A DNA stretch of 64,000 nucleotides from Brucellaceae bacterium (GTDB lineage: Bacteria; Pseudomonadota; Alphaproteobacteria; Rhizobiales; Rhizobiaceae), in contig JACKJV010000004.1 in NCBI GenBank assembly GCA_020637775.1, positions 233,200-297,199 of the forward strand, in the 5' to 3' direction. The number at the start of each line of letters is the position of its first letter. The stretch's first letter is position 1. Below, one piece after another: positions 1 through 64,000 of this stretch. The notes beneath the pieces were generated by a model. It was not told the DNA's origin and ran no database searches. It saw only the letters and a program-made list of their open reading frames with translations. The translations under genes were made by a program, and so were the position numbers.

Positions 1-1026
1 GTCAATGTTTCCGCCGGCCGCCTGAGAAGCGAGATTTTTGCCGCGACCGTCAACCTGGGTGGCGAAGAGGTGGATGCCGGTGACATTCGCAAGGTGCTGA
101 ACGCCGGCGCACGTCAGGCCCAGGCGGTGGAGCGCCAGGTCATCCACTCCCTTCCCACGGGATATGCCCTGGACAGCGAGCGCGGCATTCATGATCCGCT
201 CGGCATGATCGGCGATACGCTCGGCGTCGAGATGCATGTCATGACCGGAGATGCCGCGCCGTTGCGCAATCTGGAGCTGGCCGTCAATCGCTGTCATCTG
301 TCGGTCGAGCGCATGGTTGCCACACCCTATGCCAGCGGTCTGGCGGCACTCGTCAACGACGAGACCGAAATGGGCGCTGCCTGCATCGATATCGGCGGTG
401 GCACGATGACGATGTCCGTCTTTGCCAACGGACGTTTCGTGCATGGCGATTCCATTCCCATGGGCGGGCGGCATATCACCATGGATTTGGCGCGTGGCCT
501 GTCGACTCGGGTCGACTCGGCGGAGCGGTTGAAGGCAATGCAGGGTTCCGCCCTGCCAAGTGCGGCGGATGATCGCGACGTCGTCATGATCCCGGCGATC
601 AACGATGGTGGCAGCGAGAATGAAGAAGGGCAGCAGGTGCCGCGCGCGATCATGACGCGCATCATCCGGGCGCGTACGGAAGAAATGCTGGAGCATGTCC
701 GGGACCGGCTGAATGCATCAGGCTTCGGCGCTGTTGTCGGCCGCCGGGTGGTGCTGACGGGTGGCGGTTCCCAACTCAATGGCCTGCCGGAGGTTGCCCG
801 CAGGATTCTGGGGCGGAACGTACGGGTCGGCAGACCGCTCGGCGTCGCCGGCCTTCCGGCGGCTGCCAAGGGGCCTGCGTTTTCGGCGGCTGTTGGCCTG
901 ATGATCTATCCCCAGGTTGCAGGACTGGAGACCAGTGCAATGAAGCATTCCAGGTGGAGCCGGAAGTTGACCGGTACTGGCGGCCGGTTGAGCCGGATGG
1001 GGCAATGGCTGAGGGAAAACCTCTAG
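1..1026 (+). CDS. ftsA: Cell division protein FtsA, 3' part (5' end outside window)
   Basis: Actin-like ATPase that tethers FtsZ filaments to the inner membrane and recruits later division proteins. The frame is open from base 1, so the first residues seen are already inside the protein and the start is missing. Actin-fold signatures are visible: [12 protein letters not shown] at about 388-423 (phosphate-binding loop) and [13 protein letters not shown] at about 754-792 (adenosine-binding region). The last residues, [14 protein letters not shown], form the short amphipathic membrane-targeting helix typical of FtsA. ftsZ follows in the same orientation after 86 bases, the standard arrangement at the end of the dcw cluster. 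The identity is firm from family motifs and context. Confidence 0.95.
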
Positions 1027-1112
1027 GCGAAATACGGGGGCGGCGAGCCCTCAGAGAAACAGGCCGCATCGGCACGCGGCGGCGAGACGGAAAGGCGGAC
1101 AAGGACAGGACC

Positions 1113-2840
1113 ATGAGCATCAATCTTCAAAAACCCGACATCACAGAACTGAAGCCCCGTATCACCGTGTTCGGTGTAGGAGGCGGTGGCGGCAATGCCG
1201 TCAACAACATGATCACCGCCGGTTTGCGCGGCGTTGAGTTCGTTGTCGCGAATACCGACGCGCAGGCCCTGACCATGTCCAAGGCGGAGCGCCTCATCCA
1301 GCTTGGCGCCCATGTCACGGAAGGGCTTGGGGCAGGCTCGCAGCCGGAAGTGGGCCGCGCGGCGGCGGAAGAATGCATCGACGAGATCGTCGATCACCTG
1401 TCCAATACGCATATGTGCTTCGTCACGGCCGGCATGGGTGGCGGTACCGGGACCGGGGCTGCGCCCGTGGTCGCGCAAGCAGCGCGCGAGAAGGGCATTC
1501 TCACGGTTGGAGTCGTGACCAAGCCCTTCCACTTCGAGGGCCAGCGACGCATGCGGCTGGCCGACAACGGTATCGAGGAGTTGCAGAAATGCGTCGATAC
1601 CCTGATCGTCATTCCGAACCAGAACCTGTTCCGCATCGCCAACGAGAAGACCACGTTCGCCGACGCTTTCGCGATGGCGGATCAGGTGCTCTATTCCGGC
1701 GTGGCCTGCATCACCGACCTGATGGTGAAGGAAGGTCTCATCAACCTCGATTTTGCCGACGTTCGCTCGGTCATGCGCGAGATGGGCAAGGCGATGATGG
1801 GCACCGGCGAGGCGTCCGGTGAGGGCAGGGCGATGGCCGCCGCAGAGGCGGCGATTGCAAACCCGCTGCTCGATGAATCGTCGATGAAGGGCGCCCAGGG
1901 GCTTCTCATCTCCATCACAGGCGGCCGCGACCTGACGCTCTACGAGGTCGACGAGGCGGCAACCCGCATCCGCGAGGAGGTCGACCAAGACGCCAACATC
2001 ATTCTGGGCGCCACGTTTGACGAGGATCTGGAAGGCGTGATTCGTGTTTCGGTCGTCGCGACCGGTATCGAGAATACGGCTGGTACAGCAAAGGCACTGC
2101 CGAACGAGGTTCGCACCATGGCGCGGCCGGTTCAGCAGCCGGCTGCTGCTGCGCCGACCCAGGCACCTGCACCGCAGCCGCAGGTTCGTCCGCAGCCGGC
2201 GGCCGCACAAGCGCCGCGGCAGGCACAGGTCGATCCCGTGGCTTCAGCCATTGCCCGTGCCGAATCGGAATTCGCCACGCAACCGGAAGCGGACGATTTC
2301 CGTCCCGCCAGCCGGTTGTTCCAGGGGCAGCCCGAAGCGTCGCAGCCTGTCGTGGCAAGGCAGGCGACGGCGCAGGCACCGGCTGGCCCGGTGCGCGATC
2401 ATGTTGCTGAAACGCCAGCGACCCCTGCGGCCCCGGCGCCGCAGCCGGCTCCCGCTGCCGCCGCGCCCCGCATGCCGCGGGTCGAGGATTTTCCGCCGGT
2501 GGTGAAGGCGGAAATGGAGGCACGCAACAATGCGCCTGCCATGGATCATGAAGAGCGTGGCCCCATGGGATTGCTGAAGCGGCTGACAAACGGCCTTTCG
2601 CGGCGCGAAGATGAACCTTCCGCCTCCCTGAAGCCCGCAACTGAAACCACTGCTCCCCGTGAGCCGCAGCTTCGCCAGGCTGCGCCGGAAATGCGCCGTG
2701 CTGGGCATCAGGAGTCACAGCTCTACGCACCGCGCAGCGGCCAGCATGACGGCAACGGGAGAATCGTGCCCGCCGCGCATTCGGCGCAGGACGACGACCA
2801 GCTTGAAATCCCGGCATTCTTGCGCCGGCAGGCCAACTGA
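1113..2840 (+). CDS. ftsZ: Cell division protein FtsZ, long rhizobial form
   Basis: Tubulin-like GTPase that forms the cytokinetic ring. The ATG at 1113 gives 575 residues starting [10 protein letters not shown]; frames open further upstream lack family similarity. The GTP-binding motif GGGTGTG is at residues 109-115 and the T7 synergy loop NLDFADV at 211-217. The globular domain ends near residue 320 and is followed by an unusually long Pro/Ala/Gln-rich disordered linker of about 240 residues. The C-terminus [16 protein letters not shown] is the conserved peptide that binds FtsA and other partners. Enteric FtsZ is about 380 residues; the extra length is the linker, as in other Rhizobiales. 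Probably cotranscribed with ftsA. Confidence 0.97.
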
Positions 2841-2870
2841 TCGCGTTCCCTTGCGTTTCAGATAGCGTGA

Positions 2871-2898
2871 CAAGGGCGGCAAGAAATTGCCGCCCTTG
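2871..2898 (+). terminator. Stem-loop after ftsZ, probable terminator
   Basis: A perfect 12-bp inverted repeat (2871-2882 with 2887-2898) closes a GAAA tetraloop 30 bases after the ftsZ stop. No T-run follows, so this is a strong hairpin but not a textbook intrinsic terminator. It probably separates ftsA-ftsZ from lpxC. The remaining 190 bases before lpxC hold no gene that I can support and presumably carry the lpxC promoter. Confidence 0.5.
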
Positions 2899-3088
2899 CT
2901 GCGATTGCCTCGTGAAATCAGTGAGATAGACGCCGAGAGGCATCCGTTGCCAAGCGTTACAAAAAGTAAGAAACCGTGATTTGGTTTGGCTGTAGCGACA
3001 CAGTAATGTCTCTCCCGATCAGGCGGGGGTCGCAGCCGATGTTGGGGATCGCTGCGAGCCTGTTAACACACACAAGTTTCTCCGCTTC

Positions 3089-4069
3089 ATGCGCGGCGAA
3101 GCTATCGTGCAGGGGTCAAGGGGCACAGTCTTGTCGGATTTCCAGAAAACCCTGAAATCTCGCGTTTCACTCAGCGGTATCGGCGTTCACAGCGGCAAGC
3201 CCGTCACCATACATTGCCAGCCGGCGGATCCGGATACGGGAATTGTCTTTCATCGCGCTGACAAGAATGGCGAGGTTTTTGAAATCAAGGCCTTGGCATC
3301 CGAAGTCGGTGCGACGGACCTTGCGACGGTCCTTGGCAATCCGGCCGGTGTCTTCGTTGCCACCGTCGAACATCTCATGGCGGCCCTGTATGGCATGGGT
3401 ATCGACAACCTCGCGATCGAAATCGATGGTCCGGAAGTGCCGATTCTCGATGGCAGTTCCATTTGCTTCGTTGATGCTTTCGAACAAGTGGGTCTCGTCA
3501 GCCAGGCAGCCAAGCGTCGTTTCATTCGTGTCGTGAAACCGGTTCGCGTGGAAAACGGTCCGTCCTGGGCTGAGTTCCGCCCCTTTGACGGCACGCGATT
3601 CGAGGTGGAGATCGACTTCGACAGCCCGGCCATCGGCCGTCAGGCATTCGGCGCTGACATGACCCCGGAGACCTTCCGGCGCGAGGTATCGCGGGCGCGC
3701 ACGTTTGGTTTCATGAAGGATGTCGAGCGCCTTTGGGCGGCTGGATATGCCCTGGGTTCTTCTCTGGAGAATTCCGTCGTGATCGGTGACGATCACAAGG
3801 TCATCAACATGGAAGGTCTGCGCTATCCGGATGAGTTTGTCCGCCACAAGACGCTGGATGCCCTTGGAGACCTCGCCTTGGCCGGTGCGCGCATTCTTGG
3901 TTGTTTCCGTTCATTCCGTGGTGGCCACAAGCTGAATGCCCGGGCGCTGCGCACCCTGTTGAGCGACGAATCGGCGTTCGAAATTGTCGAGACCAATCGC
4001 AGATCTGTCGGCCGGGGAGCGGAACTGGTTGCCGTGCGGGCCCCGGTTCATGCGCCCTGGGTACTCTGA
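3089..4069 (+). CDS. lpxC: UDP-3-O-acyl-N-acetylglucosamine deacetylase LpxC
   Basis: Zinc amidase catalysing the committed step of lipid A synthesis in the cytoplasm. The N-terminal SRVSLSGIGVHSGKPV, the zinc-binding motif HKTLD (residues 253-257 from the ATG at 3089) and the catalytic-loop GGHKLNARALRTLL are all present. The first ATG gives 326 residues. A TTG at 3131, seven bases after AGGGG, gives a 312-residue protein closer to most family members, so the start is uncertain between these two. It follows ftsZ, as usual in Rhizobiales. lpxC is essential and its product is a known antibiotic target. Confidence 0.95.
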   Translation: MRGEAIVQGSRGTVLSDFQKTLKSRVSLSGIGVHSGKPVTIHCQPADPDTGIVFHRADKNGEVFEIKALASEVGATDLATVLGNPAGVFVATVEHLMAALYGMGIDNLAIEIDGPEVPILDGSSICFVDAFEQVGLVSQAAKRRFIRVVKPVRVENGPSWAEFRPFDGTRFEVEIDFDSPAIGRQAFGADMTPETFRREVSRARTFGFMKDVERLWAAGYALGSSLENSVVIGDDHKVINMEGLRYPDEFVRHKTLDALGDLALAGARILGCFRSFRGGHKLNARALRTLLSDESAFEIVETNRRSVGRGAELVAVRAPVHAPWVL

Positions 4070-4228
4070 CTTCCCTATCCATGTGCGCGAGGCGGAATTC
4101 GTCCAAAGGACGGCGTTTCGTTTTTGCGCCACATTGTTGAGCGATTGGCGTCGGACGGCATTGCCGCTCATGCGGTGATATGTTTAATGGCGATGGTGAC
4201 GTTATCGCTCTACCGGCAGGACAGATGC

Positions 4229-5101
4229 ATGGCTCTTGTATTCTCTCGTAAGGACGCGTCGCGGTCGTTGCTGCGGCCCGCGTTTCTGGCTTTGGCCTGT
4301 GCTCCTTTTCTGCTGGCGGGTTGTTCGTCGGACGACGATATCGATCTGTCGACCTATGTGGAGCAAACCGATCCGGCCGATCAGCTCTACAACCAGGGCC
4401 TGGCCAATCTGGAAGCCGGCAGGCTTGGTGAAGCATCGGCCAAGTTCACGGCGGTCGACCGACAGCATCCCTATTCCGAGTACGCGCGCAAATCGCTCGT
4501 CATGAACGCGTTTACCCAGTACCGGCAGGGCAATCACGACGAGTCCATCAACAGCGCAAAGCGATACCTGACGCTTTATCCGAATACCGAAGACGCGGCG
4601 TATGCGCAGTATATTGTCGGCTTGAACTATTTCCGTCAGGTTCGCAACGTGACACAGGACCAGCGTGAAACAAAGCTGATGATCCAGGCGATGAACGAGG
4701 TCGTGGAGCGCTGGCCGGACTCCGAATATGCGCCGGACGCCGAGACAAAGATCCGCTTTGGCCGCGACCAGCTCGCCGGCAAGGAAATGCAGGTCGGCCG
4801 GTACTACCTCGAGCGCCGCGAGTATATCGCGGCCATCAAGCGGTTCCGGACCGTGGTCGAGGAATTCTCGAACACGCGGCATATTGAAGAGGCGCTTGCT
4901 CGGCTGACTGAAGCCTATCTTGCCATGGGAATCGTGCATGAGGCGCAAACCGCCGCCGCTGTGCTGGGTCACAATTACCCGGATTCCAACTGGTACAAGG
5001 ATGCCTATACGTTGCTGGAGAAGGGTGGCTATTCGCCTGAGGAAAATCAGGGCTCCTGGATTTCCCGTGCAGCACGCCGACTGACAGCAAGCGCGAGCTG
5101 A
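4229..5101 (+). CDS. bamD: Outer membrane assembly lipoprotein BamD (ComL family)
   Basis: Lipoprotein subunit of the BAM complex that inserts beta-barrel proteins into the outer membrane. The ATG at 4229 is preceded by AGGA with 7-base spacing and gives 290 residues. The start is a signal peptide ending in the lipobox LLAGC, followed by an acidic SSDDD stretch and tetratricopeptide-like repeats ([20 protein letters not shown], then repeats with the pattern of tandem helix pairs). The upstream ATG at 4124 in the same frame would bury the signal peptide and is unlikely. About 160 bases separate it from lpxC. recN begins 11 bases after the stop, so the two are probably cotranscribed. Confidence 0.92.
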
Positions 5102-5112
5102 TACGGCGGGCC

Positions 5113-6786
5113 ATGCTCTGCCAACTTTCGATCCGCGACATCGTTCTGATCGAACGGCTCGATATCGAGTTTTCCGCAGGTCTTTCCGTGCTGACGGGCG
5201 AGACCGGTGCGGGCAAATCGATCCTGCTCGATTCCTTGTCGCTTGCCCTGGGCGCACGAGGCGATGCGTCGCTCGTTCGTCACGGCGCTTCCCAGGGCCA
5301 GGTTACCGCTGTCTTCGACGTGCCTGCCAGCCATCCAGCCCGGACAATCCTTGCCGCCAACGAAATTTCCGATGACGGGGACATCATCCTGCGGCGCGTC
5401 CAGAACGCGGACGGGCGAACCCGTGTCTTCGTGAACGATCAGGCAGCGAGCGTTGCGTTGATGCGCCAGGTGGGACTGGCACTGGTTGAAATCCACGGCC
5501 AGCACGATGATCGCGCGCTCGTGGATCCGGCGGCGCACCGTGCGCTGCTTGATGCTTTCGGCGGGCATTCCGGCGATGCTGAAAAGGTGGCGAATGCACA
5601 TGCTGCATGGAGAAAGGCCGAGGCTGCCTTGCGCAAGCATCGCCAGAAAGTGGAGGAGGCAGCCCGGGAAGCCGATTACCTGCGCGCTTCCGTGGCAGAG
5701 CTCGAAACGCTGGACCCGCAGCCGGGTGAGGAGACCGCGCTTGCCGATGAACGGGCGAGCATGATGCGTGCCGAGAAGATCGCAGTCGAAATTGCCGATG
5801 CCCAGTCGGCGCTATCGGGCGACGGTTCGCCAATACCGCAGCTTTCTGCCCTTTTGCGGCGCCTTGAGCGCAAGTCGGCCGAAGTGCCGGGCATGCTCGA
5901 TGACGTTCTGAAATCGCTGGACGAAGCGCTCATCTCGCTCGACGCTGCGTCGCAGGGGATCGACGAGGCGATGCGGGCTACCGAATACGACCCGCGGCGG
6001 CTGGAAGAGGCGGAAGAACGGCTCTTTGCGTTGCGCGCTGCCGGTCGCAAGTTCAACATGCCGGTGGACCGGTTGGCTGAACTGCGCGACAGCATGGCGG
6101 CGGATCTGGCTGATCTTGATGCGGGCGCTGAACGTTTGCCGCAACTCGAAACGGCGGCGAGCGAAGCGCTTGCGGTCTATGACCGACTTGCCGCCCGATT
6201 GTCGGAGCGTCGTCGGGCAAGCGCATCGGTCTTGGCCAGTGCGGTGATGGCGGAGTTGCCGGCGCTCCGGCTCGAACGGGCCGAATTCATCGTGCAGGTG
6301 ACGAGCGACCCGCAGAACCGGGCGGCCGAAGGTTGCGATACGGTCGAGTTCTGGGTCCGGACCAATCCCGGCACCCGGCCGGGCCCGATGATGAAGGTCG
6401 CGTCCGGAGGCGAGTTGTCCCGGTTCCTGCTGGCGCTGAAGGTGGCGCTTGCCGATCGCGGTTCGGCCCCGACGCTCGTGTTCGACGAGATTGACACCGG
6501 TGTCGGCGGGGCGGTTGCCGATGCCATCGGCCAACGTCTCTCTCGCCTTGCACAGACGGTGCAGGTTCTCTCGGTCACCCATGCGCCGCAGGTGGCTGCA
6601 CGCGCCACGACCCATTACCTTATCGCCAAGGGTGGCGATGGCGAACGGGTGGCGACGCGGATTTCGGTGATGAACCAGGATGAGCGGGCAGAGGAACTGG
6701 CCCGCATGCTGGCCGGCGCGACGGTTACCGATGAGGCGAGGGCGGCGGCCGGACGGTTGTTGCGCGAGAATGCACAGGTGAAATGA
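5113..6786 (+). CDS. recN: DNA repair protein RecN
   Basis: SMC-like ATPase acting in double-strand break repair. The 557 residues have the expected split-ATPase layout: Walker A GETGAGKS at residues 29-36, a central coiled-coil segment rich in Glu/Ala/Arg, then the ABC signature region ASGGELSRFLLALK and Walker B TLVFDEIDTGVGG near the C-terminus. The start MLCQLSIRDIVLIERL matches the family N-terminus. It lies directly after bamD, the common Rhizobiales order, and is followed by ligA. The frame stays open past the stop codon for 77 codons up to the ligA start (see findings). Confidence 0.96.
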   Translation: MLCQLSIRDIVLIERLDIEFSAGLSVLTGETGAGKSILLDSLSLALGARGDASLVRHGASQGQVTAVFDVPASHPARTILAANEISDDGDIILRRVQNADGRTRVFVNDQAASVALMRQVGLALVEIHGQHDDRALVDPAAHRALLDAFGGHSGDAEKVANAHAAWRKAEAALRKHRQKVEEAAREADYLRASVAELETLDPQPGEETALADERASMMRAEKIAVEIADAQSALSGDGSPIPQLSALLRRLERKSAEVPGMLDDVLKSLDEALISLDAASQGIDEAMRATEYDPRRLEEAEERLFALRAAGRKFNMPVDRLAELRDSMAADLADLDAGAERLPQLETAASEALAVYDRLAARLSERRRASASVLASAVMAELPALRLERAEFIVQVTSDPQNRAAEGCDTVEFWVRTNPGTRPGPMMKVASGGELSRFLLALKVALADRGSAPTLVFDEIDTGVGGAVADAIGQRLSRLAQTVQVLSVTHAPQVAARATTHYLIAKGGDGERVATRISVMNQDERAEELARMLAGATVTDEARAAAGRLLRENAQVK

Positions 6787-9800
<3,014 letters not shown>

Positions 9801-9883
9801 GCCATCCCTTCAGGCATGCTTGTGGTTCACATCAGAACTATTGGCGTGACAGGTCAGGAAGGCTGTCCTATCGTCCGGCCACC

Positions 9884-10618
9884 ATGAGCAATTTGACGAA
9901 TTCCAACCCCGACAGAACCGAAATCATCGACGGTCTGAAGGCCAGCATGCCCGTCGTTCTTTCTTCCATGCCCTTCGGGCTGCTGTTCGGGGCGATTGCA
10001 GTCAAGAACGGCTTTTCCACCTTCGAAGCCGTGTTCATGAGCGCTACGATCTTTGCGGGCGCCAGTCAGATGGTTGGCCTTGAGCTCTTCGGCACGACAG
10101 TTGCGCCCTGGCTGATCGTGCTCTCGATTTTCGCGGTGAATTTCCGCCATGTGCTCTATTCGGCGGCGATCGGGCGGATGTTGCGGCCATGGGGCACGGT
10201 GCGGATGGCGGTTGCATTCTTCCTGCTTGTCGACCCGCAGTTCGCGGAAACCGAACGGCGCCGGGAGAGGGGCAGCAAGGTCACATGGCGCTGGTACATC
10301 TCGATGGGATTGCCGGTTTATGTGTTCTGGATCGCGGATACCTGGGTTGGGGCGAGTTTTGGCAACCTGATATCCGATCCCCATGCGCTGGGACTCGACT
10401 TTGTCCTGCCCATGTATTTCCTGATCATGGTCATGGGCTTCCGCAAGCGCAAGAGCTTCATTCCCGTGGTCCTGAGCAGCGGCATTTGTGCGGTCCTGGC
10501 GGAAAACCTCGTCGGTTCCCCGTGGCATGTATCCATCGGCGCCCTGGCGGGAATTGCCGTTGCCATGGCCATGCCGATTCCGAAAGACGAGGCGGCATCG
10601 GACCCGGTGAACCGATGA
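9884..10618 (+). CDS. azlC: AzlC-family branched-chain amino acid exporter, large subunit
   Basis: Membrane protein of 244 residues with the AzlC hallmark near the N-terminus (GLKASMPVVLSSMPFGLLFGAIAVKNGFS) and FAGASQMVGLELF, followed by several hydrophobic helices. AzlC pairs with a small AzlD subunit to export branched-chain amino acids or related compounds; that substrate is inferred from the family, not shown here. The ATG at 9884 follows an 83-base gap after DUF2461. The azlD start overlaps the stop (ATGA at 10615-10618), a typical two-gene exporter unit. Confidence 0.9.
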   Translation: MSNLTNSNPDRTEIIDGLKASMPVVLSSMPFGLLFGAIAVKNGFSTFEAVFMSATIFAGASQMVGLELFGTTVAPWLIVLSIFAVNFRHVLYSAAIGRMLRPWGTVRMAVAFFLLVDPQFAETERRRERGSKVTWRWYISMGLPVYVFWIADTWVGASFGNLISDPHALGLDFVLPMYFLIMVMGFRKRKSFIPVVLSSGICAVLAENLVGSPWHVSIGALAGIAVAMAMPIPKDEAASDPVNR

Positions 10619-10911
10619 GCACGATTTTCTGGATCACCATCGCAGGCGCCCTCGCCACCTATGCCACGCGCATCGGTGGCCACATCGTTCTGTCCCGCTT
10701 CGAGCGAATCCCCCGCCGGGTAGACCGGGCACTCAACGCTGTGCCTGCTGCCGTGCTGACAACCCTTGTCGCACCGTCCTTGATGAAGGGCGACTGGCGT
10801 GAAGCGCTGACGCTTGCCTTCGTGGCAGCGGCAACCTTGCGCCTGCCCGGACTTGCCGTGTTTGCCGCCGGGTGGGCGCTGATCATCGGGTTCAGGCAGA
10901 TCGGGGGCTGA
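10615..10911 (+). CDS. azlD: AzlD-family small subunit of branched-chain amino acid exporter
   Basis: A 98-residue membrane protein with about four hydrophobic segments. The conserved TYATRIGGHIVLSRFERIPRRVDRALNAVPAAVLTTLVAP is the AzlD signature. It partners with the overlapping azlC product. Its last 20 bases overlap, in convergent orientation, the 3' end of the aminopeptidase P gene, so transcription of the two genes collides at this point. Confidence 0.9.
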   Translation: MSTIFWITIAGALATYATRIGGHIVLSRFERIPRRVDRALNAVPAAVLTTLVAPSLMKGDWREALTLAFVAAATLRLPGLAVFAAGWALIIGFRQIGG

Positions 10912-12757
10912 CAGGATCCTGCAGCGGGGCGCAGGCTGCCTGCAGCCAGTCGCGATCGGGCTGTTCCAGTGCCGGTGCGATCCGGTCAAGCACCTGCGCA
11001 TGGTAGGAATCGAGCCAGCCGATCTCTTCGTGTGACAACATAGAAACGACGATCATCCTGCGGTCGAACGGGCAGAGTGTCAGCGTTTCGAAGCCGTGCA
11101 TCGGGATTTCGCCACCCGGCAGTTCCTCAACTGGCGTCACCGCAACCAGGTTTTCAAGGCGGATGCCGTAGTGGCCGGGCTTGTAGTATCCCGGTTCATT
11201 GGAAAGGATCATGCCTTCCAGAAGGGCCTGGGTTCCCGTGCGGGCGATGCGCTGAGGTCCCTCGTGAACGGAAAGATAGGATCCCACGCCATGGCCGGTG
11301 CCATGGGCGAAATCCACGCCGGCCTTCCAATGTGCCGCGCGCGCGAGCGGGTCGATGTCGCAGCCGCGTGTCCCGGAAGGAAACCGGATGTCGGAGACAG
11401 CAATGAGTCCTTTGAGCACGATGGTGTAGCGCTCACGCATTTCGGCAGTCGGCTCACCCACGGGCACAGTGCGCGTGATATCGGTGGTGCCGTCCTCGTA
11501 CTGACCTCCGGAATCGACCAGGTAGAGTTCGCCGCGTGTCAGTGTGCGGCAAGACAGGTTGGTCACGCGATAGTGCATGATCGAGCCGTTCGGGCCGGCG
11601 CCGGATATCGTGTCAAATGACACATCCTTGAGTGGCATCTGCGCTTCCTGACCGGCAAGCACACGGGCGCTTTCCAGCGCCACGACTGCGCTCGTTTCCG
11701 TCACGGTGCCGGGTTCCTGGCGGTCGAGCCAGGCCAGAAACCGGGCCATGGCAACACCGTCGCGGCGGTGTGCAGCCCTGGCGCCTTGCAGTTCTGTCGG
11801 GTTTTTGCAGGCCCGGGGGAGGCGGGCCGGATCAGGCATCGGAACATACCGGCCACCGTTTTCGCTTACCAGGGCGTATAACTTCGCTGCGGCCATCTGC
11901 GGATCCAGACCGATCGATTTGCCCTGGCGAGCCAATTCGACCATGGCTTCATCGAGTTCGGAAGGCGGCCGGATGCTGCACAATTGCGTCAAATACGCTT
12001 CGACCGCGGTCGACATCTTCCGCTTGTCCATGAAGAGCTGATGATTGCCTTTGGCTGTAACGATCGCAAAACCCAACGCCAGCGGCGTATGAGGAACATC
12101 GGAACCGCGGATATTGAATGCCCATGCCAGGGACGATGGATCTGTCAGGACGCAGGCATCGGCCCCGGCTTCGCTTATTTCATTCGCCAAGGCGGCAAGC
12201 TTGTCGCGTGCCAGAACGCCGGCTCGTTCTATTGGATGAAGGACAACCGGCTCAAGGGGGGGAGCAGGGCGATCAAGGCGAATGGCGTCGACCGGATTGA
12301 ACTCAAGCATGACGAGTTCGCCGCCCGCGTCCTCCAAAGCCGTTCGAAGCCGCTCCGCCTCGCCGATCGTGTGGAGCCAAGGATCAATTCCAAGACGGTC
12401 GCCTCTCTTCCAGTGCGTCCGGATCCATCTGGGCGGGGGATTTGAGACGAGGTCCTGATAGTCGAACAGGTGAGGATCGGTCTGCAGCCGCACTTGTTCC
12501 GTATAGCGGCCATCAACGAACATGGCCGCATTGGATCGGCCGACATATGCCAAACCGGCCGAACCGGTAAATCCGGTCAGCCATGAGAGGCGTTCGGCAT
12601 AGTTGGCGACATATTCGCCCTGGTGCTCATCGGATCTGGGAACCAGAACACCTTGAATGCCATGCTCGGCAAGCAAGGACCGCAATTTCTGCACTCTTTC
12701 GGCTGCGTGTGTCGGATCCGAGGTGCTCTCGAAGGATTGGAAGAGCGGAGAATGCAT
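10892..12757 (-). CDS. pepP: Aminopeptidase P family (Xaa-Pro) M24 metallopeptidase
   Basis: Cytosolic peptidase removing N-terminal residues before proline. The ATG at 12757 has AGGAAA eight bases upstream and gives 621 residues; longer in-frame starts exist but add low-quality sequence. It is a three-domain, eukaryote-like XPNPEP1 layout: two creatinase-N-type domains (GVLVPRSDEHQGEYV near the start; VLTDPSSLAWAFNIRG later) and the pita-bread catalytic domain. Metal ligands are visible as LVDSGGQYEDGTTDITRT (two Asp), HGTGHGVGSYLSVHEGP (His), NEPGYYKPGHYGIRLEN (two Glu). The 3' end overlaps azlD by 20 bases on the opposite strand. Confidence 0.92.
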   Translation of the reverse strand: MHSPLFQSFESTSDPTHAAERVQKLRSLLAEHGIQGVLVPRSDEHQGEYVANYAERLSWLTGFTGSAGLAYVGRSNAAMFVDGRYTEQVRLQTDPHLFDYQDLVSNPPPRWIRTHWKRGDRLGIDPWLHTIGEAERLRTALEDAGGELVMLEFNPVDAIRLDRPAPPLEPVVLHPIERAGVLARDKLAALANEISEAGADACVLTDPSSLAWAFNIRGSDVPHTPLALGFAIVTAKGNHQLFMDKRKMSTAVEAYLTQLCSIRPPSELDEAMVELARQGKSIGLDPQMAAAKLYALVSENGGRYVPMPDPARLPRACKNPTELQGARAAHRRDGVAMARFLAWLDRQEPGTVTETSAVVALESARVLAGQEAQMPLKDVSFDTISGAGPNGSIMHYRVTNLSCRTLTRGELYLVDSGGQYEDGTTDITRTVPVGEPTAEMRERYTIVLKGLIAVSDIRFPSGTRGCDIDPLARAAHWKAGVDFAHGTGHGVGSYLSVHEGPQRIARTGTQALLEGMILSNEPGYYKPGHYGIRLENLVAVTPVEELPGGEIPMHGFETLTLCPFDRRMIVVSMLSHEEIGWLDSYHAQVLDRIAPALEQPDRDWLQAACAPLQDPVSPRSA

Positions 12758-12999
12758 GATGGGCAGTTTCCTGTTCTGGGCGGCCGGCGGACCGCATCCT
12801 TTTCGCGGCGACGGTAAACAAGCCGCGACGGGCTGTCCATCGGTCATGCCCAGCGTTTCATGCTGCGCTGCAGTATTTTTCTTTCGCATATGCACAACAC
12901 GCAAGGGTGCCATGCAGCAATGGCTCTGGTTGGAGGCGGGGAAGGGGCCTATCTCTTTGTCAACGATGAATTTTGGTTCAACCCAGTGAGGACAGAACG

Positions 13000-13182
13000 A
13001 TGCCGAACAAGACCCGTGGCTTTTTCCGCAATGCCTATGACGCGATGCTGGAAGCCCGTCAGCGGCAGGCAAACCAGTATGTCAATGGCGCACTGCTGAT
13101 GCTTGATGACGAAACGCTGAAGGCGCGTGGCTATTCCCGTGCCGAACTGCGCCGGAAAGGTTCTTCCGGTTTCTATATCTGA
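13000..13182 (+). CDS. DUF1127-like small protein
   Basis: A 60-residue protein, MPNKTRGFF..., with an Arg-rich N-terminal helix (YDAMLEARQRQANQY) and the motif LLMLDDETLKARGYSRAELR, which resembles the LxxLDDxxLxDIGlSRaEI core of DUF1127 proteins. Small DUF1127 proteins in alphaproteobacteria have been linked to RNA binding and to phosphate and carbon adaptation; that is family knowledge only. The gene stands alone between two minus-strand genes and is followed by a hairpin plus T-run, so it is probably its own transcription unit. Codon use and the downstream terminator support it as real. Confidence 0.75.
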   Translation: MPNKTRGFFRNAYDAMLEARQRQANQYVNGALLMLDDETLKARGYSRAELRRKGSSGFYI

Positions 13183-13209
13183 TCGACCCTAACAGCGGTC
13201 CGAGCACGA

Positions 13210-13234
13210 GGCGGTCCATGGCGGGCCGCCTTTT
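13210..13234 (+). terminator. Intrinsic terminator after the DUF1127-like gene
   Basis: An 8-bp stem with one G-U pair (13210-13217 with 13223-13230), a five-base loop and TTTT directly after, 27 bases beyond the stop codon. Confidence 0.7.
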
Positions 13235-13304
13235 GCTATTTCGGGAAGTCTGCCACGAAGGGGGGAAGGCAGGTGACATCGTCGGCCCTAGAATGAGCGA
13301 GCGG

Positions 13305-14180
13305 TCAACGCTGCATGTGGATTGTCACCCAGCCTTCGCGCCAGATCGTTCGGACATGTCGGAAGCCTTGATTGCGATAGGCCGCAATGACGCTCTCGCG
13401 CTGACGGGAAAGAATGCCCGACAGGATCACCGAGCCGCCAGGTGAGAGATGGCGGGCCATTTCCGGTGCAAGGCTCATCAGTGGCCGTGCCAGGATATTG
13501 GCGATGATCAGATCGAACGGCTTCGATTCGATCAGCGCGCGATTTCGGAAACCGACCGCCGTTTCGCACGTCACTAGCCGTTCGACTTCATTCAGCCGCA
13601 CGTTTTCGCGTGCAACCTTTGTAGCGACCGGATCAATATCGGTGGCAAGAACCGGAATGCGCGCCCGCTTTGCCAAGGCGATCGCAAGAACGGCGGATCC
13701 GGTGCCAAGATCGAGCGCCTTCCTGGGCCGTTCGCGTTGAACGATCCTGTCAAGCATGATCAGGCAGCCTGACGTGGTGCCGTGATGGCCTGTACCGAAA
13801 GCCTGACCTGCCTCGATCTCGATGGCGATATTGCCGGGCTTTATCTTGTCCCTGTCATGGCTGCCATGGACGATGAAACGCCCGGCGTGGACAGGCGCAA
13901 GATCCTCCAGCGATTTGCTGACCCAATCGATGTCAGGCAGTTCTTCCGTACGGGCTTGTGTATCGATACCGAGTTCCAGAAGAACATCGCGAATCATCGC
14001 CTGAATGTCATGCCGCGTCTCGTTGCCGGCATAGACCGAGACTTCATGAATGTCGGCGGCTTCGTCCACTTCAAGAACGGCGATCGGGACGCCCTCATCC
14101 TCAAACACCAGTTCCAGGCGATCACTTGCGGCATAGGCCTTGTCTCGCGTAGCGGTGAAAAAATAGCGAATCTGGCTCAC
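13305..14180 (-). CDS. prmA: Ribosomal protein L11 methyltransferase PrmA
   Basis: SAM-dependent enzyme that methylates ribosomal protein L11. The 291 residues match family length. The C-terminal Rossmann methyltransferase carries LDLGTGSAVLAIALAK (SAM motif I), ATDIDPVATKVARENV (motif II) and DLIIANILARPL (the NxL(A) catalytic region); AFGTGHHGTTSGCL is the PrmA-specific motif preceding it. Its start overlaps the antiporter stop by four bases, so it is translated as the second gene of a minus-strand pair. Confidence 0.93.
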   Translation of the reverse strand: MSQIRYFFTATRDKAYAASDRLELVFEDEGVPIAVLEVDEAADIHEVSVYAGNETRHDIQAMIRDVLLELGIDTQARTEELPDIDWVSKSLEDLAPVHAGRFIVHGSHDRDKIKPGNIAIEIEAGQAFGTGHHGTTSGCLIMLDRIVQRERPRKALDLGTGSAVLAIALAKRARIPVLATDIDPVATKVARENVRLNEVERLVTCETAVGFRNRALIESKPFDLIIANILARPLMSLAPEMARHLSPGGSVILSGILSRQRESVIAAYRNQGFRHVRTIWREGWVTIHMQR

Positions 14181-16030
14181 GGCTGGTCGTCCGGTTTTTC
14201 GGCTCCAGCCGTTCCCTTCCTCGGATCACCCGCGCGGCCTTCCGGCTTTGGCGGGGCGAAGGACAGGATCGTGTCGCCAGGCTGCGGTTTTCCCTCCGGC
14301 GCTGTGGAGGCAAAGACCAGTTGCCCGGATGCCTTGCGCCAGAGGATCATGCGAGCGCCTTCTGCCCGGGTTTCCAGATATTTGTCAAAGGGAAACTCAT
14401 CTGAAATCCTGGTCGCCTGCACGCCCCAGCCGCGGGTCATGTTGATCTGGAAATCGAACCAGCCAAGGGCCGGTTCGCGCGTCAGGGGACGGCCGCCGAG
14501 TGTGAAATTGAGCGCCAACCGTTCGGAACGTTCCTTCGCACTGCCGATCTGGAAGACGTGGCTGCGGCCGACTTCCGGCCCGAGATCGGTGCAGACGAGC
14601 GTATTGTAAGCGTCGTTCGGTGTGGCGGCAATGACGTTCTGGTATCGGTTCAGGGCCAGCGAGTGATGGGCGTCCTCCGACAGGACTTCACCGAAATAGA
14701 CGGGAATATCGGCCAGACGCGCCTCGCGAATACGGTCCCACTCCGTGTCGGCGACGAGCACAGGAATCTTCAATTCCTTCATTTTGCGCGCAAGGCTGGT
14801 CGCAAATCGCGAGCCCCCGACGATCAGGACACCGGGGCTTTCGGATGACTTGAGACCAAGAAGTCCGGCGAGTGGCGACAGGGTGAAGCCGTGGGCAATG
14901 ATGGTGGTCACCACAACCGCGAAGGCGAAGGCAACCATGAGAGGCGCGTCCTCAACCCCGTTGTCGGCCAAGGCGGCGCCGAAAAGGCCGGAGACGGCGA
15001 CCGCGACAATGCCGCGGGGGGCGATCCAGCCGACAAAGATGCGTTCCTTGAGGGACAAGCCGGTGCCCAGGGTCGCGACAAGGACCGCCGCCGGCCGGAT
15101 CACGAACATGACGAGGACCACAAAGGCGGCCGCCTTCCAGTCCAGGGCCAGAACCGCATCGACATCAAGGGCTGCTGTCAGCAGAACAAAAAGCCCCGAT
15201 ACAAGCAAGATTGTCACGGTTTCCTTGAACCGGCGCATTTCCGCCAGGCTGGCGATGCGCGTATTCGCCAGAGTGATGCCCATGACCGTCACGGTGAGCA
15301 AGCCGGCTTCCTCAAGAATGAGATTGGTTGAGACGAATGCGGAAAGGACGGCGGCAAAGATTACCGGGGCCTTGAGATATTCGGGTACGTGGCCGCGAAT
15401 GAACAACCAGGCAATGAAGCGGCCAAAAAGAATGCCACCGGCGGTGGCTGTGACGAAGGCCACGATCACGGAAATGACCAGCCGGTCGGCGTGATGCGTG
15501 CCATGCGACACGAGGAAAACCTCGAATGCAAGAACTGCAAACAGCGCCCCGATCGCGTCATTGACGATCGCTTCCCAGCGCAAGAGAGAAGCCGGCCGTT
15601 GGGTCAGCTTGGCCTGCCGCAGAAGCGGCATGATGACCGTAGGACCGGTGACGACAAGGATTGCGCCCAGAACGGCTGAAGTGGGCCAGGACAAGCCTCC
15701 CACGAAGTGGGCTGCAAGCGTTGTCATGCCCCAGACCAGGGGACCGCCCAGAATGATCATCCGGCGCACGGCTGTCGAAGTTTCCGCGATCTCCCTGAAA
15801 TTGAGGGTCAGCCCGCCCTCGAACAGAATGATGGCAACGGCAAGGGAAACCGCTGGACGATAGACATCGCCAAAGTCGCGGACAGGATCGATGAAACCGG
15901 TGACCGGGCCGATCAATGCGCCAGCGACAAGAAGCAGCACGATGCCGGGTATGCGAAGACGCCATGCCAGCCATTGGGCGAAAACGCCTGCAGCAGCAAT
16001 GCTGGCGAGTTTGAAGCCTACCATGTCCAT
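14177..16030 (-). CDS. CPA1-type cation:proton antiporter with C-terminal TrkA-like domain
   Basis: Inner-membrane antiporter of 617 residues. The first about 390 residues are hydrophobic with roughly twelve segments and the family motif LFEGGLTLNFREI followed later by WEAIVNDAIGALFAV, where the ND pair is the ion-binding signature of the Na+/H+ exchanger fold. After residue 390 comes a cytosolic Rossmann-like nucleotide-binding section (GVLIVGGSRFATSLARKMKELKIPVLVADTE written in parts: GVLIVGG then LVADTEWDR) resembling TrkA-N regulatory domains. The ion (Na+ or K+) cannot be told from sequence. First gene of a pair with prmA. Confidence 0.88.
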   Translation of the reverse strand: MDMVGFKLASIAAAGVFAQWLAWRLRIPGIVLLLVAGALIGPVTGFIDPVRDFGDVYRPAVSLAVAIILFEGGLTLNFREIAETSTAVRRMIILGGPLVWGMTTLAAHFVGGLSWPTSAVLGAILVVTGPTVIMPLLRQAKLTQRPASLLRWEAIVNDAIGALFAVLAFEVFLVSHGTHHADRLVISVIVAFVTATAGGILFGRFIAWLFIRGHVPEYLKAPVIFAAVLSAFVSTNLILEEAGLLTVTVMGITLANTRIASLAEMRRFKETVTILLVSGLFVLLTAALDVDAVLALDWKAAAFVVLVMFVIRPAAVLVATLGTGLSLKERIFVGWIAPRGIVAVAVSGLFGAALADNGVEDAPLMVAFAFAVVVTTIIAHGFTLSPLAGLLGLKSSESPGVLIVGGSRFATSLARKMKELKIPVLVADTEWDRIREARLADIPVYFGEVLSEDAHHSLALNRYQNVIAATPNDAYNTLVCTDLGPEVGRSHVFQIGSAKERSERLALNFTLGGRPLTREPALGWFDFQINMTRGWGVQATRISDEFPFDKYLETRAEGARMILWRKASGQLVFASTAPEGKPQPGDTILSFAPPKPEGRAGDPRKGTAGAEKPDDQP

Positions 16031-16128
16031 TCTTCAAACTCCTGCAGGAAGCCATTGCCGCACATGGGCGTAACCTGGCTGGCTTCCGGTTGGGATCAAC
16101 CGGAAGTGGATCCACCTCCCGGATTCGC

Positions 16129-16710
16129 CTAGCCTTCGGCGAGCCGCTTCAATTTCGCCATCGCGGCCTGCGCATCTTCGCCATAGGCGATGGTGCCTTC
16201 AAAGCCGCCCTTCGCGTTCAGCAGCAGGATCGATGCCGTATGGTCCATCGTATAGTCGTTCCCGTCATTGGTGGGAATCTTCTTTGCGTAGATCTTGTAG
16301 TCGCGAATGACCTTGGCAACCTCGTCAGGATCGCCGGAGACGCCGACAACGCGATCGGTGACGTTGGAAATGTAGTCCTTGAGGATTTCCGGCGTATCCC
16401 TTTCGGGATCGACCGAGAAGAAGAACGCCTTGACGTTACCGGCCTCCGGACCCAGCTGCGTCAGCCATCCATTGAGCTCGTAAAGGGTTGTCGGACACAC
16501 TTCGGGGCAGTGGGTGAAGCCGAAGAAAAGGGCAACGGGCTGACCGCGCAACGCCTGTTCCGTGATCTCGTTTCCATACATGTCGGTCAAGGTGAAAGGG
16601 CCGCCGAACGCGCCATCGCCCTGGTTCATTGCATTGTAGGCGGTATAACCGAGGATGCCGGTTGCGAGCGCCACTGCGGCAAGCACAGCATAGAGTATTC
16701 CACGCATCAT
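16129..16710 (-). CDS. SCO1/SenC copper chaperone
   Basis: Membrane-anchored thioredoxin-fold protein of 193 residues that helps deliver copper to the CuA site of cytochrome oxidase. An N-terminal hydrophobic anchor (ILYAVLAAVALATGILGY) precedes FGFTHCPEVCPTTLYEL, containing the CxxxC copper-binding pair; the third ligand histidine lies in YTMDHTAS. The protein acts on the periplasmic side. A short putative membrane ORF lies 27 bases upstream in the same orientation. Confidence 0.92.
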   Translation of the reverse strand: MMRGILYAVLAAVALATGILGYTAYNAMNQGDGAFGGPFTLTDMYGNEITEQALRGQPVALFFGFTHCPEVCPTTLYELNGWLTQLGPEAGNVKAFFFSVDPERDTPEILKDYISNVTDRVVGVSGDPDEVAKVIRDYKIYAKKIPTNDGNDYTMDHTASILLLNAKGGFEGTIAYGEDAQAAMAKLKRLAEG

Positions 16711-16737
16711 TTTGAATTTCTTTCCAGAATCCTGATC

Positions 16738-16899
16738 TCAGAGGCACCATGACAGGCCGGTCTCGGCCAGCGAGAGGAAGAGCGAGGCGCCGTGATCGAT
16801 CCAGCCTGCAAGCGCGAGTCCCAAAATCCCGGCCAAGGCCATCAGGACGGCGGCTCCCCACACATGCATTCCCTGTGTCTTGTGCCAAGTCTGTTTCAT
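16738..16899 (-). CDS. Putative 53-residue membrane protein upstream of Sco1
   Basis: Open frame MKQTWHKTQGMHVWGAAVLM... with a single hydrophobic segment (AAVLMALAGILGLALAGWI) and a second weakly hydrophobic region. I do not recognise a family. It is 27 bases upstream of the Sco1 gene on the same strand and so could be cotranscribed. No clear ribosome-binding site is seen before the ATG at 16899; a second ATG lies ten codons in. It could instead be chance sequence in a high-GC region. Confidence 0.4.
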   Translation of the reverse strand: MKQTWHKTQGMHVWGAAVLMALAGILGLALAGWIDHGASLFLSLAETGLSWCL

Positions 16900-17041
16900 G
16901 GCAAATCTATATCGCGCATTGCCGGCAACCGCAAAGGACCAAGCGTCGCGGGTGGCGCCCGGCCTCTTCTGTTCCCATATCAAGGGAGGACGGCCCTCGG
17001 CCAGTTCGGACGTGCCAGGCTTCAGTGAGAGGACAGAAACG

Positions 17042-17536
17042 ATGCACAAGACCTTGAAAATGCTTGTGGTGGCTGCATTGGCAGCGACCGGGGCAGCCAG
17101 TTACGCGAAGGCGGAGCAGGTTGGCGAGGTGGGAGTCGACTGGCTTGGCAACGATATCCTGATCGAGGCCATAAGCGATCCGGAGGTTTCCGGGGTGACC
17201 TGCCATGTCGCCTATTTCGATCGCGGCCTGATTGACCGCCTTCAGAAGGGAAACTGGTTCGAGGATCCATCGAACTCCTCCATCGCCTGCCGGCAGACAG
17301 GGCCGATCTCGGTCGGAGCAATCGATCTCGACGAGGATGGTGAAGAGGTTTTCAAGCAGCGCCAATCGCTGATCTGGAAGCAACTGGTCGTCAAGCGCAT
17401 CTACGACAAGGCAAATGATACCCTGATCTATCTTGCACATTCCAGGCAGGTTCAGGATGGATCGGCCAAGATGTCGATCTCGACCGTTCCGCTTTACGGT
17501 CAAACCGTGGAATGGCGTGACGGCAAGCCGGAATAG
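17042..17536 (+). CDS. creA: CreA family periplasmic protein
   Basis: A 164-residue secreted protein. The first 24 residues form a signal peptide (MHKTLKMLVVAALAATGAAS...AKA). The mature part begins EQVGEVGVDWLGNDILIEAISDPEV and includes GVTCHVAYFDRGLIDRLQKG, which are CreA family signatures. The family is widespread in proteobacteria but its role is unclear. It is divergent from the Sco1 group; the about 140 bases between carry both promoters. Family call is confident, function is not known. Confidence 0.88.
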   Translation: MHKTLKMLVVAALAATGAASYAKAEQVGEVGVDWLGNDILIEAISDPEVSGVTCHVAYFDRGLIDRLQKGNWFEDPSNSSIACRQTGPISVGAIDLDEDGEEVFKQRQSLIWKQLVVKRIYDKANDTLIYLAHSRQVQDGSAKMSISTVPLYGQTVEWRDGKPE

Positions 17537-17585
17537 GGGGGCAGGGCGCCTTGCGGGCAGATGCAAGGCAGCTTATGGCTGGGCG

Positions 17586-18221
17586 ATGACGCAAGACGAT
17601 GCCGGCCCTCTGCGATTTCGCGACAGCGAACCCAAGATCCACCCAACGGCCAGCATGAAGGGGTGCCGGCTGGCACGCCATTGCGTGATCGGTGAAAGAG
17701 TGATCCTGCGTGATGTGATCCTCGGTCCCTATTCCTATTTCGAGCGCCATGCGGAAGCAGCCCATGCAGACATAGGGGCCTTCTGTTCCATTGCAGCCAA
17801 TACCCGCATCAACGCACTGGAGCATCCGGTCGAACGGGTCAGCAGCCACAAGCTCACCTACCGGCCCAACGAGTATTTTCGTTTCCTGCCTGTGGACCAG
17901 GAGTTCCGGCAGCGGCGGAAGGACAGACCCGTAACCATCGGGCATGATGTCTGGATCGGTCACGGAGCGGTTGTCATGCCCGGCGTCGTCATCGGTACTG
18001 GCGCGGTGGTCGGTGCGAACAGCGTCGTCACGCGCGATGTGAACCCTTACGAGATTGTAGCCGGCGCTCCCGCCCGGATCATCCGCCAGCGTTTCGACCC
18101 TGCTGTGGCACAGGCGCTTCTAGAGCTTGCATGGTGGGATTGGCCAGTCGAAAAACTCTTCGAGGCCATCCCGGACATGCAGGCTCTGCAACCAATGGAT
18201 TTCGTGAAAAAGTGGTCCTAA
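17586..18221 (+). CDS. Left-handed beta-helix (hexapeptide) acyltransferase, phosphonate-type family
   Basis: A 211-residue protein with imperfect hexapeptide repeats (IHPTASMKGCRLARHCVIGERVILRDVI, read as isoleucine/valine-led turns) and the C-terminal signature GHDVWIGHGAVVMPGVVIGTGAVVGA...VAGAPARIIRQRF. It is close to the family annotated with phosphonate metabolism (TIGR03308-like) and to chloramphenicol/xenobiotic acetyltransferases. No phn gene cluster is nearby, so the acyl acceptor is unknown. The ATG at 17586 gives a start typical for the family. Confidence 0.78.
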   Translation: MTQDDAGPLRFRDSEPKIHPTASMKGCRLARHCVIGERVILRDVILGPYSYFERHAEAAHADIGAFCSIAANTRINALEHPVERVSSHKLTYRPNEYFRFLPVDQEFRQRRKDRPVTIGHDVWIGHGAVVMPGVVIGTGAVVGANSVVTRDVNPYEIVAGAPARIIRQRFDPAVAQALLELAWWDWPVEKLFEAIPDMQALQPMDFVKKWS

Positions 18222-18395
18222 TCGACTGAAAATATTTGCTGCGTTGACGTTGGTGAGCCTTCGGGATGCTGCAATGCGGAAATGATTCTTGCAGATACAA
18301 CTTGCAACCCGTGCCGCGAATCCGTTCAATTCCGCAGCAATATGGACGCGGAGGGACCCTTTTACCGAAGGGATGCGTCCAATGGGAGGCTCGAA

Positions 18396-19223
18396 ATGTC
18401 GATGGCTGATTCCGATCACCAGCAAGAACAACCTGCGGCGTCGTCGCCGTCCATGCCGGAAGTCAACGCAATCAGCGTCGCCGATCTGAAGTCGGCGTTG
18501 AAGCAGGGACTTGCCGATTTTGGCCGGGCCCCCCTGTATGGCCTGTTCTTTGGCGGTGTGTTCGCTTTGGCCGGCCTGCTCATTATCCTGGCGGTGACCC
18601 GGTGGGATATGCCCTGGCTCATTTATCCGTTCGCGATCGGGTTTCCGTTGGTCGGTCCCTTTGCCGCAGTCGGCCTCTATGAAGTCAGCCGCCGGTTGCA
18701 AAGCGGGGAGCCCTTGAGCTGGGGTGCGGTCCTGGGCTTCGTCTGGCAACAGAGGTTTCGCGAACTCTCATGGATGGCATTTGTCATGCTCTTCATCTTC
18801 TGGATCTGGATGTATCAGATCCGGCTGTTGATCGCGATTGTGCTCGGGCGCATGTCCTTTTCGACGCTGGACCGGTTCCTCGAGATCGTTTTCACGACGC
18901 CCACCGGATGGCTGTTCCTTGCCATCGGCCATGTCGTTGGCGCGGTCCTTGCGATGATCCTCTTCAGCGTGACCGTGATATCGATTCCCCTCCTGATGGA
19001 GCGGGAACTGGATATCGTGACTGCGATGATCACCTCATTCAAGGCCGTGCTTGCAAATCCGCCTGTCATGCTTGGCTGGGGCATCATTGTCACGCTCGCC
19101 GTCCTGCTGGCATCCGTGCCGCTGTTCCTCGGGCATCTTGTCGTGCTTCCTGTTCTCGGCCATGCGACCTGGCATCTGTACAAGAAGACCGTGAAGCCGG
19201 CTTCAGGCGAGGCGCTGGCATAG
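18396..19223 (+). CDS. DUF2189 integral membrane protein
   Basis: A 275-residue membrane protein with about six hydrophobic helices and the DUF2189 pattern ALKQGLADFGRAPLYGLFFGG, then GFPLVGPFAAVGLYEVSRRL near the middle. The ATG at 18396 is preceded by GGGAGG with six-base spacing, which fixes the start better than the upstream ATG at 18282. The family has been loosely associated with cytochrome oxidase clusters, and a Sco1 gene lies 1.7 kb away, but the function is unknown. Confidence 0.85.
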   Translation: MSMADSDHQQEQPAASSPSMPEVNAISVADLKSALKQGLADFGRAPLYGLFFGGVFALAGLLIILAVTRWDMPWLIYPFAIGFPLVGPFAAVGLYEVSRRLQSGEPLSWGAVLGFVWQQRFRELSWMAFVMLFIFWIWMYQIRLLIAIVLGRMSFSTLDRFLEIVFTTPTGWLFLAIGHVVGAVLAMILFSVTVISIPLLMERELDIVTAMITSFKAVLANPPVMLGWGIIVTLAVLLASVPLFLGHLVVLPVLGHATWHLYKKTVKPASGEALA

Positions 19224-19261
19224 CAGGCGTGATGGGGGTGCTGTCAGCCAGCACCGGCCCG

Positions 19262-19972
19262 TCAAGTTGCCAGGCATCGGTCGATCCAGCCTTCCATTTC
19301 GGAGGCAACGCTGTCGGGCTGTTCGGTGATGGTGAAATGCCCTGCTTCCTCGAAGGTGACAAGGCGCGCGTCCGCCATCGAAGCGGCCATGGCTTCGTGG
19401 TCGGCTGGCGGGCTCCACTTGTCATGGCTTCCTGTCGCAACGAGGGCAGGGCATGTGATGGTCGGCAGGACCGGACCTGCGTCGGGCCGCGAAAGGAGGG
19501 CCTTGATCTGGCGTTCGTGGATTTCGGGCGTCATCCGCTCCACCATTGCAGCCAGTGAGCCCATCAGGGCGAGGTCGACGTGCCGGGCGGGATGGACGAA
19601 AGGCGGCAGCCAGTCATCGGCCAATGCACGCATGCCCTTTTCATGGGCCAAGGCAACACGGCGGGCACGGATTTTCTCCTCACCCTGCTTGTAGGTTGTT
19701 ATGCCGGTGTCCAGAACGGCAAGGCCGCCGATGCGTTCCGGCGCTAATCGCCACATCTCGAATGCCACCCGGCCGCCGAGCGAATGCCCGGCCACGAGCA
19801 AATCGCCGGAGAGCCGGTCCAGGATGTCTTGTGCCATCGCAGGAATGCTGTCCTGCCTCGTGATGTCAGCCATGGAGACCGGCAGGCGGGCGGCCAGCCG
19901 TCCGGGTATCGTCGACCAGCTCGCGTAGTCGCATAGCAGCCCCGGAATGAGCACGAGGGTCGGCTGTGTCAT
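19262..19972 (-). CDS. Alpha/beta hydrolase
   Basis: A 236-residue cytosolic hydrolase. LVLIPGLLCDYASW is the first strand with oxyanion-hole region, AGHSLGGRVAFEMW holds the nucleophile Ser, and the catalytic His is in EEAGHFTITEQP with an Asp in TGSHDKWSP. The substrate cannot be inferred. Its start overlaps the stop of the upstream flavoprotein gene by four bases, so the two are translationally coupled. Confidence 0.85.
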   Translation of the reverse strand: MTQPTLVLIPGLLCDYASWSTIPGRLAARLPVSMADITRQDSIPAMAQDILDRLSGDLLVAGHSLGGRVAFEMWRLAPERIGGLAVLDTGITTYKQGEEKIRARRVALAHEKGMRALADDWLPPFVHPARHVDLALMGSLAAMVERMTPEIHERQIKALLSRPDAGPVLPTITCPALVATGSHDKWSPPADHEAMAASMADARLVTFEEAGHFTITEQPDSVASEMEGWIDRCLAT

Positions 19973-21174
19973 TGCGCGGAAACTCCCTTTGCAAGCGCCG
20001 TGGCCGCGGCAACGGCCGAGGCCCAGGCCCATTGAAAATTGTATCCTCCGAGCCAACCGGTCACGTCCACCGCCTCGCCGATGAAAAACAGGCCGGGACA
20101 GCGTTTCGCTTCCATGGTTTTTGACGAAAGGCAAACGGTGGAGACGCCGCCGGAGGTCACTTCCGCCTTGCCGAAACCTTCCGTGCCACTCGGCAGGAAC
20201 CGCCAGGCTGCAATCGAGTTCTCGATTTCCGCAAGTCTCCTGTCCGGCATGTCGGCCAGGTTCCCGGAACAGTTGATCCGTTCGCCGAGCGCTATGCCCA
20301 GCCGCTCGGGAAGGTGGGTCGTCAGGATGCTCTTGAGTTGGGCTTTGGGCCGGTCTCGCTTTGCCTGGCGAAGCCAGCCGTGCTGCAGGCCGGGCAGGAA
20401 ATCGACCTCTATGGCCCCGCCAGGCTTCCAATAGGATGACGCCTGAAGGATCGCCGGTCCTGACAGTCCCTTGTGGGTGAAAAGAGCCGCTTCTGCAAAA
20501 CTGGCCGTTCCGGCACGGGCAATGACGGGCGCCGCGACGCCCGAAAGCTCGCGAAAAAGGGCGTCGCTCGTTGAAAGTGTCAGGGGCACAAGTGCAGGAC
20601 GCGGTTCCACCACCTTGCAGCGGAACTGGCGCGCGATGTCGTAGGCCAAACCCGTTGCGCCAAGTTTCGGTATCGAAAGACCGCCGGTGGCCACCACCAG
20701 GGCCGGCGCGGCCACTTCGGTCGCGTTGCAGGTCAGCTTGAAGCGGCTGCCATCGTGGCTGATAACCGAGACCGGATGGCCCAGCAGGATATCCACCCTG
20801 TCCTTCGGGCATTCAGCGAGCAGCATGTCGACGACCTGGCGTGCCGAACCGTCGCAGAAAAGCTGGCCCAGTGTCTTTTCGTGCCAGGCGATGCCATGGC
20901 GTTCGATGAGCGCGACAAAGTCGGCCGGACGATAGCGGCCCAGGGCAGACTTGGCGAAATGGGGATTTCCCGAGATGAAGTTTGCCGCGGTGACGTCGCG
21001 ATTGGTGAAGTTGCAGCGGCCGCCGCCAGAGATGAGAATCTTCTTTCCGGGCGCATCCATGTGGTCGACGAGAGCGACCTTGCGCCCTGCCTGTCCGGCC
21101 CTAGCGGCGCACATGAGCCCTGCTGCCCCGGCACCAAGTACGATGACATCATGCATGCTGGAACGGGATGGCAT
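19969..21174 (-). CDS. BaiN/HI0933-family FAD-dependent oxidoreductase
   Basis: Flavoprotein of 401 residues with the dinucleotide-binding start VIVLGAGAAGLMCAARAGQAG and the family signature GKKILISGGGRCNFTN; the C-terminus carries GLFFIGEAVDVTGWLGGYNFQWAWASA, the second FAD contact. These are hallmarks of the HI0933-like (YhiN, BaiN) family, annotated as NAD(P)/FAD-dependent oxidoreductases with no agreed substrate in proteobacteria. Translation may start at M1 or M7. First gene of a pair with the alpha/beta hydrolase. Confidence 0.9.
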   Translation of the reverse strand: MPSRSSMHDVIVLGAGAAGLMCAARAGQAGRKVALVDHMDAPGKKILISGGGRCNFTNRDVTAANFISGNPHFAKSALGRYRPADFVALIERHGIAWHEKTLGQLFCDGSARQVVDMLLAECPKDRVDILLGHPVSVISHDGSRFKLTCNATEVAAPALVVATGGLSIPKLGATGLAYDIARQFRCKVVEPRPALVPLTLSTSDALFRELSGVAAPVIARAGTASFAEAALFTHKGLSGPAILQASSYWKPGGAIEVDFLPGLQHGWLRQAKRDRPKAQLKSILTTHLPERLGIALGERINCSGNLADMPDRRLAEIENSIAAWRFLPSGTEGFGKAEVTSGGVSTVCLSSKTMEAKRCPGLFFIGEAVDVTGWLGGYNFQWAWASAVAAATALAKGVSAQ

Positions 21175-21183
21175 TCGCGTTGA

Positions 21184-21396
21184 TCAGGCCTTTTTCACGA
21201 ATTCCGTGCGCAGCATCAGGCCCTTGATCTGCTTGGACCGGACTTCGATCAGTTCCGGATCATCGGAGAGATGAATGTCCTTGAATGTCGTGCCCCGCTT
21301 GACCACGGAAGACGATCCCTTGACTTTGAGATCCTTGATGACTGACACGCTGTCGCCTTCCGCCAGCAGCGTACCGTTGCAATCCTTCACGTCCAT
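21184..21396 (-). CDS. PhnA/YjdM-like small protein
   Basis: A 70-residue protein, MDVKDCNGTLLAEGDSVSVIKDLKVKGSS..., matching the C-terminal PhnA domain (VKDxNGxxLxxGDxVxVIKDLKVKGSS). It lacks the N-terminal zinc-ribbon part of full-length YjdM. The ATG at 21396 has GGAG eight bases upstream. Despite the historical name, a role in alkylphosphonate use is not established for this family. It ends 9 bases before the flavoprotein start on the same strand, suggesting a three-gene minus-strand operon. Confidence 0.85.
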   Translation of the reverse strand: MDVKDCNGTLLAEGDSVSVIKDLKVKGSSSVVKRGTTFKDIHLSDDPELIEVRSKQIKGLMLRTEFVKKA

Positions 21397-21541
21397 TTTG
21401 CTTTCTCCGTCGATCCTGCGCCTTCGGTCTAACGCCATTCAACCGGGAAGGCGAGGGCATTTCGGGAACAATGCAAGAGGCCAGGCTTGCAAGACCATGC
21501 CATTTGTGTTGCGCTGCAGCATGGTCTGGCAGGAGGTTGTC

Positions 21542-22543
21542 ATGCGTGTCACGGTCTATTCAGCCAAGTCCTATGACTTGCGCTTCCTGGAAGCAGCAAA
21601 TGGCCGTGCGCATGCCCTCGCTTTTGTCGAACCTGCCCTGACGGAGGTTACCGCGCCATTGGCACGGGGCAGCGACGCCGTTTGCGTGTTCGTCAATGAC
21701 GAATTGGGTGCAGAAACGCTCGGGCTGCTCAGACAAGCCGGTGTCCGGCTGGTGGCGTTGCGATGCGCCGGCTTCAACCGTGTGGATGTGCATGCCGCGG
21801 ATCGGCTTGGCATAACGGTGGCGCGGGTGCCTGCCTATTCGCCGCATGCCATCGCCGAACACACCCTGGCCCTTGTGCTGACGCTGAACCGTCGTATTCA
21901 CCGCGCCTACAACCGTGTGCGCGAGGGGAATTTCGAACTTGACGGATTGCTGGGCTTCGACCTGAACGGCAAGACGGTGGGCATTGTCGGTACGGGAAAG
22001 ATCGGCGTCTGTGTCGCCGCGATCTTCAAGGGGTTCAATTGCAACATTCTCGCGCTTGATCCAGTGCGGGATGCTGCGGTGGAAGCGCTCGGCGCGCGCT
22101 ATGTCGACAAGGACCGGCTTCTGGCCGAAAGCGATATCGTCACGCTGCATTGCCCGCTGACGCCGGCCACCCATCATTTTATCGATGCAGACGCGCTTGC
22201 GGCCATGAAGCCGGGCGCAATGCTGGTGAATACGTCGCGTGGCGCCGTCCTGGATGCACTTGCAGCAAAGGAAGCGCTCAAGTCGGGACATCTGGGTGCT
22301 CTGGCGCTCGATGTCTACGAGGAAGAAGGCGACCTGTTCTTCCGCGATCTCTCCTCAACCGTGATCCGCGATGATCTGTTTGCGCGACTCGTCAATTTTC
22401 CGAACGTACTCATCACGGGCCACCAGGCCTTCTTCACGCGAGAGGCCATGGAAGCAATTGCTTCCACGACGATTGCCAATCTCACCGCCTTCGAGCGCGA
22501 CGGTGTACCGCTTCATGCCGTCACCCGCGCCATGGTGGCCTGA
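21542..22543 (+). CDS. ldhA: 2-hydroxyacid dehydrogenase, D-lactate dehydrogenase type
   Basis: NAD-dependent D-2-hydroxyacid dehydrogenase of 333 residues. Rossmann motif VGIVGTGKIG, substrate region LRCAGFNRVDVHAADRLGI, and the catalytic Arg (NTSRGAVLD), Glu (DVYEEEGDLFF) and His (ITGHQAFFTREA) are visible. The GHQAFFTxEA ending is specific to the D-lactate dehydrogenase/FldH subgroup that reduces pyruvate. The gene is divergent from the PhnA-like gene; about 145 bases lie between them. Confidence 0.9.
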   Translation: MRVTVYSAKSYDLRFLEAANGRAHALAFVEPALTEVTAPLARGSDAVCVFVNDELGAETLGLLRQAGVRLVALRCAGFNRVDVHAADRLGITVARVPAYSPHAIAEHTLALVLTLNRRIHRAYNRVREGNFELDGLLGFDLNGKTVGIVGTGKIGVCVAAIFKGFNCNILALDPVRDAAVEALGARYVDKDRLLAESDIVTLHCPLTPATHHFIDADALAAMKPGAMLVNTSRGAVLDALAAKEALKSGHLGALALDVYEEEGDLFFRDLSSTVIRDDLFARLVNFPNVLITGHQAFFTREAMEAIASTTIANLTAFERDGVPLHAVTRAMVA

Positions 22544-22580
22544 GCAAGGGGCGCGCGAGGCGCAAGGCCTTGACGGGAAA

Positions 22581-22604
22581 GGGCGGATTCTTGCGAATCC
22601 GCCC
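22581..22604. terminator. Bidirectional stem-loop between ldhA and aceA
   Basis: A perfect 10-bp inverted repeat (22581-22590 with 22595-22604) around a TTGC loop lies between two convergent genes. On the minus strand it is followed by TTT, on the plus strand by a C/T-rich stretch, so it most likely ends aceA transcription and perhaps also ldhA. Confidence 0.6.
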
Positions 22605-22662
22605 ATCCTCCTCCTCCCGGAACCGGCAATGCCATGGTGGCTGCCGGTTCCTGTTCGCGCCA

Positions 22663-24258
22663 TCAGGCAGCGAACTGGTTCATCGTGTTATCCTTGCCGC
22701 CGGCCTTCAGGGCCGCCTCGCCGGCAAAATATTCCTTGTGGTCGTCGCCGATATCGGAGCCGGCCATGTTCTGGTGCTTGACGCAGGCGATGCCCTGCCG
22801 GATTTCCTCGCGCTGGACATTGAGAACGTAGCCCAGCATGCCTTCCTCGCCAAAGTAGCGCTTGGCAAGATTGTCGGTCGACAGCGCGGCAGTGTGATAG
22901 GTCGGCAGCGTGATGAGGTGGTGGAAAATTCCGGCTTCACGGGCTGCGTCAGCCTGGAAGGTGCGGATCTTTTCGTCGGCTTCAATTGCAAGATCCGTCG
23001 CGTCATAGTCCACGCTCATCAGACGGGCGCGGTCATAGGCCGAGACATCCTTGCCGGCTTCCTTCCAGGCGTCGAAAACCTGCTGGCGGAAGTTGAGCGT
23101 CCAGTTGAAAGACGGGGAATTGTTGTAGACGAGCTTGGCGTTCGGAACAACTTCGCGAATCCGGTTCATCATGCCGCCGATCTGGCCGATATGGGGCTTC
23201 TCCGTTTCGATCCAGATGAGGTCCGCACCGTTCTGAAGCGATGTGATGGAGTCGAGCACGCACCGATCCTCCCCCGTGCCGGGGCGGAACTGGAACAGGT
23301 TGGATGGCAGGCGCTTCGGGCGCATCAGCTTGCCATCGCGCTTGATGACGACATCAGACGGCTTGAGATCGTCGACCGAGACCTCTTCGCAATCGAGGAA
23401 GGCGTTGTACTGGTCACCCAGGTCGCCCGGTTCGGCGGAATAGGCGATCTGCTTGGTCAGGCCTGCACCGAGCGAGTCGGTACGGGTGACGATGACGCCA
23501 TCCTCGACACCGAGTTCGAGGAACGCGTAGCGGCAGGCGCGCACTTTCTGCAGGAAGTCCTCGTGCGGAACGGTGACCTTGCCATCCTGGTGGCCGCACT
23601 GCTTCTCGTCCGAAACCTGGTTTTCGATCTGAAGCGCGCAGGCGCCAGCCTCGATCATCTTCTTGGCCAGCAGATAGGTGGCTTCCGCATTGCCGAAGCC
23701 GGCGTCGATGTCGGCGATGATCGGGACGATATGGGTCTCGTGATTGTCGATCTTGTGCTGGATTTCCGCTGCCTTGTTGGTGTCGCCCGCCTCACGGGCC
23801 GCATCGAGATCGCGGAAGAGAATGTTCAGTTCGCGGGCGTCGGCCTGGCGAAGGAAGGTGTAGAGTTCCTCGATCAGAGCCGGAACCGATGTCTTCTCGT
23901 GCATGGACTGATCCGGCAGCGGGCCGAACTCGGAGCGAAGGGCAGCAACCATCCAGCCGGAAAGGTAGAGGTAGCGGCTCTTGGTCGTGCCGAAGTGCTT
24001 CTTGATGGAGATCATTTTTTGCTGGCCGATGAAGCCGTGCCAGCAACCGAGCGACTGCGTGTAGTTCGCGGGATCGGCATCATAGGCCGCCATGTCCTCA
24101 CGCATGATCCTTGCAGTATAGCGCGCAATGTCCAGACCGGTCCGGAAGCGGTTCATGGCCTGCATGCGGGCCACGGATTCGGCGTCGATGGCGTTCCAGG
24201 TGCCGTTCTTGCTCGTGATAAGGGAGCGGGCCTTTTCGATGTCCTGCGAATACGACAT
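22663..24258 (-). CDS. aceA: Isocitrate lyase, Pseudomonas-type long form
   Basis: Splits isocitrate into glyoxylate and succinate, the first step of the glyoxylate shunt for growth on acetate or fatty acids. The 531 residues are the long form known from Pseudomonas, clearly longer than the about 430-residue E. coli-type enzyme. The catalytic cysteine motif reads KQCGH (residues 219-223) where the common form has KKCGH. ADIDAGFGN supplies metal-binding Asp residues. AAGGA lies nine bases before the ATG. Malate synthase is not in the window. Confidence 0.95.
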   Translation of the reverse strand: MSYSQDIEKARSLITSKNGTWNAIDAESVARMQAMNRFRTGLDIARYTARIMREDMAAYDADPANYTQSLGCWHGFIGQQKMISIKKHFGTTKSRYLYLSGWMVAALRSEFGPLPDQSMHEKTSVPALIEELYTFLRQADARELNILFRDLDAAREAGDTNKAAEIQHKIDNHETHIVPIIADIDAGFGNAEATYLLAKKMIEAGACALQIENQVSDEKQCGHQDGKVTVPHEDFLQKVRACRYAFLELGVEDGVIVTRTDSLGAGLTKQIAYSAEPGDLGDQYNAFLDCEEVSVDDLKPSDVVIKRDGKLMRPKRLPSNLFQFRPGTGEDRCVLDSITSLQNGADLIWIETEKPHIGQIGGMMNRIREVVPNAKLVYNNSPSFNWTLNFRQQVFDAWKEAGKDVSAYDRARLMSVDYDATDLAIEADEKIRTFQADAAREAGIFHHLITLPTYHTAALSTDNLAKRYFGEEGMLGYVLNVQREEIRQGIACVKHQNMAGSDIGDDHKEYFAGEAALKAGGKDNTMNQFAA

Positions 24259-24566
24259 TGCAGATGTCCTTCTTCTTCTGCTGATCTGGTCAGTTTGTAA
24301 AACCTGTCACGAAATTCCCTTGGCTTCTGCCACTCGGGTTCGCCGATCTTTCAGAAGTTGAAATGACGCAAAGGTACGAAATTGTCACGGAAACTCTGGT
24401 TGCACTGCACCAAATTCGTGTAAGCCTGTGTCAAGACCTGTCAATTTGCGCTGTAAACAAGTCAAAAAAATTACAATTGTCTTGCCTCGTTGGTGTCGCC
24501 TTCATTTGATTTTTCCCGTGCGTTGAAGCATAGGGCTCCGGTGTGCATTCAATCTGGCGTGTTGTC
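24259..24566. promoter_or_regulatory. 308-base divergent regulatory region between aceA and the amidotransferase
   Basis: AT-richer than its surroundings and without a supportable gene. For aceA (minus strand) two TTGACA hexamers read on the minus strand lie at 24429-24434 and 24440-24445, either of which could be a -35 box, but no convincing -10 box at 17-bp spacing was found. An A/T-rich block with an ACAATTGT palindrome sits at about 24465-24480. Operator identity is unknown. Confidence 0.35.
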
Positions 24567-25301
24567 ATGAAGCCCTTTCTCATCATCCAGTTGCGGCCGG
24601 AGGCGGAAGCATCCGACAACGAGTTCGATGCCTTCCTCGCCAAGGGCGGGCTGGCGCCGGACCGTGTCCACAGGATGAGGCTTGAACGCGAGGCGATGCC
24701 GGCGGACCTCGACCTTGCCGGCTATGCAGGGGTCATTGTCGGTGGCGGGCCTGGCTGTGTCTCCGATCCGCGTGGCAGCAAGCCGGAGATGGAACGGCGC
24801 ATCGAAGACGAGGTCATGGGTCTTATGCCTGCGATCACGGCGCGCGATATTCCGTTTCTCGGCTGCTGCTATGGAATCGGCATCCTGGCCCATCATCTTG
24901 GCGGCCGTGTTTCCAAGGTCAGATATGGCGAGCCGGTGAGCGTGACACGGGCCCGGCTGACGGAAGAAGGGCGATCCGATCCGCTTCTGCGGGGGGTGCC
25001 GGATGAATTCGACGCCTATGTCGGCCACAAGGAGGCTGTGCAGGCGCTGCCTCCACAATGCGTGCATCTGGTTTCAGGTCCCGATTGCCCGTTCCAGATG
25101 ATCCGTCATGGCCGCAATGTCTATGCCACGCAATTCCATCCCGAAGCAGACGGCGAGGTCTTTGCGCTGCGCATTCGCATCTATCGTGACAAGGGCTATT
25201 TCCGGCCTGAGGATGCCGATGTGCTGACAGCCAATGCTCGCAAGGGGAACGGGCAGGCCAGCGCGCTGATTCTCAGGAACTTTGTCGAGCGATACGGGTG
25301 A
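24567..25301 (+). CDS. Class I glutamine amidotransferase (GuaA N-domain-like)
   Basis: A 244-residue stand-alone glutaminase domain. The catalytic cysteine is in FLGCCYGIGIL (GxCxG; C101), and the His-Glu pair is in ATQFHPEAD. GVIVGGGPGCVSD is the first conserved loop. No synthetase domain is attached, so it belongs to the free-standing GMP-synthase-like amidotransferases whose ammonia acceptor is often unknown. The ATG at 24567 is preferred over 24543 because residues before it are not family-like. Confidence 0.85.
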   Translation: MKPFLIIQLRPEAEASDNEFDAFLAKGGLAPDRVHRMRLEREAMPADLDLAGYAGVIVGGGPGCVSDPRGSKPEMERRIEDEVMGLMPAITARDIPFLGCCYGIGILAHHLGGRVSKVRYGEPVSVTRARLTEEGRSDPLLRGVPDEFDAYVGHKEAVQALPPQCVHLVSGPDCPFQMIRHGRNVYATQFHPEADGEVFALRIRIYRDKGYFRPEDADVLTANARKGNGQASALILRNFVERYG

Positions 25302-25357
25302 GGGCAAGCCGCGGGCGTGACGGCATATGCCATTCGCAGGCGTTCCGCTGTGAACAA

Positions 25358-25960
25358 TTACCTTCCCAACCGGTCGACCATCGTCATGATCCGGTGAGTC
25401 ACGAAGGAGTCCGTGGCGATCGAGAGATGCCCTCTCTTCGGTTTCATGGTTCCTTCGCCGCCATCCTGTCCCCGTCTGCCCCTGAAATTGTATTGGTTGA
25501 TCCGTGTCTTGCGCGGATTCTGAGCAACGAGAACGGGTTTTCGCGCGCCTTCAAACTGGTAGAAGTTGTCCACGATAACAACCGCAGGCGCAACGGGCTT
25601 TGGGTTCGGAGCGTCGATCACGGCCGCATAGTCGATCGTGATACCTTCGGTTGCCAGTTTTTGCAGGATCGTGGTCACGGCATTGCCGCCAAGGGAATGG
25701 CCGATTATGGCGATCTTACGCCTGGGGTCTTTCCTTTTCTTCGCTGTGATCTCCAGAGCGATGCGGCTTGCCGCCTGGTAGGATGTCATTTCAACGTCAT
25801 GGCCTCTTTGACGGAGGCTGCCGGCCAGGGGATAGACGACATTCGGAAACAGGAAACCCGCGAGGCCCCGCATGACGTAGACATCTGCGGCCAACGCGCC
25901 TGATGAAGCATGTGCCAGCACGGATGCGACAATCGCCAAGGAAAAGATGAACTTGCGCAT
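25358..25960 (-). CDS. Secreted alpha/beta hydrolase-like protein
   Basis: A 200-residue protein with a clear signal peptide (MRKFIFSLAIVASVLAHASSGALAA). The mature part contains KIAIIGHSLGGNAVTTIL with the nucleophile elbow, and a late His in KPKRGHLSIATDSFV. It looks like a short lipase/thioesterase-type hydrolase of the periplasm. No closely recognised family and no partner gene. It is convergent with the amidotransferase. Confidence 0.7.
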   Translation of the reverse strand: MRKFIFSLAIVASVLAHASSGALAADVYVMRGLAGFLFPNVVYPLAGSLRQRGHDVEMTSYQAASRIALEITAKKRKDPRRKIAIIGHSLGGNAVTTILQKLATEGITIDYAAVIDAPNPKPVAPAVVIVDNFYQFEGARKPVLVAQNPRKTRINQYNFRGRRGQDGGEGTMKPKRGHLSIATDSFVTHRIMTMVDRLGR

Positions 25961-26015
25961 GCTTGTCTCCCGGTTCCGTTGCCATTTAAAGCGGAGCCGG
26001 AAATTAGATACAATA

Positions 26016-28583
26016 TCAATTCGGTGAGACGATTTCCACGAAACTGTCCAGAACCCTTTTCTGCCCGGCCTTGTCGAAATCGACGGTCAGCTTGTTTCCG
26101 TCCACTGAGGCAACATTGCCGTTGCCGAATTTCATGTGAAAGACCCTGTCACCGATCGAAAAGGCCGATGGTGCATCGTTGACGGACCTGGCAACCAGTT
26201 CACCCTCAATCGTGCGGATGCGGGGCGATCCGCGGCCGGCGCCCCGCCCGGAATCCGGCTCCCCATAGCCGATGCGCTCAACTGCATGACCGGACCGGTT
26301 GCCCCAGTTGCGCGCGGTGGCCTCCGTACGATTGGCCTGCGCGCGTTGCCAGCCGGGCGTTGCATAGGTGTTGGAAAAGGCTTCGCCGCCCATTCTGTCG
26401 AACCGGCTTTCGCCATAGGGCTTGCGCCTTGCTCCATACTGCCCCATGGCCCCGGCGCCATATCCACCATAGGACGTACCTGTCTCGGCCACTTCCACAT
26501 GATCTTCGGGAAGTTCATCCAGAAAACGTGAGGGAATGGTGGATTGCCAGAGGCCATGAATGCGTCTGTTCGAGACGAACCAGATGTGCAGGTTCCGCTT
26601 GGCACGCGTTACGCCGACATAGGCAAGCCGGCGCTCTTCCTCCAGACCTGACCTGCCGCCCTCGTCCAGCGCCCGCTGGTGGGGGAAAAGCCCTTCCTCC
26701 CATCCGGGCAGGAAAACGGTATCGAATTCCAGTCCCTTGGCCGAATGAAGGGTCATGATTGACACTGCATCCATTTCCTCGGCCTGCTCGGCATCCATCA
26801 CCAGTGCGATGTGCTCGAGAAACGCACGCAAGGATTCATAGTCCTCCATGGAGCGGATCAGCTCCTTGAGGTTTTCCAGCCGTCCCGGCGCCTCGGCCGA
26901 GCGGTCGTTCTGCCACATGGCAGTGTAGCCGCTTTCGTCGAGGATTTGCTCGGCAAGTTCGGTATGCGGCGTGTTGTCGAGCAACCCCTGCCAGCGGCGG
27001 AAGTTCTCGACCACTTCGCGCAATGCAGCACGGGGTTTCGGCTTCAGTTCCTCGGTGCCGACAAGATCCGCCGCTGCCTGCAGCATGGGGCAGGCGCGGG
27101 CGCGGGCGGTATCATGGACAAGGCGGACGGAAGCCTCACCAAGGCCGCGCTTGGGCGTGTTGACGATGCGCTCGAAGGCAAGATCGTCGGCCGGCTGGCA
27201 GACGACGCGGAAATATGCCAGCGCGTCACGGATCTCCATGCGTTCATAGAATCGCGGGCCGCCAATGACGCGGTAATTCAAGCCAAGCGTGACGAACCGG
27301 TCCTCGAATTCGCGCATCTGGAACGAGGCACGCACAAGGATTGCCATGTCATTGAGGCGATGCCCCCTGGTTTGAACCGCCTCTATTTCCTCGCCGATGG
27401 CCCGGGCTTCCTCTTCCGAGTCCCAGGCAGCATGAACCTGAACGCGGGCATCATCGGGATCCGCCATTTCGGTAAACAGGGTCTTGCCGAGACGGCCTTC
27501 GTTGTGCGCGATCAGATGCGATGCGGCGCCCAGAATGTGGGCGGTCGAGCGGTAATTGCGTTCCAGCCGGATGACTCTGGCGCCTGGGAAATCCTTTTCG
27601 AACCGAAGGATATTGTCCACCTCTGCGCCGCGCCAGCCATAGATCGACTGGTCATCATCGCCGACACAGCAGATATTTGGCTGGATTGCCTTGCTGCCGG
27701 CGTCGCCGCTGTCCACGCGGTCGGCAGCGTCCTTGCGTTGTGGCCGCTGAGCGATCAGCCTCAACCACATGTATTGCGCCGTGTTTGTGTCCTGATACTC
27801 GTCGACCAGAATGTAGCGGAACCTGCGATGAAAATCGGCCAGCACATCCGGATTCTCGCGGAAAAGGCGGATGGGCAGACACAGCAGGTCGCCAAAGTCG
27901 ACAGCGTTCAGCGTCTTCAGCCGCTCCTGATAGGCGGTGTAGAGCTCGCGACCTTTTCCATTGGCAAATGCACGGGCGTCGCCCTCGGGAATCTGCGCCG
28001 GATACAGGCCCTTGTTTTTCCAGCCGTCGATCATTTGCGCAAATTGCCGGGCCGGCCAGCGCTTGTCGTCAATGCCTTCAGCCTGGATCAACTGCTTGAT
28101 GAGGCGGATCTGGTCGTCGGTGTCGAGGATCGTGAAATTCGACTTGAGGCCGGCCAGTTCGGCATGGCGGCGCAGGATCTTCACGCCAATGGAATGGAAC
28201 GTGCCGAGCCAGGGCATGCCTTCCACGGCTTCGCCCACGAGCAGCGCGATGCGCTCCTTCATTTCACGGGCAGCCTTGTTGGTGAAGGTGACTGCAAGAA
28301 TTTGCGAGGGGAAGGCGAGGCCGAGATTCAGGATATGAGCGATGCGTGTCGTCAACACGCGCGTCTTGCCGGTTCCGGCACCGGCAAGCACGAGAACGGG
28401 GCCTTCCGTTGTCTCGACCGCCTCCCGCTGTTCCGGATTCATGGTTTCGAGGTAAGGTGCAGTCCTGCGTTCGCGTTCACGCGCGGCCATGGCGCGTGCG
28501 GCAAGGCCGCCGGCGCGTTGGGGTGGCGGCGCGGCCGGCCCGTCGAAGAACGGGATATCGTCGTCGTCCGGAAAATCTGTCAT
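26016..28583 (-). CDS. UvrD/PcrA-type ATP-dependent 3'-5' DNA helicase
   Basis: Superfamily 1A helicase of 855 residues. Motif Ia/Walker A LAGAGTGKTRVLTTRI, motif II VDEYQDTNTAQY, motif III GDDDQSIYGWRGAE, motif IV RLERNYRST and motif V/VI TLHSAKGLEFDTVFLPGWEEG ... YVGVTRAKRNLHI are all present. The C-terminal stretch IGDRVFHMKFGNGNVASVDG is the Tudor-like domain that contacts RNA polymerase in UvrD/PcrA. An acidic N-terminus (MTDFPDDDDIPFF) is typical of Rhizobiales UvrD. The start at 28583 is chosen over 28631 because CAGG lies just upstream. Roles: nucleotide excision and mismatch repair. Confidence 0.93.
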   Translation of the reverse strand: MTDFPDDDDIPFFDGPAAPPPQRAGGLAARAMAARERERRTAPYLETMNPEQREAVETTEGPVLVLAGAGTGKTRVLTTRIAHILNLGLAFPSQILAVTFTNKAAREMKERIALLVGEAVEGMPWLGTFHSIGVKILRRHAELAGLKSNFTILDTDDQIRLIKQLIQAEGIDDKRWPARQFAQMIDGWKNKGLYPAQIPEGDARAFANGKGRELYTAYQERLKTLNAVDFGDLLCLPIRLFRENPDVLADFHRRFRYILVDEYQDTNTAQYMWLRLIAQRPQRKDAADRVDSGDAGSKAIQPNICCVGDDDQSIYGWRGAEVDNILRFEKDFPGARVIRLERNYRSTAHILGAASHLIAHNEGRLGKTLFTEMADPDDARVQVHAAWDSEEEARAIGEEIEAVQTRGHRLNDMAILVRASFQMREFEDRFVTLGLNYRVIGGPRFYERMEIRDALAYFRVVCQPADDLAFERIVNTPKRGLGEASVRLVHDTARARACPMLQAAADLVGTEELKPKPRAALREVVENFRRWQGLLDNTPHTELAEQILDESGYTAMWQNDRSAEAPGRLENLKELIRSMEDYESLRAFLEHIALVMDAEQAEEMDAVSIMTLHSAKGLEFDTVFLPGWEEGLFPHQRALDEGGRSGLEEERRLAYVGVTRAKRNLHIWFVSNRRIHGLWQSTIPSRFLDELPEDHVEVAETGTSYGGYGAGAMGQYGARRKPYGESRFDRMGGEAFSNTYATPGWQRAQANRTEATARNWGNRSGHAVERIGYGEPDSGRGAGRGSPRIRTIEGELVARSVNDAPSAFSIGDRVFHMKFGNGNVASVDGNKLTVDFDKAGQKRVLDSFVEIVSPN

Positions 28584-28653
28584 TGCCTGCAATGTAGCGA
28601 TTCGACAGCAAAAGGCCAGAACAGAGCGCAAACATTGACAGCCGCGACCGGTT

Positions 28654-29712
28654 TCAGCCGCGCTTCTTTTCGAGTTTCGACAACCTGCGATCGGTGAAAT
28701 TCCGTCTGCCGGCAGCTATGTCGTGTGCAAGGTCGGCAAGGTCCGGTTCCCGGCTCACCAGCGCATCCAGCTCGGTCATCTGGTTCATGGCAATCAACCG
28801 CAGCAGGTCGTCGCGCGGGCTGCCATCGGCATAGCGGGGCATTCGCGGCAACGGGTGGATCAGGTCAGCGCCGCCGCGCTTCATGCGAAGGCGTTGCAGC
28901 TTTTCGAGTTCGGCGGCATCAACGCCTTCCGGCGCCTCCACGAAGGCGTACAAGCCAATGCCTTTCCTTGGCAAGGGGCATACCGTAAGGGCAACGTCGG
29001 TGACCGCCGGATGCTGCATGAATGCCGAATTGATGCCGGGGCCTTCCAGATCGATGCGATCCTGTGTTCCCTCGCCATCCGACCAGCGCAGAAGGCCGCG
29101 TGTAACAAGGTTGTAGACGGGCTTGAACGTGGCAAACCAGATGCGGGAGGGCAGCGACCGGCGCGCCAGGATGCGCTTTTCCCTTGCCGTCAGGAGGTGA
29201 GGCGCGAAGGCGCGCTTCTGCTTGATCAGGTGGCGGCGGTCTTCGTAGGCCATGATCCTGAAAAGGCGGCCACGCCGCCTGTGCAGCGAGGCAAGCTGGA
29301 AATCGATGACGCCAGCCGAGCCGTCGGGCAGCAACAGCCAGTTTTGCGGTTTGGCAATATCGTTGTGCGTGACGCCGCGGCGGCGCATTTCGAGCAGCAG
29401 GCGGCGCGCATCGCGATACCAGGCAGGATCGGCGGGGCGGGCAAGATGCAGCGGCGTGCCTTCGCACCAGCGTCGAAGCAGGCCATCAGCATCGACGCGG
29501 AGAAGTTCAGGCGTGCCGGCAATGCCTTTTACAGCATCGAGCGCACGGATCTCGCGGCGCGCCAGCCACCGGGCAACCGGCCTGCTCCACCAGGGCGCGG
29601 CTGAGACTATGCGCCGTATGACCGGATCGGCGGACCGGTCCTGCAGATAACCCTTGTGGGTTTCCGAGAAAACATCGCGCTTGAGAATGGCTGTAGAAAT
29701 GAATTCGGTCAT
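28654..29712 (-). CDS. Protein-kinase-like protein with C-terminal AMP-ligase-like domain
   Basis: A 352-residue protein. Residues about 50-200 look like a small kinase fold: VTHNDIAKPQNWLL is the catalytic loop (HxD...N) and AGVIDFQLAS the Mg-binding DFG-like loop, as in RIO/InaA-type kinases. From about residue 225 the sequence changes: GINSAFMQHPAVTDVALTV, then IGLYAFVEAPEGVDAAEL and PRYADGSPRDDLLRLIA, which resembles the C-terminal domain of acyl-CoA synthetases (HPAVxxxAVVG...AFVxL...TxxGKIxRRxLR), with a changed lysine loop. No adenylate-forming N-domain is present. The ATG at 29712 is chosen because earlier starts add unrelated residues. Function unknown. Confidence 0.65.
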   Translation of the reverse strand: MTEFISTAILKRDVFSETHKGYLQDRSADPVIRRIVSAAPWWSRPVARWLARREIRALDAVKGIAGTPELLRVDADGLLRRWCEGTPLHLARPADPAWYRDARRLLLEMRRRGVTHNDIAKPQNWLLLPDGSAGVIDFQLASLHRRRGRLFRIMAYEDRRHLIKQKRAFAPHLLTAREKRILARRSLPSRIWFATFKPVYNLVTRGLLRWSDGEGTQDRIDLEGPGINSAFMQHPAVTDVALTVCPLPRKGIGLYAFVEAPEGVDAAELEKLQRLRMKRGGADLIHPLPRMPRYADGSPRDDLLRLIAMNQMTELDALVSREPDLADLAHDIAAGRRNFTDRRLSKLEKKRG

Positions 29713-29969
29713 TGATCTCAGAATACGAAAACTCGCTTCCCCTAATTCAATTCGATGTCGAAAGGAAGGGTAGGGCCGGTGGTTTGATGCACCATGAAAC
29801 GCCAGGAAAATGGCACCAAATTCGCAAAGCAAGGTGTATGAGCAGCCAATTCCGGTCAAAACAATGCCAAAAGGGGCAATCCGCCCTTGCTTCGGTCATG
29901 CCGCTTGCTCTAACCGGAGTGACCCGGTTCTGACCGTGAGAATTTCATTCCACAAAAACGATTCCAGAA

Positions 29970-31775
29970 ATGACCAAAAGCGCAACCGTTACAGCCAATA
30001 CCGATTCTCAGAAGCCGGGCGAGCGAGAGGCGACCCTTCCGACCCTGACATTTTTCGCTTTCCTGGTCGGTCTGGTGGCCGCAGCCGGCGCCATCGGTTT
30101 CAAACTGCTTATTGCCTTCATCTATAACCTCGCCTTTTACGGCATCCTGTCCTTCGAGCTGGAGCCGAACCAGTATGGCGAGCCGAGCATCTGGGGCGCC
30201 TGGATCATTCTTGTTCCCGTGATCGGTGGCCTTGTTGTCGTCTGGATCGTGCAGACATTCGCGCCGGAAGCCAAAGGCCACGGTGTTCCCGAAGTGATGT
30301 TCGCCATCTATCACAAGGGCGGAAACGTGAGAGGCATCGTTGCCGTCGCGAAATCCTTTGCGTCGGCAATATCGATCGGAACGGGCGCATCCGTAGGTCG
30401 GGAAGGACCGATCATCCAGATCGGTTCGTCATTCGGCTCGACGTTCGGTCGCCGGCTCGGATTGATACGGTCACAAAAAATCATCCTGCTCGCCGCCGGA
30501 GCTGGCGCTGGAATCGCGGCCACGTTCAACACGCCACTGGGCGGCGTGCTCTTTGCTGTGGAAGTCCTGCTGCCCGAGATCTCGCCGCGTTCTTTTCTGC
30601 CCGTCGTTGCCGCCACAGCGACGTCCACTTATGCCTATCGCCTCATCATCGGGGCCGAGGCGACTTTCTACATCCCTCTGTGGAAGCAGCTGCCCCAGCC
30701 GGTTGCCGTCAACTTCACCGAAATCGGGCTTGCTGCGTTCACTGGCGTCGCCATCGGTTTCGCGGCCTATCTCTTCGTGATCGTTCTCGAATACATGGAG
30801 GACAATTTCGAACGGATTCCCGGCGGCCCCTATGTTCAGAATGTCATCGGGATGACCTGTGTCGGACTGATGGGCTACGGTTTCATGATGTTTACCGGCC
30901 AGTATCATGTCCTTAGTGTCGGTTATGCGACAATCCAGGAAATCCTTTCGAACAGTGCGATGGCCGCGGGCCTTCTCATACTTCTGTTCCTGGGAAAGCT
31001 GCTTGCCACAACGGTGAGCCTTGGCGCGGGCGCTTCCGGCGGAATCTTTTCTCCGAGTCTGTTCATGGGCGCGACGCTCGGGGGGGCGATCGGTGTCATC
31101 GGAATGGCCCTGTTTCCCAATGCCGACCTTTCCATTGAGGTTTTTGCCATGATCGGGATGGGGGCCATGGTCGGCGCCGGTACAAGCGCAGCAATGACCG
31201 CAATCGTCATGATCTTCGAGATGACGCGCGACTACAACATCATCCTGCCGCTGGTGCTGGCCGTTGCTATCGCTCTGGGGATCCGAAGGGCGCTGGTTTC
31301 CAATGACATCTACACGATCAAGCTCCGCAAGCGTGGCCGTGCGATCCCAACGGACAGGACCACCAACATGCTTCTCGTGCAGCAGGCACGCGAAATCATG
31401 AACAAGGATTTTCACATATTGCCGGCACAGATGCCTGTGCGCGAAGCACTCGATCAGCTTGGGCATGATCCGGTCAAGGAAGTGATCGTTGCAAGCGGGC
31501 CGCGCATTGGCGGTTATGTCCGGTTCGGCACCATCCCCTACAGGGCGGACCGGTTCACCAATCAGACGCTGGGCGATATCATGCGCACCGATTTCGTGAT
31601 TGCGACCCATCGCAATACTCTCAATGACGTGGTTACGCGCATGAGCCGGCGTGAACGAACATGCGCAATCGTGATCGACGGCGCGCATGTCGGGGTGCCT
31701 CGTCCCGAGGACGTGATGGGCGTCATCGATCGCGAGGAACTGGCAACGGCCCTGATCCGAAACCACTACAACTGA
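29970..31775 (+). CDS. ClC-type chloride channel or Cl-/H+ antiporter with CBS domains
   Basis: A 601-residue membrane protein. Family selectivity motifs are visible: GHGVPEV (usual GSGIP), GREGPIIQIGSSFG with the gating glutamate, and GASGGIFSPSLFMGA. About ten to twelve hydrophobic helices are followed by a cytosolic tail with two CBS-type repeats (MNKDFHILPAQMPVREALDQL and LGDIMRTDFVIATHRNTLNDVVTRM). Ser-to-His change in the first selectivity motif is noteworthy. Whether it is a channel or exchanger is not decidable from sequence. The minus-strand stem-loop that follows lies before the convergent thioesterase. Confidence 0.92.
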   Translation: MTKSATVTANTDSQKPGEREATLPTLTFFAFLVGLVAAAGAIGFKLLIAFIYNLAFYGILSFELEPNQYGEPSIWGAWIILVPVIGGLVVVWIVQTFAPEAKGHGVPEVMFAIYHKGGNVRGIVAVAKSFASAISIGTGASVGREGPIIQIGSSFGSTFGRRLGLIRSQKIILLAAGAGAGIAATFNTPLGGVLFAVEVLLPEISPRSFLPVVAATATSTYAYRLIIGAEATFYIPLWKQLPQPVAVNFTEIGLAAFTGVAIGFAAYLFVIVLEYMEDNFERIPGGPYVQNVIGMTCVGLMGYGFMMFTGQYHVLSVGYATIQEILSNSAMAAGLLILLFLGKLLATTVSLGAGASGGIFSPSLFMGATLGGAIGVIGMALFPNADLSIEVFAMIGMGAMVGAGTSAAMTAIVMIFEMTRDYNIILPLVLAVAIALGIRRALVSNDIYTIKLRKRGRAIPTDRTTNMLLVQQAREIMNKDFHILPAQMPVREALDQLGHDPVKEVIVASGPRIGGYVRFGTIPYRADRFTNQTLGDIMRTDFVIATHRNTLNDVVTRMSRRERTCAIVIDGAHVGVPRPEDVMGVIDREELATALIRNHYN

Positions 31776-31781
31776 CATCGG

Positions 31782-31799
31782 AGCGCGCGCTGGCGCGCT
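31782..31799. terminator. GC-rich hairpin between the ClC and thioesterase genes
   Basis: A 7-bp stem AGCGCGC/GCGCGCT with a four-base loop lies just after the ClC stop in a convergent gap. No T-run follows, so its terminator role is only likely. Confidence 0.35.
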
Positions 31800-31852
31800 G
31801 CCGTCAGCGCCTTGATGACGCAAAGCTGGTCACGGCCTTGGCACAGCCGCGG

Positions 31853-32350
31853 TCATTGGGGAGAGGTGTTCTTCCTGGCCTTCAAGGCAATCGACCGGCC
31901 GGCCCTTTCCGGCATGGGCAGCGTGGCATGCCGCGACTGCATCGCCTGGACCTTTTCGAGAATATCGTCCGGGAAGGCCACGACGCGGGGTCCGCTCATG
32001 TCGATATGAAGCGAAAGCGCCTCGCCGGTTGCCGCCAGCCAGCCATCCTCATGGCGGATTTCCTGGTAGACCCGGATCCGCTTCTCGTCGTGATCAATCA
32101 TCTGGAAGCTGACCGTCACCTTGTCGCCCTCGTGAAGTTCCCGGATGTAGCAAACGTGGATCTCTGCCGTGAAAACGCTCATCGAGCGCTCCTTCACATA
32201 GTCCGCGCTGACGCCAAATTCGGAAAACGCCTCGTCGGCACAGCGGTCGAACAGGACGTTGTAATAGGCCATGTTCATGTGGCCATTGTAGTCGATCCAG
32301 GCCGGATCGACGGAAAACACAGATGAGATGAACGGTTCCTGACTGGCCAT
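31853..32350 (-). CDS. Hotdog-fold acyl-CoA thioesterase family protein
   Basis: A 165-residue protein with the 4-hydroxybenzoyl-CoA-thioesterase/FadM-type pattern: VDPAWIDYNGHMNMAYYNVLFDRCADEAF, where Asp-Tyr-Asn-Gly-His is the conserved helix start, and FTAEIHVCYIRELHEGDKVTV. It probably hydrolyses an acyl-CoA, possibly carnitinyl-CoA-like or general fatty acyl-CoA; the substrate is unknown. Divergent from the FAD-linked oxidase, with about 150 bases between. Confidence 0.85.
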   Translation of the reverse strand: MASQEPFISSVFSVDPAWIDYNGHMNMAYYNVLFDRCADEAFSEFGVSADYVKERSMSVFTAEIHVCYIRELHEGDKVTVSFQMIDHDEKRIRVYQEIRHEDGWLAATGEALSLHIDMSGPRVVAFPDDILEKVQAMQSRHATLPMPERAGRSIALKARKNTSPQ

Positions 32351-32499
32351 TTTCCCTCCCTTGGCACTCCGGTTGCCGCGTTCGACTGGCGCAGCATGCT
32401 TTTCTCGCGTATCCGGTCATGCCAGATTGCACAAGGCATGCACAAGCGGCCTCTGGCCTGTCGTTGCATGACGGAACAAAAACAACCGGGAGAAACAAC

Positions 32500-33912
32500 A
32501 TGGCCCTTGCCGATCTTCACGTTGTCGAGCGGAACGAGGCGGGAATCGCAACGGCCCTGGGAATCCTGAAGCAGAGGTTCGGTGACCGGTTCCAGACCGG
32601 CCAGGCCTTTCGCGAGCAGCATGCCCACACGATGACCTATCTGCCGGCGCAATTGCCGGACGGCGTGATGTTTGCCGAATCGGCCGGCGATGTGCAGGAG
32701 GCGGTGCAAGTCTGCCTCGATCATCGCGTGCCGATCATTCCGTTCGGAACCGGTACATCGCTGGAGGGGCATGTGAATGCGCCTGGCGGCGGCATTTCCA
32801 TCGATGTCTCCCGCATGAACCGGATCCTCAGGATCAACCAGGATGACCTGGACGTGGTCATCGAGCCGGGTGTCACACGCGAACAACTGAATGAACATTT
32901 GCGCGACACGGGGCTTTTCTTTCCCATCGATCCTGGCGCCAACGCCTCCCTTGGCGGCATGGCAGCCACGCGCGCCTCCGGCACAAATGCCGTGCGTTAC
33001 GGAACGATGCGCGAAAACGTCCTTGCCCTGAGCGCTGTCATGGCAAACGGCCGGGAAATCACCACGGCCAAGAGGGCGCGCAAGACATCGGCAGGCTATG
33101 ACCTCACGCGTCTGCTCGTCGGTTCCGAAGGTACGTTGGGCATCATCACATCCCTGACCCTGAAGCTCTACGGTATACCTCAGGCGATCTCGGGCGGTGT
33201 CTGCCCGTTTCCGTCCCTTGAGGCAGCCTGTCAGGCCGTGATCATGACAATACAGATGGGCATTCCGGTGGCGCGAATTGAATTGCTGAACGCGCTGTCG
33301 ATGAAATCGCTGAACGCATATTCCCATCTCGATTATCCCGAGAGCCCGTGTCTCTTCGTCGAGTTCCATGGATCGGAAACCGGCGTCAAAGAGCAATCGG
33401 AGATGTTTGGAGAGATAGCCGGGGATCTGGGCGGCGGACCATTCCTCTGGACCACGGTTGCGGAAGAACGCAACAAGCTCTGGAAGGCGCGGCACAATGC
33501 CTATTTCGCCGGGCTTGCATTGCGTCCCGGTTGCCGTGGCATTTCGACGGATGTCTGCGTCCCGATCTCGAGGCTGGCCGAATGCGTTGCGCAAACCGAG
33601 GCCGATATTGCCGCGAGCGGCCTTGTCGCGCCGATCGTGGGCCATGCGGGCGACGGGAACTTCCACGTCCTGCTGCTGCTCGACATGGACAATTCTGCCG
33701 AAATCGAGGCTGCCGAGGCGTTTGTGGAACGCCTGAACCTCAGGGCGATCGCGATGGAAGGAACATGTACCGGAGAGCATGGGATCGGACAGGGGAAGCA
33801 GCGGTTCCTGCAACTCGAACTGGGGGCGGCAGTGGATACGATGCGCGCCATCAAGCAAGCGCTCGATCCCTTCAACATCATGAATCCGGGCAAGGTGATG
33901 CCGCCGGCATGA
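32500..33912 (+). CDS. FAD-linked 2-hydroxyacid (D-lactate/glycolate-type) oxidase
   Basis: A 470-residue flavoenzyme of the GlcD/D-LDH family. FAD binding is shown by IPFGTGTSLEGHVNAPGGGISID and PGANASLGGMAATRASGTNAVRYGTM; the C-terminal domain carries GHAGDGNFHVLLLLDMD and GEHGIGQGKQRFL, the substrate- and metal-site signatures. The ATG at 32500 has GGGAG upstream at good spacing. Known members oxidise D-lactate or other D-2-hydroxyacids and pass electrons to quinone or cytochrome c. It fits metabolically with the D-lactate-type dehydrogenase at 21542, but there is no operon link. Confidence 0.9.
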   Translation: MALADLHVVERNEAGIATALGILKQRFGDRFQTGQAFREQHAHTMTYLPAQLPDGVMFAESAGDVQEAVQVCLDHRVPIIPFGTGTSLEGHVNAPGGGISIDVSRMNRILRINQDDLDVVIEPGVTREQLNEHLRDTGLFFPIDPGANASLGGMAATRASGTNAVRYGTMRENVLALSAVMANGREITTAKRARKTSAGYDLTRLLVGSEGTLGIITSLTLKLYGIPQAISGGVCPFPSLEAACQAVIMTIQMGIPVARIELLNALSMKSLNAYSHLDYPESPCLFVEFHGSETGVKEQSEMFGEIAGDLGGGPFLWTTVAEERNKLWKARHNAYFAGLALRPGCRGISTDVCVPISRLAECVAQTEADIAASGLVAPIVGHAGDGNFHVLLLLDMDNSAEIEAAEAFVERLNLRAIAMEGTCTGEHGIGQGKQRFLQLELGAAVDTMRAIKQALDPFNIMNPGKVMPPA

Positions 33913-33979
33913 TGCCACTTTCCGGTCATCTTGAGCGCGTTAAGCTTTCGGCCATTGAAACAAGATCGGGAGCCATGTC

Positions 33980-36900
33980 CTGAACCGTCTTTTTGTCATC
34001 ATCGGTGGTCTTGTCGTCGCGGTACTCGCCGCAGCCGTCCTGGTGCCACCTTTCATTGACTGGTCGAACTATCGGACCCAGTTCGAGCGCGAGGCCAGCC
34101 GCCTCCTGGGCCGTCAGGTCACTGTGAGCGGCCAGGCCCAGGCCCGCCTGCTGCCGTTCCCGTCTGTCCGTTTCACCGACGTCAGCGTGGCCGGCACCGA
34201 TGGCGGCGAGCCTGTCATGACAGCAGACAGTTTTTCCATGGATGCGGAACTGTCGCCTTTCCTGCGCGGGGAAATCCTGATCTTCGACATGCGGCTGGAA
34301 AAGCCGAAACTGACCGTTTCCATCGACAATGAAGGCATTCTCGACTGGGCCATTCGCCCGCAGGCGCCGGCGGCCGTCAAGGAGATCACGCTGGAACAGG
34401 TCCGGATCATGGATGGCGAAGTGACCGTGATTCATGCGGCCAGCGGTTCCAGGACGGCGGTCGAGGCCATCAATGCCACGGTTTCGGCCGAGACCTTGCA
34501 AGGTCCCTGGCGCGTCGCGGGAACAGGCCGTGTCGAAGGGCATTCAGGACGGTTCGTGTTTTCGACGGGCACTGTCACTGAAGATGGTCGGATCAGGCTA
34601 CGCTCGCGCATCGAGCCTGATGAACTCGCGCTGACGCTGGAGGCCGACGGCCGTGCCGCGCTTATTGATGGTGCGCCGCGCTATAGCGGCACCTTCACGG
34701 TTGGTCCGCGCGTTGATGAGCCAGAGAAAGAAGGCGAGGCATTCTCCATTTCGGTGTTGTCGGACAATCCATGGACGGAACTGCGCCTTGCCGGCGAGTT
34801 CACGCTGGAAAACCGCCTGCTTGCCTTCGATACCATTCGCCTCGAAAGCGGCCCCGAGGAGGATCCCTACACGGCGGAAGGCACAGGATTCATCGATCTG
34901 GGGCTTGAGCCGCGTTTCGCGCTCAAACTGGAAGGGCGCCAGGTGCAATTGGCGGCCAAAGACACCACCGGATCGCCGGTTCCGTTTCCGACCAGGGTCG
35001 CTGCATTCCGGGCATTTCTCGACCAATTGCCCCAGCCGCCGCTGCCGGGAACCATTGACATGTCCTTGCCGGCCGTTGTCGCCGGTGACACGACAATCAG
35101 GGACCTGTCCTTCGCTGCGCAGCCCAGACCCGAAGGCTGGAACATCTCCCGCTTCTCTGCGCATCTGCCGGGACGGACGACGCTTGAAGCATCAGGCCTT
35201 CTGAGCAATGCCGGTACGGTTTCGTTCGATGGAAACCTGTTGCTTGCCATTGCCCAGCCATCCGGTTTTGCCGCATGGCTGACCGATGACGTGGATGAGG
35301 CGATCCGCAGATTGGGGTCTGCAGGCTTTTCAGGTGCTGTCAATCTCTCACAAAATCGGCAAAGTGCGCGTGATCTTGAAATCATTCTGGGCGGTGCGAA
35401 GTTCACCGGACTGTTCGACAGGGTTTCGCCAGAAGGCGAAAAGGCGGCAACCGTTCTGGAGCTTGAAGGCCAGGCGCTGGATGTCGAGGGTTTTCGTGCC
35501 CTTGCGGCGCTGTTTTTTGGTGAAGCGGGCGAAGTCCGCCTTGCCCGCGACGATCTGGACCTGAAGCTGAAAGCCGGCCCCGTCCATGTCTCGGGCACAC
35601 GTGCAGAGGCTGTGGACCTTGGCTTGCGTCTCAAGGAGGGAACGCTTGATATAGACCGCTTCGCGGTCAGAGGCCTTGAGGGTGCGGATCTTTCCGCCAC
35701 CGGCCGTTTCGAAGGATTTCCGGAGATCGCCTCCGGCTCCGTCGATGCTTCGATCGCCGGGCGCGACTTGAACGATCTCGCGGATTTCCTGGCTAACCGC
35801 TATCCGGACAATGTCGTTTTACAGGAACTCGTTTCGCGCGCCGATTCGTTTCCTGGCCTGCTTACAGGAACGCGGATCGACTTCACCGGACGCCTCGACC
35901 CCGACAGTGCCCGCCTTTCAGGGCAGGGACGGGCAGGGGGGACCAGCTTCGATTTCCGGGTTGCCGGCGCGCGCAGCCTTCTGGCCGGCGAGGGGCGGAT
36001 GCAACTTTCCGTCACCGCGGCCAATGACGAGGGCGAAGCCGTGCTGGCTGCCTGGGGGGTGCCTGTGCTGCCCATCGGCCTGGCAGGCAGGGTGGAGACC
36101 GGATTGCAGATGAACGGCACTCCCGGGGACGGATTTTCCGTTTCTGCAACGGTTTCCGGTCCAACTGCCTTGCTTCGCGTCACTGGTGACCTTCGAACCG
36201 ACGGCAACCAGGTGCGACTTACAGGCAATGGTGAGGTGAAGGGCGAGGATCTTGCGCCATGGTTGATGGCGGCAGGCTACGGAATCCCGGGGGCGGAGTT
36301 CGGTCTCCCGGTTGTGCTTGAGGCGCCTATCACCCTGATGGATGGCGTACTCGGCCTGGCCGGGCTGGAAGGACATGTTGCCGGCCAGGGCGTGACCGGG
36401 GTTGCCGAACTGCGCATGGAGGAGGGACGGCCAAGACTGACCGGTAGCCTCAAGATCGAAACGCTGGCAATGGATTGGATTGCGGGCCTGCTACTGGGCA
36501 GTGACGCGGTCGCCCTCGCCGGTACGGAGGCCTGGCCGGATCAGCCGTTTACCGCACAGGGGCAAGTGCCGATCAATGCTGGCCTGACGCTGGAAGCCGA
36601 CAAGCTCACCCTTGCCGGTTTGCTTCCCCTTGAAGACGTGAATATGCGTCTCACGGCCGAGCGGGACAGGATCCGGATTTCCGATCTCGATGCGGGCCTT
36701 GCGGGGGGCAGAATTCAGGCCCTTGTTGAAGTGGCCAATGCATCCGGCAGCGCGACTGTCTCCTCGCAGTTGAGCATGAGCGGCGCAAATGTCGCGTCAC
36801 TGTATCCGGAGCATCTCGCCGCGGGTGTCGCGAATGTTTCGGCCAACATTTCCGGAAGTGGCAAGACGCCTGGCAGTTTTCTAGCCTCCCTGTCGGGGTC

Positions 36901-37720
36901 CGGATCGGCAGATGTCGCGCAGGTCGTCTTGGAGGGCTTCAACACGGGAGCCTATCCCGAGATCGTTGATGCCGCCGACGCGATCGGACCTGAAATCGAT
37001 CAGGCGGCCGTATCGGGCCTTGCTGTTCCACTCCTGAAGCAGGGCAGCCTGCGAATCGACGGCGCCGATTTCGCGTTCACGGTCGCAGGTGGCGTGGTGC
37101 GAAGCGCGCCCGTTCGAATCCAGACCGGTGAAGCCACGTTGACCGCCGAATTCGGGCACAATCTTGCGACTGGCCAAAAGCAGGCCAATGGCAACGTTGT
37201 CTTTGACCCTGGTGAAGAGGCACTGGCGGGATCGGAACCCGTGGTGCGGTTCGCATGGGATAGCGCCAGCGGACTTGACCTCGATATAAGCCCTCTGACC
37301 CAATACCTCACACAACGGGCGCTCGAACGCGAACAGGCTCGGGTAGAGGCCATGCAGGCCCTGCTTCTGGAAAAACAGAGGCTGAGGCGCGAAGCCGGTT
37401 ACTTCGCCGCGCTTGCGAGCCAGCGGGACGAAATCAGGGCCGAGGAGGAACGCCGCCAGGCCGAGGAAGATGCTCGCAGACAAGCGGAAGAGGAGCAGTC
37501 TCTCCAGACCGGCAATGAGCCAGAGCAGCAGATTCACCTTCAGGATGGAGCTGGACCTTCAACGCCATCGGCGGAACCCGACGCGGCGGGTAGCAGCATC
37601 ATTCGCAGGCCGATTGCGCCTCCGGAACGTCAGCCCGGTCCTTCGGAAGAACTTGATTCGATTTTTGACAGAGACGCGTTTTCAATCGAACAAATCCTGA
37701 GATCAAACAACGAATTCTGA
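33980..37720 (+). CDS. AsmA family outer-membrane-biogenesis-type protein, probable CTG start
   Basis: A very large protein (about 1246 residues) anchored by one N-terminal helix. Reading from CTG at 33980 gives xNRLFVIIGGLVVAVLAAAV, a proper signal anchor followed by PPFIDWSNYRTQFEREASRLLG, the AsmA N-terminal signature. No ATG, GTG or TTG exists in this frame between the stop at 33956 and the GTG at 34043, and GTG would delete the anchor. GGGAG lies seven bases before the CTG. The body is repetitive beta-rich sequence. Residues about 1115-1165 are a highly charged coiled coil (LEREQARVEAMQALLLEKQR and EEERRQAEEDARRQAEEEQ). AsmA-like proteins affect lipid transport to the outer membrane. Confidence 0.8.
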   Translation: MNRLFVIIGGLVVAVLAAAVLVPPFIDWSNYRTQFEREASRLLGRQVTVSGQAQARLLPFPSVRFTDVSVAGTDGGEPVMTADSFSMDAELSPFLRGEILIFDMRLEKPKLTVSIDNEGILDWAIRPQAPAAVKEITLEQVRIMDGEVTVIHAASGSRTAVEAINATVSAETLQGPWRVAGTGRVEGHSGRFVFSTGTVTEDGRIRLRSRIEPDELALTLEADGRAALIDGAPRYSGTFTVGPRVDEPEKEGEAFSISVLSDNPWTELRLAGEFTLENRLLAFDTIRLESGPEEDPYTAEGTGFIDLGLEPRFALKLEGRQVQLAAKDTTGSPVPFPTRVAAFRAFLDQLPQPPLPGTIDMSLPAVVAGDTTIRDLSFAAQPRPEGWNISRFSAHLPGRTTLEASGLLSNAGTVSFDGNLLLAIAQPSGFAAWLTDDVDEAIRRLGSAGFSGAVNLSQNRQSARDLEIILGGAKFTGLFDRVSPEGEKAATVLELEGQALDVEGFRALAALFFGEAGEVRLARDDLDLKLKAGPVHVSGTRAEAVDLGLRLKEGTLDIDRFAVRGLEGADLSATGRFEGFPEIASGSVDASIAGRDLNDLADFLANRYPDNVVLQELVSRADSFPGLLTGTRIDFTGRLDPDSARLSGQGRAGGTSFDFRVAGARSLLAGEGRMQLSVTAANDEGEAVLAAWGVPVLPIGLAGRVETGLQMNGTPGDGFSVSATVSGPTALLRVTGDLRTDGNQVRLTGNGEVKGEDLAPWLMAAGYGIPGAEFGLPVVLEAPITLMDGVLGLAGLEGHVAGQGVTGVAELRMEEGRPRLTGSLKIETLAMDWIAGLLLGSDAVALAGTEAWPDQPFTAQGQVPINAGLTLEADKLTLAGLLPLEDVNMRLTAERDRIRISDLDAGLAGGRIQALVEVANASGSATVSSQLSMSGANVASLYPEHLAAGVANVSANISGSGKTPGSFLASLSGSGSADVAQVVLEGFNTGAYPEIVDAADAIGPEIDQAAVSGLAVPLLKQGSLRIDGADFAFTVAGGVVRSAPVRIQTGEATLTAEFGHNLATGQKQANGNVVFDPGEEALAGSEPVVRFAWDSASGLDLDISPLTQYLTQRALEREQARVEAMQALLLEKQRLRREAGYFAALASQRDEIRAEEERRQAEEDARRQAEEEQSLQTGNEPEQQIHLQDGAGPSTPSAEPDAAGSSIIRRPIAPPERQPGPSEELDSIFDRDAFSIEQILRSNNEF

Positions 37721-37727
37721 CCGTAGA

Positions 37728-37961
37728 TCACTGGCAGGGCGCCTGGGCATGGCGTTTGAGGTCGGAAAGCACGGCCAGCCGCAAGGCCGACGACAGGTTT
37801 GAATCCCGTGGCCGTGAGCTGTCGATTTCCGCCACGAGTGCGGCAAGTGCAAGATCACGCGTGCGCGCCATCCGGTTCAGTTCCAGAAAGAATGCTTCTT
37901 CAAGCGAAAAGGAGGTCCGGTGTCCCTGGATGGACACCGAATACTTCCGGATGGCGCTCAT
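37728..37961 (-). CDS. Ribbon-helix-helix domain protein
   Basis: A 77-residue protein, MSAIRKYSVSIQGHRTSFSLEEAFFLELNRMARTRD..., matching the RHH_4-type family (R(S/T)SFSLE..FW..L) with basic residues in the strand and helix region. It likely binds DNA, but the target is unknown. Its start overlaps the DUF4169 stop by four bases, so the genes are translationally coupled. Seven bases separate its stop from the convergent AsmA gene. Confidence 0.8.
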   Translation of the reverse strand: MSAIRKYSVSIQGHRTSFSLEEAFFLELNRMARTRDLALAALVAEIDSSRPRDSNLSSALRLAVLSDLKRHAQAPCQ

Positions 37962-38149
37962 GGATCAGGCTTGTCCGAACAACGCTTGTGGCCATCCAGG
38001 TGCCTTTCGTGCAACGCCCGTGAAGCCTTGTCCTGCTTCTTCTCCGCTTTCGTCCTTCCGTGGACCAAGCGGTTGGCTTCCGCCACCTTCTGCGCGTCCT
38101 TGCGCCGTTTTTGCTTTCTCGCCTGACGAAGATTGACGATTTCGGCCAT
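37958..38149 (-). CDS. DUF4169 family small basic protein
   Basis: A 63-residue, strongly basic protein, MAEIVNLRQARKQKRRKDAQKVAEANRLVHG..., matching DUF4169, a small family of alphaproteobacteria. The pattern (VNLRxARKxxxRxxxxxxAxxNRxxHGxTKAE) is clear. Role unknown; its composition suggests nucleic-acid or ribosome contact, but this is inference. It is 41 bases downstream of sspB and overlaps the RHH gene. Confidence 0.85.
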   Translation of the reverse strand: MAEIVNLRQARKQKRRKDAQKVAEANRLVHGRTKAEKKQDKASRALHERHLDGHKRCSDKPDP

Positions 38150-38190
38150 GATCCCGTTGTCCAGTCTTCAGCCGTGTCGGGCGGTTTCAC

Positions 38191-38754
38191 CTATTTCTTC
38201 TTGCGGAACGCGTCGAGCGAGACAATGTCGGCCGCGGGCTTTTCCGCATCTTCCGCGTCCTTGGCTATTTCCTTTTGCGGTCGTGCTGCCTTGCCTTTTG
38301 CCTTGGACTGTTTGGGCGGAGGCGCGGTTTCATCCGGCACATCCTCTTGCGCAGGCGCGGTCTGCAACTCGGTGATCTCAGCGACCTGGTTCTCTTCCAG
38401 CCGGACATCGAACTCGAGTTCGAAATTGACCGAAGGGTCGTAGAAACCGCGCACGGCCGAGAAAGGCACCTCCAGCTTTTCCGGGATGTCGGAGAAGGAG
38501 AGACCGACCTCGAAGCCGCTTTCGGCGACCTTCAGGTCCCAATACTGATACTGGAGAACAATGGTCATCTGCTCCGGGTATTTTTCCATGAGCCGCGATG
38601 AGATGCGGACTCCAGGAGCCTGGGTCAGGAAGGTAATGAAGAAGTGGTGATTTCCGGGCAGCCCGGTCTTGGCTACCTCTGTCAATACTTTCCGCATCAC
38701 GCCCCGAAGCGCGTCCTGCGCCAGAATGTCGTAGCGGATGTGGTCCTGAGCCAT
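38191..38754 (-). CDS. sspB: SspB, ClpXP adaptor of the alphaproteobacterial type
   Basis: Adaptor that binds ssrA-tagged proteins and hands them to ClpXP. The 187 residues start MAQDHIRYDILAQDALRGVMRKVL and contain HHFFITFLTQAPGVRISSRL, the SspB substrate-binding core. After about residue 130 the sequence becomes a low-complexity acidic/lysine-rich linker, ending in IVSLDAFRKKK, the short C-terminal peptide expected to contact ClpX. The ATG at 38754 removes unlikely upstream residues. The ssrA (tmRNA) gene lies immediately upstream on the same strand. Confidence 0.92.
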   Translation of the reverse strand: MAQDHIRYDILAQDALRGVMRKVLTEVAKTGLPGNHHFFITFLTQAPGVRISSRLMEKYPEQMTIVLQYQYWDLKVAESGFEVGLSFSDIPEKLEVPFSAVRGFYDPSVNFELEFDVRLEENQVAEITELQTAPAQEDVPDETAPPPKQSKAKGKAARPQKEIAKDAEDAEKPAADIVSLDAFRKKK

Positions 38755-38850
38755 CGTCGCCTGATCCTCGATTCCTGTTCGCCACTGATTTAGAACATGT
38801 AGGGTCGGCACGCAAAGGCTTCATTCCCTCACGCGTCGGTTTCGGCGCAC

Positions 38851-38896
38851 AAAAAACAAGAAAGAAAAGTGGAGGCTTCTGTTGCCAGGCGCCTCC
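38851..38896 (-). terminator. Intrinsic terminator of the tmRNA gene
   Basis: On the minus strand GGAGGC (38896-38891) pairs with GCCTCC (38876-38871), followed by a long T-rich run down to about 38851. It ends the ssrA transcript before sspB. Confidence 0.7.
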
Positions 38897-39165
38897 GGGC
38901 CCCGCCTGACGGGGCTAACCGTCAGGACTTAGATCGAAGCAGTCGCACCGCCATTAGGCAGCGAGACGAGCCTCAGCATAGTTGTCGTTGGCAACTATAA
39001 TTGTGACCCGATAACGGTGGTATCATGCCGAGCGAAAGTCCGATCTTTACACCCTCGTCGATCCTGTTTCGCCCCCATCAGAAAATGCCGCGACCGGCAT
39101 CTTCTGGTGGAGGCGCCGGGTACCGCCCCCGGGTCCGAATGGCTTATTACATCGGCCGTTTATCG
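38897..39165 (-). ncRNA. ssrA: tmRNA (ssrA), circularly permuted two-piece form
   Basis: On the minus strand the acceptor piece comes first: an encoded CCA ends at 39105, preceded by A and CGCCUCC, and by a T-arm with CCGGG/CCCGG around GGCGGUA. The coding piece starts at 39076 with GGGGGCG, which pairs with CGCCUCC to complete the acceptor stem (seven pairs, one G-U). A 28-base spacer lies between. The tag frame, 38992 down to 38957, reads ANDNYAEARLAA followed by TAA at 38956-38954. A hairpin pairs 38905-38912 with 38919-38926. The 5' end near 39165 is approximate. It rescues stalled ribosomes and tags their products for ClpXP. Confidence 0.9.
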
Positions 39166-39433
39166 CCATAGTCAGACAAGCTGACCGCCCAGATATAGGC
39201 ATGACGCGGCGGAAAAGAAAGGGGGCGGCGGCAGGAAAGCGGCGCGAAACCGGCGGCTTGTGTATTCGCCTTTACCTGCTTGGCTACTTTGACTTTGTTG
39301 CTTGCGGGATTGACTTGCGGGAGCCGGATTGTAGCCTCTGATCTTGTCAGGCCTGCCAGACTGGCAGAATCGACATGCAGGAAACGGGGACAGCCGCTGT
39401 CGGCTTTTCGGTGCGCCAAAGGGGAGAAAAACC

Positions 39434-39742
39434 ATGGCAGACTATGTTGCGGACGTGAAGAAGTACGATGCAGGCGCTGACGAAGCGGTTGTCGGCAAGA
39501 TCGTCAAGCATCTGGGTATTGCGTTGCGGTCGAGAGACGCATCGCTGGTTTCCTGTTCCGATCCGTCCGAACTGGACCGCGTGGTGGAGAAATGGTGCGG
39601 CAAGAAGCTCGGCGTTACCGGTGAGGCCGCCGATTCCGCAGTCCAGACGGTATGCGGCCTGATGAGCGACGATCGCTCCAAATCCCGCGTGACATTCTAC
39701 TATCTGGTCGCCAAGGAACTGGGAAAACTGGGCGAACTGTAA
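39434..39742 (+). CDS. DUF2853 family protein
   Basis: A 102-residue protein, MADYVADVKKYDAGADEAVVGKIVKHLGIAL..., matching DUF2853, a small proteobacterial family of unknown function. It ends DDRSKSRVTFYYLVAKELGKL, the conserved C-terminal helix. No signal peptide. The 268 bases between this gene and the tmRNA hold no supportable gene; the ssrA promoter (minus strand) presumably lies there. Confidence 0.85.
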   Translation: MADYVADVKKYDAGADEAVVGKIVKHLGIALRSRDASLVSCSDPSELDRVVEKWCGKKLGVTGEAADSAVQTVCGLMSDDRSKSRVTFYYLVAKELGKLGEL

Positions 39743-39767
39743 TTGGCAGGCCGATTGCTTGGTGGAG

Positions 39768-39794
39768 AAGGCCGCAGAGCGAGGCAGGCCTTTT
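39768..39794 (+). terminator. Terminator-like hairpin after DUF2853
   Basis: AAGGCC (39768-39773) pairs with GGCCTT (39787-39792) around a 13-base loop, followed by a short T-run, 26 bases after the stop. Confidence 0.45.
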
Positions 39795-39897
39795 CCCCGC
39801 AAGCCTGTGCAGAAGCCACATGGCGGGGCAACGCGCTCTTCGTACGGCAAGGCAGATAGGCTAGGCTGCGGGCAGGAATCAGCCCGGATCGGACACG

Positions 39898-40692
39898 ATG
39901 CGCCAATATCTCGATTTGCTTTCCCATGTTCTGGACAACGGGGTCGACCGTGGTGACCGGACAGGTACCGGAACGCGGTCGGTTTTCGGCTACCAGATGC
40001 GTTTCGATCTCGATGACGGTTTCCCGGTCCTGACAACCAAAAGGCTGCATCTCCGTTCGATCATCCACGAATTGCTCTGGTTTCTCTCCGGCGATACCAA
40101 CATCGCATATCTGAACAGCAATGGCGTTTCCATTTGGGATGAATGGGCAGACGAGAACGGCGATCTCGGACCTGTTTACGGTGCGCAATGGCGGTCATGG
40201 CCTGATGGCAGGGGCGGCACGATCGACCAGATTACAGGCCTTCTTGACCAGATCCGGCGCAATCCCGATTCCCGCAGGCTGATTGTTTCGGCCTGGAACC
40301 CGGCAGAAGTCGATCACATGGCATTGCCGCCCTGCCATTGCCTGTTCCAGTTCTATGTCGCTGAAGGGCGCCTTTCCTGCCAGCTCTATCAGCGGTCAGC
40401 GGATATCTTTCTCGGCGTTCCCTTCAACATCGCGTCCTATGCGTTGCTGACCATGATGATCGCGCAGGTCAGCGGCCTGAAACCGGGGCATTTCATTCAT
40501 ACGCTTGGCGACGCGCATCTGTATCACAATCATTTCGAGCAGGCCCGTTTGCAATTGACGCGCACTCCGAGGGCCTTGCCGTTCATGAAGCTCAATCCCG
40601 CGGTTCGCGACCTCTTCGCTTTCCGCTATGAGGATTTTGAACTCGTCGGTTACGAGGCCGATCCGTCGATCAAGGCACCGATCGCTGTCTGA
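39898..40692 (+). CDS. thyA: Thymidylate synthase ThyA
   Basis: Makes dTMP from dUMP with methylenetetrahydrofolate. The 264 residues match the E. coli enzyme length. Visible: [13 protein letters not shown] near the start, the catalytic cysteine in [13 protein letters not shown], and the dUMP-binding [17 protein letters not shown] and [11 protein letters not shown]. The dihydrofolate reductase gene follows about 90 bases later, so the enzyme that oxidises folate and the one that restores it are neighbours. Confidence 0.97.
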
Positions 40693-40783
40693 TCTGTGCA
40701 GACAGGTATTCACCACATGCCTATTCATTTCGCCAGTGCCTGTTGCGCCCAGACCCCTTTCTTCAAGACACCGGAATGCAGCC

Positions 40784-41332
40784 ATGCATGATATCGTCAT
40801 CATTGTCGCTGCGGCGCTGAACAATGTCATCGGCAGGGACGGCGCCATGCCATGGCACCTGTCCAGCGATCTCAAGCGGTTCAAGGCATTGACGATGGGC
40901 TGCCCCATCATCATGGGCCGAAAGACCTTCGAGAGCATAGGCAAGCCGTTGCCGGGGCGGCTCAACATCGTGGTGACGCGCGATTTCGACTGGGAGGCCG
41001 ATGGCGCCTTGCGTGTCGCGTCTCTCGAAACCGCTCTTGAACTGGCATCGGCCAATGTCGATTCTGCCTGCCGCCAGGCGGAGGACAGGGGAGAAGCCCC
41101 GCCGGATCTCGACATTTGCGTGATCGGCGGCGGTGAGATTTATGCCCAGGCAATGGAGCGCGCGGATACGATACACCTCACCCGCGTGCTGGCCGATGTG
41201 GAAGGCGATACGGTGTTTCCGCCGCTGGCGGTGGGCGACTGGGCGCTGGTTGCGACAGAGGACATTCCGGCCGGGCCTGCCGACAGCCATCCAACCCGAT
41301 ACGAGGTCTGGACCCGAAACCGGGCAGGCTGA
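40784..41332 (+). CDS. folA: Dihydrofolate reductase
   Basis: Reduces dihydrofolate to tetrahydrofolate with NADPH. The 182 residues contain IIVAAALNNVIGRDGAMPWHLSSDLKRFK split as VAAALNNVIGRDG and MPWHLSSDLKRF (substrate site), GRKTFESIGKPLPGR (NADPH site) and VIGGGEIYAQAM. The start at 40784 is preferred over the much earlier ATG at 40628, which overlaps thyA. A short Arg-Gly-Glu insertion (CRQAEDRGEAPP) makes it a little longer than the E. coli enzyme. Cotranscription with thyA is likely. Confidence 0.95.
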   Translation: MHDIVIIVAAALNNVIGRDGAMPWHLSSDLKRFKALTMGCPIIMGRKTFESIGKPLPGRLNIVVTRDFDWEADGALRVASLETALELASANVDSACRQAEDRGEAPPDLDICVIGGGEIYAQAMERADTIHLTRVLADVEGDTVFPPLAVGDWALVATEDIPAGPADSHPTRYEVWTRNRAG

Positions 41333-41491
41333 GTGCCCAGGTCCGGTGGTTGCCGCTGTCGTTCGCAGAAATCGCGCAATTCGTGACGACTTTGCGACCG
41401 GTGTCGTTGAAAGCGGCCGGGCGGCTTCCTATAACGTGAACACGATCGGGTTTTTGACACCCTGCGGGCAAAGCAGGACAAAGGAGTATCG

Positions 41492-42586
41492 ATGCCCTGG
41501 AGCAATCAAGGTGGAGGCGGCGGCCCGTGGGGCGGCGGCAACAATGGCGGCGGCGGCGGCCCATGGGGGCAGGGGCCCCAGGGACCGCGCGGTCCGCAGG
41601 GATCGCCCCCGGATCTCGAAGACATTATCCGAAAGGGACAGGATCGTCTCAAGCAGGCCATGCCTGGCGGCGGTGGCGGCCCGGCCCTCTTCGGCCTGAT
41701 TGGCGCCGGCGTCGTCGTTTTGTGGCTGTTCCAATCCATATATACGGTTCAGCCGGATGAGCTGGGCGTCGAGTTGCGGTTCGGCGAGCCGAAGAACGAG
41801 ATCTCCGAACCCGGATTGCATTTCCATTTCTGGCCGGTGGAAACCGTCGAGAAGGCGACCACAGCGGAAAAACTCGTCACGATCGGATCCGGGGCAGGCG
41901 GCCGCGCCAATTCGGGACTTATGCTCTCGGGCGACCAGAACATTGTCGATGTGACATTCTCCGTCGCCTACCAGATCGCGGATCCCAAGGCCTATCTGTT
42001 CAACGTGGCCGATCCGGACGAGATGCTTCGTTCGGTGTCCGAGAGCGCCATGCGCGAAGTGGTCGGACGCCGCGAGGCTCAGGATGTGTTCCGCGATGAC
42101 CGTCAAGGCATTGCCGACGATGTGCGCCAGACGGTTCAGGTCGCGATGGAGCAATACGGCGCGGGCCTGACCGTCAATGCAATCTCGATCGAGGATGCCG
42201 CTCCGCCGCGCGAAGTGGCTGACGCGTTCGATGAAGTGCAGCGCGCCGAGCAGGACGAAGACCGCTTCCGCGAGGAAGCCAACCAGTACGCCAACCAGAA
42301 GCTGGGCCAGGCTCGCGGTGAAGCGGCGCAGATTCGCGAAGAGGCTGCGGCCTACGCCAATCGCGTCGTGCAGGAAGCGACGGGTGAGGCGCAACGCTTC
42401 ATTTCTGTGTTCAATGAATATGAGAAGGCACCCGAGGTGACCCGCAAGCGCATGTTCCTTGAGACTATGGAAAACGTCCTTGGCGATTCCAACAAGGTCA
42501 TCATCGAACAGGGTAGCGGCGGCTCCGGTGTCGTCCCCTATCTGCCGCTCAACGAATTGACGCCGCGGGGAGGAGCACAGCGATGA
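41492..42586 (+). CDS. hflK: FtsH protease modulator HflK
   Basis: SPFH-family membrane protein of 364 residues that forms a cage with HflC around FtsH. A glycine-rich cytosolic start (GGGGGPWGGGNNGGGGGPWG) precedes one transmembrane helix (LIGAGVVVLWLFQSIYTV), then the SPFH domain (QPDELGVELRFGEP) and a charged coiled-coil stretch ending before NELTPRGGAQR. The glycine-rich region is low-complexity and contains GGC-type repeats in the DNA. The hflC start overlaps the stop (ATGA). Confidence 0.95.
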   Translation: MPWSNQGGGGGPWGGGNNGGGGGPWGQGPQGPRGPQGSPPDLEDIIRKGQDRLKQAMPGGGGGPALFGLIGAGVVVLWLFQSIYTVQPDELGVELRFGEPKNEISEPGLHFHFWPVETVEKATTAEKLVTIGSGAGGRANSGLMLSGDQNIVDVTFSVAYQIADPKAYLFNVADPDEMLRSVSESAMREVVGRREAQDVFRDDRQGIADDVRQTVQVAMEQYGAGLTVNAISIEDAAPPREVADAFDEVQRAEQDEDRFREEANQYANQKLGQARGEAAQIREEAAAYANRVVQEATGEAQRFISVFNEYEKAPEVTRKRMFLETMENVLGDSNKVIIEQGSGGSGVVPYLPLNELTPRGGAQR

Positions 42587-43542
42587 ACAGGCTTCCCATC
42601 ATTGCCGGCGCGCTGGCTGTCGTGGCCATTGTCGTCTATTCGTCGATCTTCGTCGTGAATGCGCGTCAGCAGGCTATCGTCTTGCGATTTGGCGAGATCG
42701 TGGACGTGAAAACCGATCCGGGCATCTATTTCAAGTTGCCATTCGGTTTCACTGGCGCGGATAATGTCCAGATCATTGAAGACCGTATTCTGCGCTTCAG
42801 CCTCGAAGACATCCGTGTCCAGGTTTCGGGCGGCAAGTTCTATGTCGTGGACGCGTTCATGGCCTATCGGATCGAAGATCCGCGCGTCTTCCGCCAAGCG
42901 GTCTCCGGTTCGATAACGCTCGCCGAGCAGCGACTGCGGACACGCATGGATGCGGCCTTGCGCCGGGTCTATGGTTTGCGCGGTTTCGAGGCGGCGCTCT
43001 CGGAAGAGCGCACCGAGATGATGCGTGAAGTGGCGCAGCAATTGACGCCGGACGCTGCTTCGCTGGGACTGAAGATAGAGGATGTTCGCATCCGCAGAAC
43101 CGACCTTACCCAGGAGGTCTCCGAGCAGACCTATAATCGCATGAAGGCCGAGCGTCTTGCCGAGGCCGAGCGCCTGCGGGCCCGTGGCCGCGAAGCCGCA
43201 CAGACGATCCGGGCGCGCGCCGACAGGCAGGTGGTCGAGATCGTTGCCGAAGCGCGCAAGGAATCCGAGATTCTGCGCGGTGAAGGCGAAGGCGAACGCA
43301 ACCGGATCTTTGCCGAAGCATTTTCCCGGGATCCGGAGTTCTTCGAGTTCTATCGCTCGATGAGCGCCTATGAAAAGGCGCTCGAAAAGGACGGGACGAC
43401 GATGATCCTGTCCCCGGAATCCGAATTCTTCCGGTATTTCGGTTACGGCGATGGTGCGCCGCCGGCGAACGGCAATCGCGCGTCAGGTGCGCCTGCCCAA
43501 CCGGCAAGCACCCCGGCACCGGCATCGCAGTCGGCCCAGTGA
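42583..43542 (+). CDS. hflC: FtsH protease modulator HflC
   Basis: Partner of HflK, 319 residues. MNRLPIIAGALAVVAIVVYSSIFVV is the membrane anchor, followed by the SPFH domain (QQAIVLRFGEIVD) and alpha-helical coiled coil with RLRARGREAAQTIRARADRQV. The C-terminal 25 residues are Pro/Ala-rich. Probably translated with hflK through the four-base overlap. Confidence 0.95.
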   Translation: MNRLPIIAGALAVVAIVVYSSIFVVNARQQAIVLRFGEIVDVKTDPGIYFKLPFGFTGADNVQIIEDRILRFSLEDIRVQVSGGKFYVVDAFMAYRIEDPRVFRQAVSGSITLAEQRLRTRMDAALRRVYGLRGFEAALSEERTEMMREVAQQLTPDAASLGLKIEDVRIRRTDLTQEVSEQTYNRMKAERLAEAERLRARGREAAQTIRARADRQVVEIVAEARKESEILRGEGEGERNRIFAEAFSRDPEFFEFYRSMSAYEKALEKDGTTMILSPESEFFRYFGYGDGAPPANGNRASGAPAQPASTPAPASQSAQ

Positions 43543-43555
43543 CCGGTGCATTGCG

Positions 43556-43741
43556 GTGAATGACTTCCTGACCGCCCTCGGACTCCTTCTGGTGTTCGAG
43601 GGCGTTCTTTATGGCGGGTTTCCCAAACTGGTCCGCCGGCTCGCGGAGCAACTGCAGTTCATGCCCGACAGCATGTTGCGGGCAGCAGGGCTGGTTGCCG
43701 TGGCTGCGGGCGTCCTGCTCGTGTGGATTGTCCGCGGATAA
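43556..43741 (+). CDS. DUF2065 family small membrane protein
   Basis: A 61-residue protein with two hydrophobic segments (ALGLLLVFEGVLYGGFP and AAGLVAVAAGVLLVWIV). The pattern ExLxYxxFPxxxRxLxxQL matches DUF2065 (YjeT-like), commonly found after hflC. The start is GTG at 43556; no ATG lies nearby. It sits 13 bases after hflC and is likely part of the operon. Function unknown. Confidence 0.8.
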   Translation: MNDFLTALGLLLVFEGVLYGGFPKLVRRLAEQLQFMPDSMLRAAGLVAVAAGVLLVWIVRG

Positions 43742-43857
43742 CGCGATTGTCAGACGGCTGTGCGTTTCGCCTCTGTGAAAACAGGTGAGACCGCCCTAAT
43801 CTTGTGCCAACCATCCGGCAATCTGACCGGATCGCCGCTGACCGGAGAACCAACCAA

Positions 43858-45357
43858 ATGCTTGCCAATGTGTTCAATCGCCTCCGTTATCCCCTGATTG
43901 CGGCCATGGGCGCCGTGGCAATTTCCGCTTCTCCGGTTGCGACGCTGCTTTCCGAACCCGTGCTGGCGCAGCAACGAGGGCCCGCTTCGGTCGCGGACCT
44001 TGCCGACAAGTTGCTGGACGCGGTGGTCAATGTCGCGACAACCCAGAACACGGGCGGGAACGAGGAAAATGTTCCGGTTCCCGACATTCCAGAAGGATCG
44101 CCGTTCAAGGACTATTTCGATGAGTTCTTTCGCGACCGCGGCAGGCGCGGCGGTCCGCGCAAACAGAATTCTCTCGGGTCGGGCTTCGTCATTGATGCCA
44201 GGGAAGGCATCGTGGTGACCAACAATCACGTCATCGACGGGGCGGACGCGATCGAGGTCGTCTTCAACGATGGCGAGAAGATCGCCGCGGAATTGCTTGG
44301 AACCGATCCGAAAACCGACCTTGCCGTTCTCAAGATCGACCCGGACAAGCGAGCCCTCAAGCAGGTCTCGTTCGGCGATTCGACACGGATGCGGATTGGT
44401 GACTGGGTCATGGCCATCGGCAATCCGTTCGGCCTTGGTGGCACGGTTACGGTCGGGATCATCTCGGCGATAAACCGCGATATCAATTCGGGGCCGTATG
44501 ACGATTTCATCCAGACGGATGCAGCCATCAACCGGGGAAATTCCGGCGGCCCGTTGTTTAACATGGATGGTGAGGTCATTGGCATCAATACGGCCATCAT
44601 CTCTCCGTCCGGTGGATCCATCGGGATCGGCTTTTCAATTCCTTCCAAACTCGCCGTCACGGTCATCGATCAGTTGCGGGAATTCGGCGAGACCCGACGC
44701 GGCTGGCTCGGGGTCCGGATACAGCCGGTGACCGCCGATATCGCCGAGAGCCTGGGCATGGACGGTGCACGGGGGGCCCTTGTCGCCGGGGTGGTCAAGG
44801 GCGGGCCAGTGGATGACGGTTCCATTCAGGCCGGCGATGTCATTGTCGAGTTCGATGGGCGCAGTGTCGATAACATGCGCGACCTGCCGCGCATCGTGGC
44901 GGAAAGCCCGGTCGGCAAGGAGGTCAGCGTCAAGGTTGTCCGCAAGGGCGCGGAGATTGACCTGACTGTCACCCTTGGCCGGCTTGAAGATGGCGAGAAG
45001 CTTGCGGCATCACAGGCAGAAGACCCTGAGAGCTCCGCCGAAGACGCCCCGGTCGCGACAGCGGCGGCACTCGGGATGACCTTTGGTGAACTGGACGATG
45101 CCGCGCGTGAAAGTTACGGCATCAACGATGACGTGTCCGGGGTTCTGGTGACCGCTGTGGACGCGAATTCTCTGGCCGCCGAACGTGGTGTCATGGCAGG
45201 CGACGTGATCACGGAAATCGCCCAGGAGTCCGTGGACAATCCGCAGGACGTTCTTGACCGGATCGAGGAACTAAAGTCCCAGGGGCGCAAGAATGCGCTT
45301 CTCATGCTGTCATCCAAGACCGGAGAATTGCGGTTCGTCACGATCCGGATGGACTAG
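43858..45357 (+). CDS. degP: DegP/HtrA-family periplasmic serine protease (Do type)
   Basis: A 499-residue secreted protease-chaperone. The signal region covers about residues 1-38 (ending LSEPVLAQQR). Catalytic triad: His124 (NNHVID), Asp154 (KTDLAVLKI), Ser229 (GNSGGPL). Two PDZ domains follow, from about 275 (RRGWLGVRIQPVT) and from about 400 (VATAAALGMTFGELDDAARE). It handles misfolded proteins in the periplasm. Its position after hflKC-DUF2065 is the common alphaproteobacterial order and suggests joint control of envelope protein quality. Confidence 0.95.
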   Translation: MLANVFNRLRYPLIAAMGAVAISASPVATLLSEPVLAQQRGPASVADLADKLLDAVVNVATTQNTGGNEENVPVPDIPEGSPFKDYFDEFFRDRGRRGGPRKQNSLGSGFVIDAREGIVVTNNHVIDGADAIEVVFNDGEKIAAELLGTDPKTDLAVLKIDPDKRALKQVSFGDSTRMRIGDWVMAIGNPFGLGGTVTVGIISAINRDINSGPYDDFIQTDAAINRGNSGGPLFNMDGEVIGINTAIISPSGGSIGIGFSIPSKLAVTVIDQLREFGETRRGWLGVRIQPVTADIAESLGMDGARGALVAGVVKGGPVDDGSIQAGDVIVEFDGRSVDNMRDLPRIVAESPVGKEVSVKVVRKGAEIDLTVTLGRLEDGEKLAASQAEDPESSAEDAPVATAAALGMTFGELDDAARESYGINDDVSGVLVTAVDANSLAAERGVMAGDVITEIAQESVDNPQDVLDRIEELKSQGRKNALLMLSSKTGELRFVTIRMD

Positions 45358-45414
45358 AAGACGCAAATGCAGCGCCGGCCATGCGTCCGTGCCACTGCAA
45401 CCAACCTTCAGCGG

Positions 45415-46308
45415 TCATTCCTTCATTCTGAAGTCGGTCCGGCGATAGCCCTGGATGTAGAGAAGGGCAGTCAGGTCGCCATGGTCAACCCGCATGCCGG
45501 CCTTTGCGGCAACACTCGGTTTGGCATGCAGGGCGACGCCCGAACCGGCGCGCTCGATCATGGCAAGATCATTGGCGCCATCGCCGACCACAATGGCGTC
45601 TGCGGGCCTCAGACCGAGCCGGGCGGCCGTTTCTTCCAGCGTGTCGAGCTTGGCCTGCTTTCCGAGGATTGGCTCGGCTACCTTGCCAGACAACAACCCG
45701 TTTTCTTCCAGGAGGCTGTTCGCGCGGTTTTCATCGAATCCGATCATCTCGGCAATGCGCGCGGTGAAGGCGGTAAAGCCACCGGAAACGAGAACCGTAT
45801 ATGCTCCGTGAGCCCGCATGGTCTGCACGAGTTCCGTGCCTCCGGGCATCAACGTGATGCGGCTTTCGATAACCTGGTCGATGACGGCAACCGGCAGACC
45901 CTTCAGCAAGGCGACGCGCTCACGCAGGGCCGGCTCGAACTCGATTTCGCCATTCATGGCCCGCGCGGTTATCGCTGCCACATGCGCCTTGATCCCGGCC
46001 ACATCGGCCAGTTCATCTATGCATTCCTGGCAGATCATCGTTGAATCCATGTCCGCCAGCAGCATCTTCTTTCGCCGGCTCTCCGCATGCTGGACAACGA
46101 CATCCACGGGCATAGCTTGAAGAGCTTCACGGAGGTCCGCCTCAGCCTCTGCCGCGGAGTAGCCGTCATTCAGGGCGATGTCGCACGCGATGCCGTCGGC
46201 AAGCCAGTAAAGCGCGGTTGCGTTCACTGCAGAAAAAGCCTTATCCCCCAATGCAGGTGACAGGACAGGCTCGCGCGGATTGGCGATCAGGGTGGCAACA
46301 AGGCTCAT
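45415..46308 (-). CDS. serB: Phosphoserine phosphatase SerB
   Basis: HAD-family phosphatase making serine from phosphoserine, 297 residues. The catalytic motif is LLADMDSTMICQECIDEL (DxDST), motif II LVSGGFTAFT, and motif III VVGDGANDLAMIERAG. The N-terminal 80 residues are ACT-like (MSLVATLIANPREPVLSP). Its ATG overlaps the miaA ATG on the other strand inside the palindrome CATG. GGGA lies nine bases before the start. Divergent from miaA, convergent with degP. Confidence 0.94.
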   Translation of the reverse strand: MSLVATLIANPREPVLSPALGDKAFSAVNATALYWLADGIACDIALNDGYSAAEAEADLREALQAMPVDVVVQHAESRRKKMLLADMDSTMICQECIDELADVAGIKAHVAAITARAMNGEIEFEPALRERVALLKGLPVAVIDQVIESRITLMPGGTELVQTMRAHGAYTVLVSGGFTAFTARIAEMIGFDENRANSLLEENGLLSGKVAEPILGKQAKLDTLEETAARLGLRPADAIVVGDGANDLAMIERAGSGVALHAKPSVAAKAGMRVDHGDLTALLYIQGYRRTDFRMKE

Positions 46309-47212
46309 GGATGAAATCCCGGAAAATCGGATAGCTGCGAAAGACGCCATCCTGATAGCCGGACCAACAGCCAGCGGCAAGACGGCTCTGGCGGTGGAGC
46401 TGGCGCGACGGCACGATGGTCTTGTCATCAACGCCGATTCCATGCAGGTCTACGACATTCTCCATGTCCTGACCGCGCGACCCTCCAAGGCTGAACTGGC
46501 GGCAGCGCCCCATGTCCTGTTCGGCCATGTCAGTCCGTTGCGTGCCTACTCCACAGGGGAATGGATGCGCGATGTCCTCCACGTCCTGGACACGGAACTG
46601 GACGGGCGGAAGCCCGTATTCGTCGGGGGAACGGGGCTCTACTTCAAGGCGTTGCTCGGTGGTCTTTCGGACATGCCGCACGTGCCAGACGAGGTTCGTG
46701 AGGCGTTCAGGTCGCAATTGATGGCGGCAGGGCCTGAGGCGATGCATGCCTTGCTGGCGCGTCGTGATCCGGAAACGGCCCGTTCGCTGCATCCGCAGGA
46801 CGGACAGAGAATCCTGAGGGCGCTGGAAGTGATGGAGGCCAGCGGCCAGCCGATCGGTTTCTGGCAGGCCAGGAGGCGTGCGGCGATAATCGATCCCGCC
46901 TCGGCACGGCGGATCATCCTGCAACCTGAGAGAGAGGTGCTTCGCCATCGGATTGCCGGTCGCTTTCACGCAATGGTCGAACAGGGCGCTGTACAGGAGG
47001 TCGAGAGGCTTCTTTCCCTTTCGCCCGATCCTTCCTTGCCTGCAATGAAAGCCATCGGCGTGCCGGAAATCGCCTCGGTCCTGCGTGGAGAGCAGGAAAT
47101 GGCCGATGCCGTGGCAGCGGCAATCACCGCAACCCGCCAATATGCAAAGCGGCAAATGACGTGGTTTCGCAACCAGATGGACGGGGACTGGGAGCGAATT
47201 CCGGCTTCTTAA
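46307..47212 (+). CDS. miaA: tRNA dimethylallyltransferase MiaA
   Basis: Prenylates A37 of tRNAs that read UNN codons. 301 residues. P-loop ILIAGPTASGKTALAVELAR, then INADSMQVYDILHVLTARP (acceptor-binding DSxQxY) and VFVGGTGLYFKALLGGL. The family start MDEIPENR at 46307 is chosen over the ATG at 46280, since the latter lies 9 codons inside serB and adds unrelated residues. Its start codon overlaps that of serB. Confidence 0.95.
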   Translation: MDEIPENRIAAKDAILIAGPTASGKTALAVELARRHDGLVINADSMQVYDILHVLTARPSKAELAAAPHVLFGHVSPLRAYSTGEWMRDVLHVLDTELDGRKPVFVGGTGLYFKALLGGLSDMPHVPDEVREAFRSQLMAAGPEAMHALLARRDPETARSLHPQDGQRILRALEVMEASGQPIGFWQARRRAAIIDPASARRIILQPEREVLRHRIAGRFHAMVEQGAVQEVERLLSLSPDPSLPAMKAIGVPEIASVLRGEQEMADAVAAAITATRQYAKRQMTWFRNQMDGDWERIPAS

Positions 47213-47373
47213 GTTGTGGGGAAGCGGCACGTTAACCATTGCCGGAACTAGAAGGCCCGAAAGTGTCCTGCGGTTGTATTTTTCCATGCCACGCCAGTCT
47301 ACCTTAACCCCTGATTAGCGATGCAAGGCTTACATCCATGGTCACATAACTCGTGGCAGGAGTGGCGCGCGGC

Positions 47374-48129
47374 ATGCGTTTTCACAAGGCACAGCTGGCC
47401 TTCTTCATCCTTGTATCGCTGCTTGTCTGCGGCACCGGGATACTGGCTGCGTGGCTTTACCGGACGGACTTGCTGCAGCCCGGGCATCCCGCGACGACGG
47501 CACTTGTGGTTCACGGCGCCACCATCGTTTTCGGTCTCGGCTATTTCTATCCTGTCCTGCACCAGCTGGTTCGTGAGGAAATGCAACTGCGCGCCATGAC
47601 GCAATCCCTGTCAAAGCGCTCTGAGAACCTGCAACACGCCGCACTGACGGACGGTCTGACAGGAATGCAGAACCGCAGGTATTTCGACGATGCGCTGGCG
47701 CAGTATCTCGAAGAGTTCAAGCGTATCAACCGCCCGGTTGGCTTGATGATCCTCGATCTGGATCATTTCAAGTCGGTCAACGACACACATGGTCACGATG
47801 CCGGTGACGAGGTGCTCAGGGCCGTTGCGGATTGCCTGCGGGAGTTCACGCGGTATCACGATGTCGTTGCACGCCTGGGTGGCGAGGAATTCGCGATCGT
47901 GGCTCCGAACATGGATGCCGACACGCTGACCAAGTTCGCCAATCGCATCCGCATGGCTGTCTCGCAGATCACCATCTCGAGCGGCAACATCCGTATCCGC
48001 GTTACAGTGAGTGTGGGTGTGGCCATCTGGGACGGGAGGGAAGGGTCGGACGATCTCTTCCGGCGCGCCGATGCCATGCTTTACAAGGCGAAGCGAGACG
48101 GGCGAAATCGGGTTTGCGCAGCCGCATAA
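47374..48129 (+). CDS. Diguanylate cyclase with GGEEF and I-site, membrane-anchored
   Basis: Makes c-di-GMP. About 251 residues from ATG at 47374; a GTG at 47353 would add seven. Two hydrophobic segments (LAFFILVSLLVCGTGILAAW and LVVHGATIVFGLGYF) anchor it in the membrane, with a short loop between. The GGDEF domain starts DGLTGMQNRRYF and carries the active motif GGEEF at residues 169-173, so it should be catalytic. RYHD at 160-163, five residues before GGEEF, is the inhibitory I-site, suggesting feedback control by c-di-GMP. A PilZ protein (62367) is in the same window but not in the same operon. Confidence 0.9.
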   Translation: MRFHKAQLAFFILVSLLVCGTGILAAWLYRTDLLQPGHPATTALVVHGATIVFGLGYFYPVLHQLVREEMQLRAMTQSLSKRSENLQHAALTDGLTGMQNRRYFDDALAQYLEEFKRINRPVGLMILDLDHFKSVNDTHGHDAGDEVLRAVADCLREFTRYHDVVARLGGEEFAIVAPNMDADTLTKFANRIRMAVSQITISSGNIRIRVTVSVGVAIWDGREGSDDLFRRADAMLYKAKRDGRNRVCAAA

Positions 48130-48235
48130 CGCGGCCGAAATCCGGATGGGGCAAGCCACCCTTCCTTTCCGTTGAAAGCATCGGCGACCCGTCATGGCCG
48201 AGCGGCAGCGTGAATCCCGAAACTCGAAAGGGTGG

Positions 48236-50308
48236 TCAGCGGCGGGACCGGAAATCCCGGATAAGGCTGTTACCCTTCCTGCCATCACCGTCCTGCAAGT
48301 CCGGCTCCGGCGCGGGCGCGTTCGTCCTCGGTTTCCGGGTGCCATCGCCGTCATTTGGCCGGAAGCCAAGGCGGGCATCGTTTCGCCATTTGGTGCTGTC
48401 CCTTTCGACTCCGGCAGGATCGAACCGCTCCTGAGGGAAACCCCTGCTGGACGCGATGCCGCCCGAGGGCGAAGGGCGCGCCGGAGGCGGCACCGTTTCC
48501 CTGAGACCCCGTCGGTCGTCACCTGCGTTCAAACGTGTGGTGACAGCGGCGAGGAGGGCCTCGCGATCGAAGGCACCGGCCGATTGTGCCGGCGCATCAA
48601 ACAGTTCCGTGGAAAAATCATCGGCCTCACAATCGGCCATGTTGCGCATCCTGCGCAGGACATCCGGAAGGGAGATTTCGGTATGTCCGGCTTGCAGCCT
48701 GGCCTGGTGTTCGTAGATATGCGCCCCGGGGAGATCCTTCTTTGCGATCGTTTCGAACATCATGCGCATGGGTGACTGGAACGCTTCACCAAAGGCAATG
48801 CATTCCCGGTTGGCGACCGATGAAAGGAAGTTCGTCAGCGAACGTGCCGCGCCCGTGATCGCCAGCTTGATGATGGCCTGATCGTTTTCGTTGCCGAGAC
48901 GCATGGCAAAGATCGTGTTGCACTGGGACAGGATGGTCGAATCCAGTTCGCCTGGCCGTTGGGTCACGACGCCCAGATAAACGCCGTATTTGCGGCCTTC
49001 CTTCGCAATGCGTGCGATTGCCTGGCGGGTGGGCCAGAAGCCGCTTTCGTTGTGCGCCGGTATGTAGCGATGGGCTTCCTCACATACGACAAGGGTTTGC
49101 AGGCCGCCATCCGAGTTCAGCGCCAGGTCGAAGGCCATACGGCAGAAGACCGAAACAACCGAATTCACCACCTCGGAAGGCAGGTTCGACATATCGAATA
49201 CGCAGATCGGCTTGCCGTTTTGCGGCACACGGAAAACGTGGCTGAGAATGACCGGCATCGTGTCGCTGACAGTCTTTGCGCCGAACATGAACCGGAAGCG
49301 CGGATCGTTCAACAGCGATTCCAGCCGGTTCCGCAGCGCGCGAAGATGAGGCCGGTCAGCCTTGCCATCCAGTTGGCCCACCCGCTCGTCAAGAAGTTGC
49401 AGCAGGTCGACCATGCGGTAGGGAACGGGCGTGTCGGCCGTCAGCGCCGTAACCTCCCGGTCCTTTTTCAGCATTGACGGTGATGCGGCATTGCCTTCGC
49501 CGCGGCGAAACCGCTCCTTGGCGAGGGGAATGAGATCGCGCAAGGCGTCTATCTCGTTCGGGATCGCAGTGCGTCCGCGAAAGATGACTTCCGCGAACTC
49601 CTCAAGGCGGAACATCCAAAAGGGAAGATCAAGCCGGTTGGCATCGACCGTGATCGCCTTGTCCGCGAATGCGGTGGTGAATTCGTTATGCGGATCAAGA
49701 AGCAGAACGCGAATATCCGGCCGTTTCTCCACAACCTTGCGCAGCAGCAGGGTGACCGCCGTCGACTTGCCGACGCCTGTCGTGCCCACGACCGCGAAAT
49801 GGCGCGCCAGCAGTTTGTCGATATCGATCAGCGCGGGAATGCTGCGCTCCTGCGTCAACTCACCGATCGCAACGGCGTTGGGCGCCACATTGTCATAGAT
49901 CGCTTTCAGGTCGCTCGCGCGGATGCGATGTGCAATCGCACCCATGAAGGGATAGTTCGCGATGCCGGTCGAGAACTGAAGCTGTCCGTCACTATCCGCA
50001 GAAACCTGCCCCACAAGTTCGACATGGACATGAATGGTGTTCTTCGTCTCGCCGTGCCATGCCTTGCCGGGAACATCGACGTGGAAGATCAGGCCGACAA
50101 GGCGTGAATCCCCCACCCTGATCGAAATCATCTGCCCGACGGCCCAATAATCGTCAGAGCCTGCCGCCTGCTTGCCAGCTTCGGCGGCAATGATTGCCCT
50201 TTCTCCATCACAGCCGATGACATGCCCTTCCGTCCTGTTTCGAACGAGTGGCATTTTCGGTTCCTTGTCCTGGAAAGCTGGTGCGCCGCCGGCAACAACG
50301 TCATTCAT
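48236..50308 (-). CDS. HerA-like (DUF87) hexameric ATPase
   Basis: A 690-residue ATPase of the HerA/FtsK superfamily. A beta-barrel-type N-terminal domain (VIGCDGERAIIAAEAGK) precedes the Walker A site FAVVGTTGVGKSTAVTLLL, Walker B TLVVCEEAHRYIP and a trans-acting Arg region VTQRPGELDSTILSQCNT. The C-terminus (last about 100 residues) is disordered and basic/proline-rich. The ATG at 50308 has GGGGA upstream; the ATG at 50338 adds ten residues. Related proteins act as DNA translocases with nucleases or as defence ATPases; no NurA-type nuclease or Sir2 partner is adjacent. Role unknown. Confidence 0.85.
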   Translation of the reverse strand: MNDVVAGGAPAFQDKEPKMPLVRNRTEGHVIGCDGERAIIAAEAGKQAAGSDDYWAVGQMISIRVGDSRLVGLIFHVDVPGKAWHGETKNTIHVHVELVGQVSADSDGQLQFSTGIANYPFMGAIAHRIRASDLKAIYDNVAPNAVAIGELTQERSIPALIDIDKLLARHFAVVGTTGVGKSTAVTLLLRKVVEKRPDIRVLLLDPHNEFTTAFADKAITVDANRLDLPFWMFRLEEFAEVIFRGRTAIPNEIDALRDLIPLAKERFRRGEGNAASPSMLKKDREVTALTADTPVPYRMVDLLQLLDERVGQLDGKADRPHLRALRNRLESLLNDPRFRFMFGAKTVSDTMPVILSHVFRVPQNGKPICVFDMSNLPSEVVNSVVSVFCRMAFDLALNSDGGLQTLVVCEEAHRYIPAHNESGFWPTRQAIARIAKEGRKYGVYLGVVTQRPGELDSTILSQCNTIFAMRLGNENDQAIIKLAITGAARSLTNFLSSVANRECIAFGEAFQSPMRMMFETIAKKDLPGAHIYEHQARLQAGHTEISLPDVLRRMRNMADCEADDFSTELFDAPAQSAGAFDREALLAAVTTRLNAGDDRRGLRETVPPPARPSPSGGIASSRGFPQERFDPAGVERDSTKWRNDARLGFRPNDGDGTRKPRTNAPAPEPDLQDGDGRKGNSLIRDFRSRR

Positions 50309-50410
50309 TCCGTTTCCCCGATTTTTCCGCGAAAGCATATGGCCAAGAGGTTAAGGCCTTGTGCACCACCGGCAGCCATAATCCGTTGGTCGTTGATCGC
50401 AAAAGAGCGG

Positions 50411-50439
50411 TTGACGCCCATGCAGTCTCAAGCATAAAT
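50411..50439 (+). promoter_or_regulatory. Predicted promoter of the ilvB operon
   Basis: TTGACG (50411-50416) and ATAAAT (50434-50439) with a 17-base spacer form a good sigma-70 match. Transcription should begin near 50446-50447, at or next to the leader peptide ATG at 50447. Confidence 0.6.
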
Positions 50440-50446
50440 ATCAGCC

Positions 50447-50503
50447 ATGAAAACACGGACGAACATTCTCGTAGTACGTTTGCGCATGGGCAGGAGGGCG
50501 TAA
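50447..50503 (+). CDS. Predicted ilv leader peptide with Ile-Leu-Val-Val
   Basis: An 18-codon frame, MKTRTNILVVRLRMGRRA, that ends with TAA at 50501. Four consecutive codons (50465-50476) encode isoleucine, leucine, valine, valine, exactly the end products of the pathway encoded by the downstream ilvB and ilvN. No Shine-Dalgarno sequence is visible and the promoter places the transcript start at or next to the ATG, so the peptide is probably translated leaderless. The frame overlaps the hairpins of the attenuator. Known parallel: attenuator leader peptides of ilv operons in enterobacteria and the leaderless trpL of Rhizobiales. The identity as a control peptide is inferred. Confidence 0.72.
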   Translation: MKTRTNILVVRLRMGRRA

Positions 50504-50560
50504 CCCTCCGGCGACAGCCACCCATGCGCATCACCAGGCCCTCCCAAGGGCCTTTTTTAT
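50481..50560 (+). promoter_or_regulatory. Transcription attenuator of the ilvB operon
   Basis: A perfect 10-bp stem (50481-50490 with 50521-50530) encloses an inner hairpin GGAGGG/CCCTCC (50493-50498 with 50504-50509). It is followed by a terminator hairpin (50536-50553) with a T-run. GGAGGG can also pair with CCCTCC at 50539-50544, inside the terminator, giving an antiterminator alternative. The leader peptide codons for Ile, Leu, Val, Val lie just before the first strand, so a stalled ribosome would cover 50481-50490 and shift pairing. Exact mechanism needs testing. Confidence 0.7.
50536..50559 (+). terminator. Attenuator terminator before ilvB
   Basis: AGGCCCT (50536-50542) and AGGGCCT (50547-50553) form a 7-bp stem with a four-base loop, followed by TTTTTTAT. 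It stands 68 bases before ilvB, so unless it is bypassed ilvB is not transcribed. Confidence 0.8.
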
Positions 50561-50620
50561 TGGCCGGATTAGAGCTAAACGACCAGCCGCTGCTGGAGAA
50601 ACGAAGAGACGGGACTGACC

Positions 50621-52408
50621 ATGGCACAGGAAAATGAAACGGGCGCCGGACGTGAAATGACGGGCGCCGAAATGGTTTTGCAGGCAATGGCCGACAACGG
50701 CGTGGAGCACGTTTTCGGATATCCCGGCGGCGCCGTTCTCCCGATCTATGACGAGATCTTCCAGCAGGAGAAGATCCAGCACATCCTCGTTCGTCACGAG
50801 CAGGGGGCCGGTCACGCTGCCGAGGGCTATGCCCGCTCGACCGGCAAGCCGGGCGTTGCACTGGTCACCTCCGGCCCGGGGGCTACCAACATGGTCACTC
50901 CGCTGCAGGACGCGCTGATGGATTCCATCCCGCTCGTCTGCATCACGGGCCAGGTGCCGACGTCGCTCATCGGTTCCGACGGTTTCCAGGAATGCGATAC
51001 GGTGGGTATCACGCGGCCTTGTACGAAGCACAATTGGCTGGTGAAGGACGTGAACGACTTGCCGCGCGTCCTGCATGAGGCCTTCAAGGTGGCCACCAGC
51101 GGCAGGCCCGGTCCCGTCGTCATCGATATTCCCAAGGATGTCCAGTTCGCCACAGGCCGCTACACGCCGCCGCAACAGATTTCCCGACCGAGCTACCAGC
51201 CACGGGTGCAGGGCGACCGCGAGCAGATCAAGAAGGCTGTCGAGCTCATGGCGTCGGCCAGGAAACCCGTCATCTATTCGGGTGGCGGTGTCATCAATGC
51301 CGGTACCGAGGCCTGTCACCTGCTGCGCGAACTGGTCGATCTGACTGGCTTTCCGATCACCTCGACGCTGATGGGCCTTGGCGCCTATCCGGCTTCCGGT
51401 GAACACTGGCTGGGCATGCTGGGGATGCACGGCACCTATGAGGCCAACATGGCCATGCATGATTGCGACGTGATGGTTTGCATCGGCGCGCGCTTCGATG
51501 ACCGCATCACGGGCCGTCTTGATGCGTTTTCGCCCAACTCCAAGCGTATCCACATCGATATCGACGTTTCCCAGATCAACAAGAATGTTCACGTCGACAT
51601 TCCCATCATCGGCGATGCGGGACGAATCCTTGAGGACATGGTCCGGCTGTGGAGGGCGACCGCGCGGGCCGACCGCGAAGCGCTGAAACCCTGGAACGAG
51701 CAGATTGCGAAGTGGAAGGCGCGCAACAGCCTGGCCTATACTACGAACGATACGGTCATCATGCCACAATATGCCATCCAGCGGCTCTATGAACTGACCA
51801 AGGATCGCGACACCTATATCACAACGGAGGTCGGCCAGCACCAGATGTGGGCGGCCCAGTTCTACGGCTTCGAGAAGCCGAACCGCTGGATGACGTCCGG
51901 CGGTCTCGGCACCATGGGCTATGGCCTGCCCGCAGCGCTCGGGGTCCAGATCGCTCATCCGGATGCGCTGGTCATCGATATCGGTGGCGATGCGTCCGTC
52001 CAGATGACGATGCAGGAGATCTCGACAGCGGTGCAGTACGGTGCGCCGATCAAGATCTTCATCATGAACAACCACTACATGGGCATGGTTCGCCAATGGC
52101 AGCAGTTGCTGCATGGAAACCGCCTGTCCCATTCCTATTCCGAGGCGCTGCCGGATTTCGTCAGGCTTGCAGAGGCTTACGGCGCTCACGGCATCCGTTG
52201 CTCCAGGCCGGGCGATCTCGATGACGCGATCCAGGAGATGATCGATGTGAAGAAGCCGGTCATCTTCGATTGCGAAGTCGCCAATCTGGCAAATTGCTTT
52301 CCGATGATTCCGTCCGGCAAGGCGCATAACGAAATGCTTCTGCCGGATGAAGCCACGGACGAGGCGGTTGCCAATGCCATCGGCGCGGAAGGCAAGGCGC
52401 TGGTGTAA
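50621..52408 (+). CDS. ilvB: Acetolactate synthase large subunit
   Basis: Thiamine-diphosphate enzyme making acetolactate and acetohydroxybutyrate, first common step for Val, Leu and Ile. 595 residues. The catalytic glutamate is in VRHEQGAGHAAEGYARSTGK, the FAD/TPP-binding domain has GDASVQMTMQEI and the ThDP region KIFIMNNHYMGMVRQWQ. The gene lies right after the ilv attenuator. Its partner ilvN is separated by two unrelated genes, a lipoprotein and an exporter. Confidence 0.96.
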   Translation: MAQENETGAGREMTGAEMVLQAMADNGVEHVFGYPGGAVLPIYDEIFQQEKIQHILVRHEQGAGHAAEGYARSTGKPGVALVTSGPGATNMVTPLQDALMDSIPLVCITGQVPTSLIGSDGFQECDTVGITRPCTKHNWLVKDVNDLPRVLHEAFKVATSGRPGPVVIDIPKDVQFATGRYTPPQQISRPSYQPRVQGDREQIKKAVELMASARKPVIYSGGGVINAGTEACHLLRELVDLTGFPITSTLMGLGAYPASGEHWLGMLGMHGTYEANMAMHDCDVMVCIGARFDDRITGRLDAFSPNSKRIHIDIDVSQINKNVHVDIPIIGDAGRILEDMVRLWRATARADREALKPWNEQIAKWKARNSLAYTTNDTVIMPQYAIQRLYELTKDRDTYITTEVGQHQMWAAQFYGFEKPNRWMTSGGLGTMGYGLPAALGVQIAHPDALVIDIGGDASVQMTMQEISTAVQYGAPIKIFIMNNHYMGMVRQWQQLLHGNRLSHSYSEALPDFVRLAEAYGAHGIRCSRPGDLDDAIQEMIDVKKPVIFDCEVANLANCFPMIPSGKAHNEMLLPDEATDEAVANAIGAEGKALV

Positions 52409-52415
52409 CTTGGCT

Positions 52416-52979
52416 ATGCGCGGCTGGCTCCTATCCATGCTGCTGCTGGCGCTTGGCGCCTGCCAGACGGCAGGCGGCAACAGCACGTCAGCCACACTGG
52501 AATCGGCACGGGCGGAAGCCATGAACGCGGCTCCAGAGCGGCAAGGCGTCGCGTCGCTCCAGCCGACGCCGGGAGGCGTCGTCGCCGAGAGGGCGGGCAA
52601 GCCTGTCATACGGGACAGCAGCGATCCTGTCCTCACCGCTGTCGTGAGAATCGGGCGGCTGCAAAAGGCGCAGGGAACGCTTGCGGCCATGGATGCCGTT
52701 TTCCAGTGCTATGAGCGTGCACAGGAACCGCGTGCCACGATTGCCGATGCAAAGGTCTGCGCCGCGCAGGATTTCGCCGTGTCGAAGAGCGTTGAAGAGG
52801 GGCGGGCGCAACCGGCCGGACGGCAGGCCGATGCGCGAAGCGCCATCATTTCCCGCAGGGCAGCGCAACGGATCGGCGCGCTGATGCAGCTCAAAGGCAT
52901 GAACCAGGCCGAGTTCGACCGGTTCGGCCTGTACCTGCATCAGGTCGTGAAGCCGGCACACATTCGAGCCATGTCATGA
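52416..52979 (+). CDS. Hypothetical lipoprotein in the ilv operon
   Basis: A 187-residue protein with a lipoprotein signal: MRGWLLSMLLLALGACQTAGG, where LGAC is the lipobox and the Cys is at residue 17. The mature part has a low-complexity start, then an Ala/Arg/Gln-rich alpha-helical body (RAAQRIGALMQLKGMNQAEFDRFGLYLHQ). I do not recognise a family. The start at 52416 fits a lipoprotein and is preferred to the frame beginning at 52347. It is seven bases after ilvB and overlaps the next gene by four, so it is cotranscribed. Confidence 0.7.
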   Translation: MRGWLLSMLLLALGACQTAGGNSTSATLESARAEAMNAAPERQGVASLQPTPGGVVAERAGKPVIRDSSDPVLTAVVRIGRLQKAQGTLAAMDAVFQCYERAQEPRATIADAKVCAAQDFAVSKSVEEGRAQPAGRQADARSAIISRRAAQRIGALMQLKGMNQAEFDRFGLYLHQVVKPAHIRAMS

Positions 52980-53884
52980 CATCAAGGGCACTCCCCGGAT
53001 GGATCGACTACGGTCTCCTGCTTCTGCTCGCTGCTTTCTGGGGCGGTTCGTTCGCACTCATCAAGCAGACGGTTGGCGACTACCCGCCCGCCTTCATGAG
53101 CATGGTGCGCCTGGCGATCGCAGGCGTGGTCATGCTTTGTATCGCGCTGTTCTTGCGGGAGCGGATTCAATGGTCTGCGCGGACAGCCTGGATGCTTCTT
53201 CTGATCGGGATTTTCGGCAATTCGCTGCCTTTCAGCCTGATTGCGTGGGGGCAGCAAGTGGTCGATGCGAGCCTCGCCTCCATCCTGATGGGCATCATGC
53301 CACTGGCCACGCTGCTGCTGGCGCATTTCTTTACCGGGGGCGATGAGCCGCTCTCGGCTGGCAAGGTCGTTGGCGCAATCATCGGATTGGCCGGGCTTGC
53401 CATACTCGTCGGGCCATCCGTCCTGTACCGGCTGGGCGATGACGGTGTGCGGCAATTGGCCATTGTCGGCGCGGCGATTTCCTACGGGATCAATGCGGTT
53501 CTGACCAAGTCCATGCTCCACCAGCCGCGCAGGGCTGCCGCGGCGGCGCTGCTTCTGGCGGGGGCGCTGACGCTTTTTCCGGTCTCGCTCCTATCGGAAG
53601 ACTGGTCAGCGATAGAGCCGGGCAGCGCAAGCACGACGGTAGTTGTCCTGTTGGCCCTGTTTCCGACGGCCATGGCGTCCTTGCTTGTCTTCATCGTGCT
53701 TGAGCGCCAGGGCGCAGGCTTCTTCAGCAATGTCAACTTTCTGGTGCCGCTGTTCGGCATTGTCTGGGCTGTCGCCCTTCTGGGGGAAGCGCTCGATCCG
53801 CGGGCTTTGACCGCGCTCGGCGTCATTCTCACCGGTCTTGTCATCGCGCGCCAATCGGCGCAAAAACCATCACGTGTCGCCTGA
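52976..53884 (+). CDS. EamA/DMT-family transporter
   Basis: A 302-residue membrane protein with about ten hydrophobic helices and two EamA repeats (YGLLLLLAAFWGGSFALIKQT and later AAISYGINAVLTKSM). Family members export amino acids or metabolites; a role in exporting surplus branched-chain amino acids or intermediates is only suggested by the location between ilvB and ilvN. Starts within the lipoprotein stop (ATGA). Confidence 0.82.
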   Translation: MTSRALPGWIDYGLLLLLAAFWGGSFALIKQTVGDYPPAFMSMVRLAIAGVVMLCIALFLRERIQWSARTAWMLLLIGIFGNSLPFSLIAWGQQVVDASLASILMGIMPLATLLLAHFFTGGDEPLSAGKVVGAIIGLAGLAILVGPSVLYRLGDDGVRQLAIVGAAISYGINAVLTKSMLHQPRRAAAAALLLAGALTLFPVSLLSEDWSAIEPGSASTTVVVLLALFPTAMASLLVFIVLERQGAGFFSNVNFLVPLFGIVWAVALLGEALDPRALTALGVILTGLVIARQSAQKPSRVA

Positions 53885-53896
53885 AGGATAACGATC

Positions 53897-54469
53897 ATGA
53901 ACGCGCAATTGCAGCCAACCGGTTCCGCCTACTTCATCGAGAAGAGCATGGAAAAGCCGGAAACCCATACGCTTTCGGTGCTGGTGGATAACGAGCCGGG
54001 CGTGCTTGCACGGGTGATCGGCCTGTTTTCCGGGCGTGGCTACAATATCGACAGCCTGACCGTCTCTGAAACAGAACACGAGCGGCATCGTTCCCGCATC
54101 ACGATCGTGACGACGGGGACGCCGCATGTCCTGGACCAGATCAAGGCGCAACTGGAACGGATCGTGCCGGTGCACCGGGTGGTCGATCTCACGGTTCGGG
54201 CGCGTGAACTGGGCAATGACAAGCCGGTGGAGCGGGAGCTTGCACTTATCAAGGTTGCCGGCGCCGGCGACAAGCGGGTGGAGGCGCTTCGCCTGGCAGA
54301 CGCTTTCCGCGCATCCGTGATCGACGCGAATGTCGGGCATTTCATTTTTGAGATTACCGGCAAACCCTCCAAAATCGATCAGTTCATCGCCATCATGGCA
54401 CCGCTTGGCCTGATTGAAGTGTGCCGAACCGGCATTGCGGCGCTCAATCGTGGCGATCAGGGAATGTAG
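53897..54469 (+). CDS. ilvN: Acetolactate synthase small (regulatory) subunit
   Basis: ACT-domain protein of 190 residues that gives IlvB feedback control by valine. THTLSVLVDNEPGVLARVIGLFSGRGYNIDSL is the ACT core, split here as HTLSVLVDNEPGVLARV and IGLFSGRGYNIDSLT. The second half, with RELALIKVAGAGDKRVEALRLADAFR, is the C-terminal domain of IlvN/IlvH. It follows the exporter after 12 bases and ends the ilvB-lipoprotein-exporter-ilvN unit. Confidence 0.93.
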   Translation: MNAQLQPTGSAYFIEKSMEKPETHTLSVLVDNEPGVLARVIGLFSGRGYNIDSLTVSETEHERHRSRITIVTTGTPHVLDQIKAQLERIVPVHRVVDLTVRARELGNDKPVERELALIKVAGAGDKRVEALRLADAFRASVIDANVGHFIFEITGKPSKIDQFIAIMAPLGLIEVCRTGIAALNRGDQGM

Positions 54470-54487
54470 GGACGGGCCGTTTGTCTG

Positions 54488-54560
54488 TGCCGTGCCGGGG
54501 TAGCTCGCGGAGAGGATGACTTGCTCCACGGGCGCCCGCATCTAGCAGACCGGCACGGCA
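54488..54560. repeat. Long-range inverted repeat between ilvN and the RecD-like gene
   Basis: TGCCGTGCCGG (54488-54498) and CCGGCACGGCA (54550-54560) are perfect 11-bp inverted copies around 51 bases that contain smaller self-complementary pieces (such as CTCGCGGAG and CACGGGCGCCCG). Located between two convergent genes. It may be a bidirectional terminator or a small RNA; no T-run follows either strand. Confidence 0.4.
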
Positions 54561-54567
54561 AGCCGGT

Positions 54568-55701
54568 TCATTTCACGATGGTCAGACGCTCCGCGGCTCG
54601 GGTGATCGCGGTATAGAGCCAGCGGGCACGGGTATCGCGAAAGGCGTAGCTTTCATCAAACAGGACAACATTGTCCCATTGGGAACCCTGTGCCTTGTGG
54701 ACGGTCAAGGCATAGCCATAGTCGAAATCGTCGAAACGCTTCCTTGTCTGCCAGGGGATTTCCGTCTCCGGCGTCTCAAAGGCAGACTTGAGCAGCTTGA
54801 TCTTGGCAACGCCGCGATCGGGATCATCCTCCTCCGGTGAGACCAGCAGATTGATACCCGGCTTCACTGTTTCCCTGCTCGCCGTCATGACCTTCCACAA
54901 GGAACCGTTCAGCAGCCCCTTTGCCGGGTCGTTGCGCAGGCAAACCATCTTGTCGCCCGCCTGGGGCAGAGATCCGGAAAAGCCCTTGAGTTCCCGCAGC
55001 CGTGCATTGTACCGGCGGCGGGTGCGGTTTGTTCCAACCAGCACCTGGTCGGCATCAAGTACAAGGTCCTGCGTGACCTGCGCCTTGGAGATGACCTGCG
55101 CTGTGCCATAGTCGCCAAGCATCAGCTCGCGGCCTTCACGGACATCAAGTGCCATGGAAATGATAGGATTGTCCCGGGCTTGGCGGTGGATCTCCGTCAG
55201 CAGGAAATCCGGCTCGTGTTCGGTGAAGTACCCGCCGCCGGAGATCGGCGGTAACTGTCCGGGGTCGCCGAGCACGAGTATCGGTGTTCCAAAACTCATC
55301 AAATCCCTGCCAAGCGCCTCATCCACCATCGAGCATTCGTCAACGATGATCAGTTTGGCGCGTGAAACGGCGCTTTGACGATTCAGCGAGAAGGTCGGTG
55401 AGACCGAAGTCTTGCCCGTCGTTTCATCCTCGACCGCTTCCTCGCCACGGGGCCGGTAGATCAGCGAATGGATGGTGCGCGCATTCGTTGCGCCCTTGGA
55501 CCGCAGGACCTGCGCTGCCTTGCCCGTGAACGCCGCAAACTGGACATCTCCGGCCACGTTTTCCGCGAAATGGCGCGCAAGGGTTGTTTTTCCGGTGCCG
55601 GCATAACCGAAAAGGCGGAAGAGTGGCGAGCGCCCTTCCTTCAACCAGTCGTCAACGCGTTTGAGCGCCTCATCCTGTTCCGGAGAAAAAATCATGCCCA
55701 T
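54568..55701 (-). CDS. RecD-like AAA ATPase/DNA helicase
   Basis: A 377-residue superfamily 1B helicase similar to RecD/TraA-type. Walker A FGYAGTGKTTLARHFAE, Walker B LIIVDECSMVDEALG, GDPGQLPPI, and the C-terminal UvrD-like motif ALTVHKAQGSQWDNVVLF with ITRAAERL. It has none of the extra RecD N-domains and no RecB or RecC beside it. It resembles the stand-alone ATP-dependent RecD-like helicases of alphaproteobacteria, with a possible role in recombination or repair. Convergent with ilvN. Confidence 0.88.
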   Translation of the reverse strand: MGMIFSPEQDEALKRVDDWLKEGRSPLFRLFGYAGTGKTTLARHFAENVAGDVQFAAFTGKAAQVLRSKGATNARTIHSLIYRPRGEEAVEDETTGKTSVSPTFSLNRQSAVSRAKLIIVDECSMVDEALGRDLMSFGTPILVLGDPGQLPPISGGGYFTEHEPDFLLTEIHRQARDNPIISMALDVREGRELMLGDYGTAQVISKAQVTQDLVLDADQVLVGTNRTRRRYNARLRELKGFSGSLPQAGDKMVCLRNDPAKGLLNGSLWKVMTASRETVKPGINLLVSPEEDDPDRGVAKIKLLKSAFETPETEIPWQTRKRFDDFDYGYALTVHKAQGSQWDNVVLFDESYAFRDTRARWLYTAITRAAERLTIVK

Positions 55702-55835
55702 TCACTGCCCGATTCGGCGCACAAAGGCGAGGTGGTTTCTCTCGATTGTCGCAGCTTTGAGATTGCCAACTAGGGTTGTATATGGTAGTAAATAGAAAAG
55801 GTTAATTCAGTATTCAAATCCAGTTTGCAGCTACC

Positions 55836-56276
55836 ATGACTATTGCGCCTCTCAGTGGCCGCCCGCCACGTGTTCCCGAGCCGAAATTCGCCTCAATCAC
55901 GCCGGAGCAGATTTCTGCCCTGGTCGAGGAATTCTATGCTTCAATTCGTACCGACCATAGGCTGGGGCCGCTTTTCGAGGCACGTGTTCAGGGGCGCTGG
56001 GATGCGCATCTGGAGCGGATGAAGGGCTTCTGGCGATCCATTTTGCTGAAGTCCGGCGAGTATGTCGGGCAGCCGGTCGCTGTCCACATGACGATCAATG
56101 AGTTGCGTGAGGACGATTTCAGGATATGGCTGAAACTGTTTGAAGAAACAGTCCGGCGCGTCTTTCATCCAGAAGCTGCGCCGCACGTGATTTCCGCAGC
56201 CCGGCGCATCGGCCGCAGCCTCTGGCTTTCCCGCTTCGGCGGACCATTCAAGCGGCCGCCGGTATGGCTGGACTAG
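55836..56276 (+). CDS. Group III truncated hemoglobin
   Basis: A 146-residue haem protein with the short-globin layout: ISALVEEFYASIRTDHRLGPLFE near the start (B/E-helix region), then HLERMKGFWRSILLKSGEYVGQP and VHMTINELREDDFRIWL with a candidate proximal histidine. FHPEAAPHVISAARRIGRSLW is the final helix. The family binds O2 or NO. The about 90 bases upstream are AT-rich (55760-55830) and probably hold its promoter, but no operator could be read with confidence. Confidence 0.85.
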   Translation: MTIAPLSGRPPRVPEPKFASITPEQISALVEEFYASIRTDHRLGPLFEARVQGRWDAHLERMKGFWRSILLKSGEYVGQPVAVHMTINELREDDFRIWLKLFEETVRRVFHPEAAPHVISAARRIGRSLWLSRFGGPFKRPPVWLD

Positions 56277-56372
56277 CGGCCTTGCTGCTCCCGGACATGT
56301 TCCGTGGCGGTGGCGATCCGATTGCAGGACTGTAAATACCGGTCGCTTGGCGAAACGAATAGCCTATTGGTA

Positions 56373-57824
56373 TCAGGTCGCTTCGTGGCGGCGGCTTTCA
56401 AGGCCGGGAGCGTCGCCCAATGCCGATACGGACTCCTGGAACAGGGCATCGTCCACGAACTCCATATTATCCTGCGTCAGGAGCCAGTCACCGGCCTGTT
56501 TGGCGAGCGGCGCAGCATTCTCCGCTTCCATGAATTCCTGTTCGATCCGGGCGAAGTTCTGGTCATCCGATCCGGCAGCCGGGTCCCCGGAAAGCTCCAC
56601 GGCCAGGCCTCCATCGTGAACCAAGAGTTCGCTCAGCGCCTCGAAGGCTTCCAGGTGCCGGATGGCTCCACAGGCATTCAGTCCCTCTGAACAGGCCGCC
56701 CAGAGGTCCGGTTGGCCCCAGGCATTGTAGACGAAGGCACCGAGCCCGTTTTCCGCCACGTTCCGGACCAGGAAATCCATGCACCACAGCATGACTGCGG
56801 CTCTCGGCAATTCCTCCGGATAGTAGCCGGCATCGAACATGAGGTAGTCGGCAACCTTGACCGCCAGTTCCGCTGCCCGTTCTCCATCATTCTGATCTGC
56901 CAGTGAAGCGGGCAGCAGGATGGATTTGACAGGCGCGACCCTGGTATCCTGCTCCGGCCCGGATGGAAGAGCGCTGTCGTCGCTTTCTTCTTCGTCGTGC
57001 AAGGGCAAGGCCACCGCGTTTGCTTCGGTTTCGGCGGTCTGCATGGCTGTGGCTTCATGGGAAACCAGAAGACCTTGCGAATCCGGAGCCAATGGCGGTA
57101 GGTCGATCGTGTCGCGGGACCATGACGGCGCGCCGTTGCCGGCGTGAAGAGAACCGGCAGCTTCCATTTCCGAATCAGTACCGGACGGGGTGTTCTCATC
57201 CGCAGGTGCGGGCAAGACGTCCGACAATGCAGCCGGTATCGGGGGGCTTGCGTCGTCGGTGGAACCGTCCGCGATGTTGCCGGTTGGCGCCGGGTCACCA
57301 TTGTCTCTGGACGCCGGTACTTCTTCTTCGCCGCTCTCATGGCGAAGGGCTTCGAGCCGTTCCCTCAGGCGATCGCGCAAGCTTTCCAGCGTGTCGCCGT
57401 TGCCGTCCATGTCGAAATCGGCCCCGTCGGGCGCAGTTGGAGGCATTGCGTCCGTTTCGTCCCGCGGGCCGACATCCGCAATGCCGGTATCCGCAATGCC
57501 GGTATCCGCAATGCCGACATCGCCGGGTACAGTGACTTCGTCGGCCTGGGGTCCGGATCGCGTGTCAACCTGATCCCCGGAGACGTTGCGTATTTCTTCT
57601 TGCCAGGCGGTTTCATCGTTCAGCGGTGCCAGCGGAGGCTGTTCGGCAATACCGTCAAGCGCCGTATCCTGCGGCGCGAGGTCAGGCGGATTCAGTTCCT
57701 TGCGCGTGGGGCGGGCCAGGATCGAACTTATCCGCCTGCGAAGCATTGCCTTGTCTTCCGTCGCGTAGGACGGAACATCTGTCTTCGACTTCGCTCTACC
57801 CAAAAGATCCGTCAACCTGGACAT
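56373..57824 (-). CDS. DUF4375 (DMP19-like) protein with long disordered N-terminal region
   Basis: A 483-residue protein. Residues about 30-330 are acidic, proline-rich low-complexity sequence, including three tandem copies of the GIADT/V motif (DNA repeat of 15 bases at about 57470-57520). The C-terminal about 150 residues (YLMFDAGYYPEELPRAAVML, then AENGLGAFVYNAWGQPDLW and GLNACGAIRHLEAFEAL) match the DUF4375 core seen in the DNA-mimic protein DMP19. The ATG at 57824 has AGAGGG seven bases upstream. Whether it mimics DNA is not shown. Unusual size compared with 160-residue DMP19. Confidence 0.7.
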   Translation of the reverse strand: MSRLTDLLGRAKSKTDVPSYATEDKAMLRRRISSILARPTRKELNPPDLAPQDTALDGIAEQPPLAPLNDETAWQEEIRNVSGDQVDTRSGPQADEVTVPGDVGIADTGIADTGIADVGPRDETDAMPPTAPDGADFDMDGNGDTLESLRDRLRERLEALRHESGEEEVPASRDNGDPAPTGNIADGSTDDASPPIPAALSDVLPAPADENTPSGTDSEMEAAGSLHAGNGAPSWSRDTIDLPPLAPDSQGLLVSHEATAMQTAETEANAVALPLHDEEESDDSALPSGPEQDTRVAPVKSILLPASLADQNDGERAAELAVKVADYLMFDAGYYPEELPRAAVMLWCMDFLVRNVAENGLGAFVYNAWGQPDLWAACSEGLNACGAIRHLEAFEALSELLVHDGGLAVELSGDPAAGSDDQNFARIEQEFMEAENAAPLAKQAGDWLLTQDNMEFVDDALFQESVSALGDAPGLESRRHEAT

Positions 57825-57968
57825 GCCCAGACCCTCTTTCCCGCAAGTTCCGTAAGCTTGACCCTTGAGGGTGAAACTCAAGCCAACGGATTAATACCAG
57901 AACCGAGGTTCGCCGTTATTGGTCAACAAATATTGAACGACGGCAAATCTGGCGGTGCGGCAAGTCGA

Positions 57969-58373
57969 TCAGGGCTGGACCTGGGATCGAATTGTTCGCC
58001 CTCTCAGGACATTCACGGCAAAAAGCAGCGCGCCGCAACCCGCCACGATCGAGGCGAATTGAAACACGCCGTCGCCCTGATCCAGGTCCTGCAATGTGCG
58101 GCCTGTGACCAGCAGGGCAACACCCGCTTCCCAGATCCAGAGCTGGGGCTTTGCCATGCGAGACGCCTTCATGCCGGGAAAGAGGCGATAGGTCAGGCCC
58201 ATCACCGACGAGCCGCAAAAACCGGCCATGAAGGCATAGGCATGGGGAAGGCTCATCGGGGAGGTTGTCATGCCGGAAATGATCGCGAGCACGACAGACG
58301 CAACCAGCCACGCAGCGCCGGGAAGGAGGAGGTGTTCATCGACCTTGCTTGAGGGAACATTCGCTTGAAACAT
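57969..58373 (-). CDS. Small haem-copper-oxidase-subunit-I-like membrane protein
   Basis: A 134-residue protein with about four hydrophobic helices. [21 protein letters not shown] and [26 protein letters not shown] resemble the HAHLNLLGWVxxxLFGLxYRLxP pattern of the small cbb3-like cytochrome oxidase subunit I fragments annotated in alphaproteobacteria; the second histidine of that pattern is replaced here. Probably not a functional oxidase by itself. It is upstream of the DUF4375 gene on the same strand, with a gap of about 145 bases. Confidence 0.55.
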
Positions 58374-58477
58374 CGGGACACTCGTTTGAAACCGGTTGCG
58401 TCGGACGACGCTGCTACAATAGTTTCGCGAACCGCAAGGACCAACCCTCTTGTATGTCGCAGCCGGAAGATAAATCC

Positions 58478-59227
58478 ATGCCCGCCAATCTCTCTGTCAA
58501 CCTCAATGCCATTGCCATGCTCAGAAACCGCCGCGACCTGCCATGGCCAAGCGTTACCGGGCTGGGACGAGTTGCGCTTGAAGCCGGTGCCCATGGTCTG
58601 ACCGTGCATCCGCGTCCCGATCAGCGTCACATCCGGTTTTCCGATGTGCCTGCCATTCGCGCACTGATCGACGATGAATTTCCATCCGCGGAGTTCAATA
58701 TCGAAGGCTATCCGACCGCGGATTTCCTGCAACTTGTCGAGCAGGCCGAGCCTGAACAAGTCACCCTGGTGCCCGATGATCCGGCTCAGCCGACCTCCGA
58801 TCATGGCTGGGATTTCATAGGCGAGCGCGACATGCTCCGCTCCGTTGTCGCGCGGCTGAAAAGGAAGGGCATGCGGGTCTCGCTGTTCTGCGACCCGGAC
58901 GCGTCTGAGGATCTTGTAGCGGCGGCACGGGAAACCGGCGCCGACCGGCTGGAGTTCTACACCGGTCCCTATGGCGCCTGCCATGACGATCCGGCGGCGG
59001 CAACGGCAGAACTGGCGCGGTTGGAGGCTACTGGCCTGTTGGCGCAGGCGGCAGGGCTGGACGTGAATGCAGGTCATGACCTGACGGTCGCCAACCTCCC
59101 GCCACTCGTGCGGGCATTGCCAATGCTGAGCGAGGCTTCCATCGGGCATGGATTGACCGCTGACGCGCTTGAATTCGGCATGGCGCAAACTGTCCGGCGG
59201 TTTCTGAACGCTCTTGAACCGGGCTGA
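58478..59227 (+). CDS. pdxJ: Pyridoxine 5'-phosphate synthase PdxJ
   Basis: Makes PNP from deoxyxylulose phosphate and aminoacetone phosphate derivative in vitamin B6 synthesis. 249 residues with [13 protein letters not shown] (N-terminal strand and metal region), [24 protein letters not shown] and [15 protein letters not shown] at the C-terminal loops. The ATG at 58478 is chosen since the upstream frame has no family similarity. Independent of its neighbours; the nearby aminotransferase (60949) needs its product PLP. Confidence 0.94.
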
Positions 59228-59340
59228 TCCTTCGCTGGATGCAACCCGGCTCGCGCATGGCGGGAACAAGCTGTTCGCACGAACTTCTGATTTTTACCGT
59301 TCTTCTCCGGCCCGTCCAACTGTGGCCGGAGAGGGTTCCC

Positions 59341-59559
59341 ATGCGCTCCAATTTCAGACGGTGTATTGACCTTGGCAGGTCTGAAGCGGCGGCGACAACG
59401 GTCGAATACGGTATTCTTGCCGCACTCGTCAGTCTTGGCATGTTTGTTTCGACTGCCATGCTCGGGCATGATCTGCGGGCTCCATTCGAACGGCTAGACC
59501 GCGCTGTCGACAAGAAGGAGCCGGCCGGACCGGAGGCCTACGTGCGGAAGCTGCCTTAG
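59341..59559 (+). CDS. Flp-family type IVb pilin-like protein
   Basis: A 72-residue protein with the pilin-like sequence RSEAAATTVEYGILAALVSLGMFVSTAM: a hydrophobic N-terminal helix after a short basic leader, with Glu at the fifth position of the core. GAGAGG precedes the ATG. It is an isolated gene; no tad/cpa assembly genes are in the window, so secretion would need a cluster elsewhere. The charged tail LDRAVDKKEPAGPEAYV is longer than in typical Flp. Confidence 0.65.
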   Translation: MRSNFRRCIDLGRSEAAATTVEYGILAALVSLGMFVSTAMLGHDLRAPFERLDRAVDKKEPAGPEAYVRKLP

Positions 59560-59672
59560 AACTGCCGGTTGCAGACATGTTGCCGCTGGCCTGTCGGCCT
59601 TGCGACGCCGGCAAGGTTCCGCGTGACGCTGCGTTCGGCTTTGCCATTGCCATGGCCATCCGATGCCGCTAA

Positions 59673-60773
<1,101 letters not shown>

Positions 60774-60812
60774 TTTCGCCGAAGTATTAGTGACTGGCGA
60801 AAAATTGCAGGA

Positions 60813-60843
60813 AGGGTCGTGGCGGAAACGTCACGGCCCTTTG
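60813..60843 (+). terminator. Terminator-like hairpin after ilvC
   Basis: A 9-bp stem with one G-U pair (60813-60821 with 60832-60840) and a short T-run follows the ilvC stop by about 40 bases. Confidence 0.55.
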
Positions 60844-60948
60844 CCGTTTCAGGCGGAGTGTGTTTTGTTTTGCAAATAGGTCAGCACTATTGACATAAAT
60901 TGCCATTGGGCGCATATCCCACGCCACTTTGTTGCGCAGGAGCCCGCC

Positions 60949-62166
60949 ATGGCCACAGAGACGCGATTTGCCTCCCGGGAAAGCCGGATGAAGGCTTCTG
61001 AAATACGTGAACTGCTGAAACTGCTCGACCGGCCGGACATCATTTCGTTTGCCGGCGGGATTCCCGACGTCAACCTGTTTCCGGCAGCCGCGTTCCGTGA
61101 CGCCTATGGCGCTGCACTTGTACAGGGGAGCCGCGCGGAAGCGCTGCAATATTCTCCTTCGGAGGGGCATGTCGGCCTTCGCCAATGGATAGCCGGGCAG
61201 ATGGCGTCCCTTGGCGTAGCCTGCACGATCGACAATATCGTCATCACCTCCGGTTCCCAGCAGGCCCTGGATTTTCTTGGCAAGCTGTTTCTCTCGCCTG
61301 GCGATACGGCGCTCGTCTCATGGCCAACCTATCTGGGTGCCCTTCAGGCCTTCAATGCCTATGAGCCGTTCTTCGACAGGCTGGAGCCGATGGGGAATCG
61401 GGCCGGAAGTGACTATGGCGATCTGGCCGAGGCGCGGGGCGGGGCGGTCAAGTTTGCCTATATGTCTGTTGATTTCGCCAATCCCACCGGCCAGACCATG
61501 ACATTGGCGGAGCGCCATCGTGTCCTCGATCTGGCTGAAGAACTCGATATCGCGATCATCGAGGACGGGGCATATCAGGCCCTGCGCTACGACGGCGAAT
61601 CCGTTCCACCGGTGCTGGCCCTCGAAATCGAACGAAATGGCAATATCGATCTTTGCCGAACGATCTATTGCGGTTCGTTCTCCAAGACGCTGGCTCCGGG
61701 GTTGCGGATCGGATGGGTCTGTGCTGCCCGCGATGTCATTTCGCGGCTTGTCATCCTCAAGCAGGCTGGTGACCTCCATACATCCACGATCAACCAGGCA
61801 GCCATGAACCATGTCGCGCGTTCGATCTTTCCCGAACACGTTGACAGGCTGCGGACTGTCTATGCTGCAAGAAGGGATCATCTGCTTGCGGCGCTGAAGA
61901 GGGAGATGCCCGATGGCGTCACCTGGACCCATCCCGAGGGCGGCATGTTCATCTGGGTGACGCTTCCGGAGGGGCTCGACGGTGCGCGCCTTCTGGAGGA
62001 AGCCATTCAGAAAGCGAATGTTGCCTTCGTTCCCGGTCAGGCTTTCTTCGCCGATGGTTCGGGCGCGAACACACTGCGTCTGTCGTTTTCCTGTGCAACG
62101 GAAACGATGATTGACGAGGGGATGAAGCGCCTGGGTGCGCTCGTCAAGGGGTCGCTCCCGGTTTGA
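60949..62166 (+). CDS. PLP-dependent fold-type I aminotransferase (2-aminoadipate/LysN-like)
   Basis: A 405-residue cytosolic aminotransferase. LDRPDIISFAGGIPDVNLFP is the family start, GSQQALDFLGKLFLSPGD supplies PLP contacts, and GSFSKTLAPGLRIGW holds the PLP lysine. This pattern is that of the class I/II aminotransferases near LysN, KAT and MocR C-domains, which act on 2-oxoacids such as aromatic or branched-chain amino acids. Its location right after ilvC hints at use in branched-chain transamination, but this is not proven. Confidence 0.88.
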   Translation: MATETRFASRESRMKASEIRELLKLLDRPDIISFAGGIPDVNLFPAAAFRDAYGAALVQGSRAEALQYSPSEGHVGLRQWIAGQMASLGVACTIDNIVITSGSQQALDFLGKLFLSPGDTALVSWPTYLGALQAFNAYEPFFDRLEPMGNRAGSDYGDLAEARGGAVKFAYMSVDFANPTGQTMTLAERHRVLDLAEELDIAIIEDGAYQALRYDGESVPPVLALEIERNGNIDLCRTIYCGSFSKTLAPGLRIGWVCAARDVISRLVILKQAGDLHTSTINQAAMNHVARSIFPEHVDRLRTVYAARRDHLLAALKREMPDGVTWTHPEGGMFIWVTLPEGLDGARLLEEAIQKANVAFVPGQAFFADGSGANTLRLSFSCATETMIDEGMKRLGALVKGSLPV

Positions 62167-62254
62167 ACTGGCGTGTGCCGATCTTGCCGTTTCCGTGCGA
62201 CAGGATGACGTGGGTGTCCCATCCGGGGACAGCGTCTGGTTCGTCCCAACCCAT
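62144..62254 (-). CDS. Possible small protein, weak evidence
   Basis: A 36-codon minus-strand frame, MGWDEPDAVPGWDTHVILSHG..., with protein-like composition; a longer frame starts at 62368. It overlaps the aminotransferase end by 23 bases and has no ribosome-binding site I can identify. It may be chance sequence. Confidence 0.2.
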   Translation of the reverse strand: MGWDEPDAVPGWDTHVILSHGNGKIGTRQFKPGATP

Positions 62255-62366
62255 CTTGGCCGTACCGAGGGCGTTTGAGCGCCTCTCAGGGCGGCTGGAA
62301 CGGCTTGGCCCGGAAAATGCTCTCTGTTTCCGGTGGCCGTTTTGGCGCAGGACAGGAAAGGCGATC

Positions 62367-62654
62367 ATGATGGAGCATCATTCGGTACTGGCGGAAAAGA
62401 CGGGTGGGGACTTGGGACGGCGCGCCGAACATCGTCAACGTGCCTTCAAGGGAGCCGTCCTTCGTTTCAACAGTGGCTATTCGTCGCTGGATGCGGTGGT
62501 GCGGAACGTTTCCGGACAAGGCGCGCTGCTGGCAATGGGCGATACCGCAGGTATTCCGACACGGTTCGAAGTGCGGATCAGCGGCCTTGCGCCGAAGCAG
62601 GCCACGATCCGCTGGCGCACGCCCGTTCGTGCAGGAATACGCTTCGAGGAGTGA
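62367..62654 (+). CDS. PilZ-domain c-di-GMP receptor-like protein
   Basis: A 95-residue single-domain protein. RRAEHRQRAFKGAVLRF is the basic N-terminal motif and VVRNVSGQGALLAM the (D/N)xSxxG motif, both needed to bind c-di-GMP. GGAAAGG precedes the ATG. The RxxxR spacing is slightly altered, so binding should be checked. It could respond to the diguanylate cyclase at 47374. No motility gene is nearby. Confidence 0.75.
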   Translation: MMEHHSVLAEKTGGDLGRRAEHRQRAFKGAVLRFNSGYSSLDAVVRNVSGQGALLAMGDTAGIPTRFEVRISGLAPKQATIRWRTPVRAGIRFEE

Positions 62655-62823
62655 CGCCTGGCCGCCGCCACAGGTCCATCCGTCGGCACCGGGATGTCCC
62701 GTCGGCCCCATCTTTCAGGGCCCGCCTTGCGGCCAGGGATGCACGACCCTTGCCGCCGGATCTTTTCGTGAACAGCATGGAATACAACTTGCGGCCACAT
62801 GATCCGCGGTCCAAACTCGCCGC

Positions 62824-63933
62824 ATGTCAGTTCGCGTTGCCACCTTCAACATAGAAAACCTGATGAACCGGTTCGATTTTTCCGGCTACCGGAACAATCT
62901 CAACCAGGACCGGACGCTTGCCCTCTACAAGATCGATGATGAGGAGCAGTACAAGCGGCTGGAGGCCGCGCGCACGATCGCCCATACAGACGACACGCGG
63001 CAGCTTTCCGCGCTGGCCATTGCCGATACCCATGCCGATATCGTGGTCCTGCAGGAGGTGGATAATCTCGATGCCCTGCATGCCTTCGAATACGGATACC
63101 TGTTCAAGATGGTCGGGTCCGGTTATCGCCACAAGTATCTGGCGCCCGGCAATGACGGGCGCGGCATCGATGTGGCGGTCATGATGCGCGACAAGACCCG
63201 GGATGGCCAGCCAATCGAGTTCCAGGCGATGCAAAGCCACGCGCATGTCACCTTTGGCGATCTCGGCCTGCACAATCCGGCCTTGGCCGAAATGGGCATC
63301 GAGGCCCATGAACGGATTTTCAGGCGGGATTGCCTGGAGATCGACCTGACGATAGGCGGGCGCCCCTTCACCGTCTTCGCGGTCCATTTCAAGTCGATGG
63401 GGGGCAGCCGGGACGGTGTTCCGGGACGCGACTATACGATGCCGGTGCGTCTCGCAGAGGCAAGGGCCGTACGCCGGATCATTTCCGACAAGTTCGACGG
63501 GCGCACGGCCGGAAAGCGCTGGCTTGTCGCCGGGGATTTCAACGATTATCGCGAACGTATCCTGATTTCCGGCGACCGGCGGTCAGGCTATGCCTTCAAG
63601 CCGGTCATCGAAGCCGCCAGCAGCCTCGACGCGCTGCTTGACGACGGCTTTTCGGTGGACCCATGCCGGCGGTTGCCTGAATTGGAGCGATGGACGCTCT
63701 ACCACACCCGCGGTCCGGAGGAGCGGCATCTGTGCCAACTGGACTATCTGCTCCTTTCGCCTCGTCTTGCTGAGCGCAATGCCAGGCGGGTTCCCGAAAT
63801 CATACGGTCCGGCCAGCCCTGGCGGACGATCTTTCCGCCGGAACAGGAAACCGACCGCTATCCGCGGACGGGCTGGGACAGGCCGAAGGCGTCGGACCAT
63901 TGCCCGGTTGTCATGAAACTGGATATAGCCTGA
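62824..63933 (+). CDS. Endonuclease/exonuclease/phosphatase family protein
   Basis: A 369-residue protein of the DNase I-like fold. VATFNIENLMNRFDFSG is the opening motif, VVLQEVDN the metal-binding glutamate, VAGDFNDYRERI the catalytic Asp/Asn region, and KASDHCPVVMKLDIA the His motif. The length and the insertion after residue 45 are those of the family found in proteobacteria. Substrate unknown (DNA, RNA or phosphoinositide-like). No signal peptide. Confidence 0.85.
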   Translation: MSVRVATFNIENLMNRFDFSGYRNNLNQDRTLALYKIDDEEQYKRLEAARTIAHTDDTRQLSALAIADTHADIVVLQEVDNLDALHAFEYGYLFKMVGSGYRHKYLAPGNDGRGIDVAVMMRDKTRDGQPIEFQAMQSHAHVTFGDLGLHNPALAEMGIEAHERIFRRDCLEIDLTIGGRPFTVFAVHFKSMGGSRDGVPGRDYTMPVRLAEARAVRRIISDKFDGRTAGKRWLVAGDFNDYRERILISGDRRSGYAFKPVIEAASSLDALLDDGFSVDPCRRLPELERWTLYHTRGPEERHLCQLDYLLLSPRLAERNARRVPEIIRSGQPWRTIFPPEQETDRYPRTGWDRPKASDHCPVVMKLDIA

Positions 63934-63935
63934 CC

Positions 63936-64000
63936 GTGACCATTACCATTCCGCGTGGCAAGATGCTGAAGGTTCGCGATGTACGGCTCGAACGTGTGTC
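63936..64000 (+). CDS. Partial gene at the window end, function unknown
   Basis: GTG at 63936 begins a frame reading MTITIPRGKMLKVRDVRLERV that runs off the end. It starts two bases after the previous stop and would be translated with it. Too short to assign. Confidence 0.5.
   Translation, partial: MTITIPRGKMLKVRDVRLERV

Follow-up and report, generated by a model that had tools for sequence, protein, structure and literature searches.

A predicted leaderless ilvIH attenuator of Rhizobiales that matches the Rfam family Atu_C8 and recurs before second acetolactate synthases and an MFS transporter group

Attenuation of ilvIH in alphaproteobacteria is said to be predicted in the abstract of Vitreschak et al. 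2004. In later papers, an alphaproteobacterial ilvB leader peptide is described with that work as its source (Corbino 2005), and the same source is given for an 'ilvIH cis regulatory' element in Sinorhizobium meliloti (Valverde 2008). An attenuator has also been shown in the ilv leader of Caulobacter crescentus, where tandem Ile and Val codons precede the acetolactate synthase genes (PMC4117421). A further relative by mechanism is the trp attenuator rnTrpL/peTrpL of S. meliloti, whose terminated product is a small RNA with roles in trans shown there. The element described below shares its operon, its class and the presence of a leader peptide with the alphaproteobacterial ilvIH/ilvB attenuator (as cited in PMC1273637 and PMC2573895), and resembles the Caulobacter leader by description. 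It thus belongs to an already known kind, as ilvIH attenuation in alphaproteobacteria is in print; an earlier note on this DNA had called it a clear ilv counterpart, and the suggestion that such a counterpart is new finds little or no support, given the alphaproteobacterial and Caulobacter leaders just listed.

The window, that is the whole analysed stretch of 64,000 nucleotides from a Brucellaceae bacterium, carries the attenuator on its forward strand upstream of ilvI/ilvB (50621..52408, +), the controlled gene, which encodes an acetolactate synthase large subunit with three TPP-enzyme domains. The small subunit gene ilvH/ilvN lies at 53897..54469 (+). Two ORFs at 52347-53884 separate the genes for the large and small subunits, one an EamA transporter and the other without a Pfam match. 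Divergent from the attenuator is a gene for a HerA-like ATPase (DUF87; 48236-50338, -), and further away the window holds an alphaproteobacterial tmRNA (38868-39224, -; 309 bits), which the permuted tmRNA model also matched.

The leader ORF, MKTRTNILVVRLRMGRRA, occupies 50447..50503 (+) and, as checked on the sequence, has 18 codons between the ATG at 50447 and the TAA at 50501-50503. The sensing codons ATT CTC GTA GTA, for Ile-Leu-Val-Val, stand at 50465..50476 (+), with eight codons from the last Val to the stop. Within the ORF lies strand A of a long stem, TGCGCATGGG (50481..50490, +), which forms a perfect 10-bp stem with strand A', CCCATGCGCA (50521..50530, +); both strands were recognised from sequence, fold and alignment. 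Between them sits an inner hairpin B:B', GGAGGG/CCCTCC (50493..50509, +; arms 50493-50498/50504-50509), whose loop holds the stop codon; it is followed by a small hairpin GGC-GACA-GCC (50510..50519, +) that is present in the window fold and absent from the consensus structure of 96 sequences. An intrinsic terminator, AGGCCCT-CCCA-AGGGCCT and then T's, closes the leader at 50536..50558 (+), the hairpin taking 50536-50553 and the T's reaching 50558. The fold of the window leader beats 200/200 shuffles (z -5.1). The leader ORF with its Ile-Leu-Val-Val codons, the 10-bp stem, the GGAGGG hairpin and the T-run terminator were all found as the earlier note describes them; the element is real, and its main stems look like real RNA structures.

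The attenuator RNA as a whole matches the Rfam family RF02502, 'Rhizobiales sRNA Atu_C8' (50449..50569, +), at full model length (1-122 of 122) with 97.7 bits against a gathering cut-off of 50 (E 4.9e-20), and this is the only RF02502 match in the 64-kb window. The founding RNA Atu_C8 we take to originate from Wilms et al. 2012. Rfam gives the type of RF02502 as 'Gene; sRNA', whereas the anatomy is that of a cis attenuator: as read from sequence, RF02502 is a predicted cis-acting ilvIH transcription attenuator with a small ORF. The family was detected in 381/394 genomes of a family-level sample, 374 of them above the cut-off, and in 161/297 genomes of an order-level sample, 49 above the cut-off, both samples being centred on the genome of one locus (L071); none of 14 control genomes gave a match in either the family-level or the order-level run. 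A literature search, mostly of listings and with few subscription papers, turned up no earlier identification of RF02502 with the ilvIH attenuator, no mention of a leaderless start for its leader and none of a place before an MFS transporter, and a search for ilv inside Agrobacterium and S. meliloti papers gave no mention.

Conservation was examined with an ilvI protein scan, from which the best 80 of at least 595 relatives were taken (77-85% identical, nearly all Rhizobiales judging by the titles of their records). Every one of the 80 has an ATG-started leader ORF with at least three consecutive Ile, Leu or Val codons. The length of the N-terminal part varies; the branched-chain run is followed by exactly eight codons and the stop in 79/80 sequences (the window and 79 relatives). 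Val ends the sensing run in 79/79 (GTG 48, GTA 31), and Ile and Leu interchange at the front positions of the run. The GCC-plus-T-run end of the terminator is at its expected place in 79/80 relatives and is lacking in L014. In L014 the RNA is missing from the leader stop to the 3' arm of the terminator, possibly an artefact since the contig is metagenome-assembled, and this locus was left out of the counts. For the structure alignment, 99 sequences (80 from ilvIH including the window, 13 MFS-linked and 6 linked to a second acetolactate synthase) were reduced to 96 distinct ones. None of the eight outer pairs of A:A' is broken in any of the 96 rows, and one of these pairs has both sides changed in two rows. 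The stop-codon hairpin B:B' is conserved with many compensatory changes: of its six pairs, five have both sides changed, in 37, 35, 15, 2 and 2 of 96 rows. When 15 more distant ilv leaders were each folded once for minimum energy and judged by eye, a long stem occupies the place of A:A' with other letters and begins two to three codons past the last Val. An alignment of related genomes had been proposed as a check, and in the relatives it bears out the branched-chain codons and the main stems; the 80 ilvI relatives share an ilvIH attenuator whose leader peptide is rich in branched-chain residues and whose geometry fits a leaderless start.

The -35 hexamer TTGACG (50411..50416, +) begins 36 nt upstream of the leader ATG. 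With a 17-bp spacer, the proposed -10 would be ATAAAT (50434..50439, +), a weak consensus match that agrees with TATAAT at 3/6 positions; a strict consensus promoter scan of the window did not list the TTGACG/ATAAAT promoter. Of the 17-bp-spaced promoter suggested earlier, the -35 part holds well, as TTGACG is good and the position of TTGAC is kept in 80/80 sequences, and the -10 part is the weak half. The main support for the promoter comes from the relatives, since TTGAC is kept at 35-38 nt: its distance to the ATG is 35 nt in 1, 36 in 7, 37 in 51 and 38 in 21 sequences (79 relatives plus the window), counted on leader candidates that had to have TTGAC within 20-45 nt upstream as well as a motif resembling R-M-G, a choice by which no locus was lost. 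With usual promoter spacing, 35-38 nt from the start of the -35 box corresponds to a 5' UTR of 0-3 nt, so that leaderless translation is the natural reading. In the same 80 sequences none of GGAG, GAGG and AGGA was found at -18 to -4, and C is present at -1 in 76/80 and at -2 in 74/80, which in most sequences makes the A of the start codon the first purine downstream of position -3. Promoter spacing together with the lack of Shine-Dalgarno 4-mers in 80/80 supports a leader peptide that would be leaderless or nearly so; the earlier remark that no ribosome-binding site is seen, which would fit leaderless translation, is extended in this way from one sequence to 80 with their narrow TTGAC-ATG distance. 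In the window alignment, position 1 of the RF02502 model is the third base of the leader ATG, and this model start suggests that the recorded 5' end of the founding Atu_C8 RNA lies at the start codon. Leaderless transcripts form a recognised class in S. meliloti, with 171 members, all AUG (PMC3616915).

In a different arrangement, translation of the leader peptide would not be leaderless; it would have a short 5' UTR that lacks a Shine-Dalgarno sequence, or an upstream start. Two observations speak for it: the window offers no secure position for the -10, and more distant ilv leaders, for example L109, L111 and L113, have GGAG-type sites together with GTG or ATG starts, which shows that the ilv attenuator also occurs in leadered form. 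Against it stand the narrow TTGAC-ATG distance, the 0/80 Shine-Dalgarno 4-mers and the conserved C's just before the ATG, and we regard it as unlikely. Among ilv leaders outside the first group, eight (L099-L101, L103, L105-L108) have TTGAC about 36 nt upstream, and the distant ilvIH attenuators L102, L104, L109-L113 and L118-L121 have, by eye, Shine-Dalgarno-like sites and often GTG starts.

Taken together, the anatomy and its conservation are the grounds on which we assert attenuation: the window element, a member of the Rfam family sRNA Atu_C8, very probably attenuates transcription of the acetolactate synthase genes by a ribosome-mediated mechanism. Its 5' end, the stalling and the read-through are parts that we infer. 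Transcription would start at or within about 3 nt of the ATG at 50447, and ribosomes would bind the leaderless 5' end and read the 18-codon peptide with RNA polymerase ahead. With ample charged Ile, Leu and Val tRNA, the ribosome would reach the stop codon, cover strands A and B, and let the polymerase halt at the terminator (50536-50558), releasing an RNA of about 110 nt. By its footprint, a ribosome at the stop codon would cover both of these strands. When Val (or Ile/Leu) is short, the ribosome would stall at 50465-50476 and leave strand A partly or wholly free; the A:A' stem and the inner hairpins would then form, and the polymerase would continue into ilvI. By geometry, strand A stays free if the ribosome halts early in the sensing run, at its first codons, and has its first few bases covered if the halt is at the last Val; formation of A:A' would therefore be expected mainly under starvation.

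The released leader could also act as a small RNA, as had been remarked before, and this fits since Rfam lists RF02502 as an sRNA gene. A stand-alone, trans-acting small RNA, for which the position upstream of ilvI and the small ORF would be incidental, could appeal to the same 'Gene; sRNA' type and to the dual-function precedent rnTrpL/peTrpL of S. meliloti; it is nevertheless a most improbable account, as the in-frame sensing codons are conserved, their register to the stop is fixed, and the element stands before ilvI in 80/80 relatives.

How termination by the ilvIH-type attenuator would be prevented was examined at the sequence level and by folding. In the window, GGAGGG (50493-50498) is complementary over six bases to CCCTCC inside the terminator (50539-50544), and the earlier note had proposed a switch by which the former pairs into the terminator. 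This complementarity is present, and it is perfect in only 1/96 aligned sequences, the window itself. Pairing of at least five of six bases occurs in 43/96 sequences, above all of 500 permutations (mean 30.8, highest 40), whereas the register shifted by one base shows no excess (40 against a permutation mean of 40.3); shared descent can cause an excess of the five-of-six kind, related sequences having both strands in common. GGAGGG moreover has a nearer perfect partner at 50504-50509, with which it pairs in window folds whenever both are exposed. A classical three-way switch with GGAGGG and the terminator CCCTCC as antiterminator is accordingly improbable, and this alternative pairing was demoted, being perfect in the window only and mixed in the five-of-six result.

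Ribosome stalling was imitated by stepwise removal of the covered RNA, both for the full RNA (9 sequences) and for partly transcribed RNA (80 sequences). Full-RNA folding of the nine sequences gave no stall-dependent antiterminator, as the terminator probability is near 1 in most of them at any ribosome position; lower values were obtained for L002 (0.03 and 0.81 at 0 or 6 nt covered) and at one ribosome position for L029 (0.33). With the 3' arm of the terminator not yet made, its 5' arm is sequestered with a probability above 0.5 in no more than 24/80 sequences wherever the ribosome stands; for a ribosome at codons 7 to 10 the counts are 0, 4, 7 and 13 of 80. Equilibrium folding, which is blind to a kinetic helix, and the alignment thus gave no clear conserved helix that competes with the ilvIH terminator. 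Strand A' ends a few nucleotides upstream of the terminator in the ilvIH type, 5 nt in the window.

Two RF02502 matches were found in 23 distinct genomes (19 in the family-level and 8 in the order-level sample, 4 shared). One match in G645 is a contig-end fragment, and this genome was left out, so that 22 genomes were classified. A Bcr/CflA-type MFS transporter gene immediately follows one of the copies in 13/22 genomes (L116, L117, L156, L158, L160, L168, L176, L178, L180, L182, L097, L098, L166); in 8/22 a copy precedes another acetolactate synthase (L085, L115, L163, L171, L169, L173, and tandem pairs in G227 and G264, counted without assigning which copy is ilvIH), and in 1/22 an ABC transporter (L162). 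The MFS-linked copy at L166 is degenerate and below the cut-off (E 8e-4). The ORFs behind the leaders L169 and L173 are acetolactate-synthase-like, of 379 and 390 aa, with N- and C-terminal TPP-enzyme domains and no recognisable middle domain. Leaderless geometry is seen in 12/13 MFS-linked leaders and a valine-rich run in most. Across the tabulated second-copy leaders, TTGAC is 36-37 nt upstream in 18/19, L166 having no TTGAC there, and a Shine-Dalgarno 4-mer was found in 0/19.

Copies before different genes are intermingled in sequence. An element tree of 43 rows mixes the MFS-linked copies with those linked to a second acetolactate synthase; for instance, L085 groups with L180 and L243 with support of 100/99, from a bootstrap that had not settled. 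Between the second acetolactate synthase of R. leguminosarum and the MFS transporter of R. etli IE4803, 168/203 alignment columns agree from promoter to start, against 119/243 and 119/240 in the flanks; the promoter-to-start regions of the two R. leguminosarum copies agree in 148/210 columns. By these comparisons a single regulatory cassette seems to have been placed before different genes. At L243 the leader frame continues beyond the usual stop.

The transporters were followed with the L116 protein (E<=1e-92), which found orthologues in 17/394 family-level and 15/297 order-level genomes, 30 distinct loci in all. Upstream of these are 13 RF02502-type leaders, the same 13 as the MFS-linked second copies, nine leaders of a second type and one TPP riboswitch; at seven loci nothing was recognised. 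The NCBIfam model efflux_Bcr_CflA scores above its cut-off for the transporters of L097, L098, L247 and L244, and below it (163-173 against 200.9) for L116, L117 and L243. TPP riboswitches stand before the orthologues at L187 (1238-1353 of that locus; 74.4 bits) and L244 (2324-2440). Among 23 plasmid records with the transporter, 11 were examined: RF02502 is upstream in 6/11 (R. gallicum R602sp, R. etli 8C-3, R. lusitanum 629, Phyllobacterium A18/5-2, Rhizobium BG4 and R. etli IE4803), a TPP riboswitch in 1/11 (A. tumefaciens Sta004 pAt2), the second type in 2/11 (Burkholderia arboris and Roseobacter denitrificans OCh114) and no recognised leader in 2/11 (Pseudomonas hygromyciniae and Robbsia andropogonis). 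Named records with the RF02502-type leader directly before the Bcr/CflA-type MFS gene are L237-L241 and L243. In a class-level sample, for which the Roseobacter transporter served as query, 18/376 genomes yielded 19 loci; RF02502 is upstream at one of them and the second type at nine, and nothing was recognised at the other nine.

The second leader type has an ORF of 15-19 codons with branched-chain residues, mostly a valine run, which is in most cases followed by CCATGCGCCCCCGA...TCGGGGGC and T's, L190 being an exception; L252 and L253 are without the valine run. Its letters are strongly conserved over 20 loci (L186, L190, L223, L224, L229-L231, L233, L236, L245, L247-L254, L257, L259), and an Rfam scan of 13 of these 20 gave no match at the gathering cut-off. 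A Shine-Dalgarno-like 4-mer (GGAG, GAGG, AGGA, AAGG or GAGA) is upstream in 13/20 and absent from seven, so 'Shine-Dalgarno-led' is true of most second-type leaders and not of all. The type was first recognised by eye, and a single script was afterwards run on all 53 loci. A leader-sized ORF with at least three Ile, Leu or Val codons plus a hairpin terminator behind it was returned for 22/30 close orthologues and 0/23 distant paralogues; without the Ile/Leu/Val condition the former figure is 23/30, including L228, which was not counted by eye, and the two lists may differ slightly. A general link between Bcr/CflA pumps and attenuators was rejected, as 0/23 distant paralogues (L191-L213) have a leader ORF with a terminator within 400 nt; some run of five T's occurs in 4/23.

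In the second type, a conserved GGCGC of the leader can pair with GCGCC, and the terminator stem starts with the final three bases of the latter; this pairing was read off the alignment of 20, for which the automatic consensus consists of the terminator only. In 7/9 folded sequences, the 5' arm of the terminator is sequestered at 0.33-0.50 when the ribosome stands on one of the first one or two codons of the run, and at 0.01-0.22 when it has reached the stop codon; a ribosome on the final codon of the run brings sequestration down to 0.02-0.05 in six of the seven. L186 and L190 do not show a clean pattern. The modelled folding would be weakly compatible with ordinary attenuation.

Somewhat more probable than not is a reading of Atu_C8 as a portable attenuator for branched-chain, mainly valine, starvation that moved together with its leaderless promoter, the transporter being induced when acetolactate synthase output fails. 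Under this reading, the attenuator would have been placed before second acetolactate synthases and more than once before one orthologous group of Bcr/CflA-type MFS transporters. Orthologues in other Alphaproteobacteria and a Burkholderia have a different leader, which in most cases contains a valine run and may form an antiterminator overlapping the terminator, and two have TPP riboswitches. The placement of second RF02502 copies before an MFS transporter, another acetolactate synthase or an ABC transporter is new to us, and the wider family is of more interest than the copy in the window.

These results give a curated RNA family a role, the attenuation of ilvIH by means of a short ORF that is probably leaderless; as the covariance model describes the ilvIH attenuator, rhizobial 'sRNA' hits can be re-annotated. 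The apparently leaderless and the Shine-Dalgarno-led forms in related bacteria offer a natural comparison for attenuation without a ribosome-binding site. If the portable reading is true, a 'multidrug' transporter would be switched on at low valine, or at low TPP, the cofactor of acetolactate synthase. Induction upon failure of this enzyme would suggest export of a metabolite or inhibitor tied to it, or uptake that relieves the shortage, and a 'multidrug efflux' transporter group would gain a specific and testable physiological signal, valine shortage.
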